Shown here: in pieces, positions 1-64,000 of the stretch
How the letters are laid out: every line of letters begins with the position of its first letter
How positions within the stretch are numbered: the stretch's first letter is position 1
Assembly (NCBI RefSeq): GCF_905175375.1
Contig: NZ_CAJIMS010000001.1
Span: 3,224,001 to 3,288,000 of the forward strand
Length of the DNA: 64,000 nt
Reading direction: 5' to 3'
From: Chryseobacterium aquaeductus
Lineage (GTDB): Bacteria; Bacteroidota; Bacteroidia; Flavobacteriales; Weeksellaceae
The notes under the pieces: generated by a model
Seen by the model: the letters and a program-made list of their open reading frames with translations, nothing else
What the model was told of the DNA's origin: nothing
The model's database searches: none
Translations under genes and position numbers: made by a program

Positions 1-2029
1 TTTCGGTTTGGAAGTTTTTGGTATTCAAAGCAAATTCCATCCCTTTATTCTCCATACTACCACCATTATACTTGTACGGTAAATTCATTCCTGGGAATCT
101 TATTTGTAATAATAAATCTTTAGTATCTCTTTTATAGAAATCTGCTGAAAATTTAATTCGGTTATTAATAAATCCAAAATCTACCCCAAAGTTTGTATCT
201 GTTGTTGTTTCCCAGGTTAAATCTGGATTCTTGGTTTGTGTTGGATTAAATATACCTGAATCTAAATACGTTTCTCTTTGCAAATCATAGTAAGAATAAG
301 CAGGGATACCTGAAATATTAGCCGTCTGTCCCCATCCTCCTCTTAATTTTAATTCTGAAATTGCGGAAACATTTTGCAAGAAATTTTCGTTAGAAACGAT
401 CCAAGAAGCAGAAACACCTGGCAAATAACTCCATTTATTTCCCTTAGCTAATGGAGATGCTCCATTGGCTCTAAATACCCCCATCACAGTATATTTATTA
501 CTAAGCGTATAAACCGCTCTACCAAAAAAAGAAGTGTATTTTGTGGTTTCTTTTAATAATTCTTGGTTTGCGTTTGTTTTTGCTAAAGAAAAATTGAACT
601 GGGTTGTACCATCAGGAAATTCTTCTCCATAAAATCTATCACGAGTATAATTTATTTCTTGAATGGCAACTCCGCCTAAAGCTGAAAAATCGTGCTTATC
701 CTTTTTAAAATTGTAATTTAACGTATTTTCAAAATTATAATTTCTGTCTACTACATTAGTTCTATCGCCAATTCCTTTTTTTTGTCTTCCGTAATTGGTT
801 TGGTAACCATCGGTAAATTTTGTTTGATCGGAGTCTATTACATCATAAGAAATGCTTGGTTTCCAAGTTAATCCTTTTGCTAAACGCACATCTAAACCTA
901 GATTACTCATAAATCTATTTTTTTTAGTATCATCTATAGTAGATTGATAAGCTACAGGATTTTCCCACGAAGATTGAAAAGGATTGGGTGTAAATTGACC
1001 TGGTAAATATCCATTAGCAAGAACGGCAGGATCTATAGGCAATACTTTTACCTCACTCCCATAAACAGGTAAAAATCTCGGTGTGACCAATGCAGAAAGT
1101 ACCACACCTCCTCTTGCTGTACTCAGATTATCTGATGTATTAGCTAATTTGGTGTTGAAGTAATTCAGAGAGGTATTCAACTTCAGCCAAGGCAATAAAT
1201 CGGCATCTAAATTTACTTTAAAGGAATATCTGTCAAACTGTGACGGATTAATAATTCCCTGAATATTTTGATACCCCATAGAAGTATAAGCTTTCACTTT
1301 TTCGTTTCCGAAAGAATAGCCTACATTGTAATTTTGGTCAAAACCTGTTTGGTACACTTCTTTTTCCCAATCGGTATCTATTCCTGAATATTTTGAATCA
1401 TTAGCAGTATTGAAATTAGAAACATTTATTTCTTTCAATAGTGTTTTGTACTGCTCCAGATTAAGAACATCTACATTATTTACTTTTTTAGACATTCCCC
1501 AATATGCATTGAAAGACAATTGGTTTTTATTAAATTTTCCTCTTTTTGTAGTAATAATTACCACACCACCACTTCCGTTTACGCCGTAAATTGCTGTCGA
1601 AGTAGCGTCTTTTAGGATGTTCATATCCACAATATCATCTGGATTAATCCCCGAAATATCTGTTGTTTGGATTCCATCAACTACATATAAAGGCGAAACC
1701 ATAGAAGATAAAGAGTTGTTTCCTCTAATTTTCACTTCTAAACCAGCCCCAGGTTTTCCTGAAGGTTGCACCACATTTACCCCTGCTGCATTACCTTGCA
1801 AAGCTTGTGCGACACTGTAAATCGGTCGGTTATCAAATGCATCCGATTTAATTGTAGAAACAGCACTGGTGAGATTTTGTTTTTTTACGCCACCATAACC
1901 AATCATTACTACCTCTTCAATCTTTTGTTCCTTTGGGATTGAGTCTGTAGTCTTTTTTTGAGCTTGAAAACTTGCAGTAAAATACAATACGGCAATCGCC
2001 CCCAAACTTCTTGACAATTTTAAATTCAT
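1..2029 (-). CDS. SusC/RagA-family TonB-linked outer membrane receptor (partial, 3' end outside window)
   Basis: About 676 codons are visible and the C-terminal barrel end lies before base 1. The protein starts with a signal peptide (ends FTASFQAQ), then the EEVVMIGYG segment typical of SusC proteins, then a TonB plug (LQGNAAGVNV, VVDGIQ, ILKDATSTAIYGVNGSGGVVII) and a long barrel region. The N-terminal carboxypeptidase-regulatory-like domain found in many SusC proteins is absent, so the plug follows the signal almost directly. Family role: TonB-dependent import of oligomers, usually with a SusD lipoprotein; a SusD gene, if present, would lie outside the window. It is divergent from an MFS transporter and a Nudix-type regulator, which suggests one nutrient locus. 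Substrate is unknown. Confidence 0.92.
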   Translation of the reverse strand, partial: MNLKLSRSLGAIAVLYFTASFQAQKKTTDSIPKEQKIEEVVMIGYGGVKKQNLTSAVSTIKSDAFDNRPIYSVAQALQGNAAGVNVVQPSGKPGAGLEVKIRGNNSLSSMVSPLYVVDGIQTTDISGINPDDIVDMNILKDATSTAIYGVNGSGGVVIITTKRGKFNKNQLSFNAYWGMSKKVNNVDVLNLEQYKTLLKEINVSNFNTANDSKYSGIDTDWEKEVYQTGFDQNYNVGYSFGNEKVKAYTSMGYQNIQGIINPSQFDRYSFKVNLDADLLPWLKLNTSLNYFNTKLANTSDNLSTARGGVVLSALVTPRFLPVYGSEVKVLPIDPAVLANGYLPGQFTPNPFQSSWENPVAYQSTIDDTKKNRFMSNLGLDVRLAKGLTWKPSISYDVIDSDQTKFTDGYQTNYGRQKKGIGDRTNVVDRNYNFENTLNYNFKKDKHDFSALGGVAIQEINYTRDRFYGEEFPDGTTQFNFSLAKTNANQELLKETTKYTSFFGRAVYTLSNKYTVMGVFRANGASPLAKGNKWSYLPGVSASWIVSNENFLQNVSAISELKLRGGWGQTANISGIPAYSYYDLQRETYLDSGIFNPTQTKNPDLTWETTTDTNFGVDFGFINNRIKFSADFYKRDTKDLLLQIRFPGMNLPYKYNGGSMENKGMEFALNTKNFQTE

Positions 2030-2048
2030 ATTCAGTTAGTTTTTTAAT

Positions 2049-2061
2049 TCTCAAATTGAGA
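2049..2061. promoter_or_regulatory. 13-bp inverted repeat in the SusC/MFS divergent intergenic region
   Basis: TCTCAA-A-TTGAGA is a perfect inverted repeat about 20 bases upstream of the SusC start, within an AT-rich 177-base divergent region. It could be an operator, for example for the neighbouring Nudix-type regulator. That role is inference; only one copy was noticed. Confidence 0.25.
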
Positions 2062-2206
2062 CAATAAAAATATATTATTTTTTAATTATTTAACATCTAA
2101 TTCACAATTATTTTAATTTTTCCTCTATTTTTGGGGCTTCAAAGGCATAAAAAATATGTTAATAGTTATAAAAATTCATTAAAAATAAAGTAATTCCGTT
2201 CCCAAA

Positions 2207-3394
2207 ATGCACATTAAGCCTACCAATATTCCACTTCCGCTGAAATTAACCTTCTTCATTTTTTCGATGGTGCTCAATTGTATGGGCATTGTGATTTTAC
2301 AATTATCTGAGGAAAATATAGGTTATGATCAACTAGGATTTTTAGAATCTTTCAAAGATCTTCCTATTGCATTTATCTCTCTGTTTGCCGTTAATTTCAT
2401 TGGTAAAATAGGAACTAAAAAATCTCTTATTTTGGCATTGAGCATTGTGGGTATTTGCTCTTTTATACTTCCTTTTGTACAAGTATTTTGGTTTTATAAA
2501 CTTTGGTTTGCAATCATAGGAACTTCTTTTGCAATCGGGAAAATATGTGTTTATGGCATAATAAGAAACAATATTATAGAAGAAAAATCTCTTGCGAAAA
2601 CCATGAATAGTGTGGAAGCTTCTTTTATGATAGGTATTTTTGTAGTAAATGTAGGTTTTGGATGGTTAATCGCCAGCGAATACTCAGAATATTGGAAATT
2701 TGGTTTTATATTTATCTCGTTGGTGTCTCTTCTTACGATTTATCTTTTGAGTAAAGCTCATATCATTGAAGCCGATAAGAATATTAAAGCCAATATTATT
2801 TCAAATTTATTATCATTCAGAAAAACGCCAGTCTTACTATTTATTGCAATAATATTTTTTATTGTTTTTACGGAGCAAAGTTTCAATTCTTGGTTGCCTG
2901 CTTTTTATAAGAATCACTTGAAGGTCAACTCTTTCTTCGCAATACAAGCATCTTCCATGCTTGCGGTATTTTCTTATATCGGAAGGATCATTACCGCAAA
3001 TATTATCCAAAGATTTGCATTGCGATCGTATTTTATTTTCTGTCTCGGATGTATAATTTCACTTTTGAGCATTATTTTCTGGATTCAGTATTTTGGAAGC
3101 GGAGATTCTGAAATATTGCTTTATCTGTTTCCGGTTATCGGTTTGTTTCTCTCACCACTTTATCCTGTAATCAATTCTAAAATGATTTCACAGATCGACA
3201 AACAAAAAATAAATACCTTCACCTCCGTCATTGTAATTTTCTCCTCATTGGGAAGTTCTGTAAGTTCAATATTAATGTCTTTACTATTTAATAATCAAAT
3301 GCTTACATTTTATTCTCTTTATATTTTGATGGCTGTTGTCATCATATTTATATTGAGTTTAATATATTTTAAACAAGAACAATTCAGAAATTAA
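2207..3394 (+). CDS. MFS transporter
   Basis: A 395-residue, very hydrophobic protein with about 12 predicted membrane segments, the usual size and topology of the major facilitator superfamily. The loop IGKIGTKKSL after the second helix resembles the conserved MFS loop between helices 2 and 3. The most likely role is inner-membrane uptake of a small solute delivered by the divergent SusC receptor. It is followed after 23 bases by a Nudix-type regulator on the same strand, so the two are probably co-transcribed. Substrate cannot be read from sequence; a sugar is inferred from the neighbours. Confidence 0.75.
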   Translation: MHIKPTNIPLPLKLTFFIFSMVLNCMGIVILQLSEENIGYDQLGFLESFKDLPIAFISLFAVNFIGKIGTKKSLILALSIVGICSFILPFVQVFWFYKLWFAIIGTSFAIGKICVYGIIRNNIIEEKSLAKTMNSVEASFMIGIFVVNVGFGWLIASEYSEYWKFGFIFISLVSLLTIYLLSKAHIIEADKNIKANIISNLLSFRKTPVLLFIAIIFFIVFTEQSFNSWLPAFYKNHLKVNSFFAIQASSMLAVFSYIGRIITANIIQRFALRSYFIFCLGCIISLLSIIFWIQYFGSGDSEILLYLFPVIGLFLSPLYPVINSKMISQIDKQKINTFTSVIVIFSSLGSSVSSILMSLLFNNQMLTFYSLYILMAVVIIFILSLIYFKQEQFRN

Positions 3395-3417
3395 AAAATA
3401 GTTTTATTTTTACATAC

Positions 3418-4158
3418 ATGAAAACGGACGGCTCAAAAAATATAGAAACACTAAAACAGCTTATTGAGGAGAAAGATTTTATTCCTAATATCTCTGTAGA
3501 CTGCACCATCTTTGGTTTTCATAATAATATTCTGAAGGTTTTGCTTTTAAAATATCATGACTTAGATCTTTGGTCACTGCCAGGCGGTTTTGTTTTTCTC
3601 AATGAAGATCTGCGTGAAGCTGCAGACAGAGTTTTGTACGAAAGAACACATCTTAAAGGTCTTTTTTTGGAGCAGTTTCATACTTTCGGAAGATTAGATC
3701 GTACCGAAAACAATGTTCACAGAACTCTTATCAGTAATAAAGGCCTTGATGTACCAAAAGATCACTGGATTCTACAGCGGTTTATCACAGTTGGATACTG
3801 CAGTCTGATCGATTTTTCTTTAGCAAATACATTTCCGGATGCATTCAACGAAACCTGTGCTTGGTTTGAAGTAAGTAAACTACCGAATATGGCGTTTGAT
3901 CATGACAGAGTAATCGCTGAAGGTTTAGAATATCTGCGCAAAAATATTGATACTCAGGTTGCTGCAAGCAATCTTTTGCCGGAGAAGTTTACGATGAAAG
4001 ATCTTCAGTCTCTGTACGAAACTATTTTGGGCGAAAAATTCAGAAGAAATAATTTCCAACGTAAGATATTGAGCATGAACTCATTGGAAAGACTTGAAAA
4101 ACTATTCGACGGCTCTGCCAACAAAGCACCTTATCTCTACAAATTTATCAAAGAATAG
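3418..4158 (+). CDS. Nudix-domain transcriptional regulator (NrtR/AraR-like)
   Basis: 246 residues: a Nudix fold at about 22-150 and a C-terminal winged helix at about 190-246 (FTMKDLQSLYETILG onward), the architecture of NrtR-type regulators. The Nudix box runs GGFVFLNEDLREAAD followed by RVLYERTHL; the catalytic RE-x-EE core is replaced by RV-x-YE, so hydrolase activity is unlikely and ligand sensing is more probable. In Bacteroidota such proteins are known to control sugar (for example arabinose) or NAD genes. Placement behind an MFS gene and near a SusC receptor fits a local sugar regulator. The ligand is not known. Confidence 0.8.
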   Translation: MKTDGSKNIETLKQLIEEKDFIPNISVDCTIFGFHNNILKVLLLKYHDLDLWSLPGGFVFLNEDLREAADRVLYERTHLKGLFLEQFHTFGRLDRTENNVHRTLISNKGLDVPKDHWILQRFITVGYCSLIDFSLANTFPDAFNETCAWFEVSKLPNMAFDHDRVIAEGLEYLRKNIDTQVAASNLLPEKFTMKDLQSLYETILGEKFRRNNFQRKILSMNSLERLEKLFDGSANKAPYLYKFIKE

Positions 4159-4226
4159 TTTTATTTTTTTATTAAAAAATTTTCCCAGACAATGCGAAAA
4201 GTATTATTTTTAGGAAAATTAATTTA

Positions 4227-5405
4227 ATGTCATATTATCCTCTTACAAGCATCCCGGATTACTACGGAATTGATGCTTTACTTAGCGAAGAACACAAGCT
4301 TATACGCCAATCTGTAAGAGATTGGGTTGAAAGTTTTGTAATGCCAAATATAGATCAGGCTGCCCAAGATCACACAGATTTGCCCGGATTAATGAAAGAA
4401 TTGGGGAAAATTGGGGCTTTGGGACCTTACATTCCGGAAGAATACGGCGGTTCCGGACTTGACCAAATTTCCTATGGTTTGATCATGCAGGAATTGGAAA
4501 GAGGAGATTCTGCGGTGCGTTCTGCGGCTTCTGTACAAAGTTCTTTGGTGATGTTTCCAATCAACGAATTTGGTTCTGAGGAACAAAAAAGAAAATATTT
4601 GCCCAAACTAGCTTCTGGTGAAATGATTGGTTCATTTGGTTTGACCGAACCAAATCATGGTTCTGACCCAAGCTCAATGGAATCTCAGTTTAAAGATATG
4701 GGAGATCATTATCTTCTGAACGGTGCCAAAATGTGGATTACCAACTCTCCTCTTTGCGATATCGCAGTAATTTGGGCAAAAAATGAAGAAGGAAAAGTAC
4801 AGGGATTGATCGTTGAGAGAGGAATGGAAGGCTTTACAACTCCTGAAACTCATAACAAATGGAGTTTACGAGCTTCAAAAACAGGTGAATTGGTATTTAA
4901 TAACGTGAAAGTTCCGAAAGAGAATTTACTTCCGGGAGTTACGGGATTGAAAGGACCTTTATCTTGTTTAAATTCAGCGAGATATGGTATTTCTTGGGGC
5001 GTTATCGGTGCTGCTATTGATTGCTACTGTACTGCAGTCCAGTATTCTAAAGAAAGAAAACAATTCGGAAAACCAGTTGGAGCATTTCAATTACAGCAGA
5101 AAAAATTAGCTGAATTTTTAACCGAAATCACTAAAGCTCAGTTACTTTGTCTACAATTAGGAACATTGAAAAACGATCATAAAGCTACACCTGCACAGAT
5201 TTCTATGGCGAAAAGAAATAATGTAAAAATGGCGATCGACATTGCAAGAGAATCTCGTCAGATTCTTGGCGGAATGGGAATCATGGGTGAATTTCCGATG
5301 ATGAGACATGCTGCAAATCTAGAATCTGTAATTACTTACGAAGGAACACACGATGTTCATTTATTGATTACAGGTCTTGATATTACGGGATTTAATGCTT
5401 TTTAA
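4227..5405 (+). CDS. gcdH: Glutaryl-CoA dehydrogenase
   Basis: A 392-residue acyl-CoA dehydrogenase with the full N-terminal, middle and C-terminal domains. FGLTEPNHGSDPSSM is the FAD/substrate segment, and TYEGTHDVH near the C-terminus carries the catalytic glutamate at about residue 372, in the context specific to glutaryl-CoA dehydrogenases. The enzyme oxidises and decarboxylates glutaryl-CoA to crotonyl-CoA in lysine and tryptophan breakdown, passing electrons to ETF. It stands alone on the plus strand and ends in a hairpin shared with the converging gene. Confidence 0.9.
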   Translation: MSYYPLTSIPDYYGIDALLSEEHKLIRQSVRDWVESFVMPNIDQAAQDHTDLPGLMKELGKIGALGPYIPEEYGGSGLDQISYGLIMQELERGDSAVRSAASVQSSLVMFPINEFGSEEQKRKYLPKLASGEMIGSFGLTEPNHGSDPSSMESQFKDMGDHYLLNGAKMWITNSPLCDIAVIWAKNEEGKVQGLIVERGMEGFTTPETHNKWSLRASKTGELVFNNVKVPKENLLPGVTGLKGPLSCLNSARYGISWGVIGAAIDCYCTAVQYSKERKQFGKPVGAFQLQQKKLAEFLTEITKAQLLCLQLGTLKNDHKATPAQISMAKRNNVKMAIDIARESRQILGGMGIMGEFPMMRHAANLESVITYEGTHDVHLLITGLDITGFNAF

Positions 5406-5433
5406 AATATTAAAAAATATAAAATATTCTAAA

Positions 5434-5466
5434 AAAAGATGACTGAGATTTTCTTAGTCATCTTTT
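5434..5466. terminator. Bidirectional terminator between gcdH and the AddB-like gene
   Basis: A 15-bp stem with one G-T wobble (arms 5434-5448 and 5452-5466, TTT loop) is flanked by A and T runs, so it can serve both converging genes. Confidence 0.85.
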
Positions 5467-5467
5467 C

Positions 5468-8167
5468 TTAATAATTATAAACTCTTACACTCTCGACAAA
5501 GCTGATTTCTGGATTTAAAATTTCCATAATCAGACTTTTTACAGATTGCATTGCATCATCCAGATTTCCTTGAGCAAATTCTAAAGATGCAACACCTTTC
5601 TTGGCATCTGCAAAACTCCAGATTCCTGTTTCAATCGGGAAACCCCAGAATTCAGGTAAACTTTGAACTACATATTGATAAATACAAAGCTGCAAAGCTT
5701 GTTTACGATCATCTTTGTGGAAATAATTATCAATATTTTCAGAATCTATTTTCACCGTCAAATTTTTGATCTTCGCTGTTTTATAATCGATAATTCTCAC
5801 AGTTCCGTTTAGTCGGTCTATTCTGTCAATAAATCCAAAAAAGGAAACTTTATCTTTTTTTGCTTCATCCAGATAAAAATCAACGCTTTCGAATCTTCTT
5901 TCAATATCAATTATTTCTAAAGAATTGCCTTGTTTTATAAGTTCTAAATCATGATTCAAAATGTTTTCAATCACTTTTTTAGCAATAGCTTTGTGAATAA
6001 AATTCATTCCTTTATCATAGAATTCCGGCTGATGTTTAAGTTTTTGAATAGCAATATTTATGTATTCATCTATTTGTTTAATTAAAATTTCTAAATCTTT
6101 TACTTTTAATACTTTACCTTTTATAATTTCATATATTTCTTGAAGTGTATAATGGACGAGATTTCCGTAATTTCTTATAGAAAGTTCTTCTTCAATTTCA
6201 TCCGTTTCGGAAGTATTCAGAATTTTAGATAGATAAAAATCAATCGGATTGTAGAGATAACTTGTAAGGTGAGATGCAGAAACTCTGTCTTTCCATTTTT
6301 CAAGTTGCTGAATAACAATAGGTGTTTTGGTGATCTCGACAGGCTGACTAGAAATTGGTTCTGAAGTATTTTCAACAATTAAATGCTCGATTACGTGATT
6401 GCTTTCCATCTCAATTTGGGTAATAAACCTGCTTTTTTCACCCGTATTTACGCCAGAACTCAATGCATTGAAAAGTAAATGTACATTCTTAGCATCCTGA
6501 ATCAGACGATAAAAATGGTACGCATAAATACTGTCATTTTCAAGAAAAGTGTGCAGATCAAAATGTCTTCTGATGTCAAATGGAATATAAGTATTCTGAG
6601 AATTGCCGAGCGGTAATTTCCCTTCATTTACCGATAGTAAAATAACGTTTTCAAAGTTAAGTAAACGTGTTTCTAAAAGTCCCATTACCTGCAACCCTTT
6701 CAGCGGCTCACCCTGAAAATCGATGCTTTCAGAATTGATATGCTGATTGATCAAAACTTCCAAAGTATCCATCTTAATTTCGAATCCGTAAGGCGAAATT
6801 TGATTTTTAATAACCTTAAATGAATTTTCGAAGTGAGATACGTTTTCATACTGTATATCATCCAGTTCAATCCATTTAATTTGCTGACAAAATGTGATCA
6901 GCAAGTCTAAATAATCATATCCGGAATCAGCTTTTTGAAGAAGATTAAAATAAGACAGTCCGCTCAATAATTCGGTGAAAAGATTTGCGGAAATGTATAC
7001 AATATTCCGTTCTTCAATTTTAGATTTGAAATCACTAATTATTTTTTCATCATCATCATTTTGAGGTAGTTCTTCCAAAATCGGAAAAATATCACGGTAA
7101 TAATAAGAAGATTTATTTTTCTCTAATTGTTTCTGAAGATAAAAAAGTTGCTTTACCGCATTAGAAAATGATAGATTTTTTAGAGGAAAACCCATCGTAA
7201 TGTTCAGGTTTTGTACTTCATGCATTACATTTAAACTAGCTGGCAAAAGATTTTCGTCTAATAAAACAACTGCAGTGTTGGTGAAAGTTTTGTTGTCGAT
7301 TTCTTTAAAAAGATCCGGAAGAACTTTAGTTTGCGTTACATTTCCGGAAACTTCATATATTTTAATGTTTTTTGGTTGGTTAAAATCATTTTCAATCCAG
7401 CTGAACGCTCTGCTGTCGTTGAATTCCTTCCATAATTTGTGACTCCGAAGAAATTTTCCGGCTTCTTGTCTTTCATCATCAAAATAGTAATGGTCTGCCT
7501 GAAAAAAACACTGCGCTTTGTCCCATTGTAAAAGGTTTTTTACTAATTTTTCTTCGACCGGAGTGAAGGCGTTAAAACCGCAAAAAACAAATTGCTTGTC
7601 TATATTTTTTGTATAACCAACGAGTTTTGATTTGGCAGCCTCGTGAATCATTCCCGGAGTTGCCCAATTTTTTTCTTTTAATTTTTCCTTTAGAACAGGA
7701 AGGAATACATTCATATTTCTCCAGAAATTCAGAAATTTTTTCCTGGGAACATCTTCATCGTCACCTAAATCCTGAGCCCAATCTTTAATACGCTCTTCAT
7801 CAAACATATATTGCAAAACCGCAGCATCACTTTCAGAAAACTTCAGAATATCATCCCAGTCTTTCTGAAGCGTAGGAAACCATTTTAGAAAATCGGCAAA
7901 ATCATCATTTGGAATAAGGTTCAAATTTTTATATACATCAAAAGAAAACAACCATAAAGCAATACCGTCAATCGTCTGAAGATCAACAATATCAACAATT
8001 AATTCTTCAATGGTAAAAAAATTGGGAAGAAATCCTGAGTAATTATTCTCTTCCAAAATCTGCCTGATAAAAACGATAGGTCTTTTACCCGGTAAAACGA
8101 TGTTAAATTGAGACAAATCTGTATTTTGCGTCAACAATTCGTCTATAATCTTATTAAGGAATTTCAA
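5468..8167 (-). CDS. AddB-like PD-(D/E)XK nuclease / inactivated helicase
   Basis: 899 residues. The N-terminal part (IVLPGKRPIVFIRQIL) resembles the inactive superfamily I helicase half of AddB-type proteins. The C-terminal RecB-like nuclease shows GFIDRIDRLNG, then IIDYKTAK at about 793-800, then QALQLCIYQY; the aspartates and lysine are the metal and catalytic residues of this fold. The four cysteines of the iron-sulfur cluster in Bacillus-type AddB are not seen. Probable role: double-strand break end processing with an AddA helicase, whose gene is not in the window. Its start overlaps the upstream DUF922 gene by 4 bases, suggesting coupled translation. Confidence 0.75.
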   Translation of the reverse strand: MKFLNKIIDELLTQNTDLSQFNIVLPGKRPIVFIRQILEENNYSGFLPNFFTIEELIVDIVDLQTIDGIALWLFSFDVYKNLNLIPNDDFADFLKWFPTLQKDWDDILKFSESDAAVLQYMFDEERIKDWAQDLGDDEDVPRKKFLNFWRNMNVFLPVLKEKLKEKNWATPGMIHEAAKSKLVGYTKNIDKQFVFCGFNAFTPVEEKLVKNLLQWDKAQCFFQADHYYFDDERQEAGKFLRSHKLWKEFNDSRAFSWIENDFNQPKNIKIYEVSGNVTQTKVLPDLFKEIDNKTFTNTAVVLLDENLLPASLNVMHEVQNLNITMGFPLKNLSFSNAVKQLFYLQKQLEKNKSSYYYRDIFPILEELPQNDDDEKIISDFKSKIEERNIVYISANLFTELLSGLSYFNLLQKADSGYDYLDLLITFCQQIKWIELDDIQYENVSHFENSFKVIKNQISPYGFEIKMDTLEVLINQHINSESIDFQGEPLKGLQVMGLLETRLLNFENVILLSVNEGKLPLGNSQNTYIPFDIRRHFDLHTFLENDSIYAYHFYRLIQDAKNVHLLFNALSSGVNTGEKSRFITQIEMESNHVIEHLIVENTSEPISSQPVEITKTPIVIQQLEKWKDRVSASHLTSYLYNPIDFYLSKILNTSETDEIEEELSIRNYGNLVHYTLQEIYEIIKGKVLKVKDLEILIKQIDEYINIAIQKLKHQPEFYDKGMNFIHKAIAKKVIENILNHDLELIKQGNSLEIIDIERRFESVDFYLDEAKKDKVSFFGFIDRIDRLNGTVRIIDYKTAKIKNLTVKIDSENIDNYFHKDDRKQALQLCIYQYVVQSLPEFWGFPIETGIWSFADAKKGVASLEFAQGNLDDAMQSVKSLIMEILNPEISFVESVRVYNY

Positions 8168-8700
8168 AGTTTACGGTAGTTTGTTAGTTGCTCTAGTTCA
8201 TTGCTGATCGTTTGATCATATTCAGCTTGTTTTTCTTTATTCATACCATGTTCGGTTACACCGTCGTATAGAGCCTGAAAATTTCTGTAGTCTTTAATGA
8301 TTCTGTTATAAAGTGTTTGAAAATTTTTATCGTAATCACTGGTCGTTTTTATCTTATCAGCAATTTCTTTTCGCAGCTTTCTTGCGTATATTTCTGCAAT
8401 GTCAAAATGTTTTTGCTCGTGGTTCAAGACGTAATCATTGATTCTTTTATCGTCTTTCCAAGATTTATCTTCGTTGAAAATGGTTTCAACCTTGATTGTA
8501 GCCGCACCTTTTGGGTTTGAAGATTTCACTACCGAATAGACCCAGCCACAATGTGTGTAAGCCACAATATCTTTTCCGTTCTGATTATTGATTTTACTTT
8601 TAAAATTACTCCAAACCAATTTCCTGTCTTGCTTCCACTCTATTCGCTGACTCCATAATCCATTGGAAATCAAAAATAAAACTAAAAATAAATACTTCAT
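8164..8700 (-). CDS. Secreted DUF922-family protein with HExxH motif
   Basis: 178 residues with a signal peptide (ends NGLWSQ). HEQKH at residues 94-98 is an HExxH zincin-type motif in the context LNHEQKHFDIAE, as in the DUF922 family, whose members are putative metallopeptidases without a defined substrate. It is tightly coupled: its ATG overlaps the stop of the upstream lipoprotein gene, and its own stop overlaps the AddB-like start. Whether this linkage is functional is unknown. Confidence 0.65.
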   Translation of the reverse strand: MKYLFLVLFLISNGLWSQRIEWKQDRKLVWSNFKSKINNQNGKDIVAYTHCGWVYSVVKSSNPKGAATIKVETIFNEDKSWKDDKRINDYVLNHEQKHFDIAEIYARKLRKEIADKIKTTSDYDKNFQTLYNRIIKDYRNFQALYDGVTEHGMNKEKQAEYDQTISNELEQLTNYRKL

Positions 8701-9110
8701 TATTCTACAACGATTGTTTTGGTAATAAAATTGTTATCGCCATTCCAAAATTTAAAAGTGTAAGTTCCCACCTGTTGCGGACTAAAATTGATCTGATTTG
8801 CAGAAACATAATTAGCCTGCGTGCAAGAACCATTCGTATGATACTGATAAGCAGTTATATGTCTCGAAAAATTACCTGAATGTACATAATCATATCCATA
8901 AAATCCCTGACATTTTGATGCATACGTAGAATAAGTTCTTATGCTCTGAACGCTAAAAACAGACATCGTATCATTTATTATTTTTACACTGTCAATCTTC
9001 ACTTTATCTGCAAATTCGATGGTTTCGTAATCATCTTCATCTTTACAGGAAGTAGTGAAAACTCCAGCAACAAAAATGAGAGACAGACTCAGTTTTACTA
9101 TAGATTTCAT
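8700..9110 (-). CDS. Small lipoprotein of unknown function
   Basis: 136 residues from the preferred ATG at 9110; a longer reading to 9146 would put 12 residues before the signal peptide. The N-terminus MKSIVKLSLS plus a hydrophobic stretch ends in FTTSCKDEDD, a relaxed Bacteroidota lipobox with an acidic tail after the cysteine, suggesting outer-membrane sorting. The C-terminal part (QVGTYTFKFWNG) looks like a beta-sandwich end. No family recognised. Its stop overlaps the next start (TAATG). Confidence 0.6.
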   Translation of the reverse strand: MKSIVKLSLSLIFVAGVFTTSCKDEDDYETIEFADKVKIDSVKIINDTMSVFSVQSIRTYSTYASKCQGFYGYDYVHSGNFSRHITAYQYHTNGSCTQANYVSANQINFSPQQVGTYTFKFWNGDNNFITKTIVVE

Positions 9111-9170
9111 GATATTGGATTTAGAACATTTAAATATAGATCGCAAACAAAACTTATTATTGATGCTAAT

Positions 9171-9806
9171 TTACGAATTAAAATTACCTTTTGATAAATA
9201 AACTACTTTTTTTGTATCAAAAAATTCTTCTTCAAAATAATTTTTAAGATTAAAGATTTCGCACTTCAATCCGGCCAATTCTTCAGCCAAATCTCCACCT
9301 TTTAAATATAAAACGCCGTTGTGTTTTGTGTTAAATTGTTCTTTTTCAAATTTCCCTTTCAGCCATCTCAGAAATTCCGGCATTTGGGTCACTGCTCTGC
9401 TTACGACAAAATGAAATTTTTCTTTTACTTTTTCTGCTCTGCCATGAATTGCAGTAACGTTAGTCAATCCAATACCTTCTGCTACTGCATTTACAACGGT
9501 AATTTTTTTTCCTATAGAATCAATCAATGTAAATATTGTTTCAGGATAAAGAATTGCTAAAGGAATTCCTGGGAATCCACCACCGGTTCCGATATCTAAA
9601 ACTTTTGTTCCCGGAGCAAATTCCATGATTTTTGCAACGCCTAAGGAATGCAGAATATGCTTTTCATAAAGGGATTCCATATCTTTTCTGGAGATTACAT
9701 TTATTTTTTCGTTCCACTCACCATATAGACTTTCTAATTTTGAAAACTGCTCAATTTGTTTTTCGGAAAGTTCCGGGAAATATTTTTGAATTAACGCTAT
9801 AGACAT
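9171..9806 (-). CDS. rsmG: 16S rRNA (guanine-N7)-methyltransferase RsmG
   Basis: 211 residues from the ATG at 9806 (MSIALIQKYFPEL); the upstream alternative adds 7 residues without family support. VLDIGTGGGFPGIPLAI is the SAM-binding loop of RsmG/GidB, and VVSRAVTQMPEFLRW matches the family C-terminal half. The enzyme methylates G527 of 16S rRNA. It precedes the lipoprotein-DUF922-AddB set by about 60 bases on the same strand. Confidence 0.95.
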   Translation of the reverse strand: MSIALIQKYFPELSEKQIEQFSKLESLYGEWNEKINVISRKDMESLYEKHILHSLGVAKIMEFAPGTKVLDIGTGGGFPGIPLAILYPETIFTLIDSIGKKITVVNAVAEGIGLTNVTAIHGRAEKVKEKFHFVVSRAVTQMPEFLRWLKGKFEKEQFNTKHNGVLYLKGGDLAEELAGLKCEIFNLKNYFEEEFFDTKKVVYLSKGNFNS

Positions 9807-9848
9807 ACGATTGATAATATAAAGCAAAAATAAGTTTAAAATATAAAA

Positions 9849-9875
9849 AAAACTTCTTTGTAGAAAAGAAGTTTT
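9849..9875 (-). terminator. Terminator after the TraB-like gene
   Basis: An 11-bp perfect stem (9849-9859 with 9865-9875, 5-base loop) is followed on the minus strand by a T run. It separates the TraB-like gene from rsmG. Confidence 0.8.
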
Positions 9876-9898
9876 GAGAATTGTGAGTAACTTTTATT

Positions 9899-10615
9899 TT
9901 AAAGTTTACCACTTATGAGCTCATAGCCATTATTTAAGAAGCCAGAATGAAGCATAAATTTATGACCTTTACCGTACAAAAAAATAATATTTTTATTTTG
10001 CAATAATGAAATTTTGGCTAAAGCTTCACTATTCCTTAATTCATCAGTAAAATAATACTTAGGAAGCTTCTTTTTTTCCTTACAGAGGTATTTTGCTGAT
10101 AATGGTGTTTGCAAGTCACATTGTGATAAACTTATTGCACCATATTTTAATTCATATTTTTCAATAAGATTATGAAGTGTCATGTCTACATTATAATCAG
10201 TATTTACTATCCCAACTCTATCATTATTTTGGAGTAAATAATTTTTAGTAGAATATTCTTTTGGTAAACTTTGAATATTATTATCATTAATATTAGCAAT
10301 ATTATATCCAACTATTTTTCTTGCTTTTTTTGCATTTATTTCAAAGTCATCCTTATTAATTTCAAAAATAATACTTTCATAAGCTACTATAAAACCTTCC
10401 TTTCTTAAAGAGTCAACTTCTTTTTTAATAGAATCATAATATTCTTTTTTACCAACATGCACCGTGGGAAGATAAATTAAGTATTTCCCTTCTTCATTTG
10501 TGTATACGAGCTTTTTCTTATTAATGTTTTTATCTGCAATCAATCCTACTAAGAAAGCTTGAGAAAAATTTAAGGTAAAGTACAAAAGCAACAGAAGTGT
10601 CAATCTTTCTTTCAT
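9899..10615 (-). CDS. TraB/GumN-like secreted protein
   Basis: 238 residues with an N-terminal signal (LLLLYFTLNFSQA). IYLPTVHVGKKEYYDSI, then IVAYES and near the end LYGKGHKFML give the H...E...GxGH pattern of TraB/PrgY/GumN-type proteins, proposed to be metal-dependent proteases. The match is by pattern only, and the protein is shorter than most TraB members. It has its own terminator and appears monocistronic. Confidence 0.45.
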   Translation of the reverse strand: MKERLTLLLLLYFTLNFSQAFLVGLIADKNINKKKLVYTNEEGKYLIYLPTVHVGKKEYYDSIKKEVDSLRKEGFIVAYESIIFEINKDDFEINAKKARKIVGYNIANINDNNIQSLPKEYSTKNYLLQNNDRVGIVNTDYNVDMTLHNLIEKYELKYGAISLSQCDLQTPLSAKYLCKEKKKLPKYYFTDELRNSEALAKISLLQNKNIIFLYGKGHKFMLHSGFLNNGYELISGKL

Positions 10616-10726
10616 CAGTGTTTTTTTAACAAAAAAATGAAAAAATAATATTTATTGCAAATGTTTTTAAATTTATTTTAGATGAGCAAAAAAACGAATA
10701 TATATTTTATTCAAATTAACTTTTTA

Positions 10727-10734
10727 TATATTTG
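10727..10734 (+). promoter_or_regulatory. Flavobacterial -7 box of the aminotransferase gene
   Basis: TATATTTG matches the TAnnTTTG consensus of Bacteroidota sigma-A promoters, 22 bases before the chosen ATG at 10756. It also shows that earlier in-frame starts lie inside the promoter. Confidence 0.55.
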
Positions 10735-10755
10735 TTAAAAAGACAAAAAGAATAC

Positions 10756-11949
10756 ATGAATAAACTTTCAGACAGAGTAAACAGGCTAGGATATTCCCAG
10801 ACTTTCGTCATGTCTAATAAGGCTAGAGAAATGAAAGCCAGCGGAATAGACGTAATTTCTTTGACATTGGGCGAACCGGATTTTGATGTTCCCGACAATA
10901 TAAAACAGGCAGCTTTTGACGCCATCAACGAAAATTACAGCCACTACTCGCCCGTTCCGGGATTTTTGGAATTGCGTCAGGCAATTTCAGATAAGTTAAA
11001 AAGAGATAACAAATTAGATTATAAACCAACACAAATTTGTGTTTCAAACGGTGCTAAACAAGCGATTATTAATGTTTTAGCGGCTATCATCAATGATGGT
11101 GATGAAGTGATTCTGCCAACTCCATATTGGGTGAGCTATGATGAAATGGTGAAAATGATGGGCGGAAATTCCGTCATGCTTCCTACCTCTTATGTCACTG
11201 ATTTTAAAATTACTGCCGAGCAATTGGATGAATCAATCAATGCTAAAACAAAAGCTATTCTTTTTAGTTCTCCATGCAATCCTTCAGGAGGATATTATAC
11301 GTATGATGAATTAAAATCTTTAGCAAAAGTAATTGCAAAATATCCTCATGTGACGGTAATTTCAGATGAGATTTATGAATACATCAACTACGAAACTCAA
11401 TCTACTTCAATCGCTCAGTTTCCCGAAGTGTACGAACAAACAGCAGTAATCAACGGTATGTCTAAGGCTTTTGCAATGACAGGCTGGAGAATCGGATATT
11501 CTGCATGTCCGGAGTGGCTTGCAAAAGCTTGCGAAAAAGTGCAGGGACAAATGACAAGCGGTGCAAATACAGTGGCGCAAAGAGCTTCAATTGTTGCTTT
11601 GAAAACAGATCCTTCAGAATACAGATACATGATTGATGCTTTTGAGCAAAGGAGAAACGTCATGTTTGATTTAATGAAAGAAATTCCCGGTTTTAAGGTT
11701 CTTTTGCCAAAAGCGGCATTCTATTTCTTCCCGGATATTTCTTACTATATCGGAAAAACCTTAAACGGAACCGAAATAAAAGATGCAGATGATTTTGCCA
11801 TGTTTATTCTAGAAAATGCCCATGTCGGCTGCGTTGGCGGAGTTTCTTTCGGAAGTCCTGAATGTATAAGATTTTCGTATGCTGCTTCAGAAGAAGAATT
11901 GAGAGAAGCAATGAGAAGAATAAAAGATTTGTTGGAAAAAGCAGTTTAA
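10756..11949 (+). CDS. PLP-dependent class I aminotransferase (aspartate aminotransferase-like)
   Basis: 397 residues from MNKLSDRVNRLGYSQT; this start follows a -7 box. SPCNPSGG binds substrate carboxylate and PLP, VISDEIYEYI holds the PLP-ring aspartate, and INGMSKAFAMTGWRIGY contains the Schiff-base lysine. This is the aspartate/aromatic type of the fold I class; the exact substrate cannot be read from sequence. It is monocistronic, with a strong terminator right after the stop. Confidence 0.88.
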   Translation: MNKLSDRVNRLGYSQTFVMSNKAREMKASGIDVISLTLGEPDFDVPDNIKQAAFDAINENYSHYSPVPGFLELRQAISDKLKRDNKLDYKPTQICVSNGAKQAIINVLAAIINDGDEVILPTPYWVSYDEMVKMMGGNSVMLPTSYVTDFKITAEQLDESINAKTKAILFSSPCNPSGGYYTYDELKSLAKVIAKYPHVTVISDEIYEYINYETQSTSIAQFPEVYEQTAVINGMSKAFAMTGWRIGYSACPEWLAKACEKVQGQMTSGANTVAQRASIVALKTDPSEYRYMIDAFEQRRNVMFDLMKEIPGFKVLLPKAAFYFFPDISYYIGKTLNGTEIKDADDFAMFILENAHVGCVGGVSFGSPECIRFSYAASEEELREAMRRIKDLLEKAV

Positions 11950-11951
11950 AT

Positions 11952-11981
11952 AAAAAGTTCTTCCATTAGGAAGAACTTTTT
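11952..11981 (+). terminator. Terminator after the aminotransferase
   Basis: A 13-bp perfect stem (11952-11964 with 11969-11981) with an ATTA loop and a terminal T run. Confidence 0.9.
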
Positions 11982-11983
11982 TA

Positions 11984-12162
11984 ATTTACTTTTAAGAGAA
12001 CATCCTTCTACAGGTGTTTCCGGTACGATAATATAGCATTCTTCATTAATCGCGACACCAACATCAGCTTCGGGACAATAATACCTTCCAGTAGGACATT
12101 TTGAAGTAACTGCTGCTCCTTTAATTGTTTCAGTTCTTGAAAGCGTTTTTGAGATTTTTCAT
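11984..12162 (-). pseudogene. Frameshifted bacteriocin-like small peptide gene
   Basis: On the minus strand an ATG at 12162 gives MKNLKNAFKN and then a stop. If the A5 run that follows CTC is read as A4, the frame becomes MKNLKTLSRTETIKGAA and continues about 40 codons with four cysteines (SKCPTGRYYCPEADV, NEECYII, VEGCSLKSK). The MKNLK-LSR-E-KTIKG type of leader is characteristic of small Chryseobacterium bacteriocin-like peptides with a glycine-type cleavage site; here the usual GG is GA. The corrected frame has no stop before the aminotransferase terminator, so its 3' end is also eroded. It occupies most of the intergenic stretch between the aminotransferase and the peroxiredoxin. A one-base sequencing error would give the same picture. 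Confidence 0.45.
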
Positions 12163-12323
12163 AATAATTTTTTTGAGTTGGTGATACATTTATTTTGTAA
12201 TCTTTAAGCAGTGATTTTTATAATAGTTTAAGATAATTAAAACATTTCATAATACGTAATAACTCAAAAATGATTATAGATTTTATTTATCGGTATTCAT
12301 TTTTTCGATAGATGAAAATATTA

Positions 12324-12331
12324 TATATTTG
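12324..12331 (+). promoter_or_regulatory. -7 box of the peroxiredoxin operon
   Basis: TATATTTG lies 35 bases before the peroxiredoxin ATG and fits the TAnnTTTG consensus. No clear OxyR or PerR operator was recognised upstream. Confidence 0.5.
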
Positions 12332-12365
12332 CACCATTAAATTATAGATCAAAAATTAGAAAATT

Positions 12366-12998
12366 ATGTCTTTAGTAGGAAAAAAATTCCCCAACGTAAC
12401 GATTGATGCAATGTCTGAAATGGGTGATGATCTTAGAATCAACATCTTCGAAGAAACTACAACTAACCAACAGAAAGTTCTTTTATTCTGGTATCCAAAA
12501 GATTTTACTTTTGTTTGCCCTACGGAGCTTCACGCTTTCCAGGAGGCTTTAGGTGAATTTGAAAAAAGAAATACAAAAGTGATTGGTGCTTCTTGCGATA
12601 CAAACGAAGTACACTTTGCTTGGTTAAATGTTTCAAAAGACAACGGAGGTATTGAAGGAGTTACCTATCCGCTTTTAGCCGATACTCACAGACAATTGGC
12701 AAACTTATTAGATATCGTCGATCAGGATCTTGATTTTGATGAAGAAGGTAATGAGTTTTTCACAGGTTCAAACGTAACTTACAGAGCAACTTATTTAATT
12801 GACGAGACTGGAAAAGTTTTCCACGAGTCTGTAAATGATATGCCTTTGGGAAGAAATGTAAAAGAATATTTAAGATTAATCGACGCTTACACACACGTTC
12901 AGAAGCACGGTGAAGTTTGCCCCGCAAACTGGGAAGAAGGTAAAGATGCAATGAAAGCTGACAGAACTTCTACTGCTGAATATTTAGCAAAAAACTAA
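12366..12998 (+). CDS. AhpC-type 2-Cys peroxiredoxin
   Basis: 210 residues. TFVCPTE carries the peroxidatic cysteine (C51), and EVCPANW carries the resolving cysteine (about C185), which defines a typical 2-Cys AhpC/Prx1 enzyme. It reduces H2O2, alkyl hydroperoxides and peroxynitrite in the cytosol. The next gene on the strand is a thioredoxin-like protein, the likely reductant; no AhpF is present here. Confidence 0.93.
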   Translation: MSLVGKKFPNVTIDAMSEMGDDLRINIFEETTTNQQKVLLFWYPKDFTFVCPTELHAFQEALGEFEKRNTKVIGASCDTNEVHFAWLNVSKDNGGIEGVTYPLLADTHRQLANLLDIVDQDLDFDEEGNEFFTGSNVTYRATYLIDETGKVFHESVNDMPLGRNVKEYLRLIDAYTHVQKHGEVCPANWEEGKDAMKADRTSTAEYLAKN

Positions 12999-13008
12999 GA
13001 TAATGTGG

Positions 13009-13157
13009 TAATTTGAAAATGAGATAATTTGAAAATTGATCACATGATTATTTAAAGATTATCTCATTTTCTATTTCTTGATATTTTCAAAATAAAATTA
13101 TTCACAGGATTATTTATTAACATTTTCAAATTAATAAATTTCCAAATTTTCAAATTA
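13009..13157. repeat. Direct and inverted 12-bp repeats between peroxiredoxin and thioredoxin genes
   Basis: TAATTTGAAAAT occurs at 13009-13020 and 13025-13036, and its complement at 13122-13133 and 13146-13157. In addition GAAAATGAGATAAT (13015-13028) pairs perfectly with 13058-13071. Nearly the whole intergenic region can fold back. It looks like an intergenic mini-repeat and may modulate readthrough into the thioredoxin gene. Confidence 0.65.
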
Positions 13158-13162
13158 AAATT

Positions 13163-13468
13163 ATGTATATAGAATTAACTGAAGATACGCTTCAAAATAT
13201 TGTAAGCGATAATGAAAAAGTGGTTGTACAATACGGAGCAACATGGTGTGGAAACTGTAGAATTATGAAGCCGAAATTCAAAAAATTAGCTTCAGAAAAT
13301 GATTCTATTCCGTTTCTTTATGTAGATGCAGAAAAACTTCCTGAAAGCAGAAAACTGGCTAAAGTAGACAATTTACCTACATTTGCGATTTTCAAAAATG
13401 GCGAATTGGTGAATCAGGTTCAGTCTAATCAGGCAGAAAGTTTACTTAATTTATTTAACGAATTGTAA
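13163..13468 (+). CDS. Thioredoxin-family protein
   Basis: 101 residues, one thioredoxin fold. ATWCGNCRIMKPKF has the CxxC redox pair C29/C32 (CGNC rather than CGPC), and the cis-proline segment is NLPTFAIF. No signal peptide, so cytosolic. It is 3 bases from the next small gene and lies behind the peroxiredoxin, so it probably recycles that enzyme. Confidence 0.88.
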   Translation: MYIELTEDTLQNIVSDNEKVVVQYGATWCGNCRIMKPKFKKLASENDSIPFLYVDAEKLPESRKLAKVDNLPTFAIFKNGELVNQVQSNQAESLLNLFNEL

Positions 13469-13470
13469 TT

Positions 13471-13719
13471 ATGAAGTTGCCGATTATCAGACAGTTTTAT
13501 CAAAATCAGACTCCTGAAAATTTAGAAAAAACTTTAGAAGTTTTAGAAAGTTTCAGTGAATTCCGAGGAACAAGCGAAGAAGATTTAAATGTTGCCGGAG
13601 AATTGATTACCAATATGTGTGGAGCTTTAGAAGTGCACGCCAACGTACAAAACGGAATGAGCGAAAAAGATGCTTTAAACTCTTTTGCCCAAAAGGTTTT
13701 AGGATCTATTGATAAATAA
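13471..13719 (+). CDS. Small conserved protein in the peroxiredoxin operon (DUF6952-like)
   Basis: 82 residues, acidic and helical, no signal peptide. The sequence MKLPIIRQFY and the position directly behind a peroxiredoxin and a thioredoxin resemble a small Bacteroidota family I recall as DUF6952; this naming is from memory. One cysteine is present (ITNMCGALEV). Role unknown; a link to peroxide defence is inferred from synteny. Confidence 0.6.
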   Translation: MKLPIIRQFYQNQTPENLEKTLEVLESFSEFRGTSEEDLNVAGELITNMCGALEVHANVQNGMSEKDALNSFAQKVLGSIDK

Positions 13720-13748
13720 ATTCCAACACAGATTTCACAAATATTTTT

Positions 13749-13813
13749 CACGAATTACACAAATGCTCTACTTTAGAATTGTGACATTTGTGATTGAATT
13801 AGTGCCATTCGTG
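13749..13813. repeat. Imperfect fold-back repeat downstream of the peroxiredoxin operon
   Basis: CACGAAT and CACAAATG segments at 13749-13765 face CATTTGTG (13785-13792) and ATTCGTG (13807-13813). It resembles the non-coding AT-rich repeats scattered between flavobacterial genes. No coding content is seen. Confidence 0.4.
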
Positions 13814-13825
13814 TTTAGTTAAAAC

Positions 13826-13859
13826 AAAAATCCTGATGAAATAACACATCAGGATTTTT
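13826..13859. terminator. Bidirectional terminator
   Basis: A perfect 13-bp stem (13826-13838 with 13847-13859), 8-base loop, A/T flanks, between converging genes. Confidence 0.88.
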
Positions 13860-13917
13860 CTTGGTTTAAGAGTTTTGAAAAATCGATAACTCAAAACTCA
13901 TAATGTATAACTTTTAA

Positions 13918-14490
13918 TTAGCCTCTTCTGCTCATTAAAATTCTTAATATATACCAAAACAATAACATGATTGAAGCAAAAAGCTGTAGAGAAGCTCCTA
14001 CATATTGGTTGGTACTGTAAGATTCTTTAAGTTTACTTGTTTGATATAAAATTGTAGCAGATGCCAAAATTACCATTCCTACAGAGAACCAAAGTCCGAG
14101 GTTGAAACCGAAAATCATTCCGGCAACAATCAATCCGATAGCGATAAAACCACCAATTGTGATTACATTTCTCAGAAAAGAAAAATCTTTTTTAGAAGTA
14201 AAAGCTACTGCAGAAATCCCCGCAAACATTGCGACCGTAAGCGTTGCAGCCTGAAAAATCACTTCTCCGCCTCCAGTGTAAGCCATTGCCATATACATCA
14301 TTGGTAAAAAGATAACTGCCTGAAGTATTATATAAAACACCAATCCAAGATATTGCGTAGATCTGCTTTGTGCCATAGACCATTTTGAGGCTAAGTAAGA
14401 AGCCAGCCAGAATACGCCTAAAACAAGTAGCCAACTGTATCTCTGACCGATCATCATGTAGATCATTTCAGCAGGTACAATCTGTAACAA
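13918..14490 (-). CDS. Bax inhibitor-1/YccA-family membrane protein with atypical start
   Basis: 190 residues if read from TTG at 14490, with about six to seven hydrophobic helices (for example GQRYSWLLVLGVFWLAS and ATLTVAMFAGISAVAF), matching the BI-1 family of inner-membrane proteins. The frame stays open upstream to a TAA at 14536-14538 and encodes KIKKYKLAFIFVETIL, which completes the first helix. There is no ATG; an ATT codon at 14530-14532 is followed by AAA AAA TAT, a typical flavobacterial start context. The usual N-terminal tail of about 25 residues is missing. The gene may use ATT or TTG, or be 5'-damaged. Confidence 0.7.
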   Translation of the reverse strand: MLQIVPAEMIYMMIGQRYSWLLVLGVFWLASYLASKWSMAQSRSTQYLGLVFYIILQAVIFLPMMYMAMAYTGGGEVIFQAATLTVAMFAGISAVAFTSKKDFSFLRNVITIGGFIAIGLIVAGMIFGFNLGLWFSVGMVILASATILYQTSKLKESYSTNQYVGASLQLFASIMLLFWYILRILMSRRG

Positions 14491-14543
14491 AATTGTTTCT
14501 ACGAAAATAAAAGCTAATTTATATTTTTTAATTTTTTAGTAAT

Positions 14544-14996
14544 TTAATTACCTTTTTTAAATGGTTTTATTCCAAGAATTTTTCCGTCATTTTCAAAAAT
14601 AGCCGTGATTACTTCTTTTGGTTCTGCCGCTTTATCATCAGAATATTTGTATTGAATCATTGGATAAGTATTACCGTCAATCAACGGTTTGTAACCGGTT
14701 CTGATGATTTCCACCTTTTTATTGGTGTTAATATCTGTTGCCAGTTTTTTAAAAACAGCATCTGTTACCACTTTTTTTGCATTGGCAGAAAGTAAGCTTT
14801 CCATTTTACTGCGATCAGAAGACTTCAAAGCAGTCATAAATTGTGAAAATCTACCGTTGTATAATTCAATTTGTTTTTTGCTTAAATTTAGCGGTGTATC
14901 TGTTTTTCTGTTGTTTTCAACTTTCAGATCCACTACTTCCTGCGAATAAAAAAGCTGAACCGATAACAGAGTTATTATTAAGAATATTTTATTCAT
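14544..14996 (-). CDS. Secreted protein of unknown function
   Basis: 150 residues from the ATG at 14996 (MNKIFLIITLL), with a signal peptide ending LFYSQ. The mature part (LYNGRFSQFMTALKSSDRSKM, then YPMIQYKYSDDK and TAIFENDGKILGI) looks like a small alpha+beta domain of the DUF3887/SnoaL type, but I do not recognise a specific family. It lies just upstream of the BI-1 gene, only 11 bases before its possible ATT start, so the two may be co-transcribed. Confidence 0.6.
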   Translation of the reverse strand: MNKIFLIITLLSVQLFYSQEVVDLKVENNRKTDTPLNLSKKQIELYNGRFSQFMTALKSSDRSKMESLLSANAKKVVTDAVFKKLATDINTNKKVEIIRTGYKPLIDGNTYPMIQYKYSDDKAAEPKEVITAIFENDGKILGIKPFKKGN

Positions 14997-15042
14997 TTTA
15001 ATGATTTGATTGTCAATTTGAAGATGAAGATACAAAGAATAT

Positions 15043-16077
15043 TTATATTACTTCCAGAAACTTCATCGTATCTACATTATCCGCGTATGTATCCAGATCC
15101 GGATTTTGTGCCTGACCAAAATCGATAGACTCTAAATTTAATTCTTTTTTAGCAACCACACATTGTATATCACTTTCATTATCAGCGATAAAACCTTTTA
15201 CATCATCCAATGAAGAATATCTGCTGAAATGAATGACTGACAACGGACTGAATAACTTCTCGTCTTCTTTCAACATCACAAAATTATTATCCCAGAATTT
15301 ATCCTGATTCAGTAGATAAACGGCGCGGTTATAATCATAATTGTTGGCATATTTATTATGATTTACAATTTCTTTAAAATCAATAAAACTCTCAAAAATC
15401 CGGTCAATCAGGAAATCTTCAGGAATGAAAAGTCTTGTTACATTTCGGCATCCTAAACCAAAATACTGGAAAACATCATGAGCCAGAAGCTTCAATTCTT
15501 CCTCAGTTTCGTCACCTTTTAAAACAGCAACAGAGGTTCTGTTTTTTCGGATGATACTTAAATGATTTTTAAAATAAAACTCCAGATACCTTGCAGTATT
15601 ATTACTTCCGGTAGCTATTACCGCATCAAAATCTGTCAATCTTTCTACAAACTCAAACTCAACTTCTTGATCAGAGAATTTCCTCCATTGATTTAATAAA
15701 AAAGGAAGCATTTTTTTATCCTTTGACGATAGTTTAATCAACGGAATATGATTGCTCAAAACCACAGAAATCACATCATGGAAACCAACCATCGGTATAT
15801 TTCCGGCAAGAATCAATCCTACTTTTTTTGATATCTGTGAAACAGAATATTGGCTGATCCAATCCTTAATTTTGTTTTCTGTTAAAAGATCAGACCATTG
15901 CTTTAATGCGAATTTTTGATTTTCAATGGTAAACCATGGATTTTCTATTTCAGATCTTTTTAAGACAGATTCAAATTCTAAATCATTTTCATTAAAATCT
16001 TCAGAATTTTTTGATAAAAACTCTTTTATGTATTCACTTAATTTAATAAGTCCTAAAACTTGTTTTTCGATATTCAT
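15043..16077 (-). CDS. Acyl-CoA reductase (LuxC-like aldehyde dehydrogenase fold)
   Basis: 344 residues. VGLILAGNIPMVGFHDVI and DAVIATGSNNTARY are nucleotide-binding and substrate segments of LuxC-type acyl-CoA reductases, and FGLGCRNVTRLF contains the nucleophilic cysteine (C210). Such enzymes reduce acyl-CoA to aldehyde with NADPH. No LuxE or LuxA/B is present, so bioluminescence is not implied. The gene is divergent from a 2[4Fe-4S] ferredoxin next to serC. Confidence 0.8.
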   Translation of the reverse strand: MNIEKQVLGLIKLSEYIKEFLSKNSEDFNENDLEFESVLKRSEIENPWFTIENQKFALKQWSDLLTENKIKDWISQYSVSQISKKVGLILAGNIPMVGFHDVISVVLSNHIPLIKLSSKDKKMLPFLLNQWRKFSDQEVEFEFVERLTDFDAVIATGSNNTARYLEFYFKNHLSIIRKNRTSVAVLKGDETEEELKLLAHDVFQYFGLGCRNVTRLFIPEDFLIDRIFESFIDFKEIVNHNKYANNYDYNRAVYLLNQDKFWDNNFVMLKEDEKLFSPLSVIHFSRYSSLDDVKGFIADNESDIQCVVAKKELNLESIDFGQAQNPDLDTYADNVDTMKFLEVI

Positions 16078-16105
16078 AATTACTGTAAAAGTGGGGAATA
16101 TTTTG

Positions 16106-16113
16106 TAATTTTG
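16106..16113 (+). promoter_or_regulatory. -7 box of the ferredoxin gene
   Basis: TAATTTTG fits TAnnTTTG, 24 bases before the ferredoxin ATG at 16137, in the short divergent region shared with the acyl-CoA reductase. Confidence 0.5.
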
Positions 16114-16136
16114 TGCAAATTTAAAAAAAATTAGCG

Positions 16137-16487
16137 ATGGCTATTAAAATAACTGATGAATGCATTAATTGTGGCGCCTGCGAACCGGAATGTCCGAACA
16201 ATGCAATATATGAAGGAGCAGTAGACTGGAAAGCTTCAGAAGGTACCGAATTGAAAGGTACTGTAACATTACCATCGGGATTGACTGTAGACGCAGATTC
16301 TCCGCAAGAGCCTGTAAGTGATGATGTATATTTTATTGTTACAGACAAATGTACAGAATGCAAAGGTTTTCACGAGGAGCCACAGTGCGCAGCGGTTTGC
16401 CCGGTAGATTGCTGTGTTCCGGATGAAGATCATGTAGAATCTGAAGAAGCATTACTAAATAAAAAAGCTTTCTTACACGGTGAATAA
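16137..16487 (+). CDS. 2[4Fe-4S] ferredoxin
   Basis: 116 residues. The first cluster motif is CINCGACEPECP (C9, C12, C15, C19), and the second is CTECKGFHEEPQCAAVCPVDCC, the extended spacing of Alvin-type bacterial ferredoxins. It is an acidic cytosolic electron carrier. It is divergent from the acyl-CoA reductase and has its own terminator before serC. Electron partners are not evident. Confidence 0.93.
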   Translation: MAIKITDECINCGACEPECPNNAIYEGAVDWKASEGTELKGTVTLPSGLTVDADSPQEPVSDDVYFIVTDKCTECKGFHEEPQCAAVCPVDCCVPDEDHVESEEALLNKKAFLHGE

Positions 16488-16493
16488 AAATGT

Positions 16494-16521
16494 CGTCTCA
16501 TATATTGTGAGACGGTTTTTT
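16494..16521 (+). terminator. Terminator after ferredoxin
   Basis: Stem CGTCTCA (16494-16500) with TGAGACG (16508-16514) followed by a T run. Confidence 0.8.
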
Positions 16522-16600
16522 TTAACTTTATAGTTTAATAAATCAAATACAAAATTGCAGATTGATAAATCAGCAAATCACACAAAACAAAAATAAAATT

Positions 16601-17665
16601 ATGAGCAAAAAGCACAATTTCAGCGCAGGACCATGTATTTTACCTCAGGAAGTATTCGAAAAATCTGCACAGGCGATTTTAGATTTTAATGGGATCGGCT
16701 TATCTCTTCTTGAAATTTCGCACAGAAGTAAAGATTTTGTCGCAGTGATGGATGAAGCTCGCGCAATTGTAAAAAGATTGATGAATCTGGGTGATGACTA
16801 TGAAGTTTTGTATTTGGGTGGCGGTGCAAGTCTTCAGTTTGCAATGGTGCCTTACAATTTGATGAAAGTGGGCGGAAAGGCTGCATATACAAATACAGGT
16901 ACTTGGGCAGCCGGAGCTATAAAAGAAGCACAAAAAGTAGGTACAATAGATGTTGTAGGTTCTTCTAAAGAAGACAATTACTCTTTTATTCCGAAAGATT
17001 ATACCGTAGGTGCAGAATATGATTATTTCCACTGTACTTCAAACAATACTATTTTTGGAACTCAAATGAAATCGTTCCCGGAAGTTGATACTTTAATGGT
17101 TTGTGACATGAGTTCCGATATATTTTCAAGACAATTAGATTTTTCTAAATTTGATTTAATTTACGCCGGAGCTCAGAAAAATATGGGTCCTGCGGGAGTA
17201 ACTTTAGTGGTTATCAAAAAAGAAATTTTAGGTAAAACAGGAAGAGAAAACATGTTCTCGATCTTAGATTATTCTCAGCATATTTCTAAAGAATCTATGT
17301 ATAATACTCCACCGGTTTTCCCTGTGTATGCAACTTTATTGACATTGCAACATTTAGAAAACAACGGAGGAATTGCCGCTGCTGAAGCTAGAAACGAAGC
17401 AAAAGCAAAACTTTTATACAACGAAATCGACAGCAACCCATTATTTGAAACATTCTGTGTGGAGGAAGATCGTTCGTTGATGAATGTTTCATTTAAATTA
17501 ATTGACGACAGCAAAAAAGAAGAATTTGATGCTGCATGGAAAGCTGCAGGAATCAGCGGATTGAATGGTCACAGAAGTTTAGGGGGATACAGAGCAAGCA
17601 TGTATAATGCGTTACCTATTGAAAGCGTACAGGTTTTGGTAGATGTAATGAAGTCAATAAAATAA
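16601..17665 (+). CDS. serC: 3-phosphoserine/phosphohydroxythreonine aminotransferase
   Basis: 354 residues from ATG 16601 (MSKKHNFSAGPCILP); the N-terminal FSAGPCILP is the SerC signature, so the longer upstream reading is rejected. IYAGAQKNMGPAG contains the PLP lysine and GHRSLGGYRASMYNALP is the substrate-binding tail. It converts 3-phosphohydroxypyruvate to phosphoserine with glutamate, and also serves pyridoxal phosphate synthesis. serA follows directly. Confidence 0.95.
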   Translation: MSKKHNFSAGPCILPQEVFEKSAQAILDFNGIGLSLLEISHRSKDFVAVMDEARAIVKRLMNLGDDYEVLYLGGGASLQFAMVPYNLMKVGGKAAYTNTGTWAAGAIKEAQKVGTIDVVGSSKEDNYSFIPKDYTVGAEYDYFHCTSNNTIFGTQMKSFPEVDTLMVCDMSSDIFSRQLDFSKFDLIYAGAQKNMGPAGVTLVVIKKEILGKTGRENMFSILDYSQHISKESMYNTPPVFPVYATLLTLQHLENNGGIAAAEARNEAKAKLLYNEIDSNPLFETFCVEEDRSLMNVSFKLIDDSKKEEFDAAWKAAGISGLNGHRSLGGYRASMYNALPIESVQVLVDVMKSIK

Positions 17666-17704
17666 TGTAAATTAGGCAACGCAAAAAAATTAAAAAAGAT
17701 TAAA

Positions 17705-17760
17705 AGATTTCAGACCTGAGATTAAAGACAAAAATGTCTGCAGTCTGAGTTCTGAAATCT
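17705..17760 (+). repeat. Nested inverted repeat between serC and serA
   Basis: Outer arms AGATTTCAGA (17705-17714) and TCTGAAATCT (17751-17760) enclose an inner hairpin AGACA-AAAA-TGTCT (17726-17739). There is no T run, so it is not a simple terminator. It could attenuate serA or stabilise serC mRNA. Confidence 0.6.
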
Positions 17761-17779
17761 AAACATCTAAAATAACAAT

Positions 17780-18739
17780 ATGAAAGTCTTAGCTAACGAC
17801 GGAATTTCCAAAGCTGGAGAGTTTGCCCTGAAAGAAGCAGGTATCGAACTTCTGGATAACAGAGTTGCACAGGATCATGTGATAAATTTCATCAACGAAA
17901 ATAAGGTTGACGTTCTTTTGGTGAGAAGTGCCACCAAAGTAAGACAGGATTTGATCGATGCCTGCCCAAGCTTGAAAATTGTGGGAAGAGGCGGCATCGG
18001 AATGGATAATATTGATGTAGAATATGCAATTGAAAAAGGGTTGTATGTTATCAATACACCCAATGCATCGTCTAGATCGGTAGCAGAATTGGTTTTTGCA
18101 CATTTCTTTTCACTAGCTAGATTTCTGCATGAATCAAACAGATTGATGCCATTGGAAGGTGATACACACTTTAATGCTTTAAAAAAATCTTTCAACAATG
18201 CGTATGAACTTTCGGGTAAAACTTTGGGAGTTATAGGTTTTGGAAGTATTGGTCAGGAAGTCGTAAAGATGGGTATTTCTCTGGGAATGAGTGTGAAAGT
18301 TCTTACCAGAAAACCACGAACAGAAACCATCAGTTTAAGTTTTTTTGATGGACAAAGTGTCAATTTTGAAATCACTTCTACAAACGATACCGATGCTTTC
18401 CTGAAAGGCACTGATTTTATCAGCATCAATACACCCAAAACAAACGAATATATTATAGACACCGATCAGTTTGAAAAAATGAAGGATGGTGTGTATATTG
18501 TAAATACTGCAAGAGGCGGTGTCATCAATGAAGTTACCCTACTCGATTATATTGAGTCAGGAAAAGTTGCAGGTGCAGCGTTGGATGTATTTGAAAGCGA
18601 ACCGGCTCCCGAGCTTATTTTGTTGATGAATCCCAATCTTTCTCTTACACCACATCTGGGTGGAAACACCATCGATGCTCAGGAAAAAATAGGCAAAGAG
18701 CTTGCAGAGCAAATTATTGAGATTAAAAAGAAACTATAA
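17780..18739 (+). CDS. serA: D-3-phosphoglycerate dehydrogenase (short form)
   Basis: 319 residues. GVIGFGSIGQEVVKMG is the NAD-binding loop; the catalytic Arg, Glu and His lie in NTARGGVIN, DVFESEP and LTPHLGGNT. The protein stops after the catalytic domain: there is no ACT or ASB regulatory domain, so serine feedback through ACT is not expected. It oxidises 3-phosphoglycerate in the first step of serine synthesis, directly behind serC. Confidence 0.93.
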   Translation: MKVLANDGISKAGEFALKEAGIELLDNRVAQDHVINFINENKVDVLLVRSATKVRQDLIDACPSLKIVGRGGIGMDNIDVEYAIEKGLYVINTPNASSRSVAELVFAHFFSLARFLHESNRLMPLEGDTHFNALKKSFNNAYELSGKTLGVIGFGSIGQEVVKMGISLGMSVKVLTRKPRTETISLSFFDGQSVNFEITSTNDTDAFLKGTDFISINTPKTNEYIIDTDQFEKMKDGVYIVNTARGGVINEVTLLDYIESGKVAGAALDVFESEPAPELILLMNPNLSLTPHLGGNTIDAQEKIGKELAEQIIEIKKKL

Positions 18740-18746
18740 ATTATAT

Positions 18747-19988
18747 ATGCCAGTTTTTAAACCTTTCCGTGGAATAAGACCTCATAAAGATCATGAGGCT
18801 ACATTTCCTACACATCCTTTAGATAATTTTACTCAGGCTGAAATTACCGAAAAAGCGCAAAAAGAAAAGACTTACATCAATATGATAAAACCTTATGTTG
18901 TAAGTAAATCTAAAGATGTTGACCGGAATTTGAGGAAAATACGTTCTACTTTTGAGGAATTAGTTGATGATAAAACATTGATTCAGGATAGTTCTTCTTA
19001 TTATTTGTATGAGCAGATTTATCCTAATAAACAGGTTTTCAGAGGTCTTCTTGGTTTGGCAAGTATCGAAGATTTCTGGGCAGGGAAAATAAAAAGACAC
19101 GAAAGCACAATTCCTCAGAGAAAAGAGAAATTGGCTCATTATTTAGATAAAGTAAACCTTCAGGCAGAACCGGTTTTACTGACTTATCAATCAAATTCAA
19201 AGATTGAATTACTGATGAATCATGAGGAAAAAAACGTTCCTATTTTCAATCATGTAGATACGATCGGTATCCGACACAAAATCTGGAGAATAGACAATCG
19301 TCTGAAACTTCAACAGTTCAAAGAAGTGATAGACCAGATAGATTCTTTCTACATTGCAGACGGTCACCACCGAATTGGTTCTACAGCACTTCACGCAAAA
19401 CGTCTGAAAGACAAGAACAAAAAACACAATGGTACAGAACCTTACAATTTTGTGTACAGTTTTATTGTTTCCAATCAATCGATCAAAATTCATGATTATA
19501 ACAGAATTGTGAAAAGCATTGGAGATCTTTCAACTGAAGAATTTCTAAAAAGCCTTGAAAAATATTTCCTCATTCATGAGAAAGATGAGACGCCTTACTT
19601 TCCGTCGCAGAAATTCCATATTTCTATGTACATTGATGGGAAATACTACTCTCTTCATGTGAAACACGATCTTCGTTCTCAAGAGATGTCTTTAGACAAT
19701 TTAGATCATCATCTTTTAGATAAATATATTATTAAAGATATTTTGAAGATCGAAGATTCTGACAGTTCAGATCAGATTACCTACAGCAAAGGAACTTCAA
19801 ACATTGAAGGTATTAAGCTTTTAAAAGAAAAAGTAGATAATGGTGAAGGCAGAGTGGGCTTCGGGATTTATCCGGTAAGTTTTAACGATATGATTAAAAT
19901 TTCTGATTTAAAACTTCGTATGCCTCCAAAATGTACATTTATAGAGCCCAAATTGGTTACTGCATTGTTGATGTATGACATGAAATAG
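18747..19988 (+). CDS. DUF1015-family protein
   Basis: 413 residues from MPVFKPFRGIRPHKDHE, 7 bases after the serA stop; an earlier in-frame start would overlap serA. FYIADGHHRIGSTALHAKR is the central conserved DUF1015 motif (DGHHR). The family is often found beside serA/serC, and its biochemical role is not established. No signal peptide or membrane segments. The operon ends in a hairpin at 20038-20090. Confidence 0.85.
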   Translation: MPVFKPFRGIRPHKDHEATFPTHPLDNFTQAEITEKAQKEKTYINMIKPYVVSKSKDVDRNLRKIRSTFEELVDDKTLIQDSSSYYLYEQIYPNKQVFRGLLGLASIEDFWAGKIKRHESTIPQRKEKLAHYLDKVNLQAEPVLLTYQSNSKIELLMNHEEKNVPIFNHVDTIGIRHKIWRIDNRLKLQQFKEVIDQIDSFYIADGHHRIGSTALHAKRLKDKNKKHNGTEPYNFVYSFIVSNQSIKIHDYNRIVKSIGDLSTEEFLKSLEKYFLIHEKDETPYFPSQKFHISMYIDGKYYSLHVKHDLRSQEMSLDNLDHHLLDKYIIKDILKIEDSDSSDQITYSKGTSNIEGIKLLKEKVDNGEGRVGFGIYPVSFNDMIKISDLKLRMPPKCTFIEPKLVTALLMYDMK

Positions 19989-20037
19989 CTTTTAGCTGTT
20001 AGCTTCCCTTTCGAAGTGAAAATTATTATAAAATATT

Positions 20038-20090
20038 TCCTCAAAATTATTTTCTCACATTTTAAAGAGAATAATTTTGAGGATTTTTTT
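20038..20090 (+). terminator. Terminator of the serC-serA-DUF1015 operon
   Basis: TCCTCAAAATTATT (20038-20051) pairs with 20070-20083 and is followed by a T7 run. Confidence 0.8.
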
Positions 20091-20137
20091 ACTTAAATTT
20101 TGCTCGCTTTTGCTTTGTTGTAACAAAATTTAAGTAA
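20089..20137. repeat. Second inverted repeat in the 19989-20318 intergenic region
   Basis: TTACTTAAATTTTG (20089-20102) pairs perfectly with 20124-20137 across a 21-base loop, immediately after the operon terminator. The rest of this 330-base gap (to 20318) shows no gene that I can support. Confidence 0.6.
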
Positions 20138-20318
20138 AATCAATATTGACATCAAACTCTTACTTGTCTTTGCTGAGTCAAACGCCTTGGCGAAATTAAA
20201 AACTGGTAGTTGCCAAAAAAATATTTGCGCTCTTAGCATTAAAATATACAATCAAAATCTAACATATTTACTTAATTTTTCTTTATTTTTATGCACCGAA
20301 AGAAAAAGGTCAGTAAAA

Positions 20319-21716
20319 ATGAAAAAACTCTTACTCATCATACTTCTACTCTTTTTGAGTGGATTTTTGTTTTCACAAAAAAAGCCTGTAAGAAAACCAA
20401 AGCCAATTCCGAAGTTTAATTATATAGAAGAATTTAAGAAGATTTCAGATGAAATAATGACCAACGGAACTGCGTACGATAATCTGGGCGAGCTGACGAA
20501 AGGTGTTGGTGCGCGTTTCAGTGCAAGTCCGGGTTACGCTAAAGCAACTGAATGGGCAGAGAAAAACCTTAAAGAAGCCGGTGCAGAAAATATCTGGAAA
20601 CAAGAAGTAAGAGTTCCGGTTTGGATACGTGGCAAAGAATCTCTACAGATCAAACCAGGAAACGGAGAATGGAAAAATATCAAGATGCTCTCTTTCGGAA
20701 ACTCTGAAGGAACCGGCGGAAAAGATATGATTTATGATATTCTTTTGGTGAATGACGTTCAGGAACTTGTGAATCTTACGAGTGCGCAGGTGAAAGACAA
20801 AATTATTTTTGTTAACTATCCAATCGATCAAAAAATCATCAGCACGGTAGATTCTTATCTTATTGCTGCTAAATCTAAATTACTTTCGGCTTCTGTTATT
20901 GGTAAAAAAGGTGCAAAAGGTTTAATCATAAGATCTTTGACGACCGCGTCAGACGATATTCCGCATGCTAAACAGATTTATTACGAACCGGAAGATAAAG
21001 TGAAGATTCCTGCGGTTACGATCGGCGTACGATCTGCTGACGAATTGGAAAAACTTCTTAAAAAACAAACCGTAAAAGCAAAACTCAATATGACCGCCGA
21101 GTCAAAAGGTGAAAGCATCAATCACAATATCATCGGTGAAATTCCAGGTAAAAAAGATGGTAAAGTAATTCTTCTCGGTGCTCAACTCGATTCATGGGAT
21201 TTTGCGGAAGGCGCTCATGACGACGGTACGGGAGTCGTTCAGTGTCTAGAAGTTTTGAGAGCATTTAAAGCGCTGGGTTATGATAATAATCACACGATAA
21301 GAGTTATTCTGTACGCTAACAGTGAAAATGGCGGACAAGGAAGAGAAACCTACGCAGCACAAGTAAAAAAGAAGGAAGAAAAACATATTATTGCTTTAGG
21401 TTCAGATTCCGGAGGGTATTCTCCGAGAGGGTTTTCGCTTGATATGTCGCCACAAAGAAGACGTTTATTCTTCCCTTGGAAAGAATATTTCCTGCCTTAT
21501 GGTGTTTATGATTTTGATCAGACAGATGCTATTCAGGATATTGCACCACTGAAAAAACTTGACATTCCTTTGATTGAACTTGTGGTGGATACTCAAAGAT
21601 ATTTTGATTATCATCATTCTGAAAAAGATACTTTCGATAAGGTAAACAGAAGAGAGTTGCTTTTGGGAGCGGTTGTGATGACGCAGATGGTTTTCATGAT
21701 CGATAAGAACTGGTAG
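20319..21716 (+). CDS. Secreted M28-type peptidase homolog with substituted active-site residues
   Basis: 465 residues from ATG 20319 (MKKLLLIILLLF, signal peptide ending FLFSQ). A PA-like insert is followed by the M28 core. Where M28 enzymes have H-x-D-S-W, this has GAQLDSWDFAEGAHDDGTG: the first zinc-ligand His is Gln. The EE pair (general base plus ligand) is SE in YANSENGGQ. The bridging Asp (HDDG), the Asp in GSDSGG and the last His (DYHHSEKD) remain. It may bind one metal or be inactive. Likely periplasmic or surface; monocistronic. Confidence 0.75.
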   Translation: MKKLLLIILLLFLSGFLFSQKKPVRKPKPIPKFNYIEEFKKISDEIMTNGTAYDNLGELTKGVGARFSASPGYAKATEWAEKNLKEAGAENIWKQEVRVPVWIRGKESLQIKPGNGEWKNIKMLSFGNSEGTGGKDMIYDILLVNDVQELVNLTSAQVKDKIIFVNYPIDQKIISTVDSYLIAAKSKLLSASVIGKKGAKGLIIRSLTTASDDIPHAKQIYYEPEDKVKIPAVTIGVRSADELEKLLKKQTVKAKLNMTAESKGESINHNIIGEIPGKKDGKVILLGAQLDSWDFAEGAHDDGTGVVQCLEVLRAFKALGYDNNHTIRVILYANSENGGQGRETYAAQVKKKEEKHIIALGSDSGGYSPRGFSLDMSPQRRRLFFPWKEYFLPYGVYDFDQTDAIQDIAPLKKLDIPLIELVVDTQRYFDYHHSEKDTFDKVNRRELLLGAVVMTQMVFMIDKNW

Positions 21717-21759
21717 TTCAAAATCTTCAAACTTATGAAATTTCGTGTGCACTAAATAC

Positions 21760-21797
21760 GAAATTCTCGATACGATTTTCTTTGAAAACCTACTCGA
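21760..21797. repeat. Dispersed 38-bp repeat, copy 1
   Basis: The 38 bases starting GAAATTCTCGATACGATTTT are repeated exactly at 21893-21930. The unit contains an imperfect fold-back (TCGATACGATTTTC against GAAAACCTACTCGA). It lies just after the M28 homolog. Confidence 0.8.
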
Positions 21798-21892
21798 ATT
21801 GACGCAGTTGTAACTCATTCCATCTTTTGGTTACGCACATTATTGAGCGTTCAAAAATGGTGTTAAATATATAACAAAGATTTTCAAACAAA

Positions 21893-21930
21893 GAAATTCT
21901 CGATACGATTTTCTTTGAAAACCTACTCGA
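21893..21930. repeat. Dispersed 38-bp repeat, copy 2
   Basis: Identical to 21760-21797; after it the copies differ by a single base (CGAATTGACG against CGATTGACG). The 238-base gap holding both copies has no supported gene. Confidence 0.8.
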
Positions 21931-21954
21931 TTGACGGAAATTTAATAGATCTTA

Positions 21955-23121
21955 TTAATTCAAATATTCCCTTTTATCAAGGGTAAACTCCAGAATTTTG
22001 CCATCACGTTTTACTTTTACGGTGATTTGATTTTGAGCTTTTTCTACCCTGTTGAGTAAATATTGACAAGACAATTCCTGATCAAGATTTTCGAAACTTG
22101 TTTCGTTGATGCTTATAATCTCATCATCAACCTTTACAGGGATGTTGTTTCCCTGAAAAACCAGTACCACTTTTGCTTTATAATCAATAAAACGGTAAGC
22201 AAACCCGAATGATTCTAGCTTTGTAGGATTATCTTTGATGCGGTGGAGATAGATTTTACTGTTCTGCCAATCGATGATGAAGGTAAACTTTTTGAGGAAC
22301 TCATTTCCCAATAAGCTGGAATTTCCGGTCATAACGATTTCGTTTTCAAATTTTTTCGCATCTAATAATATTTCATTGACTCTAAAATGATAATTCATCT
22401 GAGGTTTTCCTGTACCAAAGGCTCCCACCGAATTCATACCGTACGTTTCTACAGATTTTACCGCTCCGTTTTTGGGATCGTAGTTGTTTTCTAAAATCTT
22501 GATGCTTCCCGTAAATCCTGTATCGAACGTAAGATTCATTTTTTTATCTAAAATTTGAGATTCTATGAGAGGCGTTTTTTGTGGATGCGATTTGAAACTG
22601 AAAACCGTCTCATATTCTTTAGTGGAAAACTGTTTAAGATCAGTCGTAGCTTCCAAGAGGTTTTCAGAATAATTAATTCTCCAAAACAGTTTTGCCATCT
22701 GGTTGGCTCCTATGATGCCGTCAATTTTCAGACATCCGAATTCCGGACCTTCAAGATTGATCACCACTGCACCGATATTCTTAAAAACTATCTGATCAAT
22801 CGTCATTTCCGGCAAGATGGTGAAAATCTGTTCTTGTTTGTTTTTTTGAGAATCTTTTACTTTGCTTGTGTGCTTTTTGGTAAGATTCAGTTCGTTGTAC
22901 ACGGTATGAGAGATTACCGTTGGCGCGCCGGTATCAAACAAAAACTGATACATTTTTCCATTGATTGATACATTTACCAAAGGAAGTTCGCTTGTGAATT
23001 TCAGGTTTATTTTCTCCACCGGATTTTTCAAAATGGCTTCTCCCCCTTCAAAAAACCTCTTTCCCTGAGCAGATATGCTGGTAATACAGAAGATTAAAAA
23101 CAAAAATAAACTTTTCTTCAT
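21955..23121 (-). CDS. Secreted retropepsin-like aspartic protease with PDZ-like end
   Basis: 388 residues with a signal peptide (ends TSISAQ). Two DTG active-site motifs are visible, FDTGAPT at 62-68 and FDTGFTG at 199-205, one per lobe, so this is a two-lobe clan AA protease in one chain. The C-terminal 90 residues (VDDEIISINETSFENL) look like a PDZ domain. Predicted periplasmic or outer-surface; substrate unknown. Monocistronic. Confidence 0.8.
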   Translation of the reverse strand: MKKSLFLFLIFCITSISAQGKRFFEGGEAILKNPVEKINLKFTSELPLVNVSINGKMYQFLFDTGAPTVISHTVYNELNLTKKHTSKVKDSQKNKQEQIFTILPEMTIDQIVFKNIGAVVINLEGPEFGCLKIDGIIGANQMAKLFWRINYSENLLEATTDLKQFSTKEYETVFSFKSHPQKTPLIESQILDKKMNLTFDTGFTGSIKILENNYDPKNGAVKSVETYGMNSVGAFGTGKPQMNYHFRVNEILLDAKKFENEIVMTGNSSLLGNEFLKKFTFIIDWQNSKIYLHRIKDNPTKLESFGFAYRFIDYKAKVVLVFQGNNIPVKVDDEIISINETSFENLDQELSCQYLLNRVEKAQNQITVKVKRDGKILEFTLDKREYLN

Positions 23122-23169
23122 AGCGTTTAATTTGCACTAAAGTAGGGAATTTTTGATTACAATTCTTTA

Positions 23170-23595
23170 TTAATATGCAGTGGTACTCATTATAAATTCA
23201 TCTGACTGTCTCGGAATGTCATCTGTACGTTTCGGAATGTCATCTGTACGCTTCGGAATGTCATCTGTACGCTTCGGAATGTCATCTGTACGCTTCGGAA
23301 TGTCATCTGTATGCTTCGGAAAACCATCTGTACGCTTCGGAATACCATCTGTACGCTTCGGAATTCTAGCTGACAACCTCGGAATGTCATCTTGCTGCTT
23401 CGGAATACCATCTGTACGCTTCGGAATGCTAGCTGTCAACCTCGGAATGTCATCTGTACGCTTCGGAATGTTGCTGCTTCGGAATGTGATCTGACCACCT
23501 CGGAATGTCATCTTGCTGCTTCGGAATATGAACTGTACGCTTCGGAATACTAGCTGACTGTCTTGGAAAGTTGTCTGAACACTTCTAGATGTCAT
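23170..23595 (-). CDS. Possible heptapeptide-repeat protein over the minisatellite (doubtful)
   Basis: 141 codons from an ATG at 23595 in an A-rich context (MTSRSVQTTF). The first part reads xFRSxQx heptads; after the short unit near 23470 the frame switches to IPKRTDD/IPRLTAS heptads. The frame switch inside the protein and open frames on the other strand argue that this is a by-product of the 21-bp repeat. It is listed only because it has a plausible start and no internal stop. Confidence 0.2.
   Translation of the reverse strand: MTSRSVQTTFQDSQLVFRSVQFIFRSSKMTFRGGQITFRSSNIPKRTDDIPRLTASIPKRTDGIPKQQDDIPRLSARIPKRTDGIPKRTDGFPKHTDDIPKRTDDIPKRTDDIPKRTDDIPKRTDDIPRQSDEFIMSTTAY
23207..23590. repeat. 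21-bp tandem repeat (minisatellite), about 19 units
   Basis: The unit CTTCGGAATGTCATCTGTACG repeats with period 21. Units 1-8 are nearly identical; later ones vary in the TCATCTGTACG half (TCTTGCTG, CTAGCTGACAAC, TGATCTGACCAC) while the TTCGGAAT core is kept. Lengths 20 and 22 alternate in places, keeping phase, and one unit near 23470 is short. Several frames on both strands are open through it, giving heptapeptides (on the minus strand RTDDIPK or FRSVQMT). Confidence 0.9.
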
Positions 23596-23701
23596 TTTTA
23601 TATTTTAGAAGATTATTGTTATAGAAAAATTTATTTCTATTTTTTTTAGGCAGTAAGTTCATTATAGAAATATTCTATTGAGATTTAAATGCGAATTTTT
23701 C

Positions 23702-23740
23702 AAATATGAAACCGCCCATGTAGAAGGCGGTTTCATATTT
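23702..23740. terminator. Strong hairpin downstream of the Rex-like pair
   Basis: A perfect 15-bp stem (23702-23716 with 23726-23740, 9-base loop) with a GC-rich head and A/T tail. It probably ends transcription of the minus-strand pair at 23815-25250. Confidence 0.8.
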
Positions 23741-23814
23741 ATATTGAAGTTATAAAATGGCTCTAAAATTATTCTCGTTCTAAAAATAGTGTAGTAAACC
23801 GAATATTATTTTTA

Positions 23815-24300
23815 TTAAGATTGTCTTATAGATCTTAATACTTTTAGTATTATTTTTATAAAAATGAAAATACGCTGTAATACAACTGCAAAAAGAGCTA
23901 CATACAAAGAAAAAACTAATGCTCTAATATCGAACATACAATTTAGTATCTTAATTTCTTCTTTTGGAATGTTATCGTTAGTTAATATAATAATAAAAGA
24001 AAAAGCAATAACTATCAAATTTTGATATAGCAAAATTTTACAAAATTTTAGAAATTCCGAATAGGTTTCATTAGATCTAAATTTTTCAAATAAATACAAA
24101 CATCCTATAAATATTCCAAAAAAGATAGAACATACATCAATTAACTTGTCATTAAATAAATTAGTACTTTCAGAATATTTGAACTTCAGATAATAAGCCA
24201 GTAAAAAAGTTAATATAAAAACAAAATAAGGTATAGCTCTTTTTACAAGAGCCCTTCTTCTATATCTTTCAATATTATTTATATGGCTTTCATGAATCAT
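23815..24300 (-). CDS. Four-helix membrane protein of a two-gene system (RexB-like arrangement)
   Basis: 161 residues. A short basic N-terminus (IERYRRRALVKRA) is followed by four predicted membrane helices, at about 24-40, 56-72, 90-106 and 128-150, with a charged loop between helices 2 and 3 (FEKFRSNETYSEFLKF). Size, helix count and the basic loop resemble lambda RexB (144 residues, four helices). Its start overlaps the upstream 317-residue gene by 4 bases (ATGA), so the two are translationally coupled. No sequence family is recognised with certainty; an SLATT-type effector is an alternative. Confidence 0.55.
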   Translation of the reverse strand: MIHESHINNIERYRRRALVKRAIPYFVFILTFLLAYYLKFKYSESTNLFNDKLIDVCSIFFGIFIGCLYLFEKFRSNETYSEFLKFCKILLYQNLIVIAFSFIIILTNDNIPKEEIKILNCMFDIRALVFSLYVALFAVVLQRIFIFIKIILKVLRSIRQS

Positions 24301-25250
24301 AAGTAACTTTCTAATAAAGAATATTCTTTTTCATAGGTTTCTTTGATTTTGATTGTTCTTTCATCCTTTTGAAGATTAAAATCTAATCTTGGTACATCAA
24401 TTTTAAATTGTGTGAAATAAACATCTCCAACTAAGTTTATTGGAATCATTTTCCCAGAAGAACTATTGTAACCACATATCTCGATCGAGTCAATATTCTG
24501 CCTCACTTGACTATATCCTAACAATTTTCCAAAATTTCTAATTATTGGTTCAATTTTATTTTTATATAACCCACCAGTAGTTTTAGGATTTCTAACAGTA
24601 AATTCAATTTCTGCAAAATCACTATTGAGTTCTGCAGCATTTTGAATTTCAGGAAGAAAATCAAGATCAACTCTATCTTCTAATGATGAATTAATTTGAG
24701 CGACTTCCCTAAGTAAATTCTTGGGTTGGTAAACCTTCATTTTAAAACTTTTATAAAGTCCCATTTGAAGAGCTCGTTCATATTCATGTTTGCGAAATAT
24801 TGTAACAAAATTTGTATCAACTATAACTTCATTTTTTAATGTTGCAGAGTCATGATAACATTTGTAAATATATTGATGGAAAACGTCTAAGTAAATGCTA
24901 TTCTTATTTATTTCAAAAAAAAGAACTTTTAGTCTTTTACAGTATAATAAAATATTTCCATAAACGATACCTTCATCATTATTCACATCTAACGCCGAAA
25001 CGATCTTTGTTCTTCTGTGAATTTTTGCAGGTAAGTCCTTATCAATTGTACTCCTAATAAATCCAATCAAGTAATTCTCAGTATCCTCAATAACTGAAAA
25101 ATGAACCATCTTCTGATTTACAAATTTTTCTTTATCATTTATGTCGGAATGTTTTAAAATTTCATCAAATGTTATACTATTACTTCCTTGAGGAAATCTT
25201 AATGAAACGGAAACTACATCGATTTTACAGGTTTTAGATCTATTGTTCAT
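24297..25250 (-). CDS. Cytosolic partner of the membrane protein (RexA/DUF4747-like candidate)
   Basis: 317 residues, no signal or membrane segment. The N-terminal half (FSVIEDTENYLIGFIRSTID, then a charged stretch, then GNILLYCKRLKVLFFEINKN and LDVFHQYIYKC) alternates strands and helices in the order seen in lambda RexA: a buried strand reporting a state, a disordered linker, a second strand, then a helix. The rest (VIVDTNFVTIFRK, NSDFAEIEFTVRN) has no clear family. The gene comes first in its operon with the four-helix gene second, as in rexA-rexB. A -7 box lies at 25278-25285. The assignment is inference by pattern and layout. Confidence 0.45.
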   Translation of the reverse strand: MNNRSKTCKIDVVSVSLRFPQGSNSITFDEILKHSDINDKEKFVNQKMVHFSVIEDTENYLIGFIRSTIDKDLPAKIHRRTKIVSALDVNNDEGIVYGNILLYCKRLKVLFFEINKNSIYLDVFHQYIYKCYHDSATLKNEVIVDTNFVTIFRKHEYERALQMGLYKSFKMKVYQPKNLLREVAQINSSLEDRVDLDFLPEIQNAAELNSDFAEIEFTVRNPKTTGGLYKNKIEPIIRNFGKLLGYSQVRQNIDSIEICGYNSSSGKMIPINLVGDVYFTQFKIDVPRLDFNLQKDERTIKIKETYEKEYSLLESYL

Positions 25251-25277
25251 TTACTTTAATTAATGTTACGAATTTTA

Positions 25278-25285
25278 CAAATATA
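25278..25285 (-). promoter_or_regulatory. -7 box of the two-gene Rex-like operon
   Basis: Read on the minus strand, TATATTTG matches TAnnTTTG 28 bases before the ATG of the 317-residue gene. The pair therefore appears to have its own promoter. Confidence 0.5.
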
Positions 25286-25350
25286 ATCTTTACAGTAATT
25301 GTGGTTATCCGTATTTACACGGTATTTTAATATTTAAATTGCATAATAAT

Positions 25351-25926
25351 TTATATCTTATCCAAAATCTTCTTCGGCAGCACCTTGACCAATTGAGATT
25401 TGATTTCTTTTTCTACGACAATGATCTTCCATGTTTTTCGGTCTTTGGAGATGGCACAGGCTCTCATTGGGGCATTGATGATGTAAGAACCTTCACTGGC
25501 GATGTATTTTACGTTGGCTTTACCGTATTTTGAGGTGAGCATTTCGCCTATATTTTTTCTCATAGGTTCCTCCATAGAACTTACATTACCTTTCATCTTA
25601 AGGTAATAATTGGCGATAGAGAAATATTCTCCTTTGATGAGTTCTGGTTTCTCGATATTGCCAAACTTCAAATCTTGCACATCAATCTTTACAAAAGGAT
25701 TGTTGTACGTCATATTCATCAGTTGCGTCATCTGATCTTTTGAGATCACGGTAAAAAAACCGGGATAAATGCAATTGATCGCCTGATCGATTTTTTTAGA
25801 TTTTATGCTGTTGGCAAAATAGGAGATCGTTTTTTTGATAGCCAAACCATCGGGAGTTGCATTTGCCTGTGCAAAGCTAGAAAGTGAGAACAGTACCAGA
25901 AAAATGGTAATAAATTTAATTTTCAT
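25351..25926 (-). CDS. Secreted protein of unknown function
   Basis: 191 residues from MKIKFITIFLVLF (ATG 25926), with a signal peptide ending LSSFAQA. The N-terminal helix (GLAIKKTISYFANSIKSKKID) and the strand-rich rest resemble SnoaL/DUF-type secreted Bacteroidota proteins, but no family is assigned. Monocistronic and divergent from the ABC exporter. Confidence 0.6.
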   Translation of the reverse strand: MKIKFITIFLVLFSLSSFAQANATPDGLAIKKTISYFANSIKSKKIDQAINCIYPGFFTVISKDQMTQLMNMTYNNPFVKIDVQDLKFGNIEKPELIKGEYFSIANYYLKMKGNVSSMEEPMRKNIGEMLTSKYGKANVKYIASEGSYIINAPMRACAISKDRKTWKIIVVEKEIKSQLVKVLPKKILDKI

Positions 25927-26065
25927 GATGATCAATGTATCGAATTTTAAATAATTTCCTCGTCGGAGAATTTTTTCAAATATATGTAAAATTTCACTGT
26001 TTTAATCTCATGAAATCTTCTCCGGCAAATCAAATTTATACCGTCATCTATCCAATTTATATCTG

Positions 26066-26073
26066 TAATTTTG
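26066..26073 (+). promoter_or_regulatory. -7 box of the ABC exporter gene
   Basis: TAATTTTG fits TAnnTTTG 22 bases before the ATG at 26095. Confidence 0.5.
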
Positions 26074-26094
26074 CAGCCAAGTATTTCTTACAAA

Positions 26095-27897
26095 ATGAAA
26101 ACATTATTACGTTATTTAAAACCTCATAAATGGTTGATGATTTTGTCATTGGTTTTGGCAACCATCAATCAGGTATTTTCTTTATTTGCACCGGCAATTA
26201 CCGGGAATATTCTTGATCAACTGGTAACTCATCCTAATTTTTTTGATAAGGATAAATTGCTGCCCAGAAACTTAAATCAGTTTTTCTATGGCACAGATCT
26301 GTATCATGGTGCATTTTATTTTTTGGGTTTGTTAATCGGAACTGCGATGATCAGCAGAATTGCAAAGGCATTTCAGGATTATGTGGTGAGTGTCATCACA
26401 CAAAAATTCGGAGCCAATATTTTTACAGATGGTTTGCAGCATTCGATGGCATTACCTTATCAGGAATTTGAAGACCAACGAAGTGGCGAAACGCTTTCTA
26501 TTTTGACAAAAGTAAGGGAAGATTCTGTGAAATTCATTACCAATTTCATCAATATATTTTTCGGAATTTTGGTAAGTATTATCTTCGTTTCGGTATATGC
26601 CATTCGTTTACACTGGTCGATTATGCCTGTGTATGTGGTGGGAATTTTCCTGATTGCATTCATCACCAATTTACTAAGTAAAAGAATTAAAAACATTCAG
26701 AAAACCATCGTAAGCGAAACTACTGGTTTGGCTGGAAGCACCACAGAAAGTCTTCGTAATATTGAGATTGTGAAAAGTTTAGGTCTGACGAAACAGGAAG
26801 TAAAACGTCTGAATAACAATACCTACAAAATTCTCGGACTTGAATTGAAGAAGGTGAAAAGCATTCGTTCTTTAAGTTTTATCCAGGGCACGATGGTGAA
26901 TTTTCTGCAGCAATTGATCACCCTTACCCTTTTATATCTTATTTTCAGGAATATTGTAACTCCCGGACAATATTTATCATTAATGTTTTACGGTTTCTTT
27001 ATTTTCGGACCGATGCAGGAAATCGGAAACATCATTATCTCTTATCGTGAAGCTGAAGCATCACTGCATAATTTTGATACCTTAATGAAAAAACCTGCGG
27101 AGGAGAAACCACATACACCAAAACAGATTGGTGCGGTAGAAAAATTAGTATTCAACAAGGTTGCTTTCCAGCATCAGACTGCTTCGTATAAAGCATTAAA
27201 CGATATTTCATTTGAAGTGAAAAACGGAGAAACAATCGCTTTTGTGGGACCGAGCGGTTCAGGGAAAAGTACATTGGTGAAATTGCTGGTGGGATTGTAT
27301 CGTCCGAAAGAAGGTTCAATTTTTTACAACAATGTTAATGGAAATGAATTTGATTTTGATGAACTGAGAAATCAGATTGGTTTTGTAACGCAGGACACGC
27401 AACTTTTTGCGGGAACCATCAAAGAAAATTTACTGTTCGTCAACCCAAACGCTACAGATGAAGATTTAGATTTAGCTTTAAAAAAATCCAGCGCAACGGC
27501 ACTGATCGAAAGAGCAGAAAAAGGAATCGATACCGTCATCGGCGAGGGCGGATTAAAACTAAGCGGTGGTGAAAAACAAAGAATTGCCATTGCCAGAGCT
27601 TTGTTGAGAAAGCCTAATTTATTGATTTTTGACGAAGCAACTTCTGCATTAGACAGCATTACCGAAGAAGAAATAACATCTACCATCAAAGAAATCTCTG
27701 AAGAAAAGGAACAGATTACCGTTTTGATTGCTCACCGATTGAGTACCATCATGCACGCAGACCGTATTTATGTTTTAGAACGTGGAAAGGTGATAGAAAC
27801 CGGTTCACATGAAAATCTTCTGGATCTTAAAGGATTGTATTATGCCATGTGGAGACAGCAGATTGGGGAAAGAAAGGTGATAAAACCAGTAAGTTAA
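26095..27897 (+). CDS. ABC-type exporter half-transporter (MsbA/MdlB-like)
   Basis: 600 residues from ATG 26095 (MKTLLRYLKPHKWLM). An N-terminal six-helix exporter domain spans about 1-330 and a C-terminal ATPase follows: Walker A GPSGSGKST, signature LSGGEKQR, Walker B LLIFDEATSALD and the H-loop AHRLST. It probably works as a homodimer exporting a lipid, peptide or drug; the substrate is not readable. A small secreted protein gene follows after 7 bases. Confidence 0.88.
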   Translation: MKTLLRYLKPHKWLMILSLVLATINQVFSLFAPAITGNILDQLVTHPNFFDKDKLLPRNLNQFFYGTDLYHGAFYFLGLLIGTAMISRIAKAFQDYVVSVITQKFGANIFTDGLQHSMALPYQEFEDQRSGETLSILTKVREDSVKFITNFINIFFGILVSIIFVSVYAIRLHWSIMPVYVVGIFLIAFITNLLSKRIKNIQKTIVSETTGLAGSTTESLRNIEIVKSLGLTKQEVKRLNNNTYKILGLELKKVKSIRSLSFIQGTMVNFLQQLITLTLLYLIFRNIVTPGQYLSLMFYGFFIFGPMQEIGNIIISYREAEASLHNFDTLMKKPAEEKPHTPKQIGAVEKLVFNKVAFQHQTASYKALNDISFEVKNGETIAFVGPSGSGKSTLVKLLVGLYRPKEGSIFYNNVNGNEFDFDELRNQIGFVTQDTQLFAGTIKENLLFVNPNATDEDLDLALKKSSATALIERAEKGIDTVIGEGGLKLSGGEKQRIAIARALLRKPNLLIFDEATSALDSITEEEITSTIKEISEEKEQITVLIAHRLSTIMHADRIYVLERGKVIETGSHENLLDLKGLYYAMWRQQIGERKVIKPVS

Positions 27898-27904
27898 GGA
27901 TATA

Positions 27905-28414
27905 ATGATAAAAAAAATCATAACCGCTGCCGTGATTATTTTTTCCATTTCTATTTATGGTCAGAATAATCCTTTTACTAGACTATTATTAGATAAAGTT
28001 ATTATCTATGATTTTGAAGGAGGAAAAGGATCAGAAAATCTACACATCATTGACAATAATGGAAAGCTATCTGAAACTGTGAAAAAGAAAGTCATACTTG
28101 ATCAAAAAACGATAGAAACTTTAAGTATGAAACTTGAAAGCAAGCAATCTTATGGAGCAGGAACTGCATCGTGTTTTGTTCCTCATTTCGGAATTGTCTA
28201 TTATTTAAAGAATAAACCGGTTGCGCATATTTCAGTTTGTATGGATTGTAACAGGTTAATTTCCAGCAAAAATATTATGGCACAAAATCAAGGCAAAACA
28301 GGAAGCGGAAAAGATTCATATTATTTACTAGAGGGTATGAGTAAATCGTTTAGAAGTTTTCTCAATGGATTACTAAAGAAATATAAATTTTCTCACCAAG
28401 TAAAAAACTCATAG
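27905..28414 (+). CDS. Small secreted protein of unknown function
   Basis: 169 residues; signal peptide MIKKIITAAVIIFSISIYG then Q. Conserved-looking segments are CFVPHFGIVYYLKNKPV and SVCMDCNRLISS with three cysteines, suggesting a disulfide or metal site. It is 7 bases behind the ABC exporter gene and probably co-transcribed. No family recognised. Confidence 0.6.
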   Translation: MIKKIITAAVIIFSISIYGQNNPFTRLLLDKVIIYDFEGGKGSENLHIIDNNGKLSETVKKKVILDQKTIETLSMKLESKQSYGAGTASCFVPHFGIVYYLKNKPVAHISVCMDCNRLISSKNIMAQNQGKTGSGKDSYYLLEGMSKSFRSFLNGLLKKYKFSHQVKNS

Positions 28415-28438
28415 TGTAAACAATTATTTATAAATCAC

Positions 28439-28466
28439 AAAAGCCGTCTCGTGAGAGACGGCTTTT
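28439..28466. terminator. Bidirectional terminator
   Basis: A perfect 12-bp stem AAAAGCCGTCTC with its complement, GTGA loop, between converging genes. Confidence 0.9.
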
Positions 28467-28486
28467 AAATTTTATATAAATCCAGA

Positions 28487-29569
28487 TTAGGGAACTTTTA
28501 CCAATTCCACATCAAAAATCAACCATGCATTTGGCGGGATCACTCCTCCTGCTCCGTTTGCACCGTATCCCATTGCTGGCGGAATCAATAAAGTAGCAGT
28601 TTCACCTTCTTTTAATAATAAGATACCTTCGTCCCATCCTTTGATTACTCTACCTGTTCCTACAGGAAATTCAAGAGGTTCATTTCTTTTGAATGAAGAA
28701 TCAAACTCGGTTCCGTTGGTCAATTTTCCTGCGTAGTGTACAGAAACATTATCACCAGCTTTTGGAGCTTTACCTTCAGTCTTTTTAGTGATTTTATAGT
28801 ACAAACCAGATTCTGTAACCGTCATTCCAGCTTTAAGATCTTCGATCGCTTTCTTTGCATCAGCTTCAGCTTTTTCAGCCATTGCCTTGTTATTGGCAGC
28901 GATTTTAGATTTACCTTCGTTGAAAGTTTTTGCAGCATCGTATCCTTTGTACTCGTCACCTTTGCTGAAAATGCTCACTTTCTCCAAAACGATATCTGTT
29001 TTAGGTTTATCCTGAGCACCTTTTTCTACATTAGCAATTGCGTCGATCACATCATCACCTTTTACTACTTCTCCAAAGATCGTATGTCTACCGTCTAACC
29101 AAGGAGTAGCAATTTCAGTAATGAAAAACTGAGAACCATTGGTATTGGGTCCTGAGTTAGCCATTGATAAAATACCTTTTCCTGTATGTTTAAGATCGTT
29201 TTTCTCGTCTTCAAATTTATATCCGGGATCTCCCATTCCTGTTCCCTGAGGATCTCCTCCCTGAATCATGAAATCTTTGATCACTCTGTGGAAGATGGTT
29301 CCGTCATAGAAAGGAACCCCTTTAGCCTTCGCTTTGTTATCAATTTTACCTTCAGCAAGACCAACAAAGTTAGCCACAGTCACCGGTGATTTTTTGTCTT
29401 CAAACTTTACAATCAAGTTACCTTTTGTAGTTTGAAGATTGGCGTAAAGTCCGTCTTTAAGCCCTTCGTAAGTTTCTTTGTCTACGTTCATTTTCTTATA
29501 AATTGGTGTACAACTCAGCAGCGAAACGCTTGCAGCTGCCAAGATTATATTTTTGTTAAACAATTTCAT
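28487..29569 (-). CDS. Cyclophilin-FKBP fusion peptidyl-prolyl isomerase lipoprotein
   Basis: 360 residues. The lipobox is SLLSC near residue 20. Residues about 45-200 are a cyclophilin (FYDGTIFHRVIKDFMIQGGDP, NGSQFFIT, LDGRHTIFGEV). A short helical linker leads to an FKBP domain at about 260-360 (VSVHYAGKLTNGTEFDSS, ELVKV end). Both isomerase types in one exported chain probably assist folding of surface proteins. It is 1 base from gldI on the same strand. Confidence 0.9.
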   Translation of the reverse strand: MKLFNKNIILAAASVSLLSCTPIYKKMNVDKETYEGLKDGLYANLQTTKGNLIVKFEDKKSPVTVANFVGLAEGKIDNKAKAKGVPFYDGTIFHRVIKDFMIQGGDPQGTGMGDPGYKFEDEKNDLKHTGKGILSMANSGPNTNGSQFFITEIATPWLDGRHTIFGEVVKGDDVIDAIANVEKGAQDKPKTDIVLEKVSIFSKGDEYKGYDAAKTFNEGKSKIAANNKAMAEKAEADAKKAIEDLKAGMTVTESGLYYKITKKTEGKAPKAGDNVSVHYAGKLTNGTEFDSSFKRNEPLEFPVGTGRVIKGWDEGILLLKEGETATLLIPPAMGYGANGAGGVIPPNAWLIFDVELVKVP

Positions 29570-29570
29570 T

Positions 29571-30083
29571 TTATAGAACTTTTAATTTTATAATTAAAGG
29601 AATATCGTTATCTATTTTATTTTCGTCTCCGAAAGTTCCGTACGCCAGTGATGATGGTACAAGCAATGTCACTTCTTCTCCATCTTCCATATATCTGAGG
29701 GCGTTTTCTACAGCTTTCAACTCATCAAAATGTCCGAATCTTGCGTTATTTCTTTCGATCGATTTGTCATAGATTTTAGTCTGATCAAAATCATACAGAT
29801 CATAAGAATAGGAAACCGGAGTATCATCTGCTCTTCGTTGTCTTTTGTCGAAATTCTCTACGGTCGTCCAATAATTAAGCTGTGTAGGATAGAATTTAAT
29901 ATCCTGTCCGTTTACCCAATCCTGAATCTGTTGTCTTTCCAAAGTATTCAGATTTTTCATGCGATTTTTAGATACATCCAGATCACTTTGATTAAGGACA
30001 CCACCCACCGGAGGATGAACCTGAGGTGCATTTCTTTTACAACTTAAAAGACCGAATATTGAAATGAGGAGTATTTTTTTCAT
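29571..30083 (-). CDS. gldI: Gliding motility-associated FKBP-type lipoprotein GldI
   Basis: 170 residues; lipobox GLLSC with C15, then an FKBP-type isomerase domain ending in YGTFGDENKIDNDIPLIIKLKVL. Length, lipobox and the divergent FKBP core match GldI, a periplasmic or outer-membrane foldase associated with gliding and type IX secretion in Bacteroidota. It is the first gene of a pair with the cyclophilin-FKBP fusion. No other gld genes are in the window. Confidence 0.75.
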   Translation of the reverse strand: MKKILLISIFGLLSCKRNAPQVHPPVGGVLNQSDLDVSKNRMKNLNTLERQQIQDWVNGQDIKFYPTQLNYWTTVENFDKRQRRADDTPVSYSYDLYDFDQTKIYDKSIERNNARFGHFDELKAVENALRYMEDGEEVTLLVPSSLAYGTFGDENKIDNDIPLIIKLKVL

Positions 30084-30126
30084 AAAACTTTTGCGAAAAT
30101 ACGCATTTCGAGGGATATAAAAAATA

Positions 30127-30155
30127 AAAAAACCAAGAAAAAATCTTGGTTTTTT
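30127..30155 (-). terminator. Terminator after ilvE
   Basis: A 12-bp stem (30127-30138 with 30144-30155) flanked by A and T runs, just past the ilvE stop on the minus strand. Confidence 0.8.
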
Positions 30156-30175
30156 ATAATTGATTTAATTGATAT

Positions 30176-31249
30176 TTAAGCTGTTTCTAAAACATCTTTC
30201 TTTACCAATACTCTCCATCCGAATGGATCTTCTGAAATGTTATTCTGTAGATTCACCAAATCACTTTTCAATAGTGCTGCATAGCTTTCATCATCAGGCA
30301 GTGAAGGAAGCTGTAGTTTTTCTCCTTTATGTCCTAAAGCTTTGAATACAGTAGTTACCACAGCGGTACCAACACCCCAGACTTCTTTCAAAGTTCCGTT
30401 TTTGTGAGCATCTAAAACAGCTTGTACTGCGATAGGTTCTACTCTGATATCAAGACCTCTTTTATTTGCCAACTGAATGAAACTGTCTCTGGTAACACCA
30501 TCCAAAATTTTCTCAGATGTTGGTGGCGTATAGATTGTATCGTTAATTCTTACGAAAACATTCATCGTTCCGCTTTCTTCAAAATACTCGTGGGTTGCAT
30601 CATCAGTCCAGATAATCTGATCATAACCTTCTTCCATCGCCAATTGTGTCGGATAGAAAGAAGCTGCATAATTTCCTGCTGCTTTTGCCGAACCTACTCC
30701 ACCACTTGCCGCTCTTGAGTAATGATCTGAAATCTTCACAGAAACAGGGTCTGCATAATAGCTTTTTGCCGGTGTTGCAACGATGGCAAACATATATTTG
30801 TTAGCAACTCTCGCTTTCAATGCCTCTTCAGTAGCGAAGATTAAAGGTCTGATGTATAATGACATACCTTCACCCTGAGGGATCCAGTTTCTATCGGTAT
30901 CTACTAATGCTTTAAGACCATCCAAAAACATTTCTTCTGTAACTTCCGGCATTGCCAAACGTTTTGCAGATTTGTTGATACGTTCAAAATTCTTTTCGGG
31001 CCTGAAAAGGAAAACCTGTCCGTCATTGTCTTTGTAGGCTTTCATACCTTCAAAACAAGCCTGTCCGTAGTTTACTCCCATCATCGCTGGCGTAAACAAT
31101 AAAGGACCATAAGGAACCAACTTCACATCACCCCACTTTCCGTCTTCGTACTCGCAGATGATCATGTGATCACTGAATGTATTTCCGAAAGAAAAATTAT
31201 TGGGATCGAAAGTAGAAAGTCTAGAGTTTTCTGTTTTTTGAATTATCAT
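30176..31249 (-). CDS. ilvE: Branched-chain amino acid aminotransferase
   Basis: 357 residues, fold IV PLP enzyme. NYGQACFEGMKAYK is the IlvE N-terminal signature, GNYAASFYPTQLAMEEGYDQIIW contains the PLP lysine region, and EESGTMNVFV with TRDSFIQLA follow as expected for the large (class II-type) branched-chain transaminases. It interconverts Leu, Ile and Val with their keto acids. Monocistronic and divergent from mnmD. Confidence 0.93.
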   Translation of the reverse strand: MIIQKTENSRLSTFDPNNFSFGNTFSDHMIICEYEDGKWGDVKLVPYGPLLFTPAMMGVNYGQACFEGMKAYKDNDGQVFLFRPEKNFERINKSAKRLAMPEVTEEMFLDGLKALVDTDRNWIPQGEGMSLYIRPLIFATEEALKARVANKYMFAIVATPAKSYYADPVSVKISDHYSRAASGGVGSAKAAGNYAASFYPTQLAMEEGYDQIIWTDDATHEYFEESGTMNVFVRINDTIYTPPTSEKILDGVTRDSFIQLANKRGLDIRVEPIAVQAVLDAHKNGTLKEVWGVGTAVVTTVFKALGHKGEKLQLPSLPDDESYAALLKSDLVNLQNNISEDPFGWRVLVKKDVLETA

Positions 31250-31313
31250 TTCTTAAAATTTTTATGATGTTCCACAAATTTAACATAATTTTCCAAATAT
31301 AAAAATTTTACTG

Positions 31314-31321
31314 TAAATTTG
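31314..31321 (+). promoter_or_regulatory. -7 box of mnmD
   Basis: TAAATTTG fits TAnnTTTG and overlaps a TTG codon at 31319, which therefore cannot be the start. This favours the GTG at 31334. Confidence 0.45.
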
Positions 31322-31333
31322 AAAAAAAATACT

Positions 31334-32008
31334 GTGGAAAGAGAAATAGCAGTCACAAAAGACGGAAGCAAAACACTGTTTATCAATGAATTAAATGAAA
31401 ACTACCATTCACACTATGGTGCGTTACAGGAAGCAGAACATGTGTTTATCAAAAACGGATTAAATCTTGTAAATAATTACGAAATTAACATTTTAGAACT
31501 CGGTTTTGGAACAGGTTTAAATGTTTTAGTGACAATTAATGAATATTTAAAAACTGACAAAAATCATATCATCAACTATTTTACTCTCGAAAAATACCCG
31601 ATAAATGATTCTGAAGTTGAAAAACTTGCCTACTTTGATCATTTTGATAACCCGGAGTTAAAAAATATTTATCAAAAAATTCATCAAACAGAATGGGAAA
31701 AATCAGTTGAAATCGTTAAAGGTTTTCATTTAAAAAAGATTCAGTGTGATTTTTTTGATTTGGAAAATATAGATTTACCCCTGATTTATCTTGTATATTT
31801 CGATTGTTTCGGAGCAAGAGTACAGCCTGATCTGTGGGAACAACCTCTATTTAAAATGGTTTCGGACAAGATGAATGTAAATGGACTTTTAACGACATAT
31901 TCTTCGAAAGGCAGTGTAAGGAGAATTTTGAAAGAACTCAACTTTAATGTAGAGAAAAAACAAGGACCTCCGGGAAAAAGGGAAATGATCAATGCGATAA
32001 AGTTATGA
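31334..32008 (+). CDS. mnmD: tRNA (mnm5s2U34)-methyltransferase MnmD
   Basis: 224 residues from GTG 31334, which gives MEREIAVTKDGSKT, matching the family start. ILELGFGTGLN is the SAM-binding motif, and YFDCFGARVQPDLW with GPPGKREMINAIK are typical of MnmD (DUF752) proteins without the MnmC oxidase half. It completes the methylaminomethyl modification at tRNA wobble uridine. Monocistronic. Confidence 0.87.
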   Translation: MEREIAVTKDGSKTLFINELNENYHSHYGALQEAEHVFIKNGLNLVNNYEINILELGFGTGLNVLVTINEYLKTDKNHIINYFTLEKYPINDSEVEKLAYFDHFDNPELKNIYQKIHQTEWEKSVEIVKGFHLKKIQCDFFDLENIDLPLIYLVYFDCFGARVQPDLWEQPLFKMVSDKMNVNGLLTTYSSKGSVRRILKELNFNVEKKQGPPGKREMINAIKL

Positions 32009-32148
32009 GTGATGTATGGTAAATTATGAATGATGAATGATGCGTTATTAGTTATAATCGATCATCTAATAAAGACTACATATTTTTAAAACTTATAATT
32101 CTTAACTTATAACATTTTTCCCTATTTTAGCTTTACAAAATATTAAAT

Positions 32149-32565
32149 ATGATAGACAAGATCAACGTAAGAGTTTATGCTTGTGCCGTAAAAGATAATA
32201 AAGTTCTCACACTTTTTGAAGAATATGCCGGGCAACCTTTGCTTAAATTTCCGGGTGGCGGATTAGAATTTGGAGAAGGCTTGACAGATTGCCTGCATCG
32301 TGAATTTGAAGAGGAACTCAATATTAAAATAGAAATCTTAGAACATCTCTACACTCAGGAAAATTTTTTGGTGTCTCGCTTCAGAGAAAACGAACAGCTG
32401 CTTACTATATATTATATGGTGAAAATTACAAACGAAGAAGATTTTTTAATTCTTGATCCTTGTATTGAAAAAACAGAGTGGCTTCCTATTGACACAGAAA
32501 TCAATCCGTTTTCTTTACCTGTAGATAAAATTGTTTTTGAAAAATTAAAAGAAAAATTCCTGTAA
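32149..32565 (+). CDS. Nudix hydrolase
   Basis: 138 residues, single Nudix domain. The box GGGLEFGEGLTDCLHREF-EEELNI keeps the RE-x-EE catalytic core, in contrast to the degenerate Nudix protein at 3418. It is a probable nucleoside-diphosphate-X pyrophosphatase; substrate is not defined. The stop codon lies inside the downstream hairpin. Confidence 0.85.
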   Translation: MIDKINVRVYACAVKDNKVLTLFEEYAGQPLLKFPGGGLEFGEGLTDCLHREFEEELNIKIEILEHLYTQENFLVSRFRENEQLLTIYYMVKITNEEDFLILDPCIEKTEWLPIDTEINPFSLPVDKIVFEKLKEKFL

Positions 32566-32584
32566 AAATATTACAGGAATTTTT
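32552..32584. terminator. Bidirectional terminator overlapping the Nudix stop
   Basis: AAAAATTCCTGTAA (32552-32565) pairs with 32571-32584, serving the Nudix gene and the converging DUF4294 gene. Confidence 0.85.
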
Positions 32585-32585
32585 A

Positions 32586-33293
32586 TTATTTAGATACTCT
32601 AAAATCTTTTGCACCAGGATAAGGTTGTAAATACCCTGAATTCCAATTGGACTGCAATAATGATTCTAAAAACTCATCGGTTCTGTTTTTGTGAGGATTA
32701 TATTGTTCTTTCAGATCAATATCTGCTAGTTTTCCTTTTACATTCCACCAAAACGCGCTCCATCCTCCTCTCAATTCTTTTATGATTTCAAAAACGTTTT
32801 TTCCTGTTGCTCTGTTCATCAATTTTGCGAAAACCTGACCTTCCGTAGTTGTTAAATCTTTAAGCTGCTTCTCGTATTGATCTGCAAGCATATTTTGTCG
32901 GTCTTTGATGTATTTTCTTTTTGCAGCAGTATCCATTACGGTCATTTCAACTTTAATATCTCGATACTGTTGCAAGGCTGTAAGAAACAAAGGATAGACT
33001 CTGTATAATTTTTTATTTAAAAAATAATAATAATTTTTATCCAGTTGATTGTTGAATTTAGGTTTGTTTAATAAAACCAACTCATCCATCACCACTACAG
33101 TCTCTCCATTGATTTCGTAAATTTTAGCTTTTTGTCTCTCGTCGTAATAATATCTGTTGCCAAATTCGTCAATCTTTAACTCATCTTGAGGATACTGACT
33201 TAATGGCTTAGCTATAATGGAATCTCTCTGTTGTCCGAACAGGGCAACTCCAAAAAAGAGAAGAAAAAGAAGGGTGATTTTATGAAATTTCAT
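32586..33293 (-). CDS. Secreted DUF4294-family protein
   Basis: 235 residues with a signal peptide (ends VALFGQ). YYYFLNKKLYRVYPLFLTALQQYRDI and WSAFWWNVKGKL are typical DUF4294 segments. The family is confined to Bacteroidota and has no established role. It is divergent from the M42 peptidase with 52 bases between. Confidence 0.7.
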   Translation of the reverse strand: MKFHKITLLFLLFFGVALFGQQRDSIIAKPLSQYPQDELKIDEFGNRYYYDERQKAKIYEINGETVVVMDELVLLNKPKFNNQLDKNYYYFLNKKLYRVYPLFLTALQQYRDIKVEMTVMDTAAKRKYIKDRQNMLADQYEKQLKDLTTTEGQVFAKLMNRATGKNVFEIIKELRGGWSAFWWNVKGKLADIDLKEQYNPHKNRTDEFLESLLQSNWNSGYLQPYPGAKDFRVSK

Positions 33294-33345
33294 TATTTTT
33301 ACACGTATTATAAAGAAAATTACTTACAAAAATCATTCCTTAAAC

Positions 33346-34422
33346 ATGAAATTCGAGAAGAAATCTTTGAAATTTTTAGAGAAATATTTAAACACTTCAT
33401 CACCAACCGGATACGAACACAGAGGTCAGGAAGTATGGATGAATTACATCACACCTTATGTTGACAAAATCGAGGTTGATCATTACGGAACCTGCTATGG
33501 GATCATCAATCCGGAAGCAGAATTTAAAGTGGTGATTGAAGCTCATGCCGATGAAATTTCATGGTACGTAAATTATATTACAGATGACGGTCTTATTTAT
33601 GTCATCAGAAACGGTGGTTCTGATCAAACAATTGCACCTTCAAAAGTTGTAAGCATTCACGGAGAAAAAGGTATTGTAAAAGGGGTCTTCGGATGGCCTG
33701 CGATTCATACCAGAGGTGCAAACCAAGATGAGCCTACGCCAAAAATTGAAAACATATTTATCGATTGCGGAGCGACAACAAAACAGGAAGTTGAAGATTT
33801 GGGAATTTTTGTAGGATGCATGATCACGTATCCTGATGAATTTTTTGAAATGAATAATCGCTATTTTGTCTGCAGAGCTTTGGACAACAGAATCGGCGGA
33901 TTTATGATCGCTGAAGTTGCCAGACTTTTAAAGGAAAACAAAAAAGAACTTCCATTTGGTTTATATATTACCAATTCTGTGCAGGAAGAAGTAGGATTAT
34001 ATGGTGCAGATATGATTGCGGATACCATCAAACCCAACATCGCCATCGTAACAGATGTTACCCACGACACGACTACACCAATGATAGAGAAGAAAAAAGA
34101 AGGTGACCAAAAATGTGGAAATGGTCCGGTAGTTTTCTTTGCTCCGAGTGTTCATCATGTGATCAGAGAATTGATTATCGATACTGCAAAGAAGAAAAAA
34201 ATTCCTTTCCAGAGAGCAGCAGCGAGTAGAGCTACAGGCACTGATACCGATGCTTTTGCGCATTCTAACGGCGGTGTACCCAGTGCATTGATTTCTTTAC
34301 CTTTGCGATATATGCATACCACAGTGGAAATGGTTTCTAAAGAAGATGTTGCGAATGTGATTCAATTAATCTATGAGACACTTTTGGAAATTAAACCTGA
34401 AATGAAACTGAAATATCATTAA
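33346..34422 (+). CDS. M42-family aminopeptidase
   Basis: 358 residues. EAHADEISWYV, CRALDNRIGGF, NSVQEEVGLYGA and VTDVTHD supply the metal ligands and general base of the M42 (FrvX/glutamyl aminopeptidase) family; TDTDAFAHSNGG is the last ligand segment. A cytosolic, probably multimeric dinuclear metallo-aminopeptidase. A small membrane-protein gene follows after 2 bases. Confidence 0.9.
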   Translation: MKFEKKSLKFLEKYLNTSSPTGYEHRGQEVWMNYITPYVDKIEVDHYGTCYGIINPEAEFKVVIEAHADEISWYVNYITDDGLIYVIRNGGSDQTIAPSKVVSIHGEKGIVKGVFGWPAIHTRGANQDEPTPKIENIFIDCGATTKQEVEDLGIFVGCMITYPDEFFEMNNRYFVCRALDNRIGGFMIAEVARLLKENKKELPFGLYITNSVQEEVGLYGADMIADTIKPNIAIVTDVTHDTTTPMIEKKKEGDQKCGNGPVVFFAPSVHHVIRELIIDTAKKKKIPFQRAAASRATGTDTDAFAHSNGGVPSALISLPLRYMHTTVEMVSKEDVANVIQLIYETLLEIKPEMKLKYH

Positions 34423-34424
34423 TA

Positions 34425-34724
34425 ATGAAAACTGTCTTTTATTATTTAATTAGGAAGCCAACATTTATATCAGTTATAAATTTGTTATATTTCAGTTATA
34501 TACTTTTTTTAATAGTTTATAAATTATTTTATCCGCCCAAAATTGGTTCGGCTTACAATATGATTATAGAAATGTTATTGATCTGCAGTATCGTTCCTTT
34601 AGGACTTTATATAATTGACAGACTATTAGTGATTAAAATTAACAACATTAAATTAACAATTATCGAAGTAATTGTATCAGCAACTATTTTACTGTATTAT
34701 TTTATGTTTGTTAATCCATTTTAA
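34425..34724 (+). CDS. Small membrane protein of unknown function
   Basis: 99 residues with three predicted membrane helices (VINLLYFSYILFLIVYKLF, MIIEMLLICSIVPLGLYII, LTIIEVIVSATILLYYFMF). It begins 2 bases after the M42 stop and ends 31 bases before rpe, so it is probably read with both. No family recognised. Confidence 0.6.
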   Translation: MKTVFYYLIRKPTFISVINLLYFSYILFLIVYKLFYPPKIGSAYNMIIEMLLICSIVPLGLYIIDRLLVIKINNIKLTIIEVIVSATILLYYFMFVNPF

Positions 34725-34755
34725 AATAAAAATCTAAATTAAGTATAAAATAAAA

Positions 34756-35406
34756 ATGAAAACTAAGCTAATTGCTCCTTCCCTTTTATCTGCAGACTTC
34801 GGGAATCTGCAAAGAGATATTGAGATGCTCAACAATTCACAAGCAGATTGGTTGCATGTTGATGTCATGGATGGAAGATTTGTTCCCAATATATCTTTCG
34901 GATTTCCCGTAATGAAAACTATTCAACAGCACGCAAAAAAATTCGTGGATGTACATTTAATGATTTTGGAACCCGAAAAATACGTTGAGGAATTCATTGA
35001 TTACGGTGCAGATCTGGTATCCGTACATTATGAAGCGTGCGTGCATTTGTATAGAACCATTAATTTAATTCAGAGCAAAGGTGCGAAAGCTGGCGTGGTT
35101 CTTAATCCGTCTACTCCCGTTTTAATGCTGGAAGATATTATTGCTGACGTAGATCTGGTTTTGCTAATGAGCGTTAATCCCGGATTCGGAGGTCAAAAAT
35201 TTATCGAAAACACTTATAAAAAGATTGCTGAAACTAAAGATCTGATTTTAAGTAACAATTCTACGGCATTTATACAAATTGACGGTGGCGTAAATTTAGA
35301 TAATGCTTCTAAGCTTTTTGATGCAGGAGCAGACGTTCTGGTTGCAGGAAATGCAGTTTTCTCATCTGAAAGTCCCGAAAAAACAATCGAACTTTTAAAA
35401 GTATAA
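34756..35406 (+). CDS. rpe: Ribulose-phosphate 3-epimerase
   Basis: 216 residues, TIM barrel. IAPSLLSADFGNL, HVDVMDGRFVPNISFG and VHLMILEPEKY are the family signatures, with the metal-binding His/Asp residues, and SVNPGFGGQKFI is the phosphate-binding segment. It interconverts ribulose 5-phosphate and xylulose 5-phosphate in the pentose phosphate pathway. Confidence 0.95.
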   Translation: MKTKLIAPSLLSADFGNLQRDIEMLNNSQADWLHVDVMDGRFVPNISFGFPVMKTIQQHAKKFVDVHLMILEPEKYVEEFIDYGADLVSVHYEACVHLYRTINLIQSKGAKAGVVLNPSTPVLMLEDIIADVDLVLLMSVNPGFGGQKFIENTYKKIAETKDLILSNNSTAFIQIDGGVNLDNASKLFDAGADVLVAGNAVFSSESPEKTIELLKV

Positions 35407-35410
35407 ATGA

Positions 35411-35436
35411 AAGAGCAGCCGGTTATAGCTGCTCTT
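35411..35436 (+). terminator. Terminator after rpe
   Basis: AGAGCAGC (35412-35419) pairs with GCTGCTCT (35428-35435) and is followed by a T-rich stretch. Confidence 0.65.
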
Positions 35437-35473
35437 CTCTCATTTTAATGAGAAGGTATTATGGTTATTAGTT

Positions 35474-35489
35474 TTTGGTTTGTCAACGA
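35474..35489 (+). repeat. 16-base motif shared with the candidate small RNA
   Basis: ATGGTTATTAGTTTTT here recurs at 36384-36399 inside the candidate small RNA. The remaining part of the 35407-35805 gap has a small hairpin (ATCCGT with ACGGAT, 35556-35573) and no gene that I can support. Confidence 0.35.
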
Positions 35490-35759
35490 TGCCTAGTCGT
35501 CTTTTGATTCCTTATTTAATTCTTGTAAAGATGTGAAATTTAATCAAACAAAAACATCCGTAAAAACACGGATATTTGACCATAAAATATAGTGTATCAT
35601 AAAAAATAATTATAAAAATTATATGGTTGTGAAATTATTAAAAGATTGTAATTTATGTATTCTAATTAATATTTGACAAAGAGCCGAACGATAATTACAA
35701 TTCATTACGTTTTTTATGACTAAATGGCAGTAATTTTTAAAGTTTATAGGATTAAACAG

Positions 35760-35786
35760 AAAAATCCGGAATTTTTCCGGATTTTT
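35760..35786. terminator. Terminator after ndk
   Basis: AAAAATCCGGAA (35760-35771) pairs with 35775-35786 around a TTT loop, 20 bases past the ndk stop. Confidence 0.85.
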
Positions 35787-35805
35787 TTAAAAATGTATTT
35801 TTTTA

Positions 35806-36222
35806 TTAGAATATTTCTCTTCCAGAAAAATGGAATTGTGCTTCAATCAAAGCATTCTCATCAGAGTCTGATCCGTGTACAGCGTTCTCTCCAATGCTTC
35901 TAGCAAACATTTTTCTTATTGTTCCTTCCGCAGCATCTGCAGGATTAGTAGATCCGATTAGAGTTCTGAAATCTTCAACTGCATTATCTTTTTCTAATAC
36001 TGCAGCAACGATTGGTCCTGAACTCATGAAGTCAACCAATTCTCCATAAAATGGTCTCTCAGCATGTACTTCATAGAATTTTTTAGCATCTGCAACTGTC
36101 AATTGAGTTAATTTTAATGCTTTAATTTTGAAACCTCCTTCTGAAATTTTCCCTAAAATAGCACCGATATGCCCATCAGCAACTGCATCAGGCTTAATCA
36201 TTGTGAATGTAATGTTAGACAT
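35806..36222 (-). CDS. ndk: Nucleoside diphosphate kinase
   Basis: 138 residues, normal length. [10 protein letters not shown] is the N-terminal signature and [12 protein letters not shown] contains the phosphorylated histidine (about H116). It balances NTP and dNTP pools using ATP. Monocistronic. Confidence 0.95.
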
Positions 36223-36330
36223 AAATGTATATATTTTTTAATGGCACAAAATTACGAAAAATATCTAACTATAATTTTAATTTATTTTTAACACAATATA
36301 ACTTTTTTTAAGAAACTTCAAAAATGTCTT

Positions 36331-36346
36331 TGGCATACAAATTGCA
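36331..36346 (+). promoter_or_regulatory. Candidate sigma-54 promoter
   Basis: TGGCATACAAATTGCA has GG and GC exactly 10 bases apart, matching the -24/-12 consensus TGGCAC-N5-TTGCA. A transcript would start near 36357 and run into the terminator at 36401. It lies in the ndk-rsgA gap. Confidence 0.5.
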
Positions 36347-36356
36347 ATTATTAATA

Positions 36357-36424
36357 CGATTCTCATGTTTAATTTGAGTTTTCATGGTTATTAGTTTTTA
36401 CCCAGCTTCGGCTGGGTTTTTTTA
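36357..36424 (+). ncRNA. Candidate short RNA ending in a UUCG hairpin
   Basis: From the predicted sigma-54 start to the T run is about 65-70 bases. The end is CCCAGC-TTCG-GCTGGG (36401-36416) followed by eight Ts, a very stable intrinsic terminator with no gene before it on this strand. Two tiny frames (MFNLSFHGY and MVISFYPASAGFFY) exist but have no other support. This explains most of the 340-base gap between ndk and rsgA. Confidence 0.45.
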
Positions 36425-36563
36425 TTGATAATAATCAAGTCATTTAATTGTGAATATTGTAACGATCAATTTTGGATAGATAATTGTTATAATCGATATT
36501 AATTTTATTACGAAAATAAAATTAATGTCGATCAGATTTAAGAGTGTAAGTTGAGAAGGATAA

Positions 36564-37490
36564 TTAATTTTGAGAATTTTCTTCAGCTTCTTCCATCAGT
36601 TTGATATACGTTGAGTAGCGGGAATATTGTATCTCACCGCTTTCTATAGCGTCAAGAACTGCACATTTCGGTTCGTTAATATGCATGCAGTTGTGAAATT
36701 TGCATTCTTTCCTTTTTCTGAAAATCTCAGGGAAGTAATGTTGTACTTCCTCTTTTTCAATATCAATCATGGCAAATTCTCTCACGCCAGGTGTATCAAT
36801 TACGTTTCCACCAAAATGCCAAAAATGCATTTGAGCAAAAGTCGTTGTATGTTTTCCTTTGAGATGCGTATCTGAAATTTCAGATGTTCTAAGATTTAAG
36901 TCAGGTTGCAATGCATTAACTAAAGTAGACTTTCCACATCCTGAATGACCAAAAAATACGGAAGTTTGATCTTTAAGAAGATTTTGCAGGTCTTCCAGAT
37001 TTAATTTAGAATATGATGAAATCTCCAGACTGTCATATCCGATTTCCTGATAGAGAAACTGAATGTCTTTTACCACTTCTATTTCTTCATCATTTAAAAC
37101 ATCCATCTTATTAAAAAGAATGAGCGGTTTTATATTATATGCTTCGCAACACGCAAGAAATCGGTCTAGAAAACCAAAAGATGTCTCAGGATGTTTTAGT
37201 GTATAAATAAAGCAGGCAATATCAATATTTGAAGCAATAATATGTGCTTCTTTTGAAAGATTAACTGCTTTTCTGATGAGATAATTTTTGCGTGGTTCTA
37301 TTTTTGTAATCCAAGCGACATCATCCTGCTCAAGCTGAAATTCTACATAATCACCCACAGCAAGAGGATTTGTAAGTCGGGTTTTGATGAGCTTAAATTT
37401 TCCTCGAATTCTAGCTTCAAAAATTTTACCGGTTTCCATTTCCAGAACCTGATACCAACTTCCTGTAGATTTAATGATTTTTCCTTTCAT
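36564..37490 (-). CDS. rsgA: Ribosome small-subunit-dependent GTPase A
   Basis: 308 residues: N-terminal OB domain, circularly permuted GTPase (ILFNKMDVL precedes the P-loop GHSGCGKST; DTPGVREF follows) and a C-terminal zinc knuckle (CKFHNCMH...C). RsgA acts in late 30S maturation. Monocistronic on the minus strand. Confidence 0.95.
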   Translation of the reverse strand: MKGKIIKSTGSWYQVLEMETGKIFEARIRGKFKLIKTRLTNPLAVGDYVEFQLEQDDVAWITKIEPRKNYLIRKAVNLSKEAHIIASNIDIACFIYTLKHPETSFGFLDRFLACCEAYNIKPLILFNKMDVLNDEEIEVVKDIQFLYQEIGYDSLEISSYSKLNLEDLQNLLKDQTSVFFGHSGCGKSTLVNALQPDLNLRTSEISDTHLKGKHTTTFAQMHFWHFGGNVIDTPGVREFAMIDIEKEEVQHYFPEIFRKRKECKFHNCMHINEPKCAVLDAIESGEIQYSRYSTYIKLMEEAEENSQN

Positions 37491-37597
37491 ACTTTATAAC
37501 TGCAAATATAATGAATTAGGATTTAGGTAATAAGAATTAGTTTGATCTATTTTAAATACAAATAAAACACTAAAACGTATTACCCTTCACTATTTTG

Positions 37598-38680
37598 CTA
37601 TATTCTGTCAATCATTATATTATTTTGTTTCTCAATAGATTCTTCATGAATGGCTTTGAAAACTTTCTCAATGAAATCCTGTGACATCCCTGTTTCTTTG
37701 GCTTTCTGAACTGCGTATTCGGCAATCACTTTCCATCGTTCCGGCTGGAAGATCGCAATGTCATTTTCTTTTTTCAATTTCCCTATTTGTTCTGAGATTT
37801 TCATTCTTTGAGAAAGCAGTTCTATCATTTGAAAATCTAAATCAGAAATTAAAGTTCTGTGTCTTCCCATTTCATCATCAAAGCCTGCCAATCCTGAATT
37901 TCTTACTTTCAGATTTGAAATTAAAGTTGCCAAAACTTCTGGTGTAATTTGTTGTGCAGCATCACTCCAAGCTTCGTCGGGATTAGAATGCGTTTCTATG
38001 ATTGCTCCTTGATAACCAACATTTAAAGCTTCCTGAGTAATGTCTGCCAAACCCGTTCTATTGCCACAAATATGCGAAGGATCAATCAGCATCGGAATAT
38101 TTGGGAATTGACTTTTAAAATCTAAAGCAATCTGCCAGTTAGGATTGTTTCTGTATTTCGTCTTTTGGTACGTAGAAAAACCTCTGTGAATGGCACCTAA
38201 ATTTTGTATATCCTGTCCTAAAAGTCTTTCTAAGGCACCAATCCATAAAGCTAAATCAGGATTCACAGGATTTTTTACTAAAACGATTTTTTTGGTTCCT
38301 TTTAATGCTTCGGCAATTTCCTGAACCGTAAACGGATTTACAGTAGAACGCGCACCAATCCAAAGAATATCAACATCAGCTTCCAAAGCTGCACTTACGT
38401 GATGCGCATTGGCAACTTCAGTAGCAGTCAAAAAACCATATTCTTCTTTTACTTTTTTCAGCCAGTTTAATCCGATAACTCCCACACCTTCAAAACCATT
38501 GGGTTTTGTGCGCGGCTTCCAGATTCCTGCACGGAAAATGGGAACCTGGGCATTGGTTTCCTTTATTCTTTTCGCAGTTTCCAGCATTTGTGCTTCACTT
38601 TCTGCACTGCATGGTCCGGCGATCATCATTGGTTGGGAGAACTCTTTTATCCATTCGTTTTTTAAATCTGATAAGTTCAT
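37598..38680 (-). CDS. Bifunctional DAHP synthase / chorismate mutase
   Basis: 360 residues. The N-terminal about 250 residues are a DAHP synthase barrel (MMIAGPCSAESEAQ, IFRAGIWKPRTKPNGFEG, LIDPSHICGNR). The C-terminal about 90 are an AroQ-type chorismate mutase (RTLISDLDFQMIELLSQRM onward). The fusion is usual in Bacteroidota and links the first shikimate step to the Phe/Tyr branch, where the mutase domain can also act as an allosteric module. Confidence 0.92.
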   Translation of the reverse strand: MNLSDLKNEWIKEFSQPMMIAGPCSAESEAQMLETAKRIKETNAQVPIFRAGIWKPRTKPNGFEGVGVIGLNWLKKVKEEYGFLTATEVANAHHVSAALEADVDILWIGARSTVNPFTVQEIAEALKGTKKIVLVKNPVNPDLALWIGALERLLGQDIQNLGAIHRGFSTYQKTKYRNNPNWQIALDFKSQFPNIPMLIDPSHICGNRTGLADITQEALNVGYQGAIIETHSNPDEAWSDAAQQITPEVLATLISNLKVRNSGLAGFDDEMGRHRTLISDLDFQMIELLSQRMKISEQIGKLKKENDIAIFQPERWKVIAEYAVQKAKETGMSQDFIEKVFKAIHEESIEKQNNIMIDRI

Positions 38681-39061
38681 ATGGGTAGATATTTTTTTAA
38701 ATGTTTAAATTTTGCAATCAATAATTAATCCTTATAAATTTCTTTATAATTCTTTTCAAAAAATGCGATACAAAATGTAATGAAATTGGAAATGGGAAAT
38801 GATTAATTTTCCTGTATTTTTTGAGAAAGAAATTTAGCTAGTTATACCAATAAAATCGATAGTAGTTTCTATAATTTCTATAATAAACAGTTGGAAAACT
38901 AAAATAACTGCTAAAATGATCAGCAGGTACAAAACTAAACAGATATGGGAACAAAAGTTTTTCCACGTTGCCGAAAGAATTGTTTATTTCTAGTTTGTAA
39001 ATAAGTAAATTTTGAAGAAAAGTCTTATCATTTTCTATCAATCTGGGACAAAGATATAAAA
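38681..39061. other. Intergenic region without a clear gene
   Basis: 381 AT-rich bases between the DAHP synthase gene and dnaX. A 67-codon minus-strand frame (38838-39041) begins 20 bases after the dnaX stop and ends in a Tyr/Arg/Asn-rich tail (YYRNYRNYYRFYWYN). It has no recognisable domain or signal, so coding is doubtful. Confidence 0.4.
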
Positions 39062-39682
39062 TTATGTCAAATCGAACTTCATTAAATCATCAAGATCTTT
39101 CAGCAAAGGATTAATCTCAACCAATTTCTCAAATTTTTTCTTGGTTGTAAGAACTTCCTGTCGCAGATTTTGAGGCTCGTGTTTGAAGTCAAATACAATT
39201 GAATGATTATTGACTTTAGTTTTAAAATGATTAAAAAACTCAGAACTTATTTTGTCAAACTCTACTTTTGCAGACCCCGATGGATATTGAATCTGTATCG
39301 TTTTTTCATCAATCTTTTGTAATTTAAAGGATTTAATAGCACTATAAATTACAGGGTCTTTTGTACGAAGTTGCAAGAGCAAAAGATTCCATTCTGACTG
39401 AACATCAGTCTCTGTAAAATGATGCTCCTGAGAGCTTTCGTTTTTAACGACGATAATTTCTTCACCTTTTGAAGAATCATCACTATTCATCAGAGAATTA
39501 ATATTGATTCCGGAAGATATTCTCGATTTAGAAAGTGGTTTTGAAGCTGTTTTTACTACTACTTCAGCAGACGGCGCTTCAATTACTTGTGGCTTTACAA
39601 CGATCTGCTGTACTTTTTCTTCAACTTTTGAAGGCAATATCACTTCCTGCTTTTCATGAAGAAAAGGAGCTAATATTATGAA
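39062..39682 (-). CDS. dnaX: DnaX C-terminal (tau) extension reached by frameshift
   Basis: About 206 residues continue in the -1 frame from the A11 run (FIILAPFLHEKQEVILPSKV onward), through a Pro/Ser-rich linker (SKPLSKSRISSGININSL) to a domain with TETDVQSEWNLLLLQLRTKD and an end of LLKDLDDLMKFDLT. This matches the C-terminal part of flavobacterial DnaX. There is no convincing start of its own. With the preceding gene it gives tau, which binds polymerase and helicase. Confidence 0.75.
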   Translation of the reverse strand, partial: FIILAPFLHEKQEVILPSKVEEKVQQIVVKPQVIEAPSAEVVVKTASKPLSKSRISSGININSLMNSDDSSKGEEIIVVKNESSQEHHFTETDVQSEWNLLLLQLRTKDPVIYSAIKSFKLQKIDEKTIQIQYPSGSAKVEFDKISSEFFNHFKTKVNNHSIVFDFKHEPQNLRQEVLTTKKKFEKLVEINPLLKDLDDLMKFDLT

Positions 39683-40755
39683 TTTTTTTTTTTAGAAAGC
39701 TCTCCGGATAATGAAGACAATTGCATCAAAGCAATCTCAACAGTCAGCCTTGGATTTTTAGAATTTTTATAATTAATATCTGCATGATTACAAATCTCAA
39801 TAGCGTCAACCAATTCCTGAGCATTCCATTTCTGAGCTTGTTCTACAAATTTCACTTTAGTTTGTTCGCCAACTTCTATCAAATCAATAGTTGACGTATT
39901 CTGAGCCATCATAAGATCTCTGAAATGGCTTCCAAGCCCAGCAATGAATATATGAGGATCAAAACCTCTTTTTACAATTTCGTTAAAAGCAAAAAGTACT
40001 TCAGGAATTTTATTTTCCTTGGCAAAATCGGCAATTTTCAGATATTGATCATAATCTAAAATATTCAGAACTTCTGCAGCTTTAGCAAGGGTAATATTTT
40101 TTTGTGAAAAGGTAGAGAGTCTATCAAAAATTGAAAGCGCATCTCGAAGAGCTCCGTCAGCTTTTTGTGCAATCAAATACAAAGCATCATCTTCATATTT
40201 TATATTTTCTTTGTCAGCAATTCCTTTCAGATGTTCCTGAATATCAAGAATGGTAATTCTCTTAAAATCATAGATCTGACAACGAGACAAAATAGTTGGA
40301 ATAATCTTGTGCTTTTCGGTTGTTGCTAAAATAAAAATCGCGTGAGCAGGCGGTTCTTCCAAAGTCTTCAAAAACGCATTGAAGGCGGCAGAAGATAACA
40401 TGTGTACTTCATCAATGATATACACTTTATACTGACCAACCTGTGGTGCAAAACGCACCTGATCAATCAATTCGCGAATATCATCGACCGAATTGTTAGA
40501 AGCTGCATCTAATTCATAAATGTTATACGCAAAACCGTCTTCCGAAACTGAACCATCTTTTTCGTTTATTTTTCTTGCCAATATCCTCGCACACGTAGTT
40601 TTACCTACTCCACGTGGGCCACAGAAAAGCAAAGCCTGCGCCAACTGATTTTCATCAATTGCGTGCTCCAAAGTATCTGTAATATGAGATTGCCCAACTA
40701 CAGTATCAAACTGTTGAGGGCGATATTTTCTAGCAGATACTATAAAGTTTTCCAT
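39676..40755 (-). CDS. dnaX: DNA polymerase III gamma/tau subunit, zero-frame (gamma) product
   Basis: 359 residues. CGPRGVGKTTCARIL is Walker A, YIIDEVHMLSSAAFNAFLKTLEEPP is Walker B with the clamp-loader signature, and TILSRCQIYDFKRI holds the arginine finger and sensor region. The zinc-binding cysteine module of E. coli DnaX is missing between Walker A and AASNN. The frame ends SKKKNS at a run of 11 A, and the -1 frame continues as the tau extension. So either programmed frameshifting or slippage makes two products, or one A is missing from the sequence. Confidence 0.92.
   Translation of the reverse strand: MENFIVSARKYRPQQFDTVVGQSHITDTLEHAIDENQLAQALLFCGPRGVGKTTCARILARKINEKDGSVSEDGFAYNIYELDAASNNSVDDIRELIDQVRFAPQVGQYKVYIIDEVHMLSSAAFNAFLKTLEEPPAHAIFILATTEKHKIIPTILSRCQIYDFKRITILDIQEHLKGIADKENIKYEDDALYLIAQKADGALRDALSIFDRLSTFSQKNITLAKAAEVLNILDYDQYLKIADFAKENKIPEVLFAFNEIVKRGFDPHIFIAGLGSHFRDLMMAQNTSTIDLIEVGEQTKVKFVEQAQKWNAQELVDAIEICNHADINYKNSKNPRLTVEIALMQLSSLSGELSKKKNS
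39683..39693 (-). other. dnaX: A11 slippery run in dnaX
   Basis: On the minus strand TCT is followed by 11 A and TTC. Zero frame stops 2 codons later; a -1 shift or one added A gives the long product. A small stem (39650-39655 with 39661-39666) lies about 16 bases downstream. This resembles the dnaX A-run recoding sites of E. coli and Thermus. Confidence 0.6.
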
Positions 40756-40840
40756 AGCCCAAAAGTAAGAAATATTGTTCTAATTTGAAAGTGTAAATTT
40801 TCAAATTTAGGTTGTAACGGAAATTTATTTAAGAAAGTAA

Positions 40841-41476
40841 TTATTTCTTCTGATAGGCGAAATCTATAATATCAACAATTGCTTTTTCAATTTTCTTACG
40901 TCCATCTTCAGACTTCAAATCTAAGCCACAAAATGTGCTACCGTTATGAGCTGTGTAGAGATTGAGATGATAAATTCCTCCTACAAGTAGTGCGGTAATT
41001 GCTCTGTACTCATCAGATTTTTCTCCAAAGTGAGGGTCTGTAATGTTTTTGAAAAAGTTTTCACCAACATCTTCGCGTTGTTCGAATAATTTTTTCAGTA
41101 CTGCACGACTTTCTGAAAGTTCCCAAACAATGATCTTCTGAAGTTCTTTGTTCTTTTTTAAACTTTCATATTGACTTAGCAAAGTGATCTTAGACATCTC
41201 TTTTCCTCCGTCAGAAAGATCTATGTCCATTTCCATCTGTTTTTCATCAACTTTACTCCAATAATCCTGAGATCTGATATACTCATCAATAAGTTTATCT
41301 GTACTTCCGAAATATTCGTAAATTAATTTTTTATCGAAACCGGCTACGGCTGCGATTTTACTCACCATCAATCCTGAATAACCTTTAGTTTTCAAAATTT
41401 TACCAACTGCATTGAGCAGTTTTTGTTTGGTTTTCTCCTTATCCCTAATTGGACCTTGTACAACTTTTCTAGGCAT
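40841..41476 (-). CDS. TetR/AcrR-family transcriptional regulator
   Basis: 211 residues. An N-terminal TetR DNA-binding domain at about 15-62 (TKQKLLNAVGKILKTKGY, then VSKIAAVAGFDKKLIYEYF) is followed by a helical ligand domain. It is divergent from nothing nearby except an 890-base AT-rich gap leading to the carotenoid operon, so its target is open; self-regulation or control of the pigment genes is possible but unproven. Confidence 0.85.
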   Translation of the reverse strand: MPRKVVQGPIRDKEKTKQKLLNAVGKILKTKGYSGLMVSKIAAVAGFDKKLIYEYFGSTDKLIDEYIRSQDYWSKVDEKQMEMDIDLSDGGKEMSKITLLSQYESLKKNKELQKIIVWELSESRAVLKKLFEQREDVGENFFKNITDPHFGEKSDEYRAITALLVGGIYHLNLYTAHNGSTFCGLDLKSEDGRKKIEKAIVDIIDFAYQKK

Positions 41477-42368
41477 CGTTTATTATTTAGTATTGCAAAA
41501 AGCACTTTTTTCTAAAATTTGTTAACTAAAGAATGCTTTTCAAAAGCTATAAAACTTTACACTTCTGAAAGCATGATCTTCTCATAAAAATTTGTAAAAA
41601 TTATCTTTATTTCTACACTTTTCTGAAAAGACTAATAATAAGTACGATATTAATATTGATTTGGATCTGGCTATATTCTAAATAAATTTATCTCTTAATA
41701 AAGAACATTTGCAAAATATATTATGCTTATCTATAACTTGTATTGGATGAACCTAATCATGTAAAATGAAAAATAAAATACTCAACATAAATAGGAAATA
41801 ACTAATAGTAAATTTACAAGTTTATCTTTAATATGCAATTTTTTTTTGTGACTAAAATTATACCAAATATCATAAATAACGTAACTAATAAATATTAAAT
41901 ATACGCAAATCAGATTAAAACCCTAACTGATCACTTGTTTACAAAATTGGTTAACAGTATTTTAAAATTTATTTATCCAATTCTAACTGTAAATTCTTTT
42001 TCATTATTATTTTTATAGATAAAAAATTATCGTAGTAAAAGCAAAAATATTTTGAGTCGGTAATGTAAAGTTACAATTTATAGAAAATCAAACAAAATTT
42101 TAGAAGCACAAAAACCAAAATCTTTTATAATTTTCATCCTTCTTTCTCCTATATGAAGTATAATTAAATAATATTCAATAATTTAGAGAGATATTAAATG
42201 TGTGTTGATGGAGATTCGCAAACTATGGAAATTTTCCAAGTCAATTTCTTTTTGATATTATTTATCACACACCTTTATAACGGAATCATTTTTGCTTTAA
42301 AAAATAATATATAAATAAACCTTTTACCTTTAATAATAGTATATTTGTATACGATTAATATAAATGTG
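41477..42368. other. Long AT-rich divergent intergenic region
   Basis: About 890 bases between the TetR gene and the carotenoid operon with no supported gene on either strand. It holds a short inverted repeat TGTAA-AG-TTACA (42064-42075) and, at its right end, the operon -7 box. It is the longest gene-free stretch in the window and may carry regulatory sites for both sides. Confidence 0.5.
42340..42347 (+). promoter_or_regulatory. -7 box of the carotenoid operon
   Basis: TATATTTG fits TAnnTTTG and overlaps a TTG codon at 42345, ruling out that start. The next ATG at 42369 is placed about 15 bases after the expected transcript start. Confidence 0.5.
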
Positions 42369-43040
42369 ATGAATTTGGATTTGGTAAAAGAAGTACTCAA
42401 TTTAATGGAAGAGTTTAATATGGATAACAAGAATTCAGTTTATCCTCACACTATTGAAGGCTTCAAAACTTGGGTGTCTGATCAGGAATCTCCGAATCAA
42501 TATTCAGAGGATACCGAAACGGATTGGGATGGTAAGGAGAATGGAAGAACTGCCGAAAGTATGATCAGTACTTTATTAGTTCATCTTAACAGGTATGCAA
42601 AAACATATTCCAAATCTGCGATCGCAGCTTCTGAATTTTCCACACAGGAAGAATTTATTTATTTAATTAATCTAAAATCTTTTGGAGAAATGTCGAAAAT
42701 TGATTTGATCAGAAAAAACATTCACGAAAAACCTGTGGGAAGCCTGATTATCAACCGTCTTTTAAAGCAAGGATGGATAGAACAAAACGATTCTACGCAA
42801 GACAAAAGACAAAAGCTAATTCATATCACGGAAAAAGGTCTCACGGTGCTTGAGCATCAGATGAACAAAATTCGTCAGGCAACGCAAATCGTTTCAGGAA
42901 ATCTTTCTTACACAGAAAAAATGGATTTGATTCGTATCCTTAATAAGCTCGTTAAATTCCATCATCCTATTTATAACAGAAATATTGAGAATAGAGATCT
43001 GATAGAAACTGTATATAAAGAATTTTCGTTTGAAAAATAA
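42369..43040 (+). CDS. MarR-family regulator heading the carotenoid operon
   Basis: 223 residues from ATG 42369 (MNLDLVKEVLNLMEEF). Winged-helix MarR core: MSKIDLIRKNIHEKPVGSLIINRLLKQGWIE... then DKRQKLIHITEKG forms the wing. A longer N-terminal part (SVYPHTIEGFKTWVSD) is unusual for MarR. It is followed after 4 bases by crtI, so it is co-transcribed and probably autoregulates the pigment genes. Confidence 0.8.
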   Translation: MNLDLVKEVLNLMEEFNMDNKNSVYPHTIEGFKTWVSDQESPNQYSEDTETDWDGKENGRTAESMISTLLVHLNRYAKTYSKSAIAASEFSTQEEFIYLINLKSFGEMSKIDLIRKNIHEKPVGSLIINRLLKQGWIEQNDSTQDKRQKLIHITEKGLTVLEHQMNKIRQATQIVSGNLSYTEKMDLIRILNKLVKFHHPIYNRNIENRDLIETVYKEFSFEK

Positions 43041-43044
43041 TAAT

Positions 43045-44508
43045 ATGAAAAAAATTGCAATTATAGGATCGGGTTTTTCAGGTCTATCCGCAGCTGCTTA
43101 TTCTGCAAAAAATGGCTATGAAGTGCATGTTTTTGAAAAGAATGATAGTCTGGGTGGAAGAGCAAGAAAATTTACCACAGATAATGGCTATACTTTTGAT
43201 ATGGGACCAAGCTGGTATTGGATGCCCGATATTATAGAAAATTTCTTTACAGACTTTAATAAAAGAACTACAGATTATTTTGAACTTGTCGCTTTAAATC
43301 CGCAGTTTGAAATGGTTTTTTCAGACGGAACAATGCAAATTCCCCACGATTACGGGGAAATGAGAAATTTATTTGAATCTACTGAAAAAGGAGCAGGCAA
43401 GAAGCTGGATGAATTCATGAATGACGCACAGTACAAATATGAAGTTGGAATGAAGGATTTCGTCAACAAACCATGTCATTCCTGGTTTGAATTTGTTTCT
43501 CCGAAGATTGCTAAAAGTGCTTTGAAACTAGATTTATTATCCAATTTCCACAGATTTGTGCGGAAGTATTTTAAAGATCCAAAACTTATCATGTTAATGG
43601 AATTTCCGGTGATTTTTCTCGGAGCTGCACCTAAAGATATTCCTGCGTTGTACAGTTTGATGAATTATGGAGGTTACAAATTGGGAACCTGGTATCCTAT
43701 CGGCGGATTTTCTAAAATTATTGATGCTATGGCAGATGTTGGAAAAGATGAAGGTGTAAAATTTCATTTAAATTCAAATATAGATTCAATTAAAATCAAA
43801 GAAAATAAAGCTAAAGCTTTGTCTGTTAATGGTATAGATGTTGAATTTGACATAGTGATTGCATCATCAGATTATCATCATACAGAAAATACTCTGCTTC
43901 CCAAAGAATACAGAAATTATACTGAAGATTATTGGAAAAAGCGGGTTTTCGCACCATCATGTCTCATCTATTATTTAGGATTTAACCAAAAAATTCCTAA
44001 TCTAAAACATCACACTTTGTTTTTTGAAAATGATCTTGATCTTCATACGACTGAAATTTATGAAGATAAGAAATGGCCCACAAAACCATTATTCTATGTT
44101 TGTTGTCCGTCAAAAACCGATCCGAATGTTGCACCGGAAAACTGCGAAAATGTATTTTTATTGATGCCTGTTGCTACCGGATTGGAAGATCATGATGAAG
44201 TAAGAGAAAAATATTTTGATGAAATGATTCTAAGACTTGAAAAGCATACGGAAACTTCAGATTTAAAATCAAAAATAGCGTATAAAAAAAGCTATTGCAT
44301 CAAAGATTTCAAGGAAGATTACAATGCATACGAAGGAAATGCGTACGGATTGGCAAATACACTTGCTCAAACCGCAGTTTTAAAACCTTCTTTAAAAAAT
44401 AAAAAAATCAGCAATTTATTTTATACCGGACAATTGACCGTTCCCGGACCAGGAGTTCCACCATCAATTATTTCCGGAAAAATTGCCGCTATCGAAGCAA
44501 CTAAATAA
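43045..44508 (+). CDS. crtI: Phytoene desaturase
   Basis: 487 residues from ATG 43045. AIIGSGFSGLSAAAYSAKNG is the FAD-binding dinucleotide motif, and GGRARKFTTDNGYTFDMGPSWY with YTGQLTVPGPGVPPSI are the CrtI family signatures. It desaturates phytoene to lycopene at the membrane. It sits second in the operon, with crtB 12 bases downstream. Confidence 0.93.
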   Translation: MKKIAIIGSGFSGLSAAAYSAKNGYEVHVFEKNDSLGGRARKFTTDNGYTFDMGPSWYWMPDIIENFFTDFNKRTTDYFELVALNPQFEMVFSDGTMQIPHDYGEMRNLFESTEKGAGKKLDEFMNDAQYKYEVGMKDFVNKPCHSWFEFVSPKIAKSALKLDLLSNFHRFVRKYFKDPKLIMLMEFPVIFLGAAPKDIPALYSLMNYGGYKLGTWYPIGGFSKIIDAMADVGKDEGVKFHLNSNIDSIKIKENKAKALSVNGIDVEFDIVIASSDYHHTENTLLPKEYRNYTEDYWKKRVFAPSCLIYYLGFNQKIPNLKHHTLFFENDLDLHTTEIYEDKKWPTKPLFYVCCPSKTDPNVAPENCENVFLLMPVATGLEDHDEVREKYFDEMILRLEKHTETSDLKSKIAYKKSYCIKDFKEDYNAYEGNAYGLANTLAQTAVLKPSLKNKKISNLFYTGQLTVPGPGVPPSIISGKIAAIEATK

Positions 44509-44520
44509 ACCAAAATAACT

Positions 44521-45357
44521 ATGAAAAAACTATTTGACGATCTCTCATACAAGATCAGTAAGCAGACTACAAAGCAATACAGCACAAGTTTTTCATTGGG
44601 GATTTTGGCACTTTCTCCAAAAATTAGAAATTCAATATATGCCATCTACGGATATGTACGTTTAGCCGACGAAATCGTAGACAGCTTTCATGAATTTGAC
44701 CGCTCTACTCTACTTGCGCGTTTCAGAGAGCAAACGAATGAGGCACTTGAGGAAAAAATTTCGTTAAATCCTATCCTACAATGTTTCCAAGAAACGATTC
44801 ACCGCTACGAAATCGATGTACAATTGATTTACCAGTTTCTAAACAGTATGGAAATGGATCTTCAGAAGATTGATTATAATTCGGAACTTTACAAACAATA
44901 TATTTTAGGATCTGCTGAAGTTGTGGGATTGATGTGTCTTCATATTTTTGTTGATGGAAACAAAGAACAATACGAATTGCTAAAACCATCAGCGATGAAA
45001 CTGGGTTCAGCTTTTCAAAAAGTAAATTTCCTTAGAGATTTGAAAGACGATTACCAGGTTTTAGGGCGTACGTATTTCCCAAATGTCGATATTACTTACT
45101 TCGATAACTCAGTGAAAGCTCATATAGAAAACGATATTCAACAAGAATTTGAAGAAGCTTTAGAAGGAATAAAAAAACTACCAAACGCTGCAAGATTTGG
45201 CGTCTACCTAGCGTACAGATATTATATTTCATTATTCAGAAAAATCAAAAGAACACCTGCTAAAAAAATTATCAATCAGAGAATCAGAATATCAAACAGC
45301 AGAAAATTTTCTTTAATGATGAGCAGCTATGTTCAGTATAAAATTTCTGCTTTATAA
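44521..45357 (+). CDS. crtB: Phytoene synthase
   Basis: 278 residues. YVRLADEIVDSFHEFD and NFLRDLKDDYQVLGRTYFP are the two aspartate-rich magnesium-diphosphate motifs of squalene/phytoene synthases. It joins two GGPP molecules to phytoene. The GGPP synthase gene is not in the window. Confidence 0.93.
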   Translation: MKKLFDDLSYKISKQTTKQYSTSFSLGILALSPKIRNSIYAIYGYVRLADEIVDSFHEFDRSTLLARFREQTNEALEEKISLNPILQCFQETIHRYEIDVQLIYQFLNSMEMDLQKIDYNSELYKQYILGSAEVVGLMCLHIFVDGNKEQYELLKPSAMKLGSAFQKVNFLRDLKDDYQVLGRTYFPNVDITYFDNSVKAHIENDIQQEFEEALEGIKKLPNAARFGVYLAYRYYISLFRKIKRTPAKKIINQRIRISNSRKFSLMMSSYVQYKISAL

Positions 45358-45385
45358 GATTAAAAATTTATTTTAAAACTAAAAG

Positions 45386-45853
45386 ATGGTACACCAACTC
45401 AAAAGAGAACAACAATTAAACTGCGATATAGAAACAGCATGGAAATTCTTCTCATCAGCTCATAATTTATCTAAAATTACACCGAAAGACATGAGTTTCA
45501 TCGTTCGTACAAAAATGGAAAGTGATGAGATCTATGAAGGTATGATCATTGATTATTATGTTTCGCCATTATTGGGAATTAAAATGGATTGGCAGACAGA
45601 AATTACTCAGGTAAATCACCACCAGAATTTCACAGATTTTCAAAAGAAAGGTCCTTACAAACTTTGGAACCATTTTCATGAGTTTATCCCTAACGAAAAA
45701 GGAGTTTTGATAAAAGATACAGTAGATTATGAACTTCCAATGGGTTTTTTAGGCGAAATTGCACACAAACTTTTTGTTAAAAGTAAATTGGAGCATATTT
45801 TCAGTTACCGATTTACGATCCTAGAAGAAATGTTTAATACTAAACAAAAATAA
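45386..45853 (+). CDS. SRPBCC (START-like) protein in the carotenoid operon
   Basis: 155 residues, one SRPBCC/Bet v1-type hydrophobic-ligand domain (LKREQQLNCDIETAWKFFSS at the start, VDYELPMGFLGEIAHKLF near the end). Genes of this type recur in flavobacterial carotenoid clusters; a role in binding or handing over carotenoid intermediates is plausible but not shown. It is tightly packed between crtB and crtZ (3 bases). Confidence 0.78.
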   Translation: MVHQLKREQQLNCDIETAWKFFSSAHNLSKITPKDMSFIVRTKMESDEIYEGMIIDYYVSPLLGIKMDWQTEITQVNHHQNFTDFQKKGPYKLWNHFHEFIPNEKGVLIKDTVDYELPMGFLGEIAHKLFVKSKLEHIFSYRFTILEEMFNTKQK

Positions 45854-45856
45854 AAT

Positions 45857-46315
45857 ATGAATTTTCTCATTGTTGTTGCCACATTTTTTATCATGGAAGG
45901 TATTACGTGGATGGTTCACAAATATATAATGCACGGCTTCCTTTGGTCACTTCACAGAGATCATCACGATCACAGCAACGAAGGACATCTTGAAAGGAAC
46001 GATTATTTCTTTGCCATTTTTGCGGTCCCCACAATTGCCCTAATGTATTACGGAACCGTAAATAATTTTAACATCTATTTTTACATCGCTATTGGTATTA
46101 CTTTGTATGGAATGTCATATTTTTTCGTTCACGATATTTTTATCCACCAACGTTTCAGGTTTTTAAGAGATACTCAGAATCCATATCTTTTGGCAATAAG
46201 AAGGGCTCACAAACAACACCACAAGCACACAGGAAAAGAAAGAGGAGAATGTTTTGGGTTTTTGTGGGTTCCTGTAAAATATTTTAAAATGTATTTTAAT
46301 AAGAATAAAAAATAG
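45857..46315 (+). CDS. crtZ: Beta-carotene hydroxylase
   Basis: 152 residues, sterol desaturase/hydroxylase family with about four membrane helices. The iron-binding histidine motifs are HKYIMHG, HRDHHDHS, HDIFIHQR and HKQHHKH, the CrtZ pattern. It adds hydroxyl groups at C3 and C3', converting beta-carotene to zeaxanthin. Confidence 0.9.
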   Translation: MNFLIVVATFFIMEGITWMVHKYIMHGFLWSLHRDHHDHSNEGHLERNDYFFAIFAVPTIALMYYGTVNNFNIYFYIAIGITLYGMSYFFVHDIFIHQRFRFLRDTQNPYLLAIRRAHKQHHKHTGKERGECFGFLWVPVKYFKMYFNKNKK

Positions 46316-46318
46316 ACC

Positions 46319-47026
46319 ATGTGGCAATATACCTATCTGGCAATCAACTTTTTTACGGTGATTATTTGTTTTCTCTTTTCCTTTCACCCGAAGATAAATT
46401 TTCACAGACATTTTAAAGCTTTTTTGATGGCAGCTGTGCTTGTTGCTGCATTTTTTATTGCTTGGGATGTTTGGTTTACCAAAATAGGTGTTTGGTGGTT
46501 TAATGATAGATATCTTTTAGGTAAAAGACTTTTCGGGCTTCCGATTGAGGAACTCATGTTTTTTATCTGTATTCCGTTTTCATGTGTATTCACCTATTTT
46601 TGTTTAGACAAATTTTTTAAACTCGATTGGAAAAAAAATATTGAGAGAATTTTTGTGATAATTTCAATTGTCATTTTGCTTTGCTTATCATTCTATTTTA
46701 GAGACAGAATATATCCGTTTACCACTTTTCTCACCACAGCAATCAGTCTGTTTTTATTACACTTTATTCTAAAAGTAAAGTGGATTGGAAAAGCATCTTT
46801 CATTTATTTGATTTTGATGCCCGGATTTTTGGCTGTAAACGGAATTCTTACCGGTACAGGATTAGATTCTCCTATAGTCAACTACAATCCGGATAAGATA
46901 ATTGGAATCAGAATTTTCACGATACCTGTTGAAGATACCATATATGGCTACGAAATGATCTTGTGGAATCTTTTTTTCTTCTACAAATTTAAAAGAAAAG
47001 AAGAAACTCAGATGAATAATTTATAA
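46319..47026 (+). CDS. Lycopene beta-cyclase, fused CrtYc-CrtYd type
   Basis: 235 residues with about seven membrane helices. Two repeats each carry a P-x-E-(E/D) motif, LPIEELMFF and IPVEDTIYG, the two halves of heterodimeric lycopene cyclases joined in one chain. It cyclises lycopene to beta-carotene. As last gene of the operon, it with crtI, crtB and crtZ predicts zeaxanthin as end product. Confidence 0.85.
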   Translation: MWQYTYLAINFFTVIICFLFSFHPKINFHRHFKAFLMAAVLVAAFFIAWDVWFTKIGVWWFNDRYLLGKRLFGLPIEELMFFICIPFSCVFTYFCLDKFFKLDWKKNIERIFVIISIVILLCLSFYFRDRIYPFTTFLTTAISLFLLHFILKVKWIGKASFIYLILMPGFLAVNGILTGTGLDSPIVNYNPDKIIGIRIFTIPVEDTIYGYEMILWNLFFFYKFKRKEETQMNNL

Positions 47027-47173
47027 GAATTTTATTTAACATAAATAATTATTCTTTTTCGTTGACAATCGAAAATATGGTTGAGATCCCAATGGTATTA
47101 CATTATACTTAGTTTTCATATACCACAAAATTTCATCAAAATTATTTCATTTACATACCACACGAATATTGCA

Positions 47174-47189
47174 AGGCATAATATTTGCA
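47174..47189 (+). promoter_or_regulatory. Candidate sigma-54 promoter of the 47224 gene
   Basis: AGGCATAATATTTGCA has GG and GC 10 bases apart with the TTGCA element, close to the -24/-12 consensus, and sits 35 bases before the ATG. It resembles the site at 36331. Confidence 0.4.
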
Positions 47190-47223
47190 ACTGCTAAAGT
47201 AACCCATTTATGCCACAAATATT

Positions 47224-47646
47224 ATGAACGCTACAGATTTAAAAATTAAAAATCTGGTAAACTATAGAGACCAGATTTATACGGTTACAGAAATTTTTCA
47301 AAATGAAAGTAATAAATATTCTGTAAAGATTGAAAATGATTATGAACGACTTTCTGTACCCGCAGATTCTATCGAACCAATTAGTATTAATGAAGATTGG
47401 CTTGAGAAATTCGGATTTGCAAGAACGTACAGTTCAGATCACAGAATACGCTACGAAAGACCAGAATCATTCATTAAGTATGATATTGATTTAAGCTCTA
47501 AAAAGATTGTAGAAGGTTTGAAAATCTACGGTAATTCGATAAGATGCAGATACATTCATGAGTTTCAAAACATTTTTTCTTCACTATTCGGAAAGGACAC
47601 CGGTATTTCGATGAAAAATATATTCAAAAACGAAATGATTGCATAG
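47224..47646 (+). CDS. Small conserved protein of phage/accessory type
   Basis: 140 residues, no signal. LKIKNLVNYRDQIYTVTEIF, then SIEPISINEDWLEKFGF, is the layout of short Bacteroidota proteins common in phages and accessory regions (N-terminal small beta domain, then an 'EPI-L-EEWL-KFGF' segment). Function unknown. It has its own terminator and a sigma-54-like upstream element. Confidence 0.6.
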   Translation: MNATDLKIKNLVNYRDQIYTVTEIFQNESNKYSVKIENDYERLSVPADSIEPISINEDWLEKFGFARTYSSDHRIRYERPESFIKYDIDLSSKKIVEGLKIYGNSIRCRYIHEFQNIFSSLFGKDTGISMKNIFKNEMIA

Positions 47647-47685
47647 TAACACCACTCAAATCAATTTTATATATCTTACATTACT

Positions 47686-47710
47686 AATCCCCAGTTATTC
47701 GCTGGGGATT
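47686..47710. terminator. Bidirectional terminator
   Basis: AATCCCCAG (47686-47694) pairs with CTGGGGATT (47702-47710), between converging genes, with a T run. Confidence 0.85.
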
Positions 47711-47711
47711 T

Positions 47712-48419
47712 TTACGTTACACGTTTTTTATTGCTGGCTTGTACCCAATTCCTTTTACCGCAATTCTTACAATTTCCCGCAGAACCGATATCTTTGTTTT
47801 CTGTATATCCACAAAATGTGCAGGAGTAGTGACCGGCTTTCTCAATAGTTCTCGTAGAATGAGCTAATGAGTTGGGCATGATTGGTAAACCATATTTAAT
47901 TTCTTTTTCGTCATAAAAATAAACACTTATCTCACCAGTTGTTTCTTCTATCGCAGTTTCAATCTGTCCGAGATGAGAAATTCCCCTTACACGTAATTCT
48001 GCAAAGAATTCATCACTTCCCAAATTTTCTTTTTTAAAATTATCAATTGCAAAAACACCATCCTGTATAAGGTAGATGGCTTTTCCCTCCAATAAATTTT
48101 CAATTTTTTTGAATCGTCCTAAAGCGTAAGTGAGCAAACTGTAAAAAATAATGATTACTACGAAAACTATAATTGACGAGAATATCCCGACATCTTTATA
48201 AAACATTGGATCACCTGCTGCAGATCCCAAACCGATGATCACCACCAATTCGTAAATAGAAAGTTGTTTTACACCTCTCTTTCCTAAAACTCTTAAACCA
48301 ATAATAATGGTGAGAAACATGGTGACTGTTCTCAAGACAATTTCCAAAAGGAAGATCCAATCTTGATCGCCTAAAAAAAATTCTTTCCAGCTAAAATTCA
48401 ATAAAATTGAGAGAAACAT
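47712..48419 (-). CDS. DUF421 membrane protein with C-terminal zinc ribbon
   Basis: 235 residues. Three N-terminal membrane helices and the YetF-like motif RVLGKRGVKQLSIYELVVIIGLGSAAGDPM define DUF421; a cytosolic alpha/beta domain follows (GKAIYLIQDGVF, ELRVRGISHLGQIETAI). The last 35 residues add CTFCGYTE and CKNCGKRNW, a four-cysteine zinc ribbon. Role unknown. Confidence 0.85.
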   Translation of the reverse strand: MFLSILLNFSWKEFFLGDQDWIFLLEIVLRTVTMFLTIIIGLRVLGKRGVKQLSIYELVVIIGLGSAAGDPMFYKDVGIFSSIIVFVVIIIFYSLLTYALGRFKKIENLLEGKAIYLIQDGVFAIDNFKKENLGSDEFFAELRVRGISHLGQIETAIEETTGEISVYFYDEKEIKYGLPIMPNSLAHSTRTIEKAGHYSCTFCGYTENKDIGSAGNCKNCGKRNWVQASNKKRVT

Positions 48420-48479
48420 ATCTTTTTAATTTAGATGCAAACAGGTTCAAAAAACAAGCCATAGAAAATTCCATTCAAA

Positions 48480-48516
48480 TAAAAACCTTCAAATCTGAAA
48501 TAAGACCTGAAGGTTT
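48480..48516 (-). terminator. Hairpin downstream of the 88-residue gene
   Basis: AAAACCTTCA (48481-48490) pairs with TGAAGGTTTT (48507-48516), just past the minus-strand stop at 48555. Confidence 0.65.
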
Positions 48517-48554
48517 TAAGTTTTCACAATTCTTTGTGATTAGGAAGGAAATTT

Positions 48555-48821
48555 TCATTGCAAATCAAAATAGTTGGCATATTTGCTCATTTTAATTTTT
48601 GTCATAAAATCGTCATACTGCGGATATTTTATCCCTGTTGCAATATCAATTACTATTTTTTTTCGATTTGGTTTTAATTTAAATCTGATCTGATCAAAGC
48701 TGAAATTATCTGCCTCGCACAGAAAGTTTTTAATTTCATTAAAATTAATACCACTTTCTGGGATAGTTTTTTTTGATTTCTGTGGCGGTAAATCGTCAAG
48801 AAAAAATTTTATTCGTTCCAT
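48555..48821 (-). CDS. Small protein of unknown function
   Basis: 88 residues, basic, cytosolic. MERIKFFLDDLPPQKSKKT then a segment KKIVIDIATGIKYPQYDDFM suggest a folded alpha/beta unit. A hairpin follows. No family recognised and no neighbours to suggest a role. Confidence 0.5.
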   Translation of the reverse strand: MERIKFFLDDLPPQKSKKTIPESGINFNEIKNFLCEADNFSFDQIRFKLKPNRKKIVIDIATGIKYPQYDDFMTKIKMSKYANYFDLQ

Positions 48822-49002
48822 AATTTTAGATTTGGTGTATTCGCTAAGATACGAAATTTCTGCGACATATTTATGATTACGATCACATTATCAGATAAAT
48901 AGATTGTAATTTGTACAACAAGTCTTCACTCTACTTTATTTGTATTTAAATTATTCTGAATGGTCTGAGTTTTGTCTGTTTAAATGACAAATCCAAATCA
49001 TT

Positions 49003-49380
49003 ATGAATTTAAAAAATACATCAAGACTGGCTTTAGGTGCTATGTTGATTACGGCAGGAATCGGACACCTTACTTTTGCAAGAAAAGAATTTCAGGCGCA
49101 GGTTCCTGATTTGGTTCCTTTAAAAAAAGATGATACGGTAGTCTATTCCGGAATTGTGGAAATTGCTTTAGGAGCAACCATTATTGCTGTTCCAAAAAAT
49201 TACCGTTCAACATTAGGCAAAATAACCGGAGCCTTTTTTACGGCTGTTTTCCCCGGAAATATCTCTCAATATCAAAATAGAAAAGATGCTTTTGTACTGG
49301 ATACAGACAGCAGAAGACTGGCGAGACTTTTTGTACAGCCACTTCTGGTTGCATGGGCAATCAAATCTATGGAAGAATAA
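49003..49380 (+). CDS. DoxX-like small membrane protein
   Basis: 125 residues with about three to four membrane segments. LGAMLITAGIGHLTFARKEFQAQVPDLVP and YSGIVEIALGATII are typical of the DoxX/SURF4-like family in Bacteroidota. Function not established; oxidative-stress links are known for some relatives. Alone on its transcript as far as can be seen. Confidence 0.75.
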   Translation: MNLKNTSRLALGAMLITAGIGHLTFARKEFQAQVPDLVPLKKDDTVVYSGIVEIALGATIIAVPKNYRSTLGKITGAFFTAVFPGNISQYQNRKDAFVLDTDSRRLARLFVQPLLVAWAIKSMEE

Positions 49381-49449
49381 TTTAAAGCAAATAAAATTTT
49401 TCTTATCAATCCTCAGAAATGATTATTTTTGTTAAAATTATCATTGAAA

Positions 49450-50613
49450 ATGAAAAATGCAGTAAGCTGGGTTTTGGTTTTAATTCTGACCATTACTTTA
49501 CTCAATAACTGCTTGCAAACTAAATCCTATAAAGAGATCAGAGCAAAGCAATCTTTTGTTGATCAACTGCGTGCTGCATATTCTTCCGGAGACCAAAAGA
49601 AGTGGCCAAAACCAATTCTTGATCCTTCAAAACCGTTATTTTCTGAGATTGGGCATTTACCCAAAGTAGAATTTCCATCAGACAATCCTTATTCGGAAGA
49701 TAAAGTTTTGTTGGGAAGAACGCTTTTTTATGATCCCAGACTTTCAAACTCAAATCAAATTGCCTGTGCTTCATGTCACGATCCTGAATTAGGCTGGACG
49801 GATAACAGAAAATTTTCTTTCGGACACGACAGACAATTGGGTTCCAGAAACGCAATGACGATCATGAATGTCGCTTTTGCGAAATCACTTTTTTGGGACG
49901 GACGAGCTGTAACTTTGGAAGATCAGGCAAAGATGCCGATTGAGGATATGAGGGAAATGCATGAACACATTGATATTGCGACCGACAAAATTGTAAAAGT
50001 AAAAGGTTACGAAATCCTTTTTGAGAAAGCGTTTGGCAACAAAAAAATTACGAAAGATAAAATAGCAAAAGCTATTGCTACTTTTGAACGAACGGTTGTA
50101 AGTCCGGCAACTAAGTTTGATCGCTTTATAGACGGAGAAAAAGATGCATTTACCAATGATGAATTGATGGGTCTTCATCTTTTCCGGACAAAAGCACAAT
50201 GCATGAATTGTCACAATTCGGGATATTTTTCTAATAATTTATTTGAGAATGACGGCACTTCACTTTTAGGTTCTGATGAGGAAGATTTAGGACAGTATCT
50301 TATTACTAAAAGACCAGCCGATGCAGGAAAGTTCAGAGTTCCAACCTTGAGAGAAGTGACCAAGACAGGACCTTGGATGCATGATGGTTCATTTAATACT
50401 TTAACTGAGGTCATCCAATTTTACAGTAAAGGAAATCCTGAATCTTCAAAACATCGTTCGACCATTCATGAAGGAGTTACATTACATTCTGAAAAATCTG
50501 ATATGCTGAAACTGCTAGAGTTAACCACTGAAGAAATTCATCAGATAGAAGCTTTTTTAGGAACACTAAGTACGCCTGTAATGAGACCAAAACCTCCGGT
50601 TCTTCCCAAGTAA
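49450..50613 (+). CDS. Di-haem cytochrome c peroxidase
   Basis: 387 residues from ATG 49450. An N-terminal hydrophobic segment ends LLNNCLQTKSY, a probable lipobox. Two CxxCH haem sites are visible, ACASCHDPELGW and AQCMNCHNSG, in the MauG/CcpA order. GPWMHDGSFNTL contains a further conserved segment of the family. It reduces H2O2 with electrons from cytochrome c in the periplasm. Confidence 0.9.
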   Translation: MKNAVSWVLVLILTITLLNNCLQTKSYKEIRAKQSFVDQLRAAYSSGDQKKWPKPILDPSKPLFSEIGHLPKVEFPSDNPYSEDKVLLGRTLFYDPRLSNSNQIACASCHDPELGWTDNRKFSFGHDRQLGSRNAMTIMNVAFAKSLFWDGRAVTLEDQAKMPIEDMREMHEHIDIATDKIVKVKGYEILFEKAFGNKKITKDKIAKAIATFERTVVSPATKFDRFIDGEKDAFTNDELMGLHLFRTKAQCMNCHNSGYFSNNLFENDGTSLLGSDEEDLGQYLITKRPADAGKFRVPTLREVTKTGPWMHDGSFNTLTEVIQFYSKGNPESSKHRSTIHEGVTLHSEKSDMLKLLELTTEEIHQIEAFLGTLSTPVMRPKPPVLPK

Positions 50614-50624
50614 CCTTAATAAAA

Positions 50625-50654
50625 AACACCCTCAAAAGTTAATTTGAGAGTGTT
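50625..50654. terminator. Bidirectional terminator
   Basis: A 12-bp stem with one mismatch (50625-50636 with 50643-50654) between the converging peroxidase and oxidoreductase genes. Confidence 0.7.
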
Positions 50655-50675
50655 ATATTTTAAACTGAAAAAATA

Positions 50676-52886
50676 TTAAAAAAACTGATCGGGAGTAATC
50701 GGTAAATTTCTAAAACGCTTGCCTGTTGCATTATAAATTGCGTTGGCAAGAGCAGGTGCAGCACCAATAATTCCTACTTCGCCCAAACCTTTTGCGCCAC
50801 TTGGGTTGAGATTTAAATCTGGTTTGTTGATAAATGCTACTTCAATAATCGGTGCGTCAGCATTGACAGGGAAATGATACCCTGCAAGGTCGTTGGCAAC
50901 AAGTGTTCCCAATTTTTCGTCAACTGACATTTTCTCCATCAGAGCCATCCCTATTCCACCAACGGCAGCACCGGAAATCTGATTGGCAGCTGGCTTTTCG
51001 TTTATGATTTTCCCACCGTCTACTACCACAACCATTTTATCTACAACCACTTTTCCTGTTTTGGTGTTTACTTTCACCTTACAAAAATGTGCAGCTGATG
51101 AACAGAACGAGAATTTATTTTTTTCGTCTCCTGGACCAGAAGTTGCCTCCACTTCAATTAAATTTAAATTATTTTTCTTGAAAATATCTTGGTACGAAAC
51201 AAATTGATCACCATTTTTCTGCAAAGAAACCCCGGAATCTGAAAGTATAATATCTTTGGCTTCGGCTATTTTATAATTTTGATTACCTTTTGATGCATAC
51301 TCAGCCAATTTCATTTTCAGCGCATCACTTACTGCAACTACAGCTCCACTTATTGAAGACAATCCTGTGCTACCACCCTGACTTCCTGCAGGTGGCAAAT
51401 CAGAATTTCCTAGTTCTATTTTTATTTTATCTTTAGAAATACCTGAAGTTTCGTGCATGATGTTGACCATTCCGGTTCCCGTTCCCGTTCCGATGTCTGT
51501 CATGGCGGTCTGTAGAACTATGTTTCCGTCTTTTGTCATTTTAATTCCGGCTCCTGCCTTATTCCGTCCGGCATTCCACATTCCTACAGCCATTCCGTAA
51601 CCAATTTTCCAGTCGCCTTCGGTTATTGCTCCGGGCGTTGGTTTGCGAAGATTCCAGCTGATCATTTTTGATCCTCTTTCGATCGCTTCTTTCAGGAAAT
51701 TGGTAGACCAGGGCAATCCTGTTTCAGGATTTTTTTCTGATGCTAAATTTTTATATCTGAGTTGAACAGGGTCTATTTTTAATTGGTAACTCAGTTCATC
51801 CAAAGCACTTTCTACTGCAAAATCTCCAGTACAATCTCCCGGACCACGCATCCAGGTTGGTGCACTCAGATTTAAAGGAACCACTGCATTTTCAGTTTTA
51901 AGGTTATCAAACTGATAAATAAGTCTTGTAACACGAGTTATTCCATCACTGAATTGGTCGTACATCGAACAGCCATTTTTCGCCTGATGCAAAACGCCTG
52001 TTATCTTTCCATCTTGATTGGCACCCAGCTTAATTCTCTGCCACGACGCCGGTCTGTAGCCAACGGAATGAAACATCTGTGGTCTTGTCAGCATTAATTT
52101 TACAGGTCTTTTCACTTGTTTGGCTCCTAAAACTGCCGCTAAAGCATGAGGCCAAACTTTTAAACCCGAACCAAATCCGCCGCCTACAAATTCACTGATT
52201 ACCTGAATATTGTCGGCAGGAATTCCAAATAAACCCGAAAAGGTTTTTTGTACTCCGTTAACTCCCTGATTTTTATCGTGTAATCTTAATTTATTATCTT
52301 CATACCAATGTGCAATGGTTGCATGCATTTCCATAGGATTATGAACTTCAGCTGCAATATTATATTGTTGATCTACTGTAAATGGAGAATTACTCCAGCT
52401 TTTTTCATCACCTCTTTCTTTTCCGGCAGATTTTAACTCAATGGAATTTCTGGCTTTATTAAAATCAACTTCAAAAGGTGCACTTGTATATTCAATTTTA
52501 ACTAATGACGCTGCATATGTAGCTTCTTCCAAGGTTTCAGCAATTACCAGAGCAACAGGTTGCCCTTTAAAATAAATTTTATCGGTATAGAAAACCGGCA
52601 ATCCAAATTTTGATTCTTTTATTTTGGCTTCGTCCGAAAATCCGGGAACAGAAGGTTTCTTCAAATGCGAAATAATATCTATTAATCCTTCCGCCTGTTT
52701 TGCAGCATCGGTATTGATAGATTTAATAGTTCCAGAAGCGACTTCGCTCGTCACCAAAACTGCATGGCAAAGGTTATCTACTTTATATTCGGCGGCATAT
52801 TTCCCCTGTCCTTTTACTTTTGCAATAGCTTCTACCCGACCTTCGGCTGGTATTACAAAATCAGTTTCATCGTCAAAAAATCCCAT
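50676..52886 (-). CDS. Aldehyde oxidoreductase, molybdenum-binding subunit (PaoC-like)
   Basis: 736 residues of the xanthine dehydrogenase large-subunit family. GGGFGSGLKVWPHAL and TAMTDIGTGTGTG are cofactor loops, and GAKGLGEVGII near the C-terminus holds the catalytic glutamate. With the two genes upstream it forms a three-subunit enzyme of the periplasmic PaoABC type. The cofactor nucleotidylation and insertion genes (MocA, PaoD types) are not here. Confidence 0.88.
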   Translation of the reverse strand: MGFFDDETDFVIPAEGRVEAIAKVKGQGKYAAEYKVDNLCHAVLVTSEVASGTIKSINTDAAKQAEGLIDIISHLKKPSVPGFSDEAKIKESKFGLPVFYTDKIYFKGQPVALVIAETLEEATYAASLVKIEYTSAPFEVDFNKARNSIELKSAGKERGDEKSWSNSPFTVDQQYNIAAEVHNPMEMHATIAHWYEDNKLRLHDKNQGVNGVQKTFSGLFGIPADNIQVISEFVGGGFGSGLKVWPHALAAVLGAKQVKRPVKLMLTRPQMFHSVGYRPASWQRIKLGANQDGKITGVLHQAKNGCSMYDQFSDGITRVTRLIYQFDNLKTENAVVPLNLSAPTWMRGPGDCTGDFAVESALDELSYQLKIDPVQLRYKNLASEKNPETGLPWSTNFLKEAIERGSKMISWNLRKPTPGAITEGDWKIGYGMAVGMWNAGRNKAGAGIKMTKDGNIVLQTAMTDIGTGTGTGMVNIMHETSGISKDKIKIELGNSDLPPAGSQGGSTGLSSISGAVVAVSDALKMKLAEYASKGNQNYKIAEAKDIILSDSGVSLQKNGDQFVSYQDIFKKNNLNLIEVEATSGPGDEKNKFSFCSSAAHFCKVKVNTKTGKVVVDKMVVVVDGGKIINEKPAANQISGAAVGGIGMALMEKMSVDEKLGTLVANDLAGYHFPVNADAPIIEVAFINKPDLNLNPSGAKGLGEVGIIGAAPALANAIYNATGKRFRNLPITPDQFF

Positions 52887-52922
52887 GTTTTTAATTTTAA
52901 AATTGGTTAGAAATAAAACTGT

Positions 52923-53900
52923 TTATAATTTCACAGCGTTTTGTAAAGCAAGTTCAATTGCGCCTTTCAGCATGGGAACTTTGTAAGCATTCTGAGAAAG
53001 CGGTTTCACTTTTTCTACTGCAATTTCTGATGCTTTTTTAAATACTTCATCTGATGCTTTTTTCCCTTTCAGATAATCTTCGACTTCGTACCATCTCCAA
53101 GGTTTGTGGGCAACTCCGCCAGATGCCAATCTTGCTTCTTTTATGGTATTTCCGTCCATTTGTAACGCAGATGCTACAGAAATCATGGCGAAAGCGTACG
53201 AAGTACGTTCACGCAATTTTACGTAAGAATATTTTTTATGAAATTCATTTTTTGGAACTTCAATATGCGTTATCAAAGAATTTTGCGGCAAAGTATTGTC
53301 CATCCACGGAGTATTTCCCGGCAGCTTATGAAAATCTTTAAATGGAATCACAAACTTTTCGTTTTTAGAATTAAGTCCGTAAACGTTTGCATCTAAAGCA
53401 CTTAACGAAATACACAAATCTGAAGGATGTACGGCAACACAATCTTCGCTGTATCCTACGATCGCACTCATTTTATTATCACCATTCAAAGCACTGCAGC
53501 CACTTCCTTTTTTCCTTTTATTGCAAGGTGTTGTAACATCATAAAAGTAAGGACAACGTGTTCTCTGCAACAAATTTCCGGCAGTACTCGCCATGTTTCG
53601 GATTTGCGGAGATGCTCCTGCCAAAACAGATTTGGTAATCAAAGGAAAGTTTTTTATAAGTTCAGTATTCGTCGTCAACGCCGTGTTTCGAACCATCGAA
53701 CCGATACTGACAGATTTTCCAGAAACCTTAATTTCGTTAGATAGTGAGGTTGAAATATCTATCATCCCGTCCGGTTGGGCAATATTTTTTTTCAGAAGAT
53801 CAACGATATTTGTTCCTCCTGCTACATAATCTTTATTAGCGAGTTTCAACTTTAAAGCTTCAGCAGGATTTTTTGCTTTTTCAAATGTAAATGGTTTCAT
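52923..53900 (-). CDS. Aldehyde oxidoreductase, FAD subunit (PaoB-like)
   Basis: 325 residues. YVAGGTNIVDLLKKN binds FAD, and ASTAGNLLQRTRCPYFYD, then CNKRKKGSGCSALNG, is the insert that carries an extra [4Fe-4S] cluster in PaoB, unlike ordinary xanthine dehydrogenase FAD subunits. It overlaps the 2Fe-2S gene by 4 bases and precedes the molybdenum subunit. Confidence 0.88.
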   Translation of the reverse strand: MKPFTFEKAKNPAEALKLKLANKDYVAGGTNIVDLLKKNIAQPDGMIDISTSLSNEIKVSGKSVSIGSMVRNTALTTNTELIKNFPLITKSVLAGASPQIRNMASTAGNLLQRTRCPYFYDVTTPCNKRKKGSGCSALNGDNKMSAIVGYSEDCVAVHPSDLCISLSALDANVYGLNSKNEKFVIPFKDFHKLPGNTPWMDNTLPQNSLITHIEVPKNEFHKKYSYVKLRERTSYAFAMISVASALQMDGNTIKEARLASGGVAHKPWRWYEVEDYLKGKKASDEVFKKASEIAVEKVKPLSQNAYKVPMLKGAIELALQNAVKL

Positions 53901-54490
53901 AATGCTGCAACTTTTTGTATAGATTCAACAATTCCGTTGTAGGCACCACAACGACAGAGATTACCGCTCATAAATTCTTTTATTTCTTCAACAGAATTGG
54001 TATGACCTTCTTTCACGCAGGCGACTGCTGACATGATTTGTCCCGGAGTACAATATCCGCACTGGAAACCATCACACTCAATAAATGCTGTCTGCATAGG
54101 ATGAAGTTGTTCTCTGGTTGATAGACCTTCGATCGTAGTTATCTCTTTTCCGGGAACCATTGCTGCTAATGTTAAACAACTCAAAGCTCTTTCTCCGTCA
54201 ATATGAACGGTACACGCACCACATTGACCGTGGTCGCAACCTTTTTTAGTTCCTGTGAGATTTAGATTTTCACGCAGAACATCTAAAAGCGTTGAACGGC
54301 TGTCTGTTTTGATCTCATGAATTTTTTGGTTGACAGAAATTTTGATAGGCAAAATACTTTTTTTTGGAAGTATAAAGTCTTTCACGTCATGATAAAAAGC
54401 TTTTACTGATGTAGGTATTGAAGCAAAAAGTGCTACAATTGCCGTACTTTTCAGGAAAGATCTTCTGCTGTGATTGGTATGGTCAGACAT
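53897..54490 (-). CDS. Aldehyde oxidoreductase, 2Fe-2S subunit with Tat signal (PaoA-like)
   Basis: 197 residues from ATG 54490, chosen because MSDHTNHSRRSFLKST gives a twin-arginine signal; the longer reading would bury it. GCDHGQCGACTV is the plant-ferredoxin-type cluster and CGYCTPGQIM with CRCGAYNGI the second one. The whole complex is probably folded with cofactors in the cytosol and exported through Tat. First gene of the operon. Confidence 0.9.
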   Translation of the reverse strand: MSDHTNHSRRSFLKSTAIVALFASIPTSVKAFYHDVKDFILPKKSILPIKISVNQKIHEIKTDSRSTLLDVLRENLNLTGTKKGCDHGQCGACTVHIDGERALSCLTLAAMVPGKEITTIEGLSTREQLHPMQTAFIECDGFQCGYCTPGQIMSAVACVKEGHTNSVEEIKEFMSGNLCRCGAYNGIVESIQKVAAL

Positions 54491-54672
54491 ATCTGATGAT
54501 TTTATTTTTTGAGAGTGTAGTATGTAGATTTCAATTGAAAATAATCCTAAGAAAAATGAATTCAATTAATTCAAATATAACAAAAACTTTATGTAAATGA
54601 ATGAACTGTATTTGAATTAAGACTAGAGAAATCTAATTTATAATCGAAATAAATTAAGATATTCATAAAAAA

Positions 54673-54700
54673 ATCCGACAAGAATATTTTCTTACCGGAT
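54673..54700 (-). terminator. Terminator after the DUF4249 gene
   Basis: ATCCG (54673-54677) to CGGAT (54696-54700) with an inner AAGAA/TTCTT stem, flanked by A and T runs, just past the stop at 54721. Confidence 0.6.
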
Positions 54701-54720
54701 GTTATTTTAATTATAAAAAA

Positions 54721-55530
54721 TTACTGAATCACGTAACTTTTTTTACTCACTGTATGCGCAGAAAAGTATCCTAAAGCACCATTTGTAATATTGCTTGGCG
54801 GATTAGTAGGCGTGATTCCGCCACCGGGACCACCGCCACCGATAATCTCTAATAAAGAAGTGTAATAGGTATAAACAGCCGCATCAATACATTGCATTTC
54901 AACATTAATAATGTCTCCCACTTTTGTTTTCTCACTTATTCCATCTTCGTCGTCATTGGGAAGCAGCAAAGGTCTTTGATTCACCGATCCGTTGTTGACA
55001 TTATCCGAAAAGGCCTCAAACGTTTTATTTGGATTACTGTTGAGCGTGTAGCTAAAAAGATACCTGTTTCCTAAAGTACTCGGATCCGTAAAAATCGGTA
55101 AAAGTGTATATGACAATTCGCCTGCAACTTCAAAAGAATCCTGCTGTAGATTCTCAAGTAAAACAGGTTGTGGCATTGTACTTTTTGCGGTAAATTCTTT
55201 TCCTTCTGCCGTAACTTTTAAAGTGTATGTTCTTCCGGGTGCAGTAGTGAAATTGACTGTTTCATAAAAACCTTCCCCAATATAATTTAAGGTTTCGGTT
55301 TGTCCGTTATCGTCACTTAAAATCACAACAGCATTATTCACAACAGGATATGTATTACCTGCTGTAAATGCCACAGATTTTGTTATTTTCACATAATAAG
55401 GTCCCGCTTGGTCTGTTACATTAGCTTCTATGACGATATTTCCGCTTCTGTCATCAAGATCAAGATCTATTTCTTTCTCACAGTTTGTGAAAAAAAATAG
55501 CGATATGATGAGTAAACATATATTTTTCAT
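54721..55530 (-). CDS. DUF4249-family lipoprotein
   Basis: 269 residues. The lipobox is FFFTNC at about residue 17 with acidic EKEIDLDLDD after the cysteine. An Ig-like N-terminal domain (IVIEANVTDQAGPYYVKITKS) and a Gly-rich segment near the end follow. DUF4249 proteins are regularly paired with a TonB receptor as here (4 bases apart), a SusD-like accessory arrangement. Ligand unknown. Confidence 0.85.
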   Translation of the reverse strand: MKNICLLIISLFFFTNCEKEIDLDLDDRSGNIVIEANVTDQAGPYYVKITKSVAFTAGNTYPVVNNAVVILSDDNGQTETLNYIGEGFYETVNFTTAPGRTYTLKVTAEGKEFTAKSTMPQPVLLENLQQDSFEVAGELSYTLLPIFTDPSTLGNRYLFSYTLNSNPNKTFEAFSDNVNNGSVNQRPLLLPNDDEDGISEKTKVGDIINVEMQCIDAAVYTYYTSLLEIIGGGGPGGGITPTNPPSNITNGALGYFSAHTVSKKSYVIQ

Positions 55531-55534
55531 TTGA

Positions 55535-57865
55535 CTAAAATTTGAAATTATAAGTTATGTTAGGTACAAATTTGAAGAGAGAGGTTTGTAAAGCACGAGT
55601 GGTTCCCGGTTTATCAGGATTGTCTTCAAAAGTAATGGTGTAGGCATTTTCTCGTCCGTAAAGATTGTAAATACCAAAAGACCAAGAACTCTGAAAACGT
55701 TTGTTTTTTCCGGGTTCATAGGTTGCACTCAAATCCATTCTGTGGTAAGCAGGCATTCTGTCTGCATTTCTGTCGCTGTATTGAAAAATAGTTTGACCCT
55801 GCAATTCATATTTTCCGGTCGGGAAAGTCACAGCATTCCCTGTACTGTACACAAACAATCCCGAAAAAGACCATTTAGGAGTCAGTTCGTATGTTGCAAC
55901 AACTGATAAATCGTGGGTCTTATCTTGTCTTGCGTTGTACCAGTCATTATTATTGATGCCGTTTATTTTTCTTTCTGTTTTTGATAACGTATAAGAAATC
56001 CAGCCTGTTAATTTTCCGTTTTTCTTTTTTGCAATTAATTCTAAACCGTAAGCTCTTCCTTTACCAAACAACAATTCGCCTTCTACATCAGCTGCGGCGT
56101 CAAAGGTAATCTCCGCTCCGTTTTTAAAATCGATTTGATTTTGCATCGATTTGTAATAAATCTCGGCATTCACTTCATAATTATTGTTATTGAAATTCCT
56201 GCTGTATCCTGCACTGATCTGATCTGCAATTTCAGGTTTTACAGTGTAGCTGCTTCCAATCCACTGGTCGGTAGGATTTCCGCTGCTGCTGTTACTGAGT
56301 AAATGCAGATTTTGCGTATTTCTTGCGTATCCTCCCTTGATGCTGCTCACTTCATTTATTCTGTAATTGGCTGTGATTCTAGGCTCAAGATTAACATAAG
56401 TTTTACCGAATTTTCCTTTTTCTAAAAATTGTCCGCCAGTTAAAACTCCATTTTCGTAAATATTAAAATTGTCTCCGCCTAAAACGCTGAACATGGATAA
56501 CCTTAAGCCATAATTGATCGTAAGTTTCTCATTTGCTTTAAAATCATCATTAATGTAGAATGCATTTTCCCAAGAATATCTGGAATTTCTGGGGAAACTG
56601 CTTACACTCGTTCCCGAAGCACTGCTTGGTGTAATTGTATGATAGATAGACTGTAAACCAAAACGAACGGAATGATTATTTCCTGCAAACCAAGTGAAAT
56701 CCTGCTTCAGATTCCAATCCTGAATTTGTGAATCTAATCCGAATGTATTGTCGTTGCTGGAAAGACTTACTTTATAATCGTAGTTGCTGTAAATGAATGA
56801 GGTATTGGAGAATAATTTGCTATTGAGAATACTGTTCCAACGTACTGTTGCTGTGGTATTTCCCCAATCGGTCGCAAAGGTATTTCCTAACCCTAAAACG
56901 TCTCTTCCGAAATATCCTGAAATATACAAACGGTTGTTTTCGTTGATCTGGTAATTAGCTTTTAGATTTAAATCATAAAAATAAAGCTTACTGTTTTTGA
57001 AATCGTCTGTCGCTTTTAAGAAAACATCGGCATACGTTCGTCTTCCTGAAACGATAAATGAAGATTTTTCTTTTTGAATTGGTCCTTCAACGCTCAATCG
57101 GCTGCTGATCAATCCTATTCCTCCATTGACGTTGTAATCTTTATTGTTTCCGTCTTTCATTTTGACATCCATCACCGAGGAAAGTCGACCACCATATTGT
57201 GCAGGGCTGTTTCCTTTAATAATGCTTGCGTCTTTCAAAGCGTCACTATTAAACGTGCTGAAAAATCCTAATAAATGCGAAGCGTTGTAAACCGGAGCTT
57301 CATCCAACAAAATCAAATTCTGGTCGGTTGCACCACCTCTCACACTGAATCCGCTGCTGCCTTCACCATTGCTTTTGATTCCCGGTAGAAGCTGAATGGT
57401 TTTCAAAACATCTTTTTCGCCAAACAAAACAGGAAGTTTCTCTATACTTTTGATACTTAAGGTTTCTGTTCCCATCTGGGCAGAGGTCAGATTTTGATCT
57501 TTTTTTACTGCAGAAACAATAACTTCTTCGATCTGTGCCGTTCTTTCTTTTTCCTGGCTGAGAATAAGATCAAGTTTCACATTCTGGTTAAGCTGTACGG
57601 TTTGTCTGTAATTTTCATAACCACCATACGCCACGGCAACAGTATAATTACCTTCCGGAAGAGAAATAGAATAAAAGCCATATTCATTGGCTATCACACT
57701 GATTGTGGGATCTTCTTCTACTTTTATAGTCGCTCCGATAACGAGCTCACCATTTTTCCCGTCTCTTACCGTTCCGCTAATTGTTCGCCTTTCCTGAGCA
57801 AAAGCTGTGATGCTGAAAACCGACAGACCGATCGTGGTAAAAATTCTACAATAGATTGCTTGCAT
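55535..57865 (-). CDS. TonB-dependent receptor with carboxypeptidase-like N-domain
   Basis: 776 residues: signal peptide (ends ITAFAQ), a carboxypeptidase-regulatory-like domain at about 28-110 (ISGTVRDGKNGELVIGATI), a plug (ILLDEAPVYNASHLLGFFS, GGRLSSVMDVKMKDG) and a barrel ending in FNFKF-type aromatic residues (ITYNFKF). It is the first gene of a pair with the DUF4249 lipoprotein, probably importing a metal chelate or peptide. Confidence 0.92.
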   Translation of the reverse strand: MQAIYCRIFTTIGLSVFSITAFAQERRTISGTVRDGKNGELVIGATIKVEEDPTISVIANEYGFYSISLPEGNYTVAVAYGGYENYRQTVQLNQNVKLDLILSQEKERTAQIEEVIVSAVKKDQNLTSAQMGTETLSIKSIEKLPVLFGEKDVLKTIQLLPGIKSNGEGSSGFSVRGGATDQNLILLDEAPVYNASHLLGFFSTFNSDALKDASIIKGNSPAQYGGRLSSVMDVKMKDGNNKDYNVNGGIGLISSRLSVEGPIQKEKSSFIVSGRRTYADVFLKATDDFKNSKLYFYDLNLKANYQINENNRLYISGYFGRDVLGLGNTFATDWGNTTATVRWNSILNSKLFSNTSFIYSNYDYKVSLSSNDNTFGLDSQIQDWNLKQDFTWFAGNNHSVRFGLQSIYHTITPSSASGTSVSSFPRNSRYSWENAFYINDDFKANEKLTINYGLRLSMFSVLGGDNFNIYENGVLTGGQFLEKGKFGKTYVNLEPRITANYRINEVSSIKGGYARNTQNLHLLSNSSSGNPTDQWIGSSYTVKPEIADQISAGYSRNFNNNNYEVNAEIYYKSMQNQIDFKNGAEITFDAAADVEGELLFGKGRAYGLELIAKKKNGKLTGWISYTLSKTERKINGINNNDWYNARQDKTHDLSVVATYELTPKWSFSGLFVYSTGNAVTFPTGKYELQGQTIFQYSDRNADRMPAYHRMDLSATYEPGKNKRFQSSWSFGIYNLYGRENAYTITFEDNPDKPGTTRALQTSLFKFVPNITYNFKF

Positions 57866-58101
57866 TCTCGATATATATTAAGAAAATAGTTTTAAAAAAA
57901 AAATGAAAGCATAAAGATAAGCTTTAATTTTCTTGAGTGAAAAGTGAATCAAATATAATCGAGCCTTAAATCATCGGTGATATAAAAATTAACATTTATA
58001 TAATATTAATAATTTTGCAATAAAATTATTTATTTTTTATTAATATTTTAAAATATTTTATTAAATTTTAAAAATAATTAAAATATACTGTTTTAAATTA
58101 T

Positions 58102-58109
58102 TACATTTG
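58102..58109 (+). promoter_or_regulatory. -7 box of the VGIGT gene cluster
   Basis: TACATTTG fits TAnnTTTG 32 bases before the ATG at 58141. The AT-rich region from 57866 to 58140 otherwise holds no gene. Confidence 0.5.
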
Positions 58110-58167
58110 CAATTGTAAAATAATAAAACTAATATCGATTATGAAATATATGGCTCCGCTTTTTATA

Positions 58168-58175
58168 TTTTTTTT
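58168..58175 (+). other. T8 homopolymer in the signal sequence of the first VGIGT gene
   Basis: Eight T put the signal peptide out of frame with the mature protein and nine would join them. Such tracts can vary in length by slippage, so this could be a phase-variation tract, a fixed mutation or a read error. Confidence 0.6.
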
Positions 58176-59038
58176 GGATCAAGCATTACTGCACAAGTCG
58201 GTATAGGGACATCATCACCAAACGCTTCTGCAGCATTAGAAATCAACAGTGCCGGAAACAAAGGACTTTTGATACCACGTGTAAATATAACGAGCGTCAC
58301 AAACAATACTACTCCGGTAGTAAATCCTGCCGAGGGTCTCTTAGTATTTAATAACGGTACTACGACAGGCATCAACAAATCTTTGTATTACTGGGACAAC
58401 AACGAACTTCATTGGGACTATGGTCTTAAATTAGTTGAAACACCCTTGGTTGCAACTTATACGTTGAACACGGTTCAAAATAATATTTTAGACAATGCCG
58501 GGAACGGGAGCTCATTTTCTTTTCATTCTAATGTTACCAATCCTTTTACAATTGAAGATAGTGGTAATATTCCTGGTTTTGACATTGTACTAAAAGGAGG
58601 ATTTTGGGTAGTTACTTTGCCGGAAGGTAAATATATAATGGTTGCCTCTGTAGAGCTTAATCTTGACAATCCTAACCCAACAACTCAAGGGACACCACTT
58701 TATGGTGGTACTGCAGGAAGCGGAACATATCTGAATGGAGTTTTTATGGATCTTTTCACTGCAAGTTATGATTTCAATACTGGTGCAGTAACATCGGGTT
58801 ACACATTAAACCAGAGAAGTGAGCAGTATGTGGTAGCTACTGTAAACCAGCCTCATCACTTAATATACGTTGTAGAAAACATTTATACAACAGGTGGAGT
58901 ATTTTATATGGCTATCGGAAGATCTTCAGGCACAAGCGTGAATGATACGATGGATATAATTCCTAATAAAACTGTAAGTCTCCCCGAACGTTGGACAGAA
59001 TTATACCCTCATTTTGTTTTGCAAAACTATAAAATATT

Positions 59039-59932
59039 TCATTCTGTTGTTGATGTTGGCAAAATTTGTTGAAAAGGAGAAAACTCGGTGTTGGGATTAC
59101 CGTCTGACGAGTTTTCCTTTTTCAACAAATACTGCATTGGAGATAGGTTTCCCAAGCTTTCATGAGGTCTGTTATTATTGTAATGCTCCATCCAATCAGA
59201 AGTTATTTCCCGTACTTCTACCAAATTATTGAAGATTCTTGCATCCAGAACCTCCGTCCTATAGCTTCTGTTGAACCTTTCAATAAAAGCATTCTGAACA
59301 GGTTTTCCCGGTTGAATGTACCGGATTTCAATTCTGTGTTTATGACACCAACTCGTGAAAACAGAACTCGTAAACTCGGGACCATTATCTGTTCGTATTG
59401 CTTTCGGTTTTCCTCTTTCCTTTACAATCCATTCCAATAGATCGGTCATATGCATTGCTCCAATGGAAAGCCCAACTTCAATCCAAATCGATTCTCTGTT
59501 ATAATCATCAATAATGTTCAACGTTCTGAATCGTCTTGAGTTAAACAAAGAATCACTCATAAAGTCCATACTCCAAACTTCATTGTATTTTTCAGGAACT
59601 TCCAAGTTTTGTCTTTCTCTTGAAGCAAGTCTTCTCCTGCTTTTTCTCAAAATATTCAGTCCCAGTTTCTTGTAAACTCTATATACTTTCTTATGATTCC
59701 AACCAAAACCCTCATTACGAAGACTGTGAAACATTTTCTTGAATCCATAGCTGGGATGCTTTTCAGAAAGATGATTCAGGCAATCAATTACGTCCGTATC
59801 ATCTTTTCTTTTGGGATGATAGTAATAGCTGCTTCGCTCCAAATTCAAAGATTTACACGCCTGCCGAATGTTCATCGGATATTCCGAAACTAGATAAGTG
59901 ACCACTTCCCGTTTTGTGGCAGGCTTTACCAC
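59039..59932 (-). CDS. IS3-family transposase OrfB (DDE integrase core)
   Basis: 297 residues. SMDFMSDSLF, RTDNGPEFTSS and NAFIERFNRSYRTEVL hold the D-D-E catalytic residues, with an HTH_21-type N-terminal part (SYGFKKMFHSLRNEGFGWNHKK). It starts at a GTG that overlaps the orfA end, so it is made mainly as an OrfAB fusion by -1 frameshift at A AAA AAG. Confidence 0.93.
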   Translation of the reverse strand: MVKPATKREVVTYLVSEYPMNIRQACKSLNLERSSYYYHPKRKDDTDVIDCLNHLSEKHPSYGFKKMFHSLRNEGFGWNHKKVYRVYKKLGLNILRKSRRRLASRERQNLEVPEKYNEVWSMDFMSDSLFNSRRFRTLNIIDDYNRESIWIEVGLSIGAMHMTDLLEWIVKERGKPKAIRTDNGPEFTSSVFTSWCHKHRIEIRYIQPGKPVQNAFIERFNRSYRTEVLDARIFNNLVEVREITSDWMEHYNNNRPHESLGNLSPMQYLLKKENSSDGNPNTEFSPFQQILPTSTTE

Positions 59933-60195
59933 TTTTTTGAGAGTACGTCTTTCAGTGCTTCATGTTCCAGACTAAGATTGGCAAACATCTTTTTCAAGCG
60001 ATTATTCTCTGATTCCAGTTCTTTAATTTTTGCCAATTCTTTGGTAGAATTAATCCCGCTGAATTTCTTTTTCCAATCGTGCAAAGTCTGATAATGGAAT
60101 CCATATTTCCGAGACAATTCTTTGGCAGTTTGCCCCGTCTCATACTCCTTTAAAATAGCCAAAATTTGGCTGTCTGTAAATTTGCTCGTTCTCAT
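59926..60195 (-). CDS. IS3-family transposase OrfA
   Basis: 89 residues: helix-turn-helix (FTDSQILAILKEYETGQTAK, YGFHYQTLHDWKKKF) and a leucine-zipper-like tail (IKELESENNRLKKMFANLSL). It ends ...LSKKW across the slippery heptamer. It binds the IS ends and leads into OrfB. Confidence 0.93.
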   Translation of the reverse strand: MRTSKFTDSQILAILKEYETGQTAKELSRKYGFHYQTLHDWKKKFSGINSTKELAKIKELESENNRLKKMFANLSLEHEALKDVLSKKW

Positions 60196-60302
60196 AACCT
60201 AAAATTAATCGTTTTTTCTTAATAACTTTAGGGTTATAAAATGTCCAGTTTTTGGGGAGACTTACAAAACTAAATTCTATATTTATAAAAACCCATAATC
60301 TC

Positions 60303-61112
60303 ATGAAAAACATTTTCTGTATTTTGACTTTTTCGCTTATTCATATTTCTAGTTTTGGACAAGTAGGAATTGATACTTCTACGGTAAAAGCATCTGCAAT
60401 TTTAGAAATTTCGAACAGTACAAACAGAGCGGTAATTTTCCCACAGGTAGCTCTTACAGGAGTGGCTTTTATTTCGCCTATCACTGGTGGCACTCCGGTA
60501 GATGGAATGATTGTTTATAATACAGGCGGTACTTTAGAAAAAGGATATTATATCTGGATCAGTAATACATGGGTTCCACTTGCGGATAGAGACAATACGG
60601 TAAAAATAGGATTTTATTCATTTGATAACCCTACAACACCTTATATTTTTATGGCAGGAGTTGCCAACAATATTTATACAAATATACCAACAGCTAATTA
60701 CACCCAAAAAATTAACCAAATTCAAGGTCTGTCCTATTCTGAACCAAATTTTACGGTTTCCGAAGGATCGTACCTAATGAGTGTTGAGCTAAACGTCAGT
60801 ACTTCACTAGAAAATGTAAATACCGGTATGCAGACAGGAAGAACACATCGACATGTATATGAAGTAAGACTGGTTGACTCTGCCAATAATCAGATAGGTG
60901 ATTCCCAAAACATTGTTTGCATTTCCAGAACAACTGCAAGAGCGCACAGAATTGCTTTCATATTACCTTTTAAAACTGTTGCTACCACTTCTCTTACCCC
61001 GCAATTAAGAAGAATTACAGGCTCTACTTACGGAAACGCGCTTGGAGGAACTGGTGCGAATAACGGACAGCTAAGTATTGCCTATGGTATTTTGGAAATT
61101 AAAAAATTATAA
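60303..61112 (+). CDS. VGIGT-type secreted protein, second paralog
   Basis: 270 residues from ATG 60303; signal peptide ends HISSFGQ. QVGIDTSTVKASAILEI, VDGMIVYNTGGTLEKGYYIW and the C-terminal YGILEI are shared with the neighbours at 58141 and 61115. The N-terminal VGIGT segment is a common start of surface proteins in this group; the C-terminal half (about 110-270) looks like a jelly-roll of the C1q/TNF type, by pattern only. Two bases before the next paralog. Confidence 0.7.
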   Translation: MKNIFCILTFSLIHISSFGQVGIDTSTVKASAILEISNSTNRAVIFPQVALTGVAFISPITGGTPVDGMIVYNTGGTLEKGYYIWISNTWVPLADRDNTVKIGFYSFDNPTTPYIFMAGVANNIYTNIPTANYTQKINQIQGLSYSEPNFTVSEGSYLMSVELNVSTSLENVNTGMQTGRTHRHVYEVRLVDSANNQIGDSQNIVCISRTTARAHRIAFILPFKTVATTSLTPQLRRITGSTYGNALGGTGANNGQLSIAYGILEIKKL

Positions 61113-61114
61113 TC

Positions 61115-61915
61115 ATGAAAAAACTTTTAGTACTATTTAAAATATTTTTAGGTTCATCTTTTATTATTGGTCAAGTAGGTATAGGAACGACAACACCCAG
61201 TACTACTACAGCTTTAGACATTTTTGCTACTGACAAAGGTATTTTGCTGCCTCAGTATACACTTACAGTTCTTAATAATAATACGTCTCCCATAAATAAT
61301 CCTGTTGTTGGAGCATTGATCTATAATACCGGTGGAACTTTCAGCAAAGGCTATTATTTCTGGAATGGTACAAACTGGACAAAGTTGATTGTAGATGCGG
61401 AATTCAACCAGGTGATGAAACTTACCTATATTACTGCCGCTTCTCCAGCGATACTAATTCCCGACGGAACAACCAACAATACGATTGGTGATTTTACTGT
61501 AGATTCCAACAGAATCGTCGGTGCTTCGGAAAGTGCTGCCGGAACGATCACCTTACCTACAGGTAAATATAGAATAGAATATTTCATAGACGCAATCAGA
61601 CCGACATCTACAAATTCAGGAGGAGCGTTAGTAACAGGTGGTGAAAACTTCCATTTTTTCGCATACAGTTCCTATATTGCCAATACCACAGGAGCTGCTC
61701 TTACGACAGTCCTTAATGATAATAACCTGACAAGTTATGGAGGAGGTTCGTGGATTTCAGTTAAATTCACTTTCTACTTCGAAGTTACTACACCTACCCA
61801 AAGCATAAGACTTGGGCTGAGACATGGTACACAATCTAGTACTACCCTTGCAACCGAAGTAAATCTAGGCAGAGGATCTCATTTTGTGATCACAAAGTTC
61901 TATGAAGGTAACTAA
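61115..61915 (+). CDS. VGIGT-type secreted protein, third paralog
   Basis: 266 residues; signal peptide ends GSSFIIG. QVGIGTTTPSTTTALDI, then KGILLPQYTL, GALIYNTGGTFSKGYYFWNGTNWTKL and a C-terminus FVITKFYEGN follow the same plan as the other two copies. Probably exported, possibly cell-surface. A terminator follows. Confidence 0.72.
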   Translation: MKKLLVLFKIFLGSSFIIGQVGIGTTTPSTTTALDIFATDKGILLPQYTLTVLNNNTSPINNPVVGALIYNTGGTFSKGYYFWNGTNWTKLIVDAEFNQVMKLTYITAASPAILIPDGTTNNTIGDFTVDSNRIVGASESAAGTITLPTGKYRIEYFIDAIRPTSTNSGGALVTGGENFHFFAYSSYIANTTGAALTTVLNDNNLTSYGGGSWISVKFTFYFEVTTPTQSIRLGLRHGTQSSTTLATEVNLGRGSHFVITKFYEGN

Positions 61916-61942
61916 TTAATTACGTTACAGCATATAAAAAAC

Positions 61943-61973
61943 AAAGAATCTCCTGAATTGTGAGATTCTTTTT
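61943..61973 (+). terminator. Terminator after the VGIGT cluster
   Basis: AAAGAATCTC (61943-61952) pairs with GAGATTCTTT (61962-61971), T run after. Confidence 0.82.
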
Positions 61974-62044
61974 ACATAGAAAATGTAATGTTTTTAAATA
62001 GTAATTAATTCTTCCAGATGTTAATATTTAATTATTGATCAAAC

Positions 62045-62410
62045 TTAATCCTTGATATACTTTGCCACTTTCTCTTCCAAATCTTCCAGATTAAAAGGTT
62101 TTGCCACATAATCATCTGCCTGTGCACTTTTTGCCAGCGAAACAATGTCGTTATTTGCGGTGACATAAATTACAGGAATATGTTTATAATCTGCATGACT
62201 TTTCAGCAATTTTGTAGCTTCCACGCCACCGATGTTGGGAATCCAATTATCCATAAGGATGACATCTGGTCGAAATTGTGAAACTTTCTGTATAATATCG
62301 TGGGATGTTTCCGAAATTTCGACCTCGTAACCGCCTTCTTCAAAAATGATGCTGATCACTTCAAGAATAACTTTATCATCATCAAAAATCAAAATTTTCT
62401 TCTTGTTCAT
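62045..62410 (-). CDS. Single-domain response regulator
   Basis: 121 residues, receiver domain only. IFDDDKVI is the acidic pocket, VILMDNWIP holds the phospho-accepting aspartate, and YVTAN and AKPF carry the conserved Thr and Lys. There is no output domain, so it acts through protein contacts. It is last in the CheR-CheB operon, 27 bases after cheB. Confidence 0.9.
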   Translation of the reverse strand: MNKKKILIFDDDKVILEVISIIFEEGGYEVEISETSHDIIQKVSQFRPDVILMDNWIPNIGGVEATKLLKSHADYKHIPVIYVTANNDIVSLAKSAQADDYVAKPFNLEDLEEKVAKYIKD

Positions 62411-62437
62411 ATTTTTATTTATTTTATTTAATTGAAA

Positions 62438-63025
62438 TTATTTAATTCTATTTGACTGAGCGATAAGCTCTGCCAAATCTTTAGGCTCAAACAGCAGATC
62501 AAAACCCACCTGGTCAACTGCGTGCTTGGGCATATAATCTACTTCAGCAGTTTCAGGAATCTGAATCCAAACTTGACCATTATTTTTTTTTATATATTTT
62601 AAACCTTCCACTCCATCTGCATTAGCTCCGGAAAGAAGAATTCCAATAAGATTTTCGCCAAAAGTTTCTGCTGCAGATTTGAAGGTGACATCTATAGACG
62701 GCCGAGAATAATTCATTTTTTCTGAACTGTCTAATGATACTGTTTTTTTATCTTCAAACAACAAATGATAATCTGCAGGAACGATGTAAATTTTATTCTT
62801 TTGAATTTCTGTTTTATCCTCTATCTCAATGACCTCCATTGGTGTAAACTGCTGCAAAAGAGTTGGTAAAATACTTGTTGAGTGCGCTTTTCTGTGAACG
62901 ATCAAAACAATAGGGAAATCCAGATTTTGATCTAAATTTTTAATCATTTCCATGATGACCTGCAAACTTCCGGCAGATCCTCCGATCACGATTAATTCGG
63001 TATATGTAGTTGGTATATCCATCAC
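62438..63025 (-). CDS. CheB-type methylesterase domain protein (no receiver domain)
   Basis: 195 residues. VIGGSAGSLQVIMEM contains the catalytic Ser, VHRKAHSTS the His and LLSGANADGVEG the Asp of CheB. The usual N-terminal receiver domain is missing. It follows CheR by 1 base. Without a chemoreceptor gene in the window, its substrate may be a signalling kinase rather than a classical MCP. Confidence 0.88.
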   Translation of the reverse strand: MMDIPTTYTELIVIGGSAGSLQVIMEMIKNLDQNLDFPIVLIVHRKAHSTSILPTLLQQFTPMEVIEIEDKTEIQKNKIYIVPADYHLLFEDKKTVSLDSSEKMNYSRPSIDVTFKSAAETFGENLIGILLSGANADGVEGLKYIKKNNGQVWIQIPETAEVDYMPKHAVDQVGFDLLFEPKDLAELIAQSNRIK

Positions 63026-63026
63026 C

Positions 63027-63860
63027 TCAATTATTATGATCTACTTTTTTCCAAATTTTGTGATTACCAATTTGATGATAAGATTTATCTAAATTTGAAA
63101 ACCTCAATGTCTCTTTAGAACCTAATGCAAGATAGCCCAAATTTTCTAAGCTAGTATCAAAAAGATGAAATACACGCTCTTGCAAACCTTTTTCAAAATA
63201 AATCAAAACATTTCTACAAATTATAAGCTGAAAGCTATTGAACGAACTGTCTGATACCAGATTGTGTGTAGACAAAATAAGTTTTTCCTGAAGACTTTTG
63301 TCAAATCTCACACTGTCGTAATTTGCTGTGTAGTAATCTGAAAAATCTTCTTTACCACCCGACAGTATGTAATTTTCGGAATATGTTTTCATTTGATACA
63401 TAGGAAAAACTCCGGATCTTGCTGTCTCTAAAACGGAAGGATTGATGTCTGTACCATAAATCAGGCATTTGTGGTAAAGATTGGCTTCTTTCAACAAAAT
63501 TGCTATCGAATATGCTTCTTCACCTGTAGAGCAACCGGCAACCCAAATTCTGATTAAAGGATAAGTTCCCAATTGGGGAAGAATTTCCTCTTTCAATTTT
63601 TTAAAAAAATGGGGATCACGGAACATTTCTGTTACATTGACAGTAATTTCTTCGATGAAATGCTTCAGATAATCCGGATCATTAATAATCGTATATCGCA
63701 GTTCTGCAAAACTCGTAAACCGATCGATCACACAAATACGGTTGACACGACGTTTAAATGAAGCTCTGCTGTACAAAGAAAAATCGTATCCGTACAGATC
63801 GTACACATCTTTGATCAGAAATTCAATTTCTTCGTCTTTTACGATACTTGGTTCCAGCAT
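63027..63860 (-). CDS. CheR-type protein methyltransferase
   Basis: 277 residues: short helical N-domain (SLYSRASFKRRVNRI) and a SAM-binding domain (RIWVAGCSTGEEAYSIAILL; LIICRNVLIYFEKGLQ). It methylates glutamates on a receptor-like partner. It sits directly behind the end of a receiver-domain gene whose stop is adjacent to this start. Confidence 0.9.
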   Translation of the reverse strand: MLEPSIVKDEEIEFLIKDVYDLYGYDFSLYSRASFKRRVNRICVIDRFTSFAELRYTIINDPDYLKHFIEEITVNVTEMFRDPHFFKKLKEEILPQLGTYPLIRIWVAGCSTGEEAYSIAILLKEANLYHKCLIYGTDINPSVLETARSGVFPMYQMKTYSENYILSGGKEDFSDYYTANYDSVRFDKSLQEKLILSTHNLVSDSSFNSFQLIICRNVLIYFEKGLQERVFHLFDTSLENLGYLALGSKETLRFSNLDKSYHQIGNHKIWKKVDHNN

Positions 63861-64000
63861 TTACAACAGTTTTTCGATGGCATTGAGCAACTGATCTACA
63901 TCAATCGGCTTTTTTACATAATCCTGAGCTCCGGCATCCAGACATTTTTGTCGGTCTTCTTCCATTGCCTGCGCAGTGACTGCAATCACAGGAATGTGCT
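63861..64000 (-). CDS. C-terminal receiver domain (partial; start outside window)
   Basis: About 46 codons are visible, reading HIPVIAVTAQAMEEDRQKCL then DAGAQDYVKKPIDVDQLLNAI to the end, the second half of a receiver domain with the conserved Thr and KKP lysine. It stops 1 base before the cheR ATG. It could be a hybrid sensor kinase or a stand-alone regulator; a hybrid kinase is more likely beside CheR and CheB. Confidence 0.85.
   Translation of the reverse strand, partial: HIPVIAVTAQAMEEDRQKCLDAGAQDYVKKPIDVDQLLNAIEKLL

Follow-up and report, generated by a model that had tools for sequence, protein, structure and literature searches.

Two overlapping genes on the minus strand of the stretch analysed here (64,000 nucleotides, referred to as the window), encoding a soluble protein (A) and a four-helix membrane protein (B), are probably the two components of a Rex-type abortive-infection module. 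We put the probability of this reading, which leans on a structural model and on analogy with described pairs, at roughly 0.7. A sequence-only reading of the window had arrived at Rex from gene layout, and the proposal has gained ground: the independently predicted fold of A points to lambda RexA, and synteny, a phage that is the shared source of structural matches to both proteins, and some defence neighbours agree with it. By Pfam membership A and B are neither RexA nor RexB, while by predicted fold and layout they look like a Rex pair. Direct support comes from the predicted fold of A, the helices of B, the constant pairing of the two genes in the loci examined, their rarity in the genus and the defence surroundings of some copies.

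Table 1. Positions of the gene pair and associated features in the window
Feature	Position	Strand	Description
Gene A	24297-25250	minus	ORF of 317 codons; soluble protein, RexA fold predicted by its model; relatives in Pfam DUF6731
Gene B	23815-24300	minus	ORF of 161 codons; membrane protein of four helices; position, topology and size RexB-like
Overlap of A stop and B start, 4 bases	24297-24300	minus	same overlap in 6/6 distinct loci
Possible Bacteroidota -7 promoter box TATATTTG	25278-25285	minus	35 bases upstream of A; weak
17-pair hairpin, likely terminator	23701-23741	minus	73 bases downstream of B; -24 kcal/mol, z -8.26
Variable slot with two conserved genes as borders	23122-25350	no strand	2229 bp in the window; 90 bp in relative G130

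The ORF list of the window bears out the gene sizes and the 4-base overlap given in the sequence-only reading, and hydropathy analysis agrees with it in placing four hydrophobic segments in B (residues 17-35, 53-71, 89-107 and 134-152) and no membrane segment in A. The overlap suggests that A and B are co-transcribed. As for the signals of their own that had been ascribed to the genes, the terminator is well supported by the 17-pair hairpin, which is absent from the list of the automatic terminator scan of the window. The promoter of A is weakly indicated, since its single motif, called by the Bacteroidota -7 consensus, is common by chance (about 0.9 occurrences in every kb of either strand of the window); sigma-70-like sites are not enriched over shuffles either (13 found, 13.6 expected).

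Protein searches returned 49 relatives of A and 48 of B, excluding the window copy, and alignments were built of 44 A rows (A1; the short P0040, P0044, P0045, P0047, P0048 and P0049 left out) and of 45 B rows (A2; P0070, P0095, P0096 and P0097 left out), each including the window sequence. When the predicted model of A was searched against the PDB, the lambda RexA crystal structure was the top match, and going by this model A carries the RexA fold, as the soluble component of a Rex pair does. The Foldseek alignment of the two has a global rmsd of 17.9 and a TM score of 0.3, which indicates that the domains of A are placed differently from those in the closed RexA crystal form. RdgC, CENP-N and yeast inner-kinetochore proteins, all with housekeeping roles, also match the fold of A, with Z scores of 5.9 to 7.1, far below that of RexA. 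No Pfam, PADLOC, NCBIfam or PHROGs model assigned A to a family, and no toxic, catalytic or enzyme family was recognised in it. The protein is overall not basic (pI 7.6; family median 8.4). Its best match in the viral structure library BFVD is a protein of Siphoviridae sp. ctylc9 (E 6.0e-17); lambda RexA is absent among the 50 BFVD matches listed. At least five uncharacterised phage proteins among these listed matches fit the model of A with E 1.9e-8 or better, so that phage-borne members of its branch may exist despite the empty phage sequence scans described below.

B is a four-helix membrane protein encoded adjacent to A, probably in the same operon, the place of the membrane component in a Rex pair. 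Its AF2 model (pLDDT 82.5) has helices at residues 4-37, 44-74, 78-110 and 125-160. The basic loop between helices 2 and 3 that had been pointed out earlier holds for the B family, whose mean net charge in this loop is +2.2 (45 rows of A2), and less so for B of the window (+1). In an independent BFVD search the best match of B came from the same ctylc9 phage that heads the matches of A (E 0.10, probability 0.98), and rank 4 was taken by a 165-aa protein of Sbash (E 0.78, probability 0.80), almost certainly gp31, the membrane component of the published Sbash defence, as this is the sole annotated Sbash CDS of that size. The structural matches of B are individually all non-significant, and four-helix bundles resemble many things; the PDB fold search with B gave generic helical bundles only. 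No assignment was obtained for B in scans against Pfam, PADLOC, NCBIfam and PHROGs. The commonest Pfam match in its family, SpoVAB (12 of the 45 rows, best 4.9e-5), was read as a chance match of helical membrane sequence.

Sequence comparison with known Rex proteins was negative, and largely so among the known proteins themselves. The Pfam models RexA (PF15969) and RexB (PF15968) match none of the 44 A rows and none of the 45 B rows, respectively; CarolAnn gp44 and Butters gp30 likewise have no match to the former, nor CarolAnn gp43 and Butters gp31 to the latter. Both families were then aligned by hhalign with the lambda, CarolAnn/Sbash/Sejanus and Butters/Toast groups. The A family reached Prob 0.52 against the RexA profile (reversed control 0.72) and the B family Prob 0.09 against the RexB profile (reversed control 0.64). 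This failure is no argument against a Rex relationship, because most known Rex groups fail to detect each other: the soluble proteins of lambda and CarolAnn give Prob 0.11, and the best pair of known groups, the membrane proteins of CarolAnn and Butters, Prob 15.6. Ranking against ORFs from the fetched loci gave the same picture. Among 28 membrane ORFs, including 9 true RexB relatives and 7 B-family rows, B scored Prob 0.64 against RexB, within the range of unrelated ORFs (up to 1.94), and among 109 soluble ORFs, including 13 RexA relatives, one A-family member reached Prob 7 against RexA, with an unrelated ORF at 13. In gapless comparison of the A and RexA profiles, the top score at width 40 was equalled by 83 of 1000 column shuffles and exceeded by the reversed profile, while widths 60 and 80 gave 15/1000 (on an implausible diagonal) and 69/1000. 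The best diagonal at width 40, a shared-looking stretch from residue 63 of A and residue 55 of RexA, was non-significant and was dropped. No match was found on scanning phage, plasmid and viral-contig collections with A, phages with B, viral contigs with a Bacteroidota RexA and with P0110, phages with a Bacteroidota RexB-like protein, or phages and plasmids with a DUF6731 member.

The relatives of A do belong to a named family, DUF6731 (PF20505), which the sequence-only reading had put on its list of families to check. Scanned singly, 6/44 A rows match it (best 5.9e-8); P0108 passes its cut-off (32.8 bits, cut-off 27), and seven of the 49 relatives carry a precomputed DUF6731 label, among them P0002, which is 82% identical to A. 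The window protein itself lies under detection by this model. Since the first DUF6731 profile already included P0110, a relative of A, the A-family profile was also compared with the DUF6731 member of genome G769 alone, giving Prob 70.6 and E 3.9e-5 in hhalign. The DUF4747-like alternative considered earlier falls away, as no DUF4747 is found among the 21 families matched by the 44 A rows. Matches to CDT1_C (4/44 rows, best 0.009) and to CTD9 of ABC-3C (3/44, best 0.0053), together with other weak Pfam matches, were taken as chance.

Pairing of the two genes is constant. B directly follows A with the 4-base overlap in each of the six distinct loci (window, L001, L002, L003, L005 and L006/L009). 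The search for related loci used two peptide patterns, and the 6 loci it yielded are a lower bound; L004 is counted together with L003, to which it is 97.4% identical over 20.9 kb. For 22 of the 48 B relatives the longest contig of the assembly has the same size as for a relative of A, a circumstantial agreement. Assignment of A to a non-defence enzyme family, or homologs never occurring together, had been named beforehand as what would speak against a defence pair; A falls into no enzyme family, and A and B stand together in all 6 distinct loci examined.

The layout recurs in two further Bacteroidota genomes. DUF6731 occurs above cut-off in one of 345 genomes of the phylum, G769 (and in this one only of 114 genomes of its order), where a four-helix ORF of uncertain start codon comes after the gene and overlaps it (L012, 8787-10140). 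This partner matches the lambda RexB profile over 71 columns with Prob 59 and E 9e-5 (reversed control Prob 0.25) and does not match the CarolAnn and Butters membrane profiles (Prob 0.20 and 0.41); by eye, the surroundings contain parts of a type I restriction locus. True Pfam RexA is likewise found in a single genome, G882, of 296 from the phylum (E 2.4e-42 to 3.2e-42), and here too the gene is followed by one for a four-helix protein (L014, 2678-3974), to which the Pfam RexB model gives no match. Both Bacteroidota examples thus keep a four-helix gene next to the soluble one. In a control genome, that of Methanocaldococcus jannaschii, a DUF6731 match below the curated cut-off was observed.

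In its own lineage the pair is rare: in overlapping samples it was found in 1/173 genomes of the genus and 1/296 of the family, each time its own genome, and in 2/395 of the order, its own and G608. It occupies a slot between a gene upstream of A (25351-25935) and an aspartyl protease gene downstream (21955-23121); in G130 these borders, 77% and 80% identical to those of the window, lie 90 bp apart. No prophage or CI-like repressor was seen beside the pair, the flanks holding the aspartyl protease and what look by eye like genes for an ABC transporter and for a peptidase. We surveyed the slot through the upstream-gene loci of 36 congeners, a non-random set (8 taken first, 28 among the best-scoring of 102 matches in 171 genomes), and counted occupancy in the 14 with both flanks inside the fetched stretch. 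Half of these slots are empty, with 90-445 bp and no ORF that reaches 60 codons (L062, L098, L104, L089, L091, L094, L095). Three of the seven occupied ones (L059, L060, L061) hold PADLOC-recognised genes, namely a PD-Lambda-2-like HigB/HTH pair, an OLD-like gene and a DUF4062 (PDC-S60) gene; the other four (L100, L103, L105, L106), judged by eye only, have no clear defence gene. In two further congeners the fetched stretch covered one flank only: in G141 the upstream gene is followed by NACHT and the protease has PD-Lambda-1 beside it, and G024 carries a DpnII-type methylase. Defence-type cargo of this kind is present in the slot stretches L059, L060, L061, L063, L064 and L067, and the slot has the look of a small hotspot in which accessory genes, often for defence, collect. 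A DUF6261 gene also recurs in slot regions (L059 3649-4392, Pfam 1.6e-37; by eye L064 5233-5973, L103 2395-3174 and L105 2949-3692). The minisatellite that had been remarked on as a neighbour of the pair is real (23211-23548, 21-bp unit, 16.3 copies, between the pair and the aspartyl protease gene), and it belongs to the slot rather than to the pair, since similar units are seen by eye in the same gap of the pair-less congeners L091 and L094.

The surroundings of the relatives were taken from two scans of 10 chosen proteins each. Of the five loci other than the window, two lie in or near known defence systems: in L003/L004 the pair is preceded by a type I methyltransferase gene and by what looks by eye like a specificity gene, and followed by AAA_15 ATPase and HsdR genes, and in L002 a CBASS cyclase (PADLOC 6.8e-98) and a patatin effector (2.5e-114) precede it by about 1.9 kb, a gap that holds one unassigned ORF. 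A third possibly does, L009 having a PADLOC 'cll' protein (5e-15) nearby in a stretch that is phage-like by eye. The remaining two have no clear defence neighbour: L001 has a PLD-domain protein that weakly matches DrmC, together with a weak match to AAA, and the L005 pair sits among housekeeping-looking genes.

What the pair would do in the cell, from dimerisation and DNA binding through the trigger to the pore and the exclusion of phages, we infer from published relatives. By this analogy A would probably dimerise and sense infection, most likely through phage DNA-protein intermediates or a phage early protein. Once triggered it would activate B, which as an inner-membrane four-helix protein may open a pore or damage the membrane otherwise, and the resulting energy loss and growth stop would leave the phage cycle unfinished. 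The two parts may also be played the other way round, as reported for Butters gp30/gp31 (PMC7542560), with A a cytosolic antiviral or toxic effector that B holds at the membrane until infection. Butters has the same layout (PMC7542560, PMC12894663), and the sequences of A and B do not separate the two modes; yet the membrane protein is taken as the effector in four of the five described systems (lambda, CarolAnn, Sbash and P. putida; PMC12894663) and no toxic or catalytic family is recognised in A, and we consider reversed roles unlikely. Improbable, too, is a role outside defence, in which A would be a DNA-binding regulator with a membrane partner, acting in stress response, RdgC-like recombination control or locus maintenance. 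The likeness of the A fold to RdgC and to DNA-binding kinetochore proteins, which share a broad fold class with RexA (PMC11077077), would fit such a role, as would the second role of lambda RexA in the lysogeny switch (PMC11077077) and the ordinary genes around the window and L005 pairs; against it stand the occurrence in its own genome only of 173 in the genus, the constant membrane partner, the type I restriction and CBASS neighbours, and a slot that elsewhere carries OLD-like, toxin-antitoxin and DUF4062 genes. The SLATT-type alternative named earlier, with B a CBASS- or RT-linked SLATT/SMODS-associated four-helix effector and an unrelated soluble partner, is very improbable and by the B-family Pfam scan largely refuted, as the matches of B are weak (PADLOC RTasSLATT, E 0.021; NCBIfam SLATT_5, E 0.019, with 14.5 bits against a cut-off of 60), SLATT and S-4TM models match none of the 45 B rows among 17 Pfam families that do, and A, with its predicted RexA fold, resembles neither a cyclase nor a reverse transcriptase.

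We consider it possible, at somewhat less than even odds, that the RexA fold has in DUF6731 a large chromosomal branch which has gone unrecognised and is regularly accompanied by a four-helix membrane partner. Rex-type membrane immunity would then be widespread in the defence islands of free-living bacteria as a general system, and possibly in archaea in view of the sub-threshold M. jannaschii match, and the lambda version would be an offshoot carried by a phage that has taken on a further role in the lysogeny switch. If A and B are a Rex-type pair, a chromosomal Rex lineage would reside in or near defence islands with both window proteins beyond the reach of the Pfam, NCBIfam, PHROGs and PADLOC models, and DUF6731 would gain a fold and a likely function through the predicted fold of A. 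New pairs would also become available for experiments on how a RexA-type sensor sets off its membrane partner, a question dating back to Benzer's T4 rII exclusion (PMC12894663). Our literature searches returned no Rex homologue described for Flavobacteriia or for DUF6731, and no paper under the names DUF6731 or PF20505. Chromosomal Rex homologues of bacteria, not all of them within prophages, have already been mentioned (PMC11077077, PMC6426596, PMC7542560); the described RexAB-like systems, as counted in the 2026 P. putida paper (PMC12894663), are only five, all from phages or prophages.

Among these, lambda RexA/RexB resemble A and B in having the soluble gene first and the four-helix membrane gene directly after, and in the fold of the soluble protein. 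The lambda proteins have 279 and 144 residues compared with 317 and 161, their genes are 15 bases apart where A and B overlap by 4, and rex lies beside the cI repressor, whereas A and B are chromosomal, with no repressor beside them and no phage genes recognised in their neighbourhood. Sbash gp30/gp31 and CarolAnn gp44/gp43 share the layout with overlapping genes; they differ in their soluble proteins of 372 and 370 aa, are encoded by actinobacteriophages and give no profile match to A or B. Both are published two-gene phage defences in which both genes are required, and for CarolAnn it is reported that the lytic expression of the attacking phage goes undisturbed and that the phage protein gp53 is toxic when both genes are present, with channel opening proposed (PMC6426606). 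RexABpp of Pseudomonas putida (PP_5643-5644) is prophage-encoded, unlike A and B, and its link to RexA is visible by HHpred, whereas hhalign shows none for A, the tools and databases being different. Its RexApp binds DNA, and overexpression leads to RexBpp-dependent growth arrest and membrane permeability (PMC12894663).
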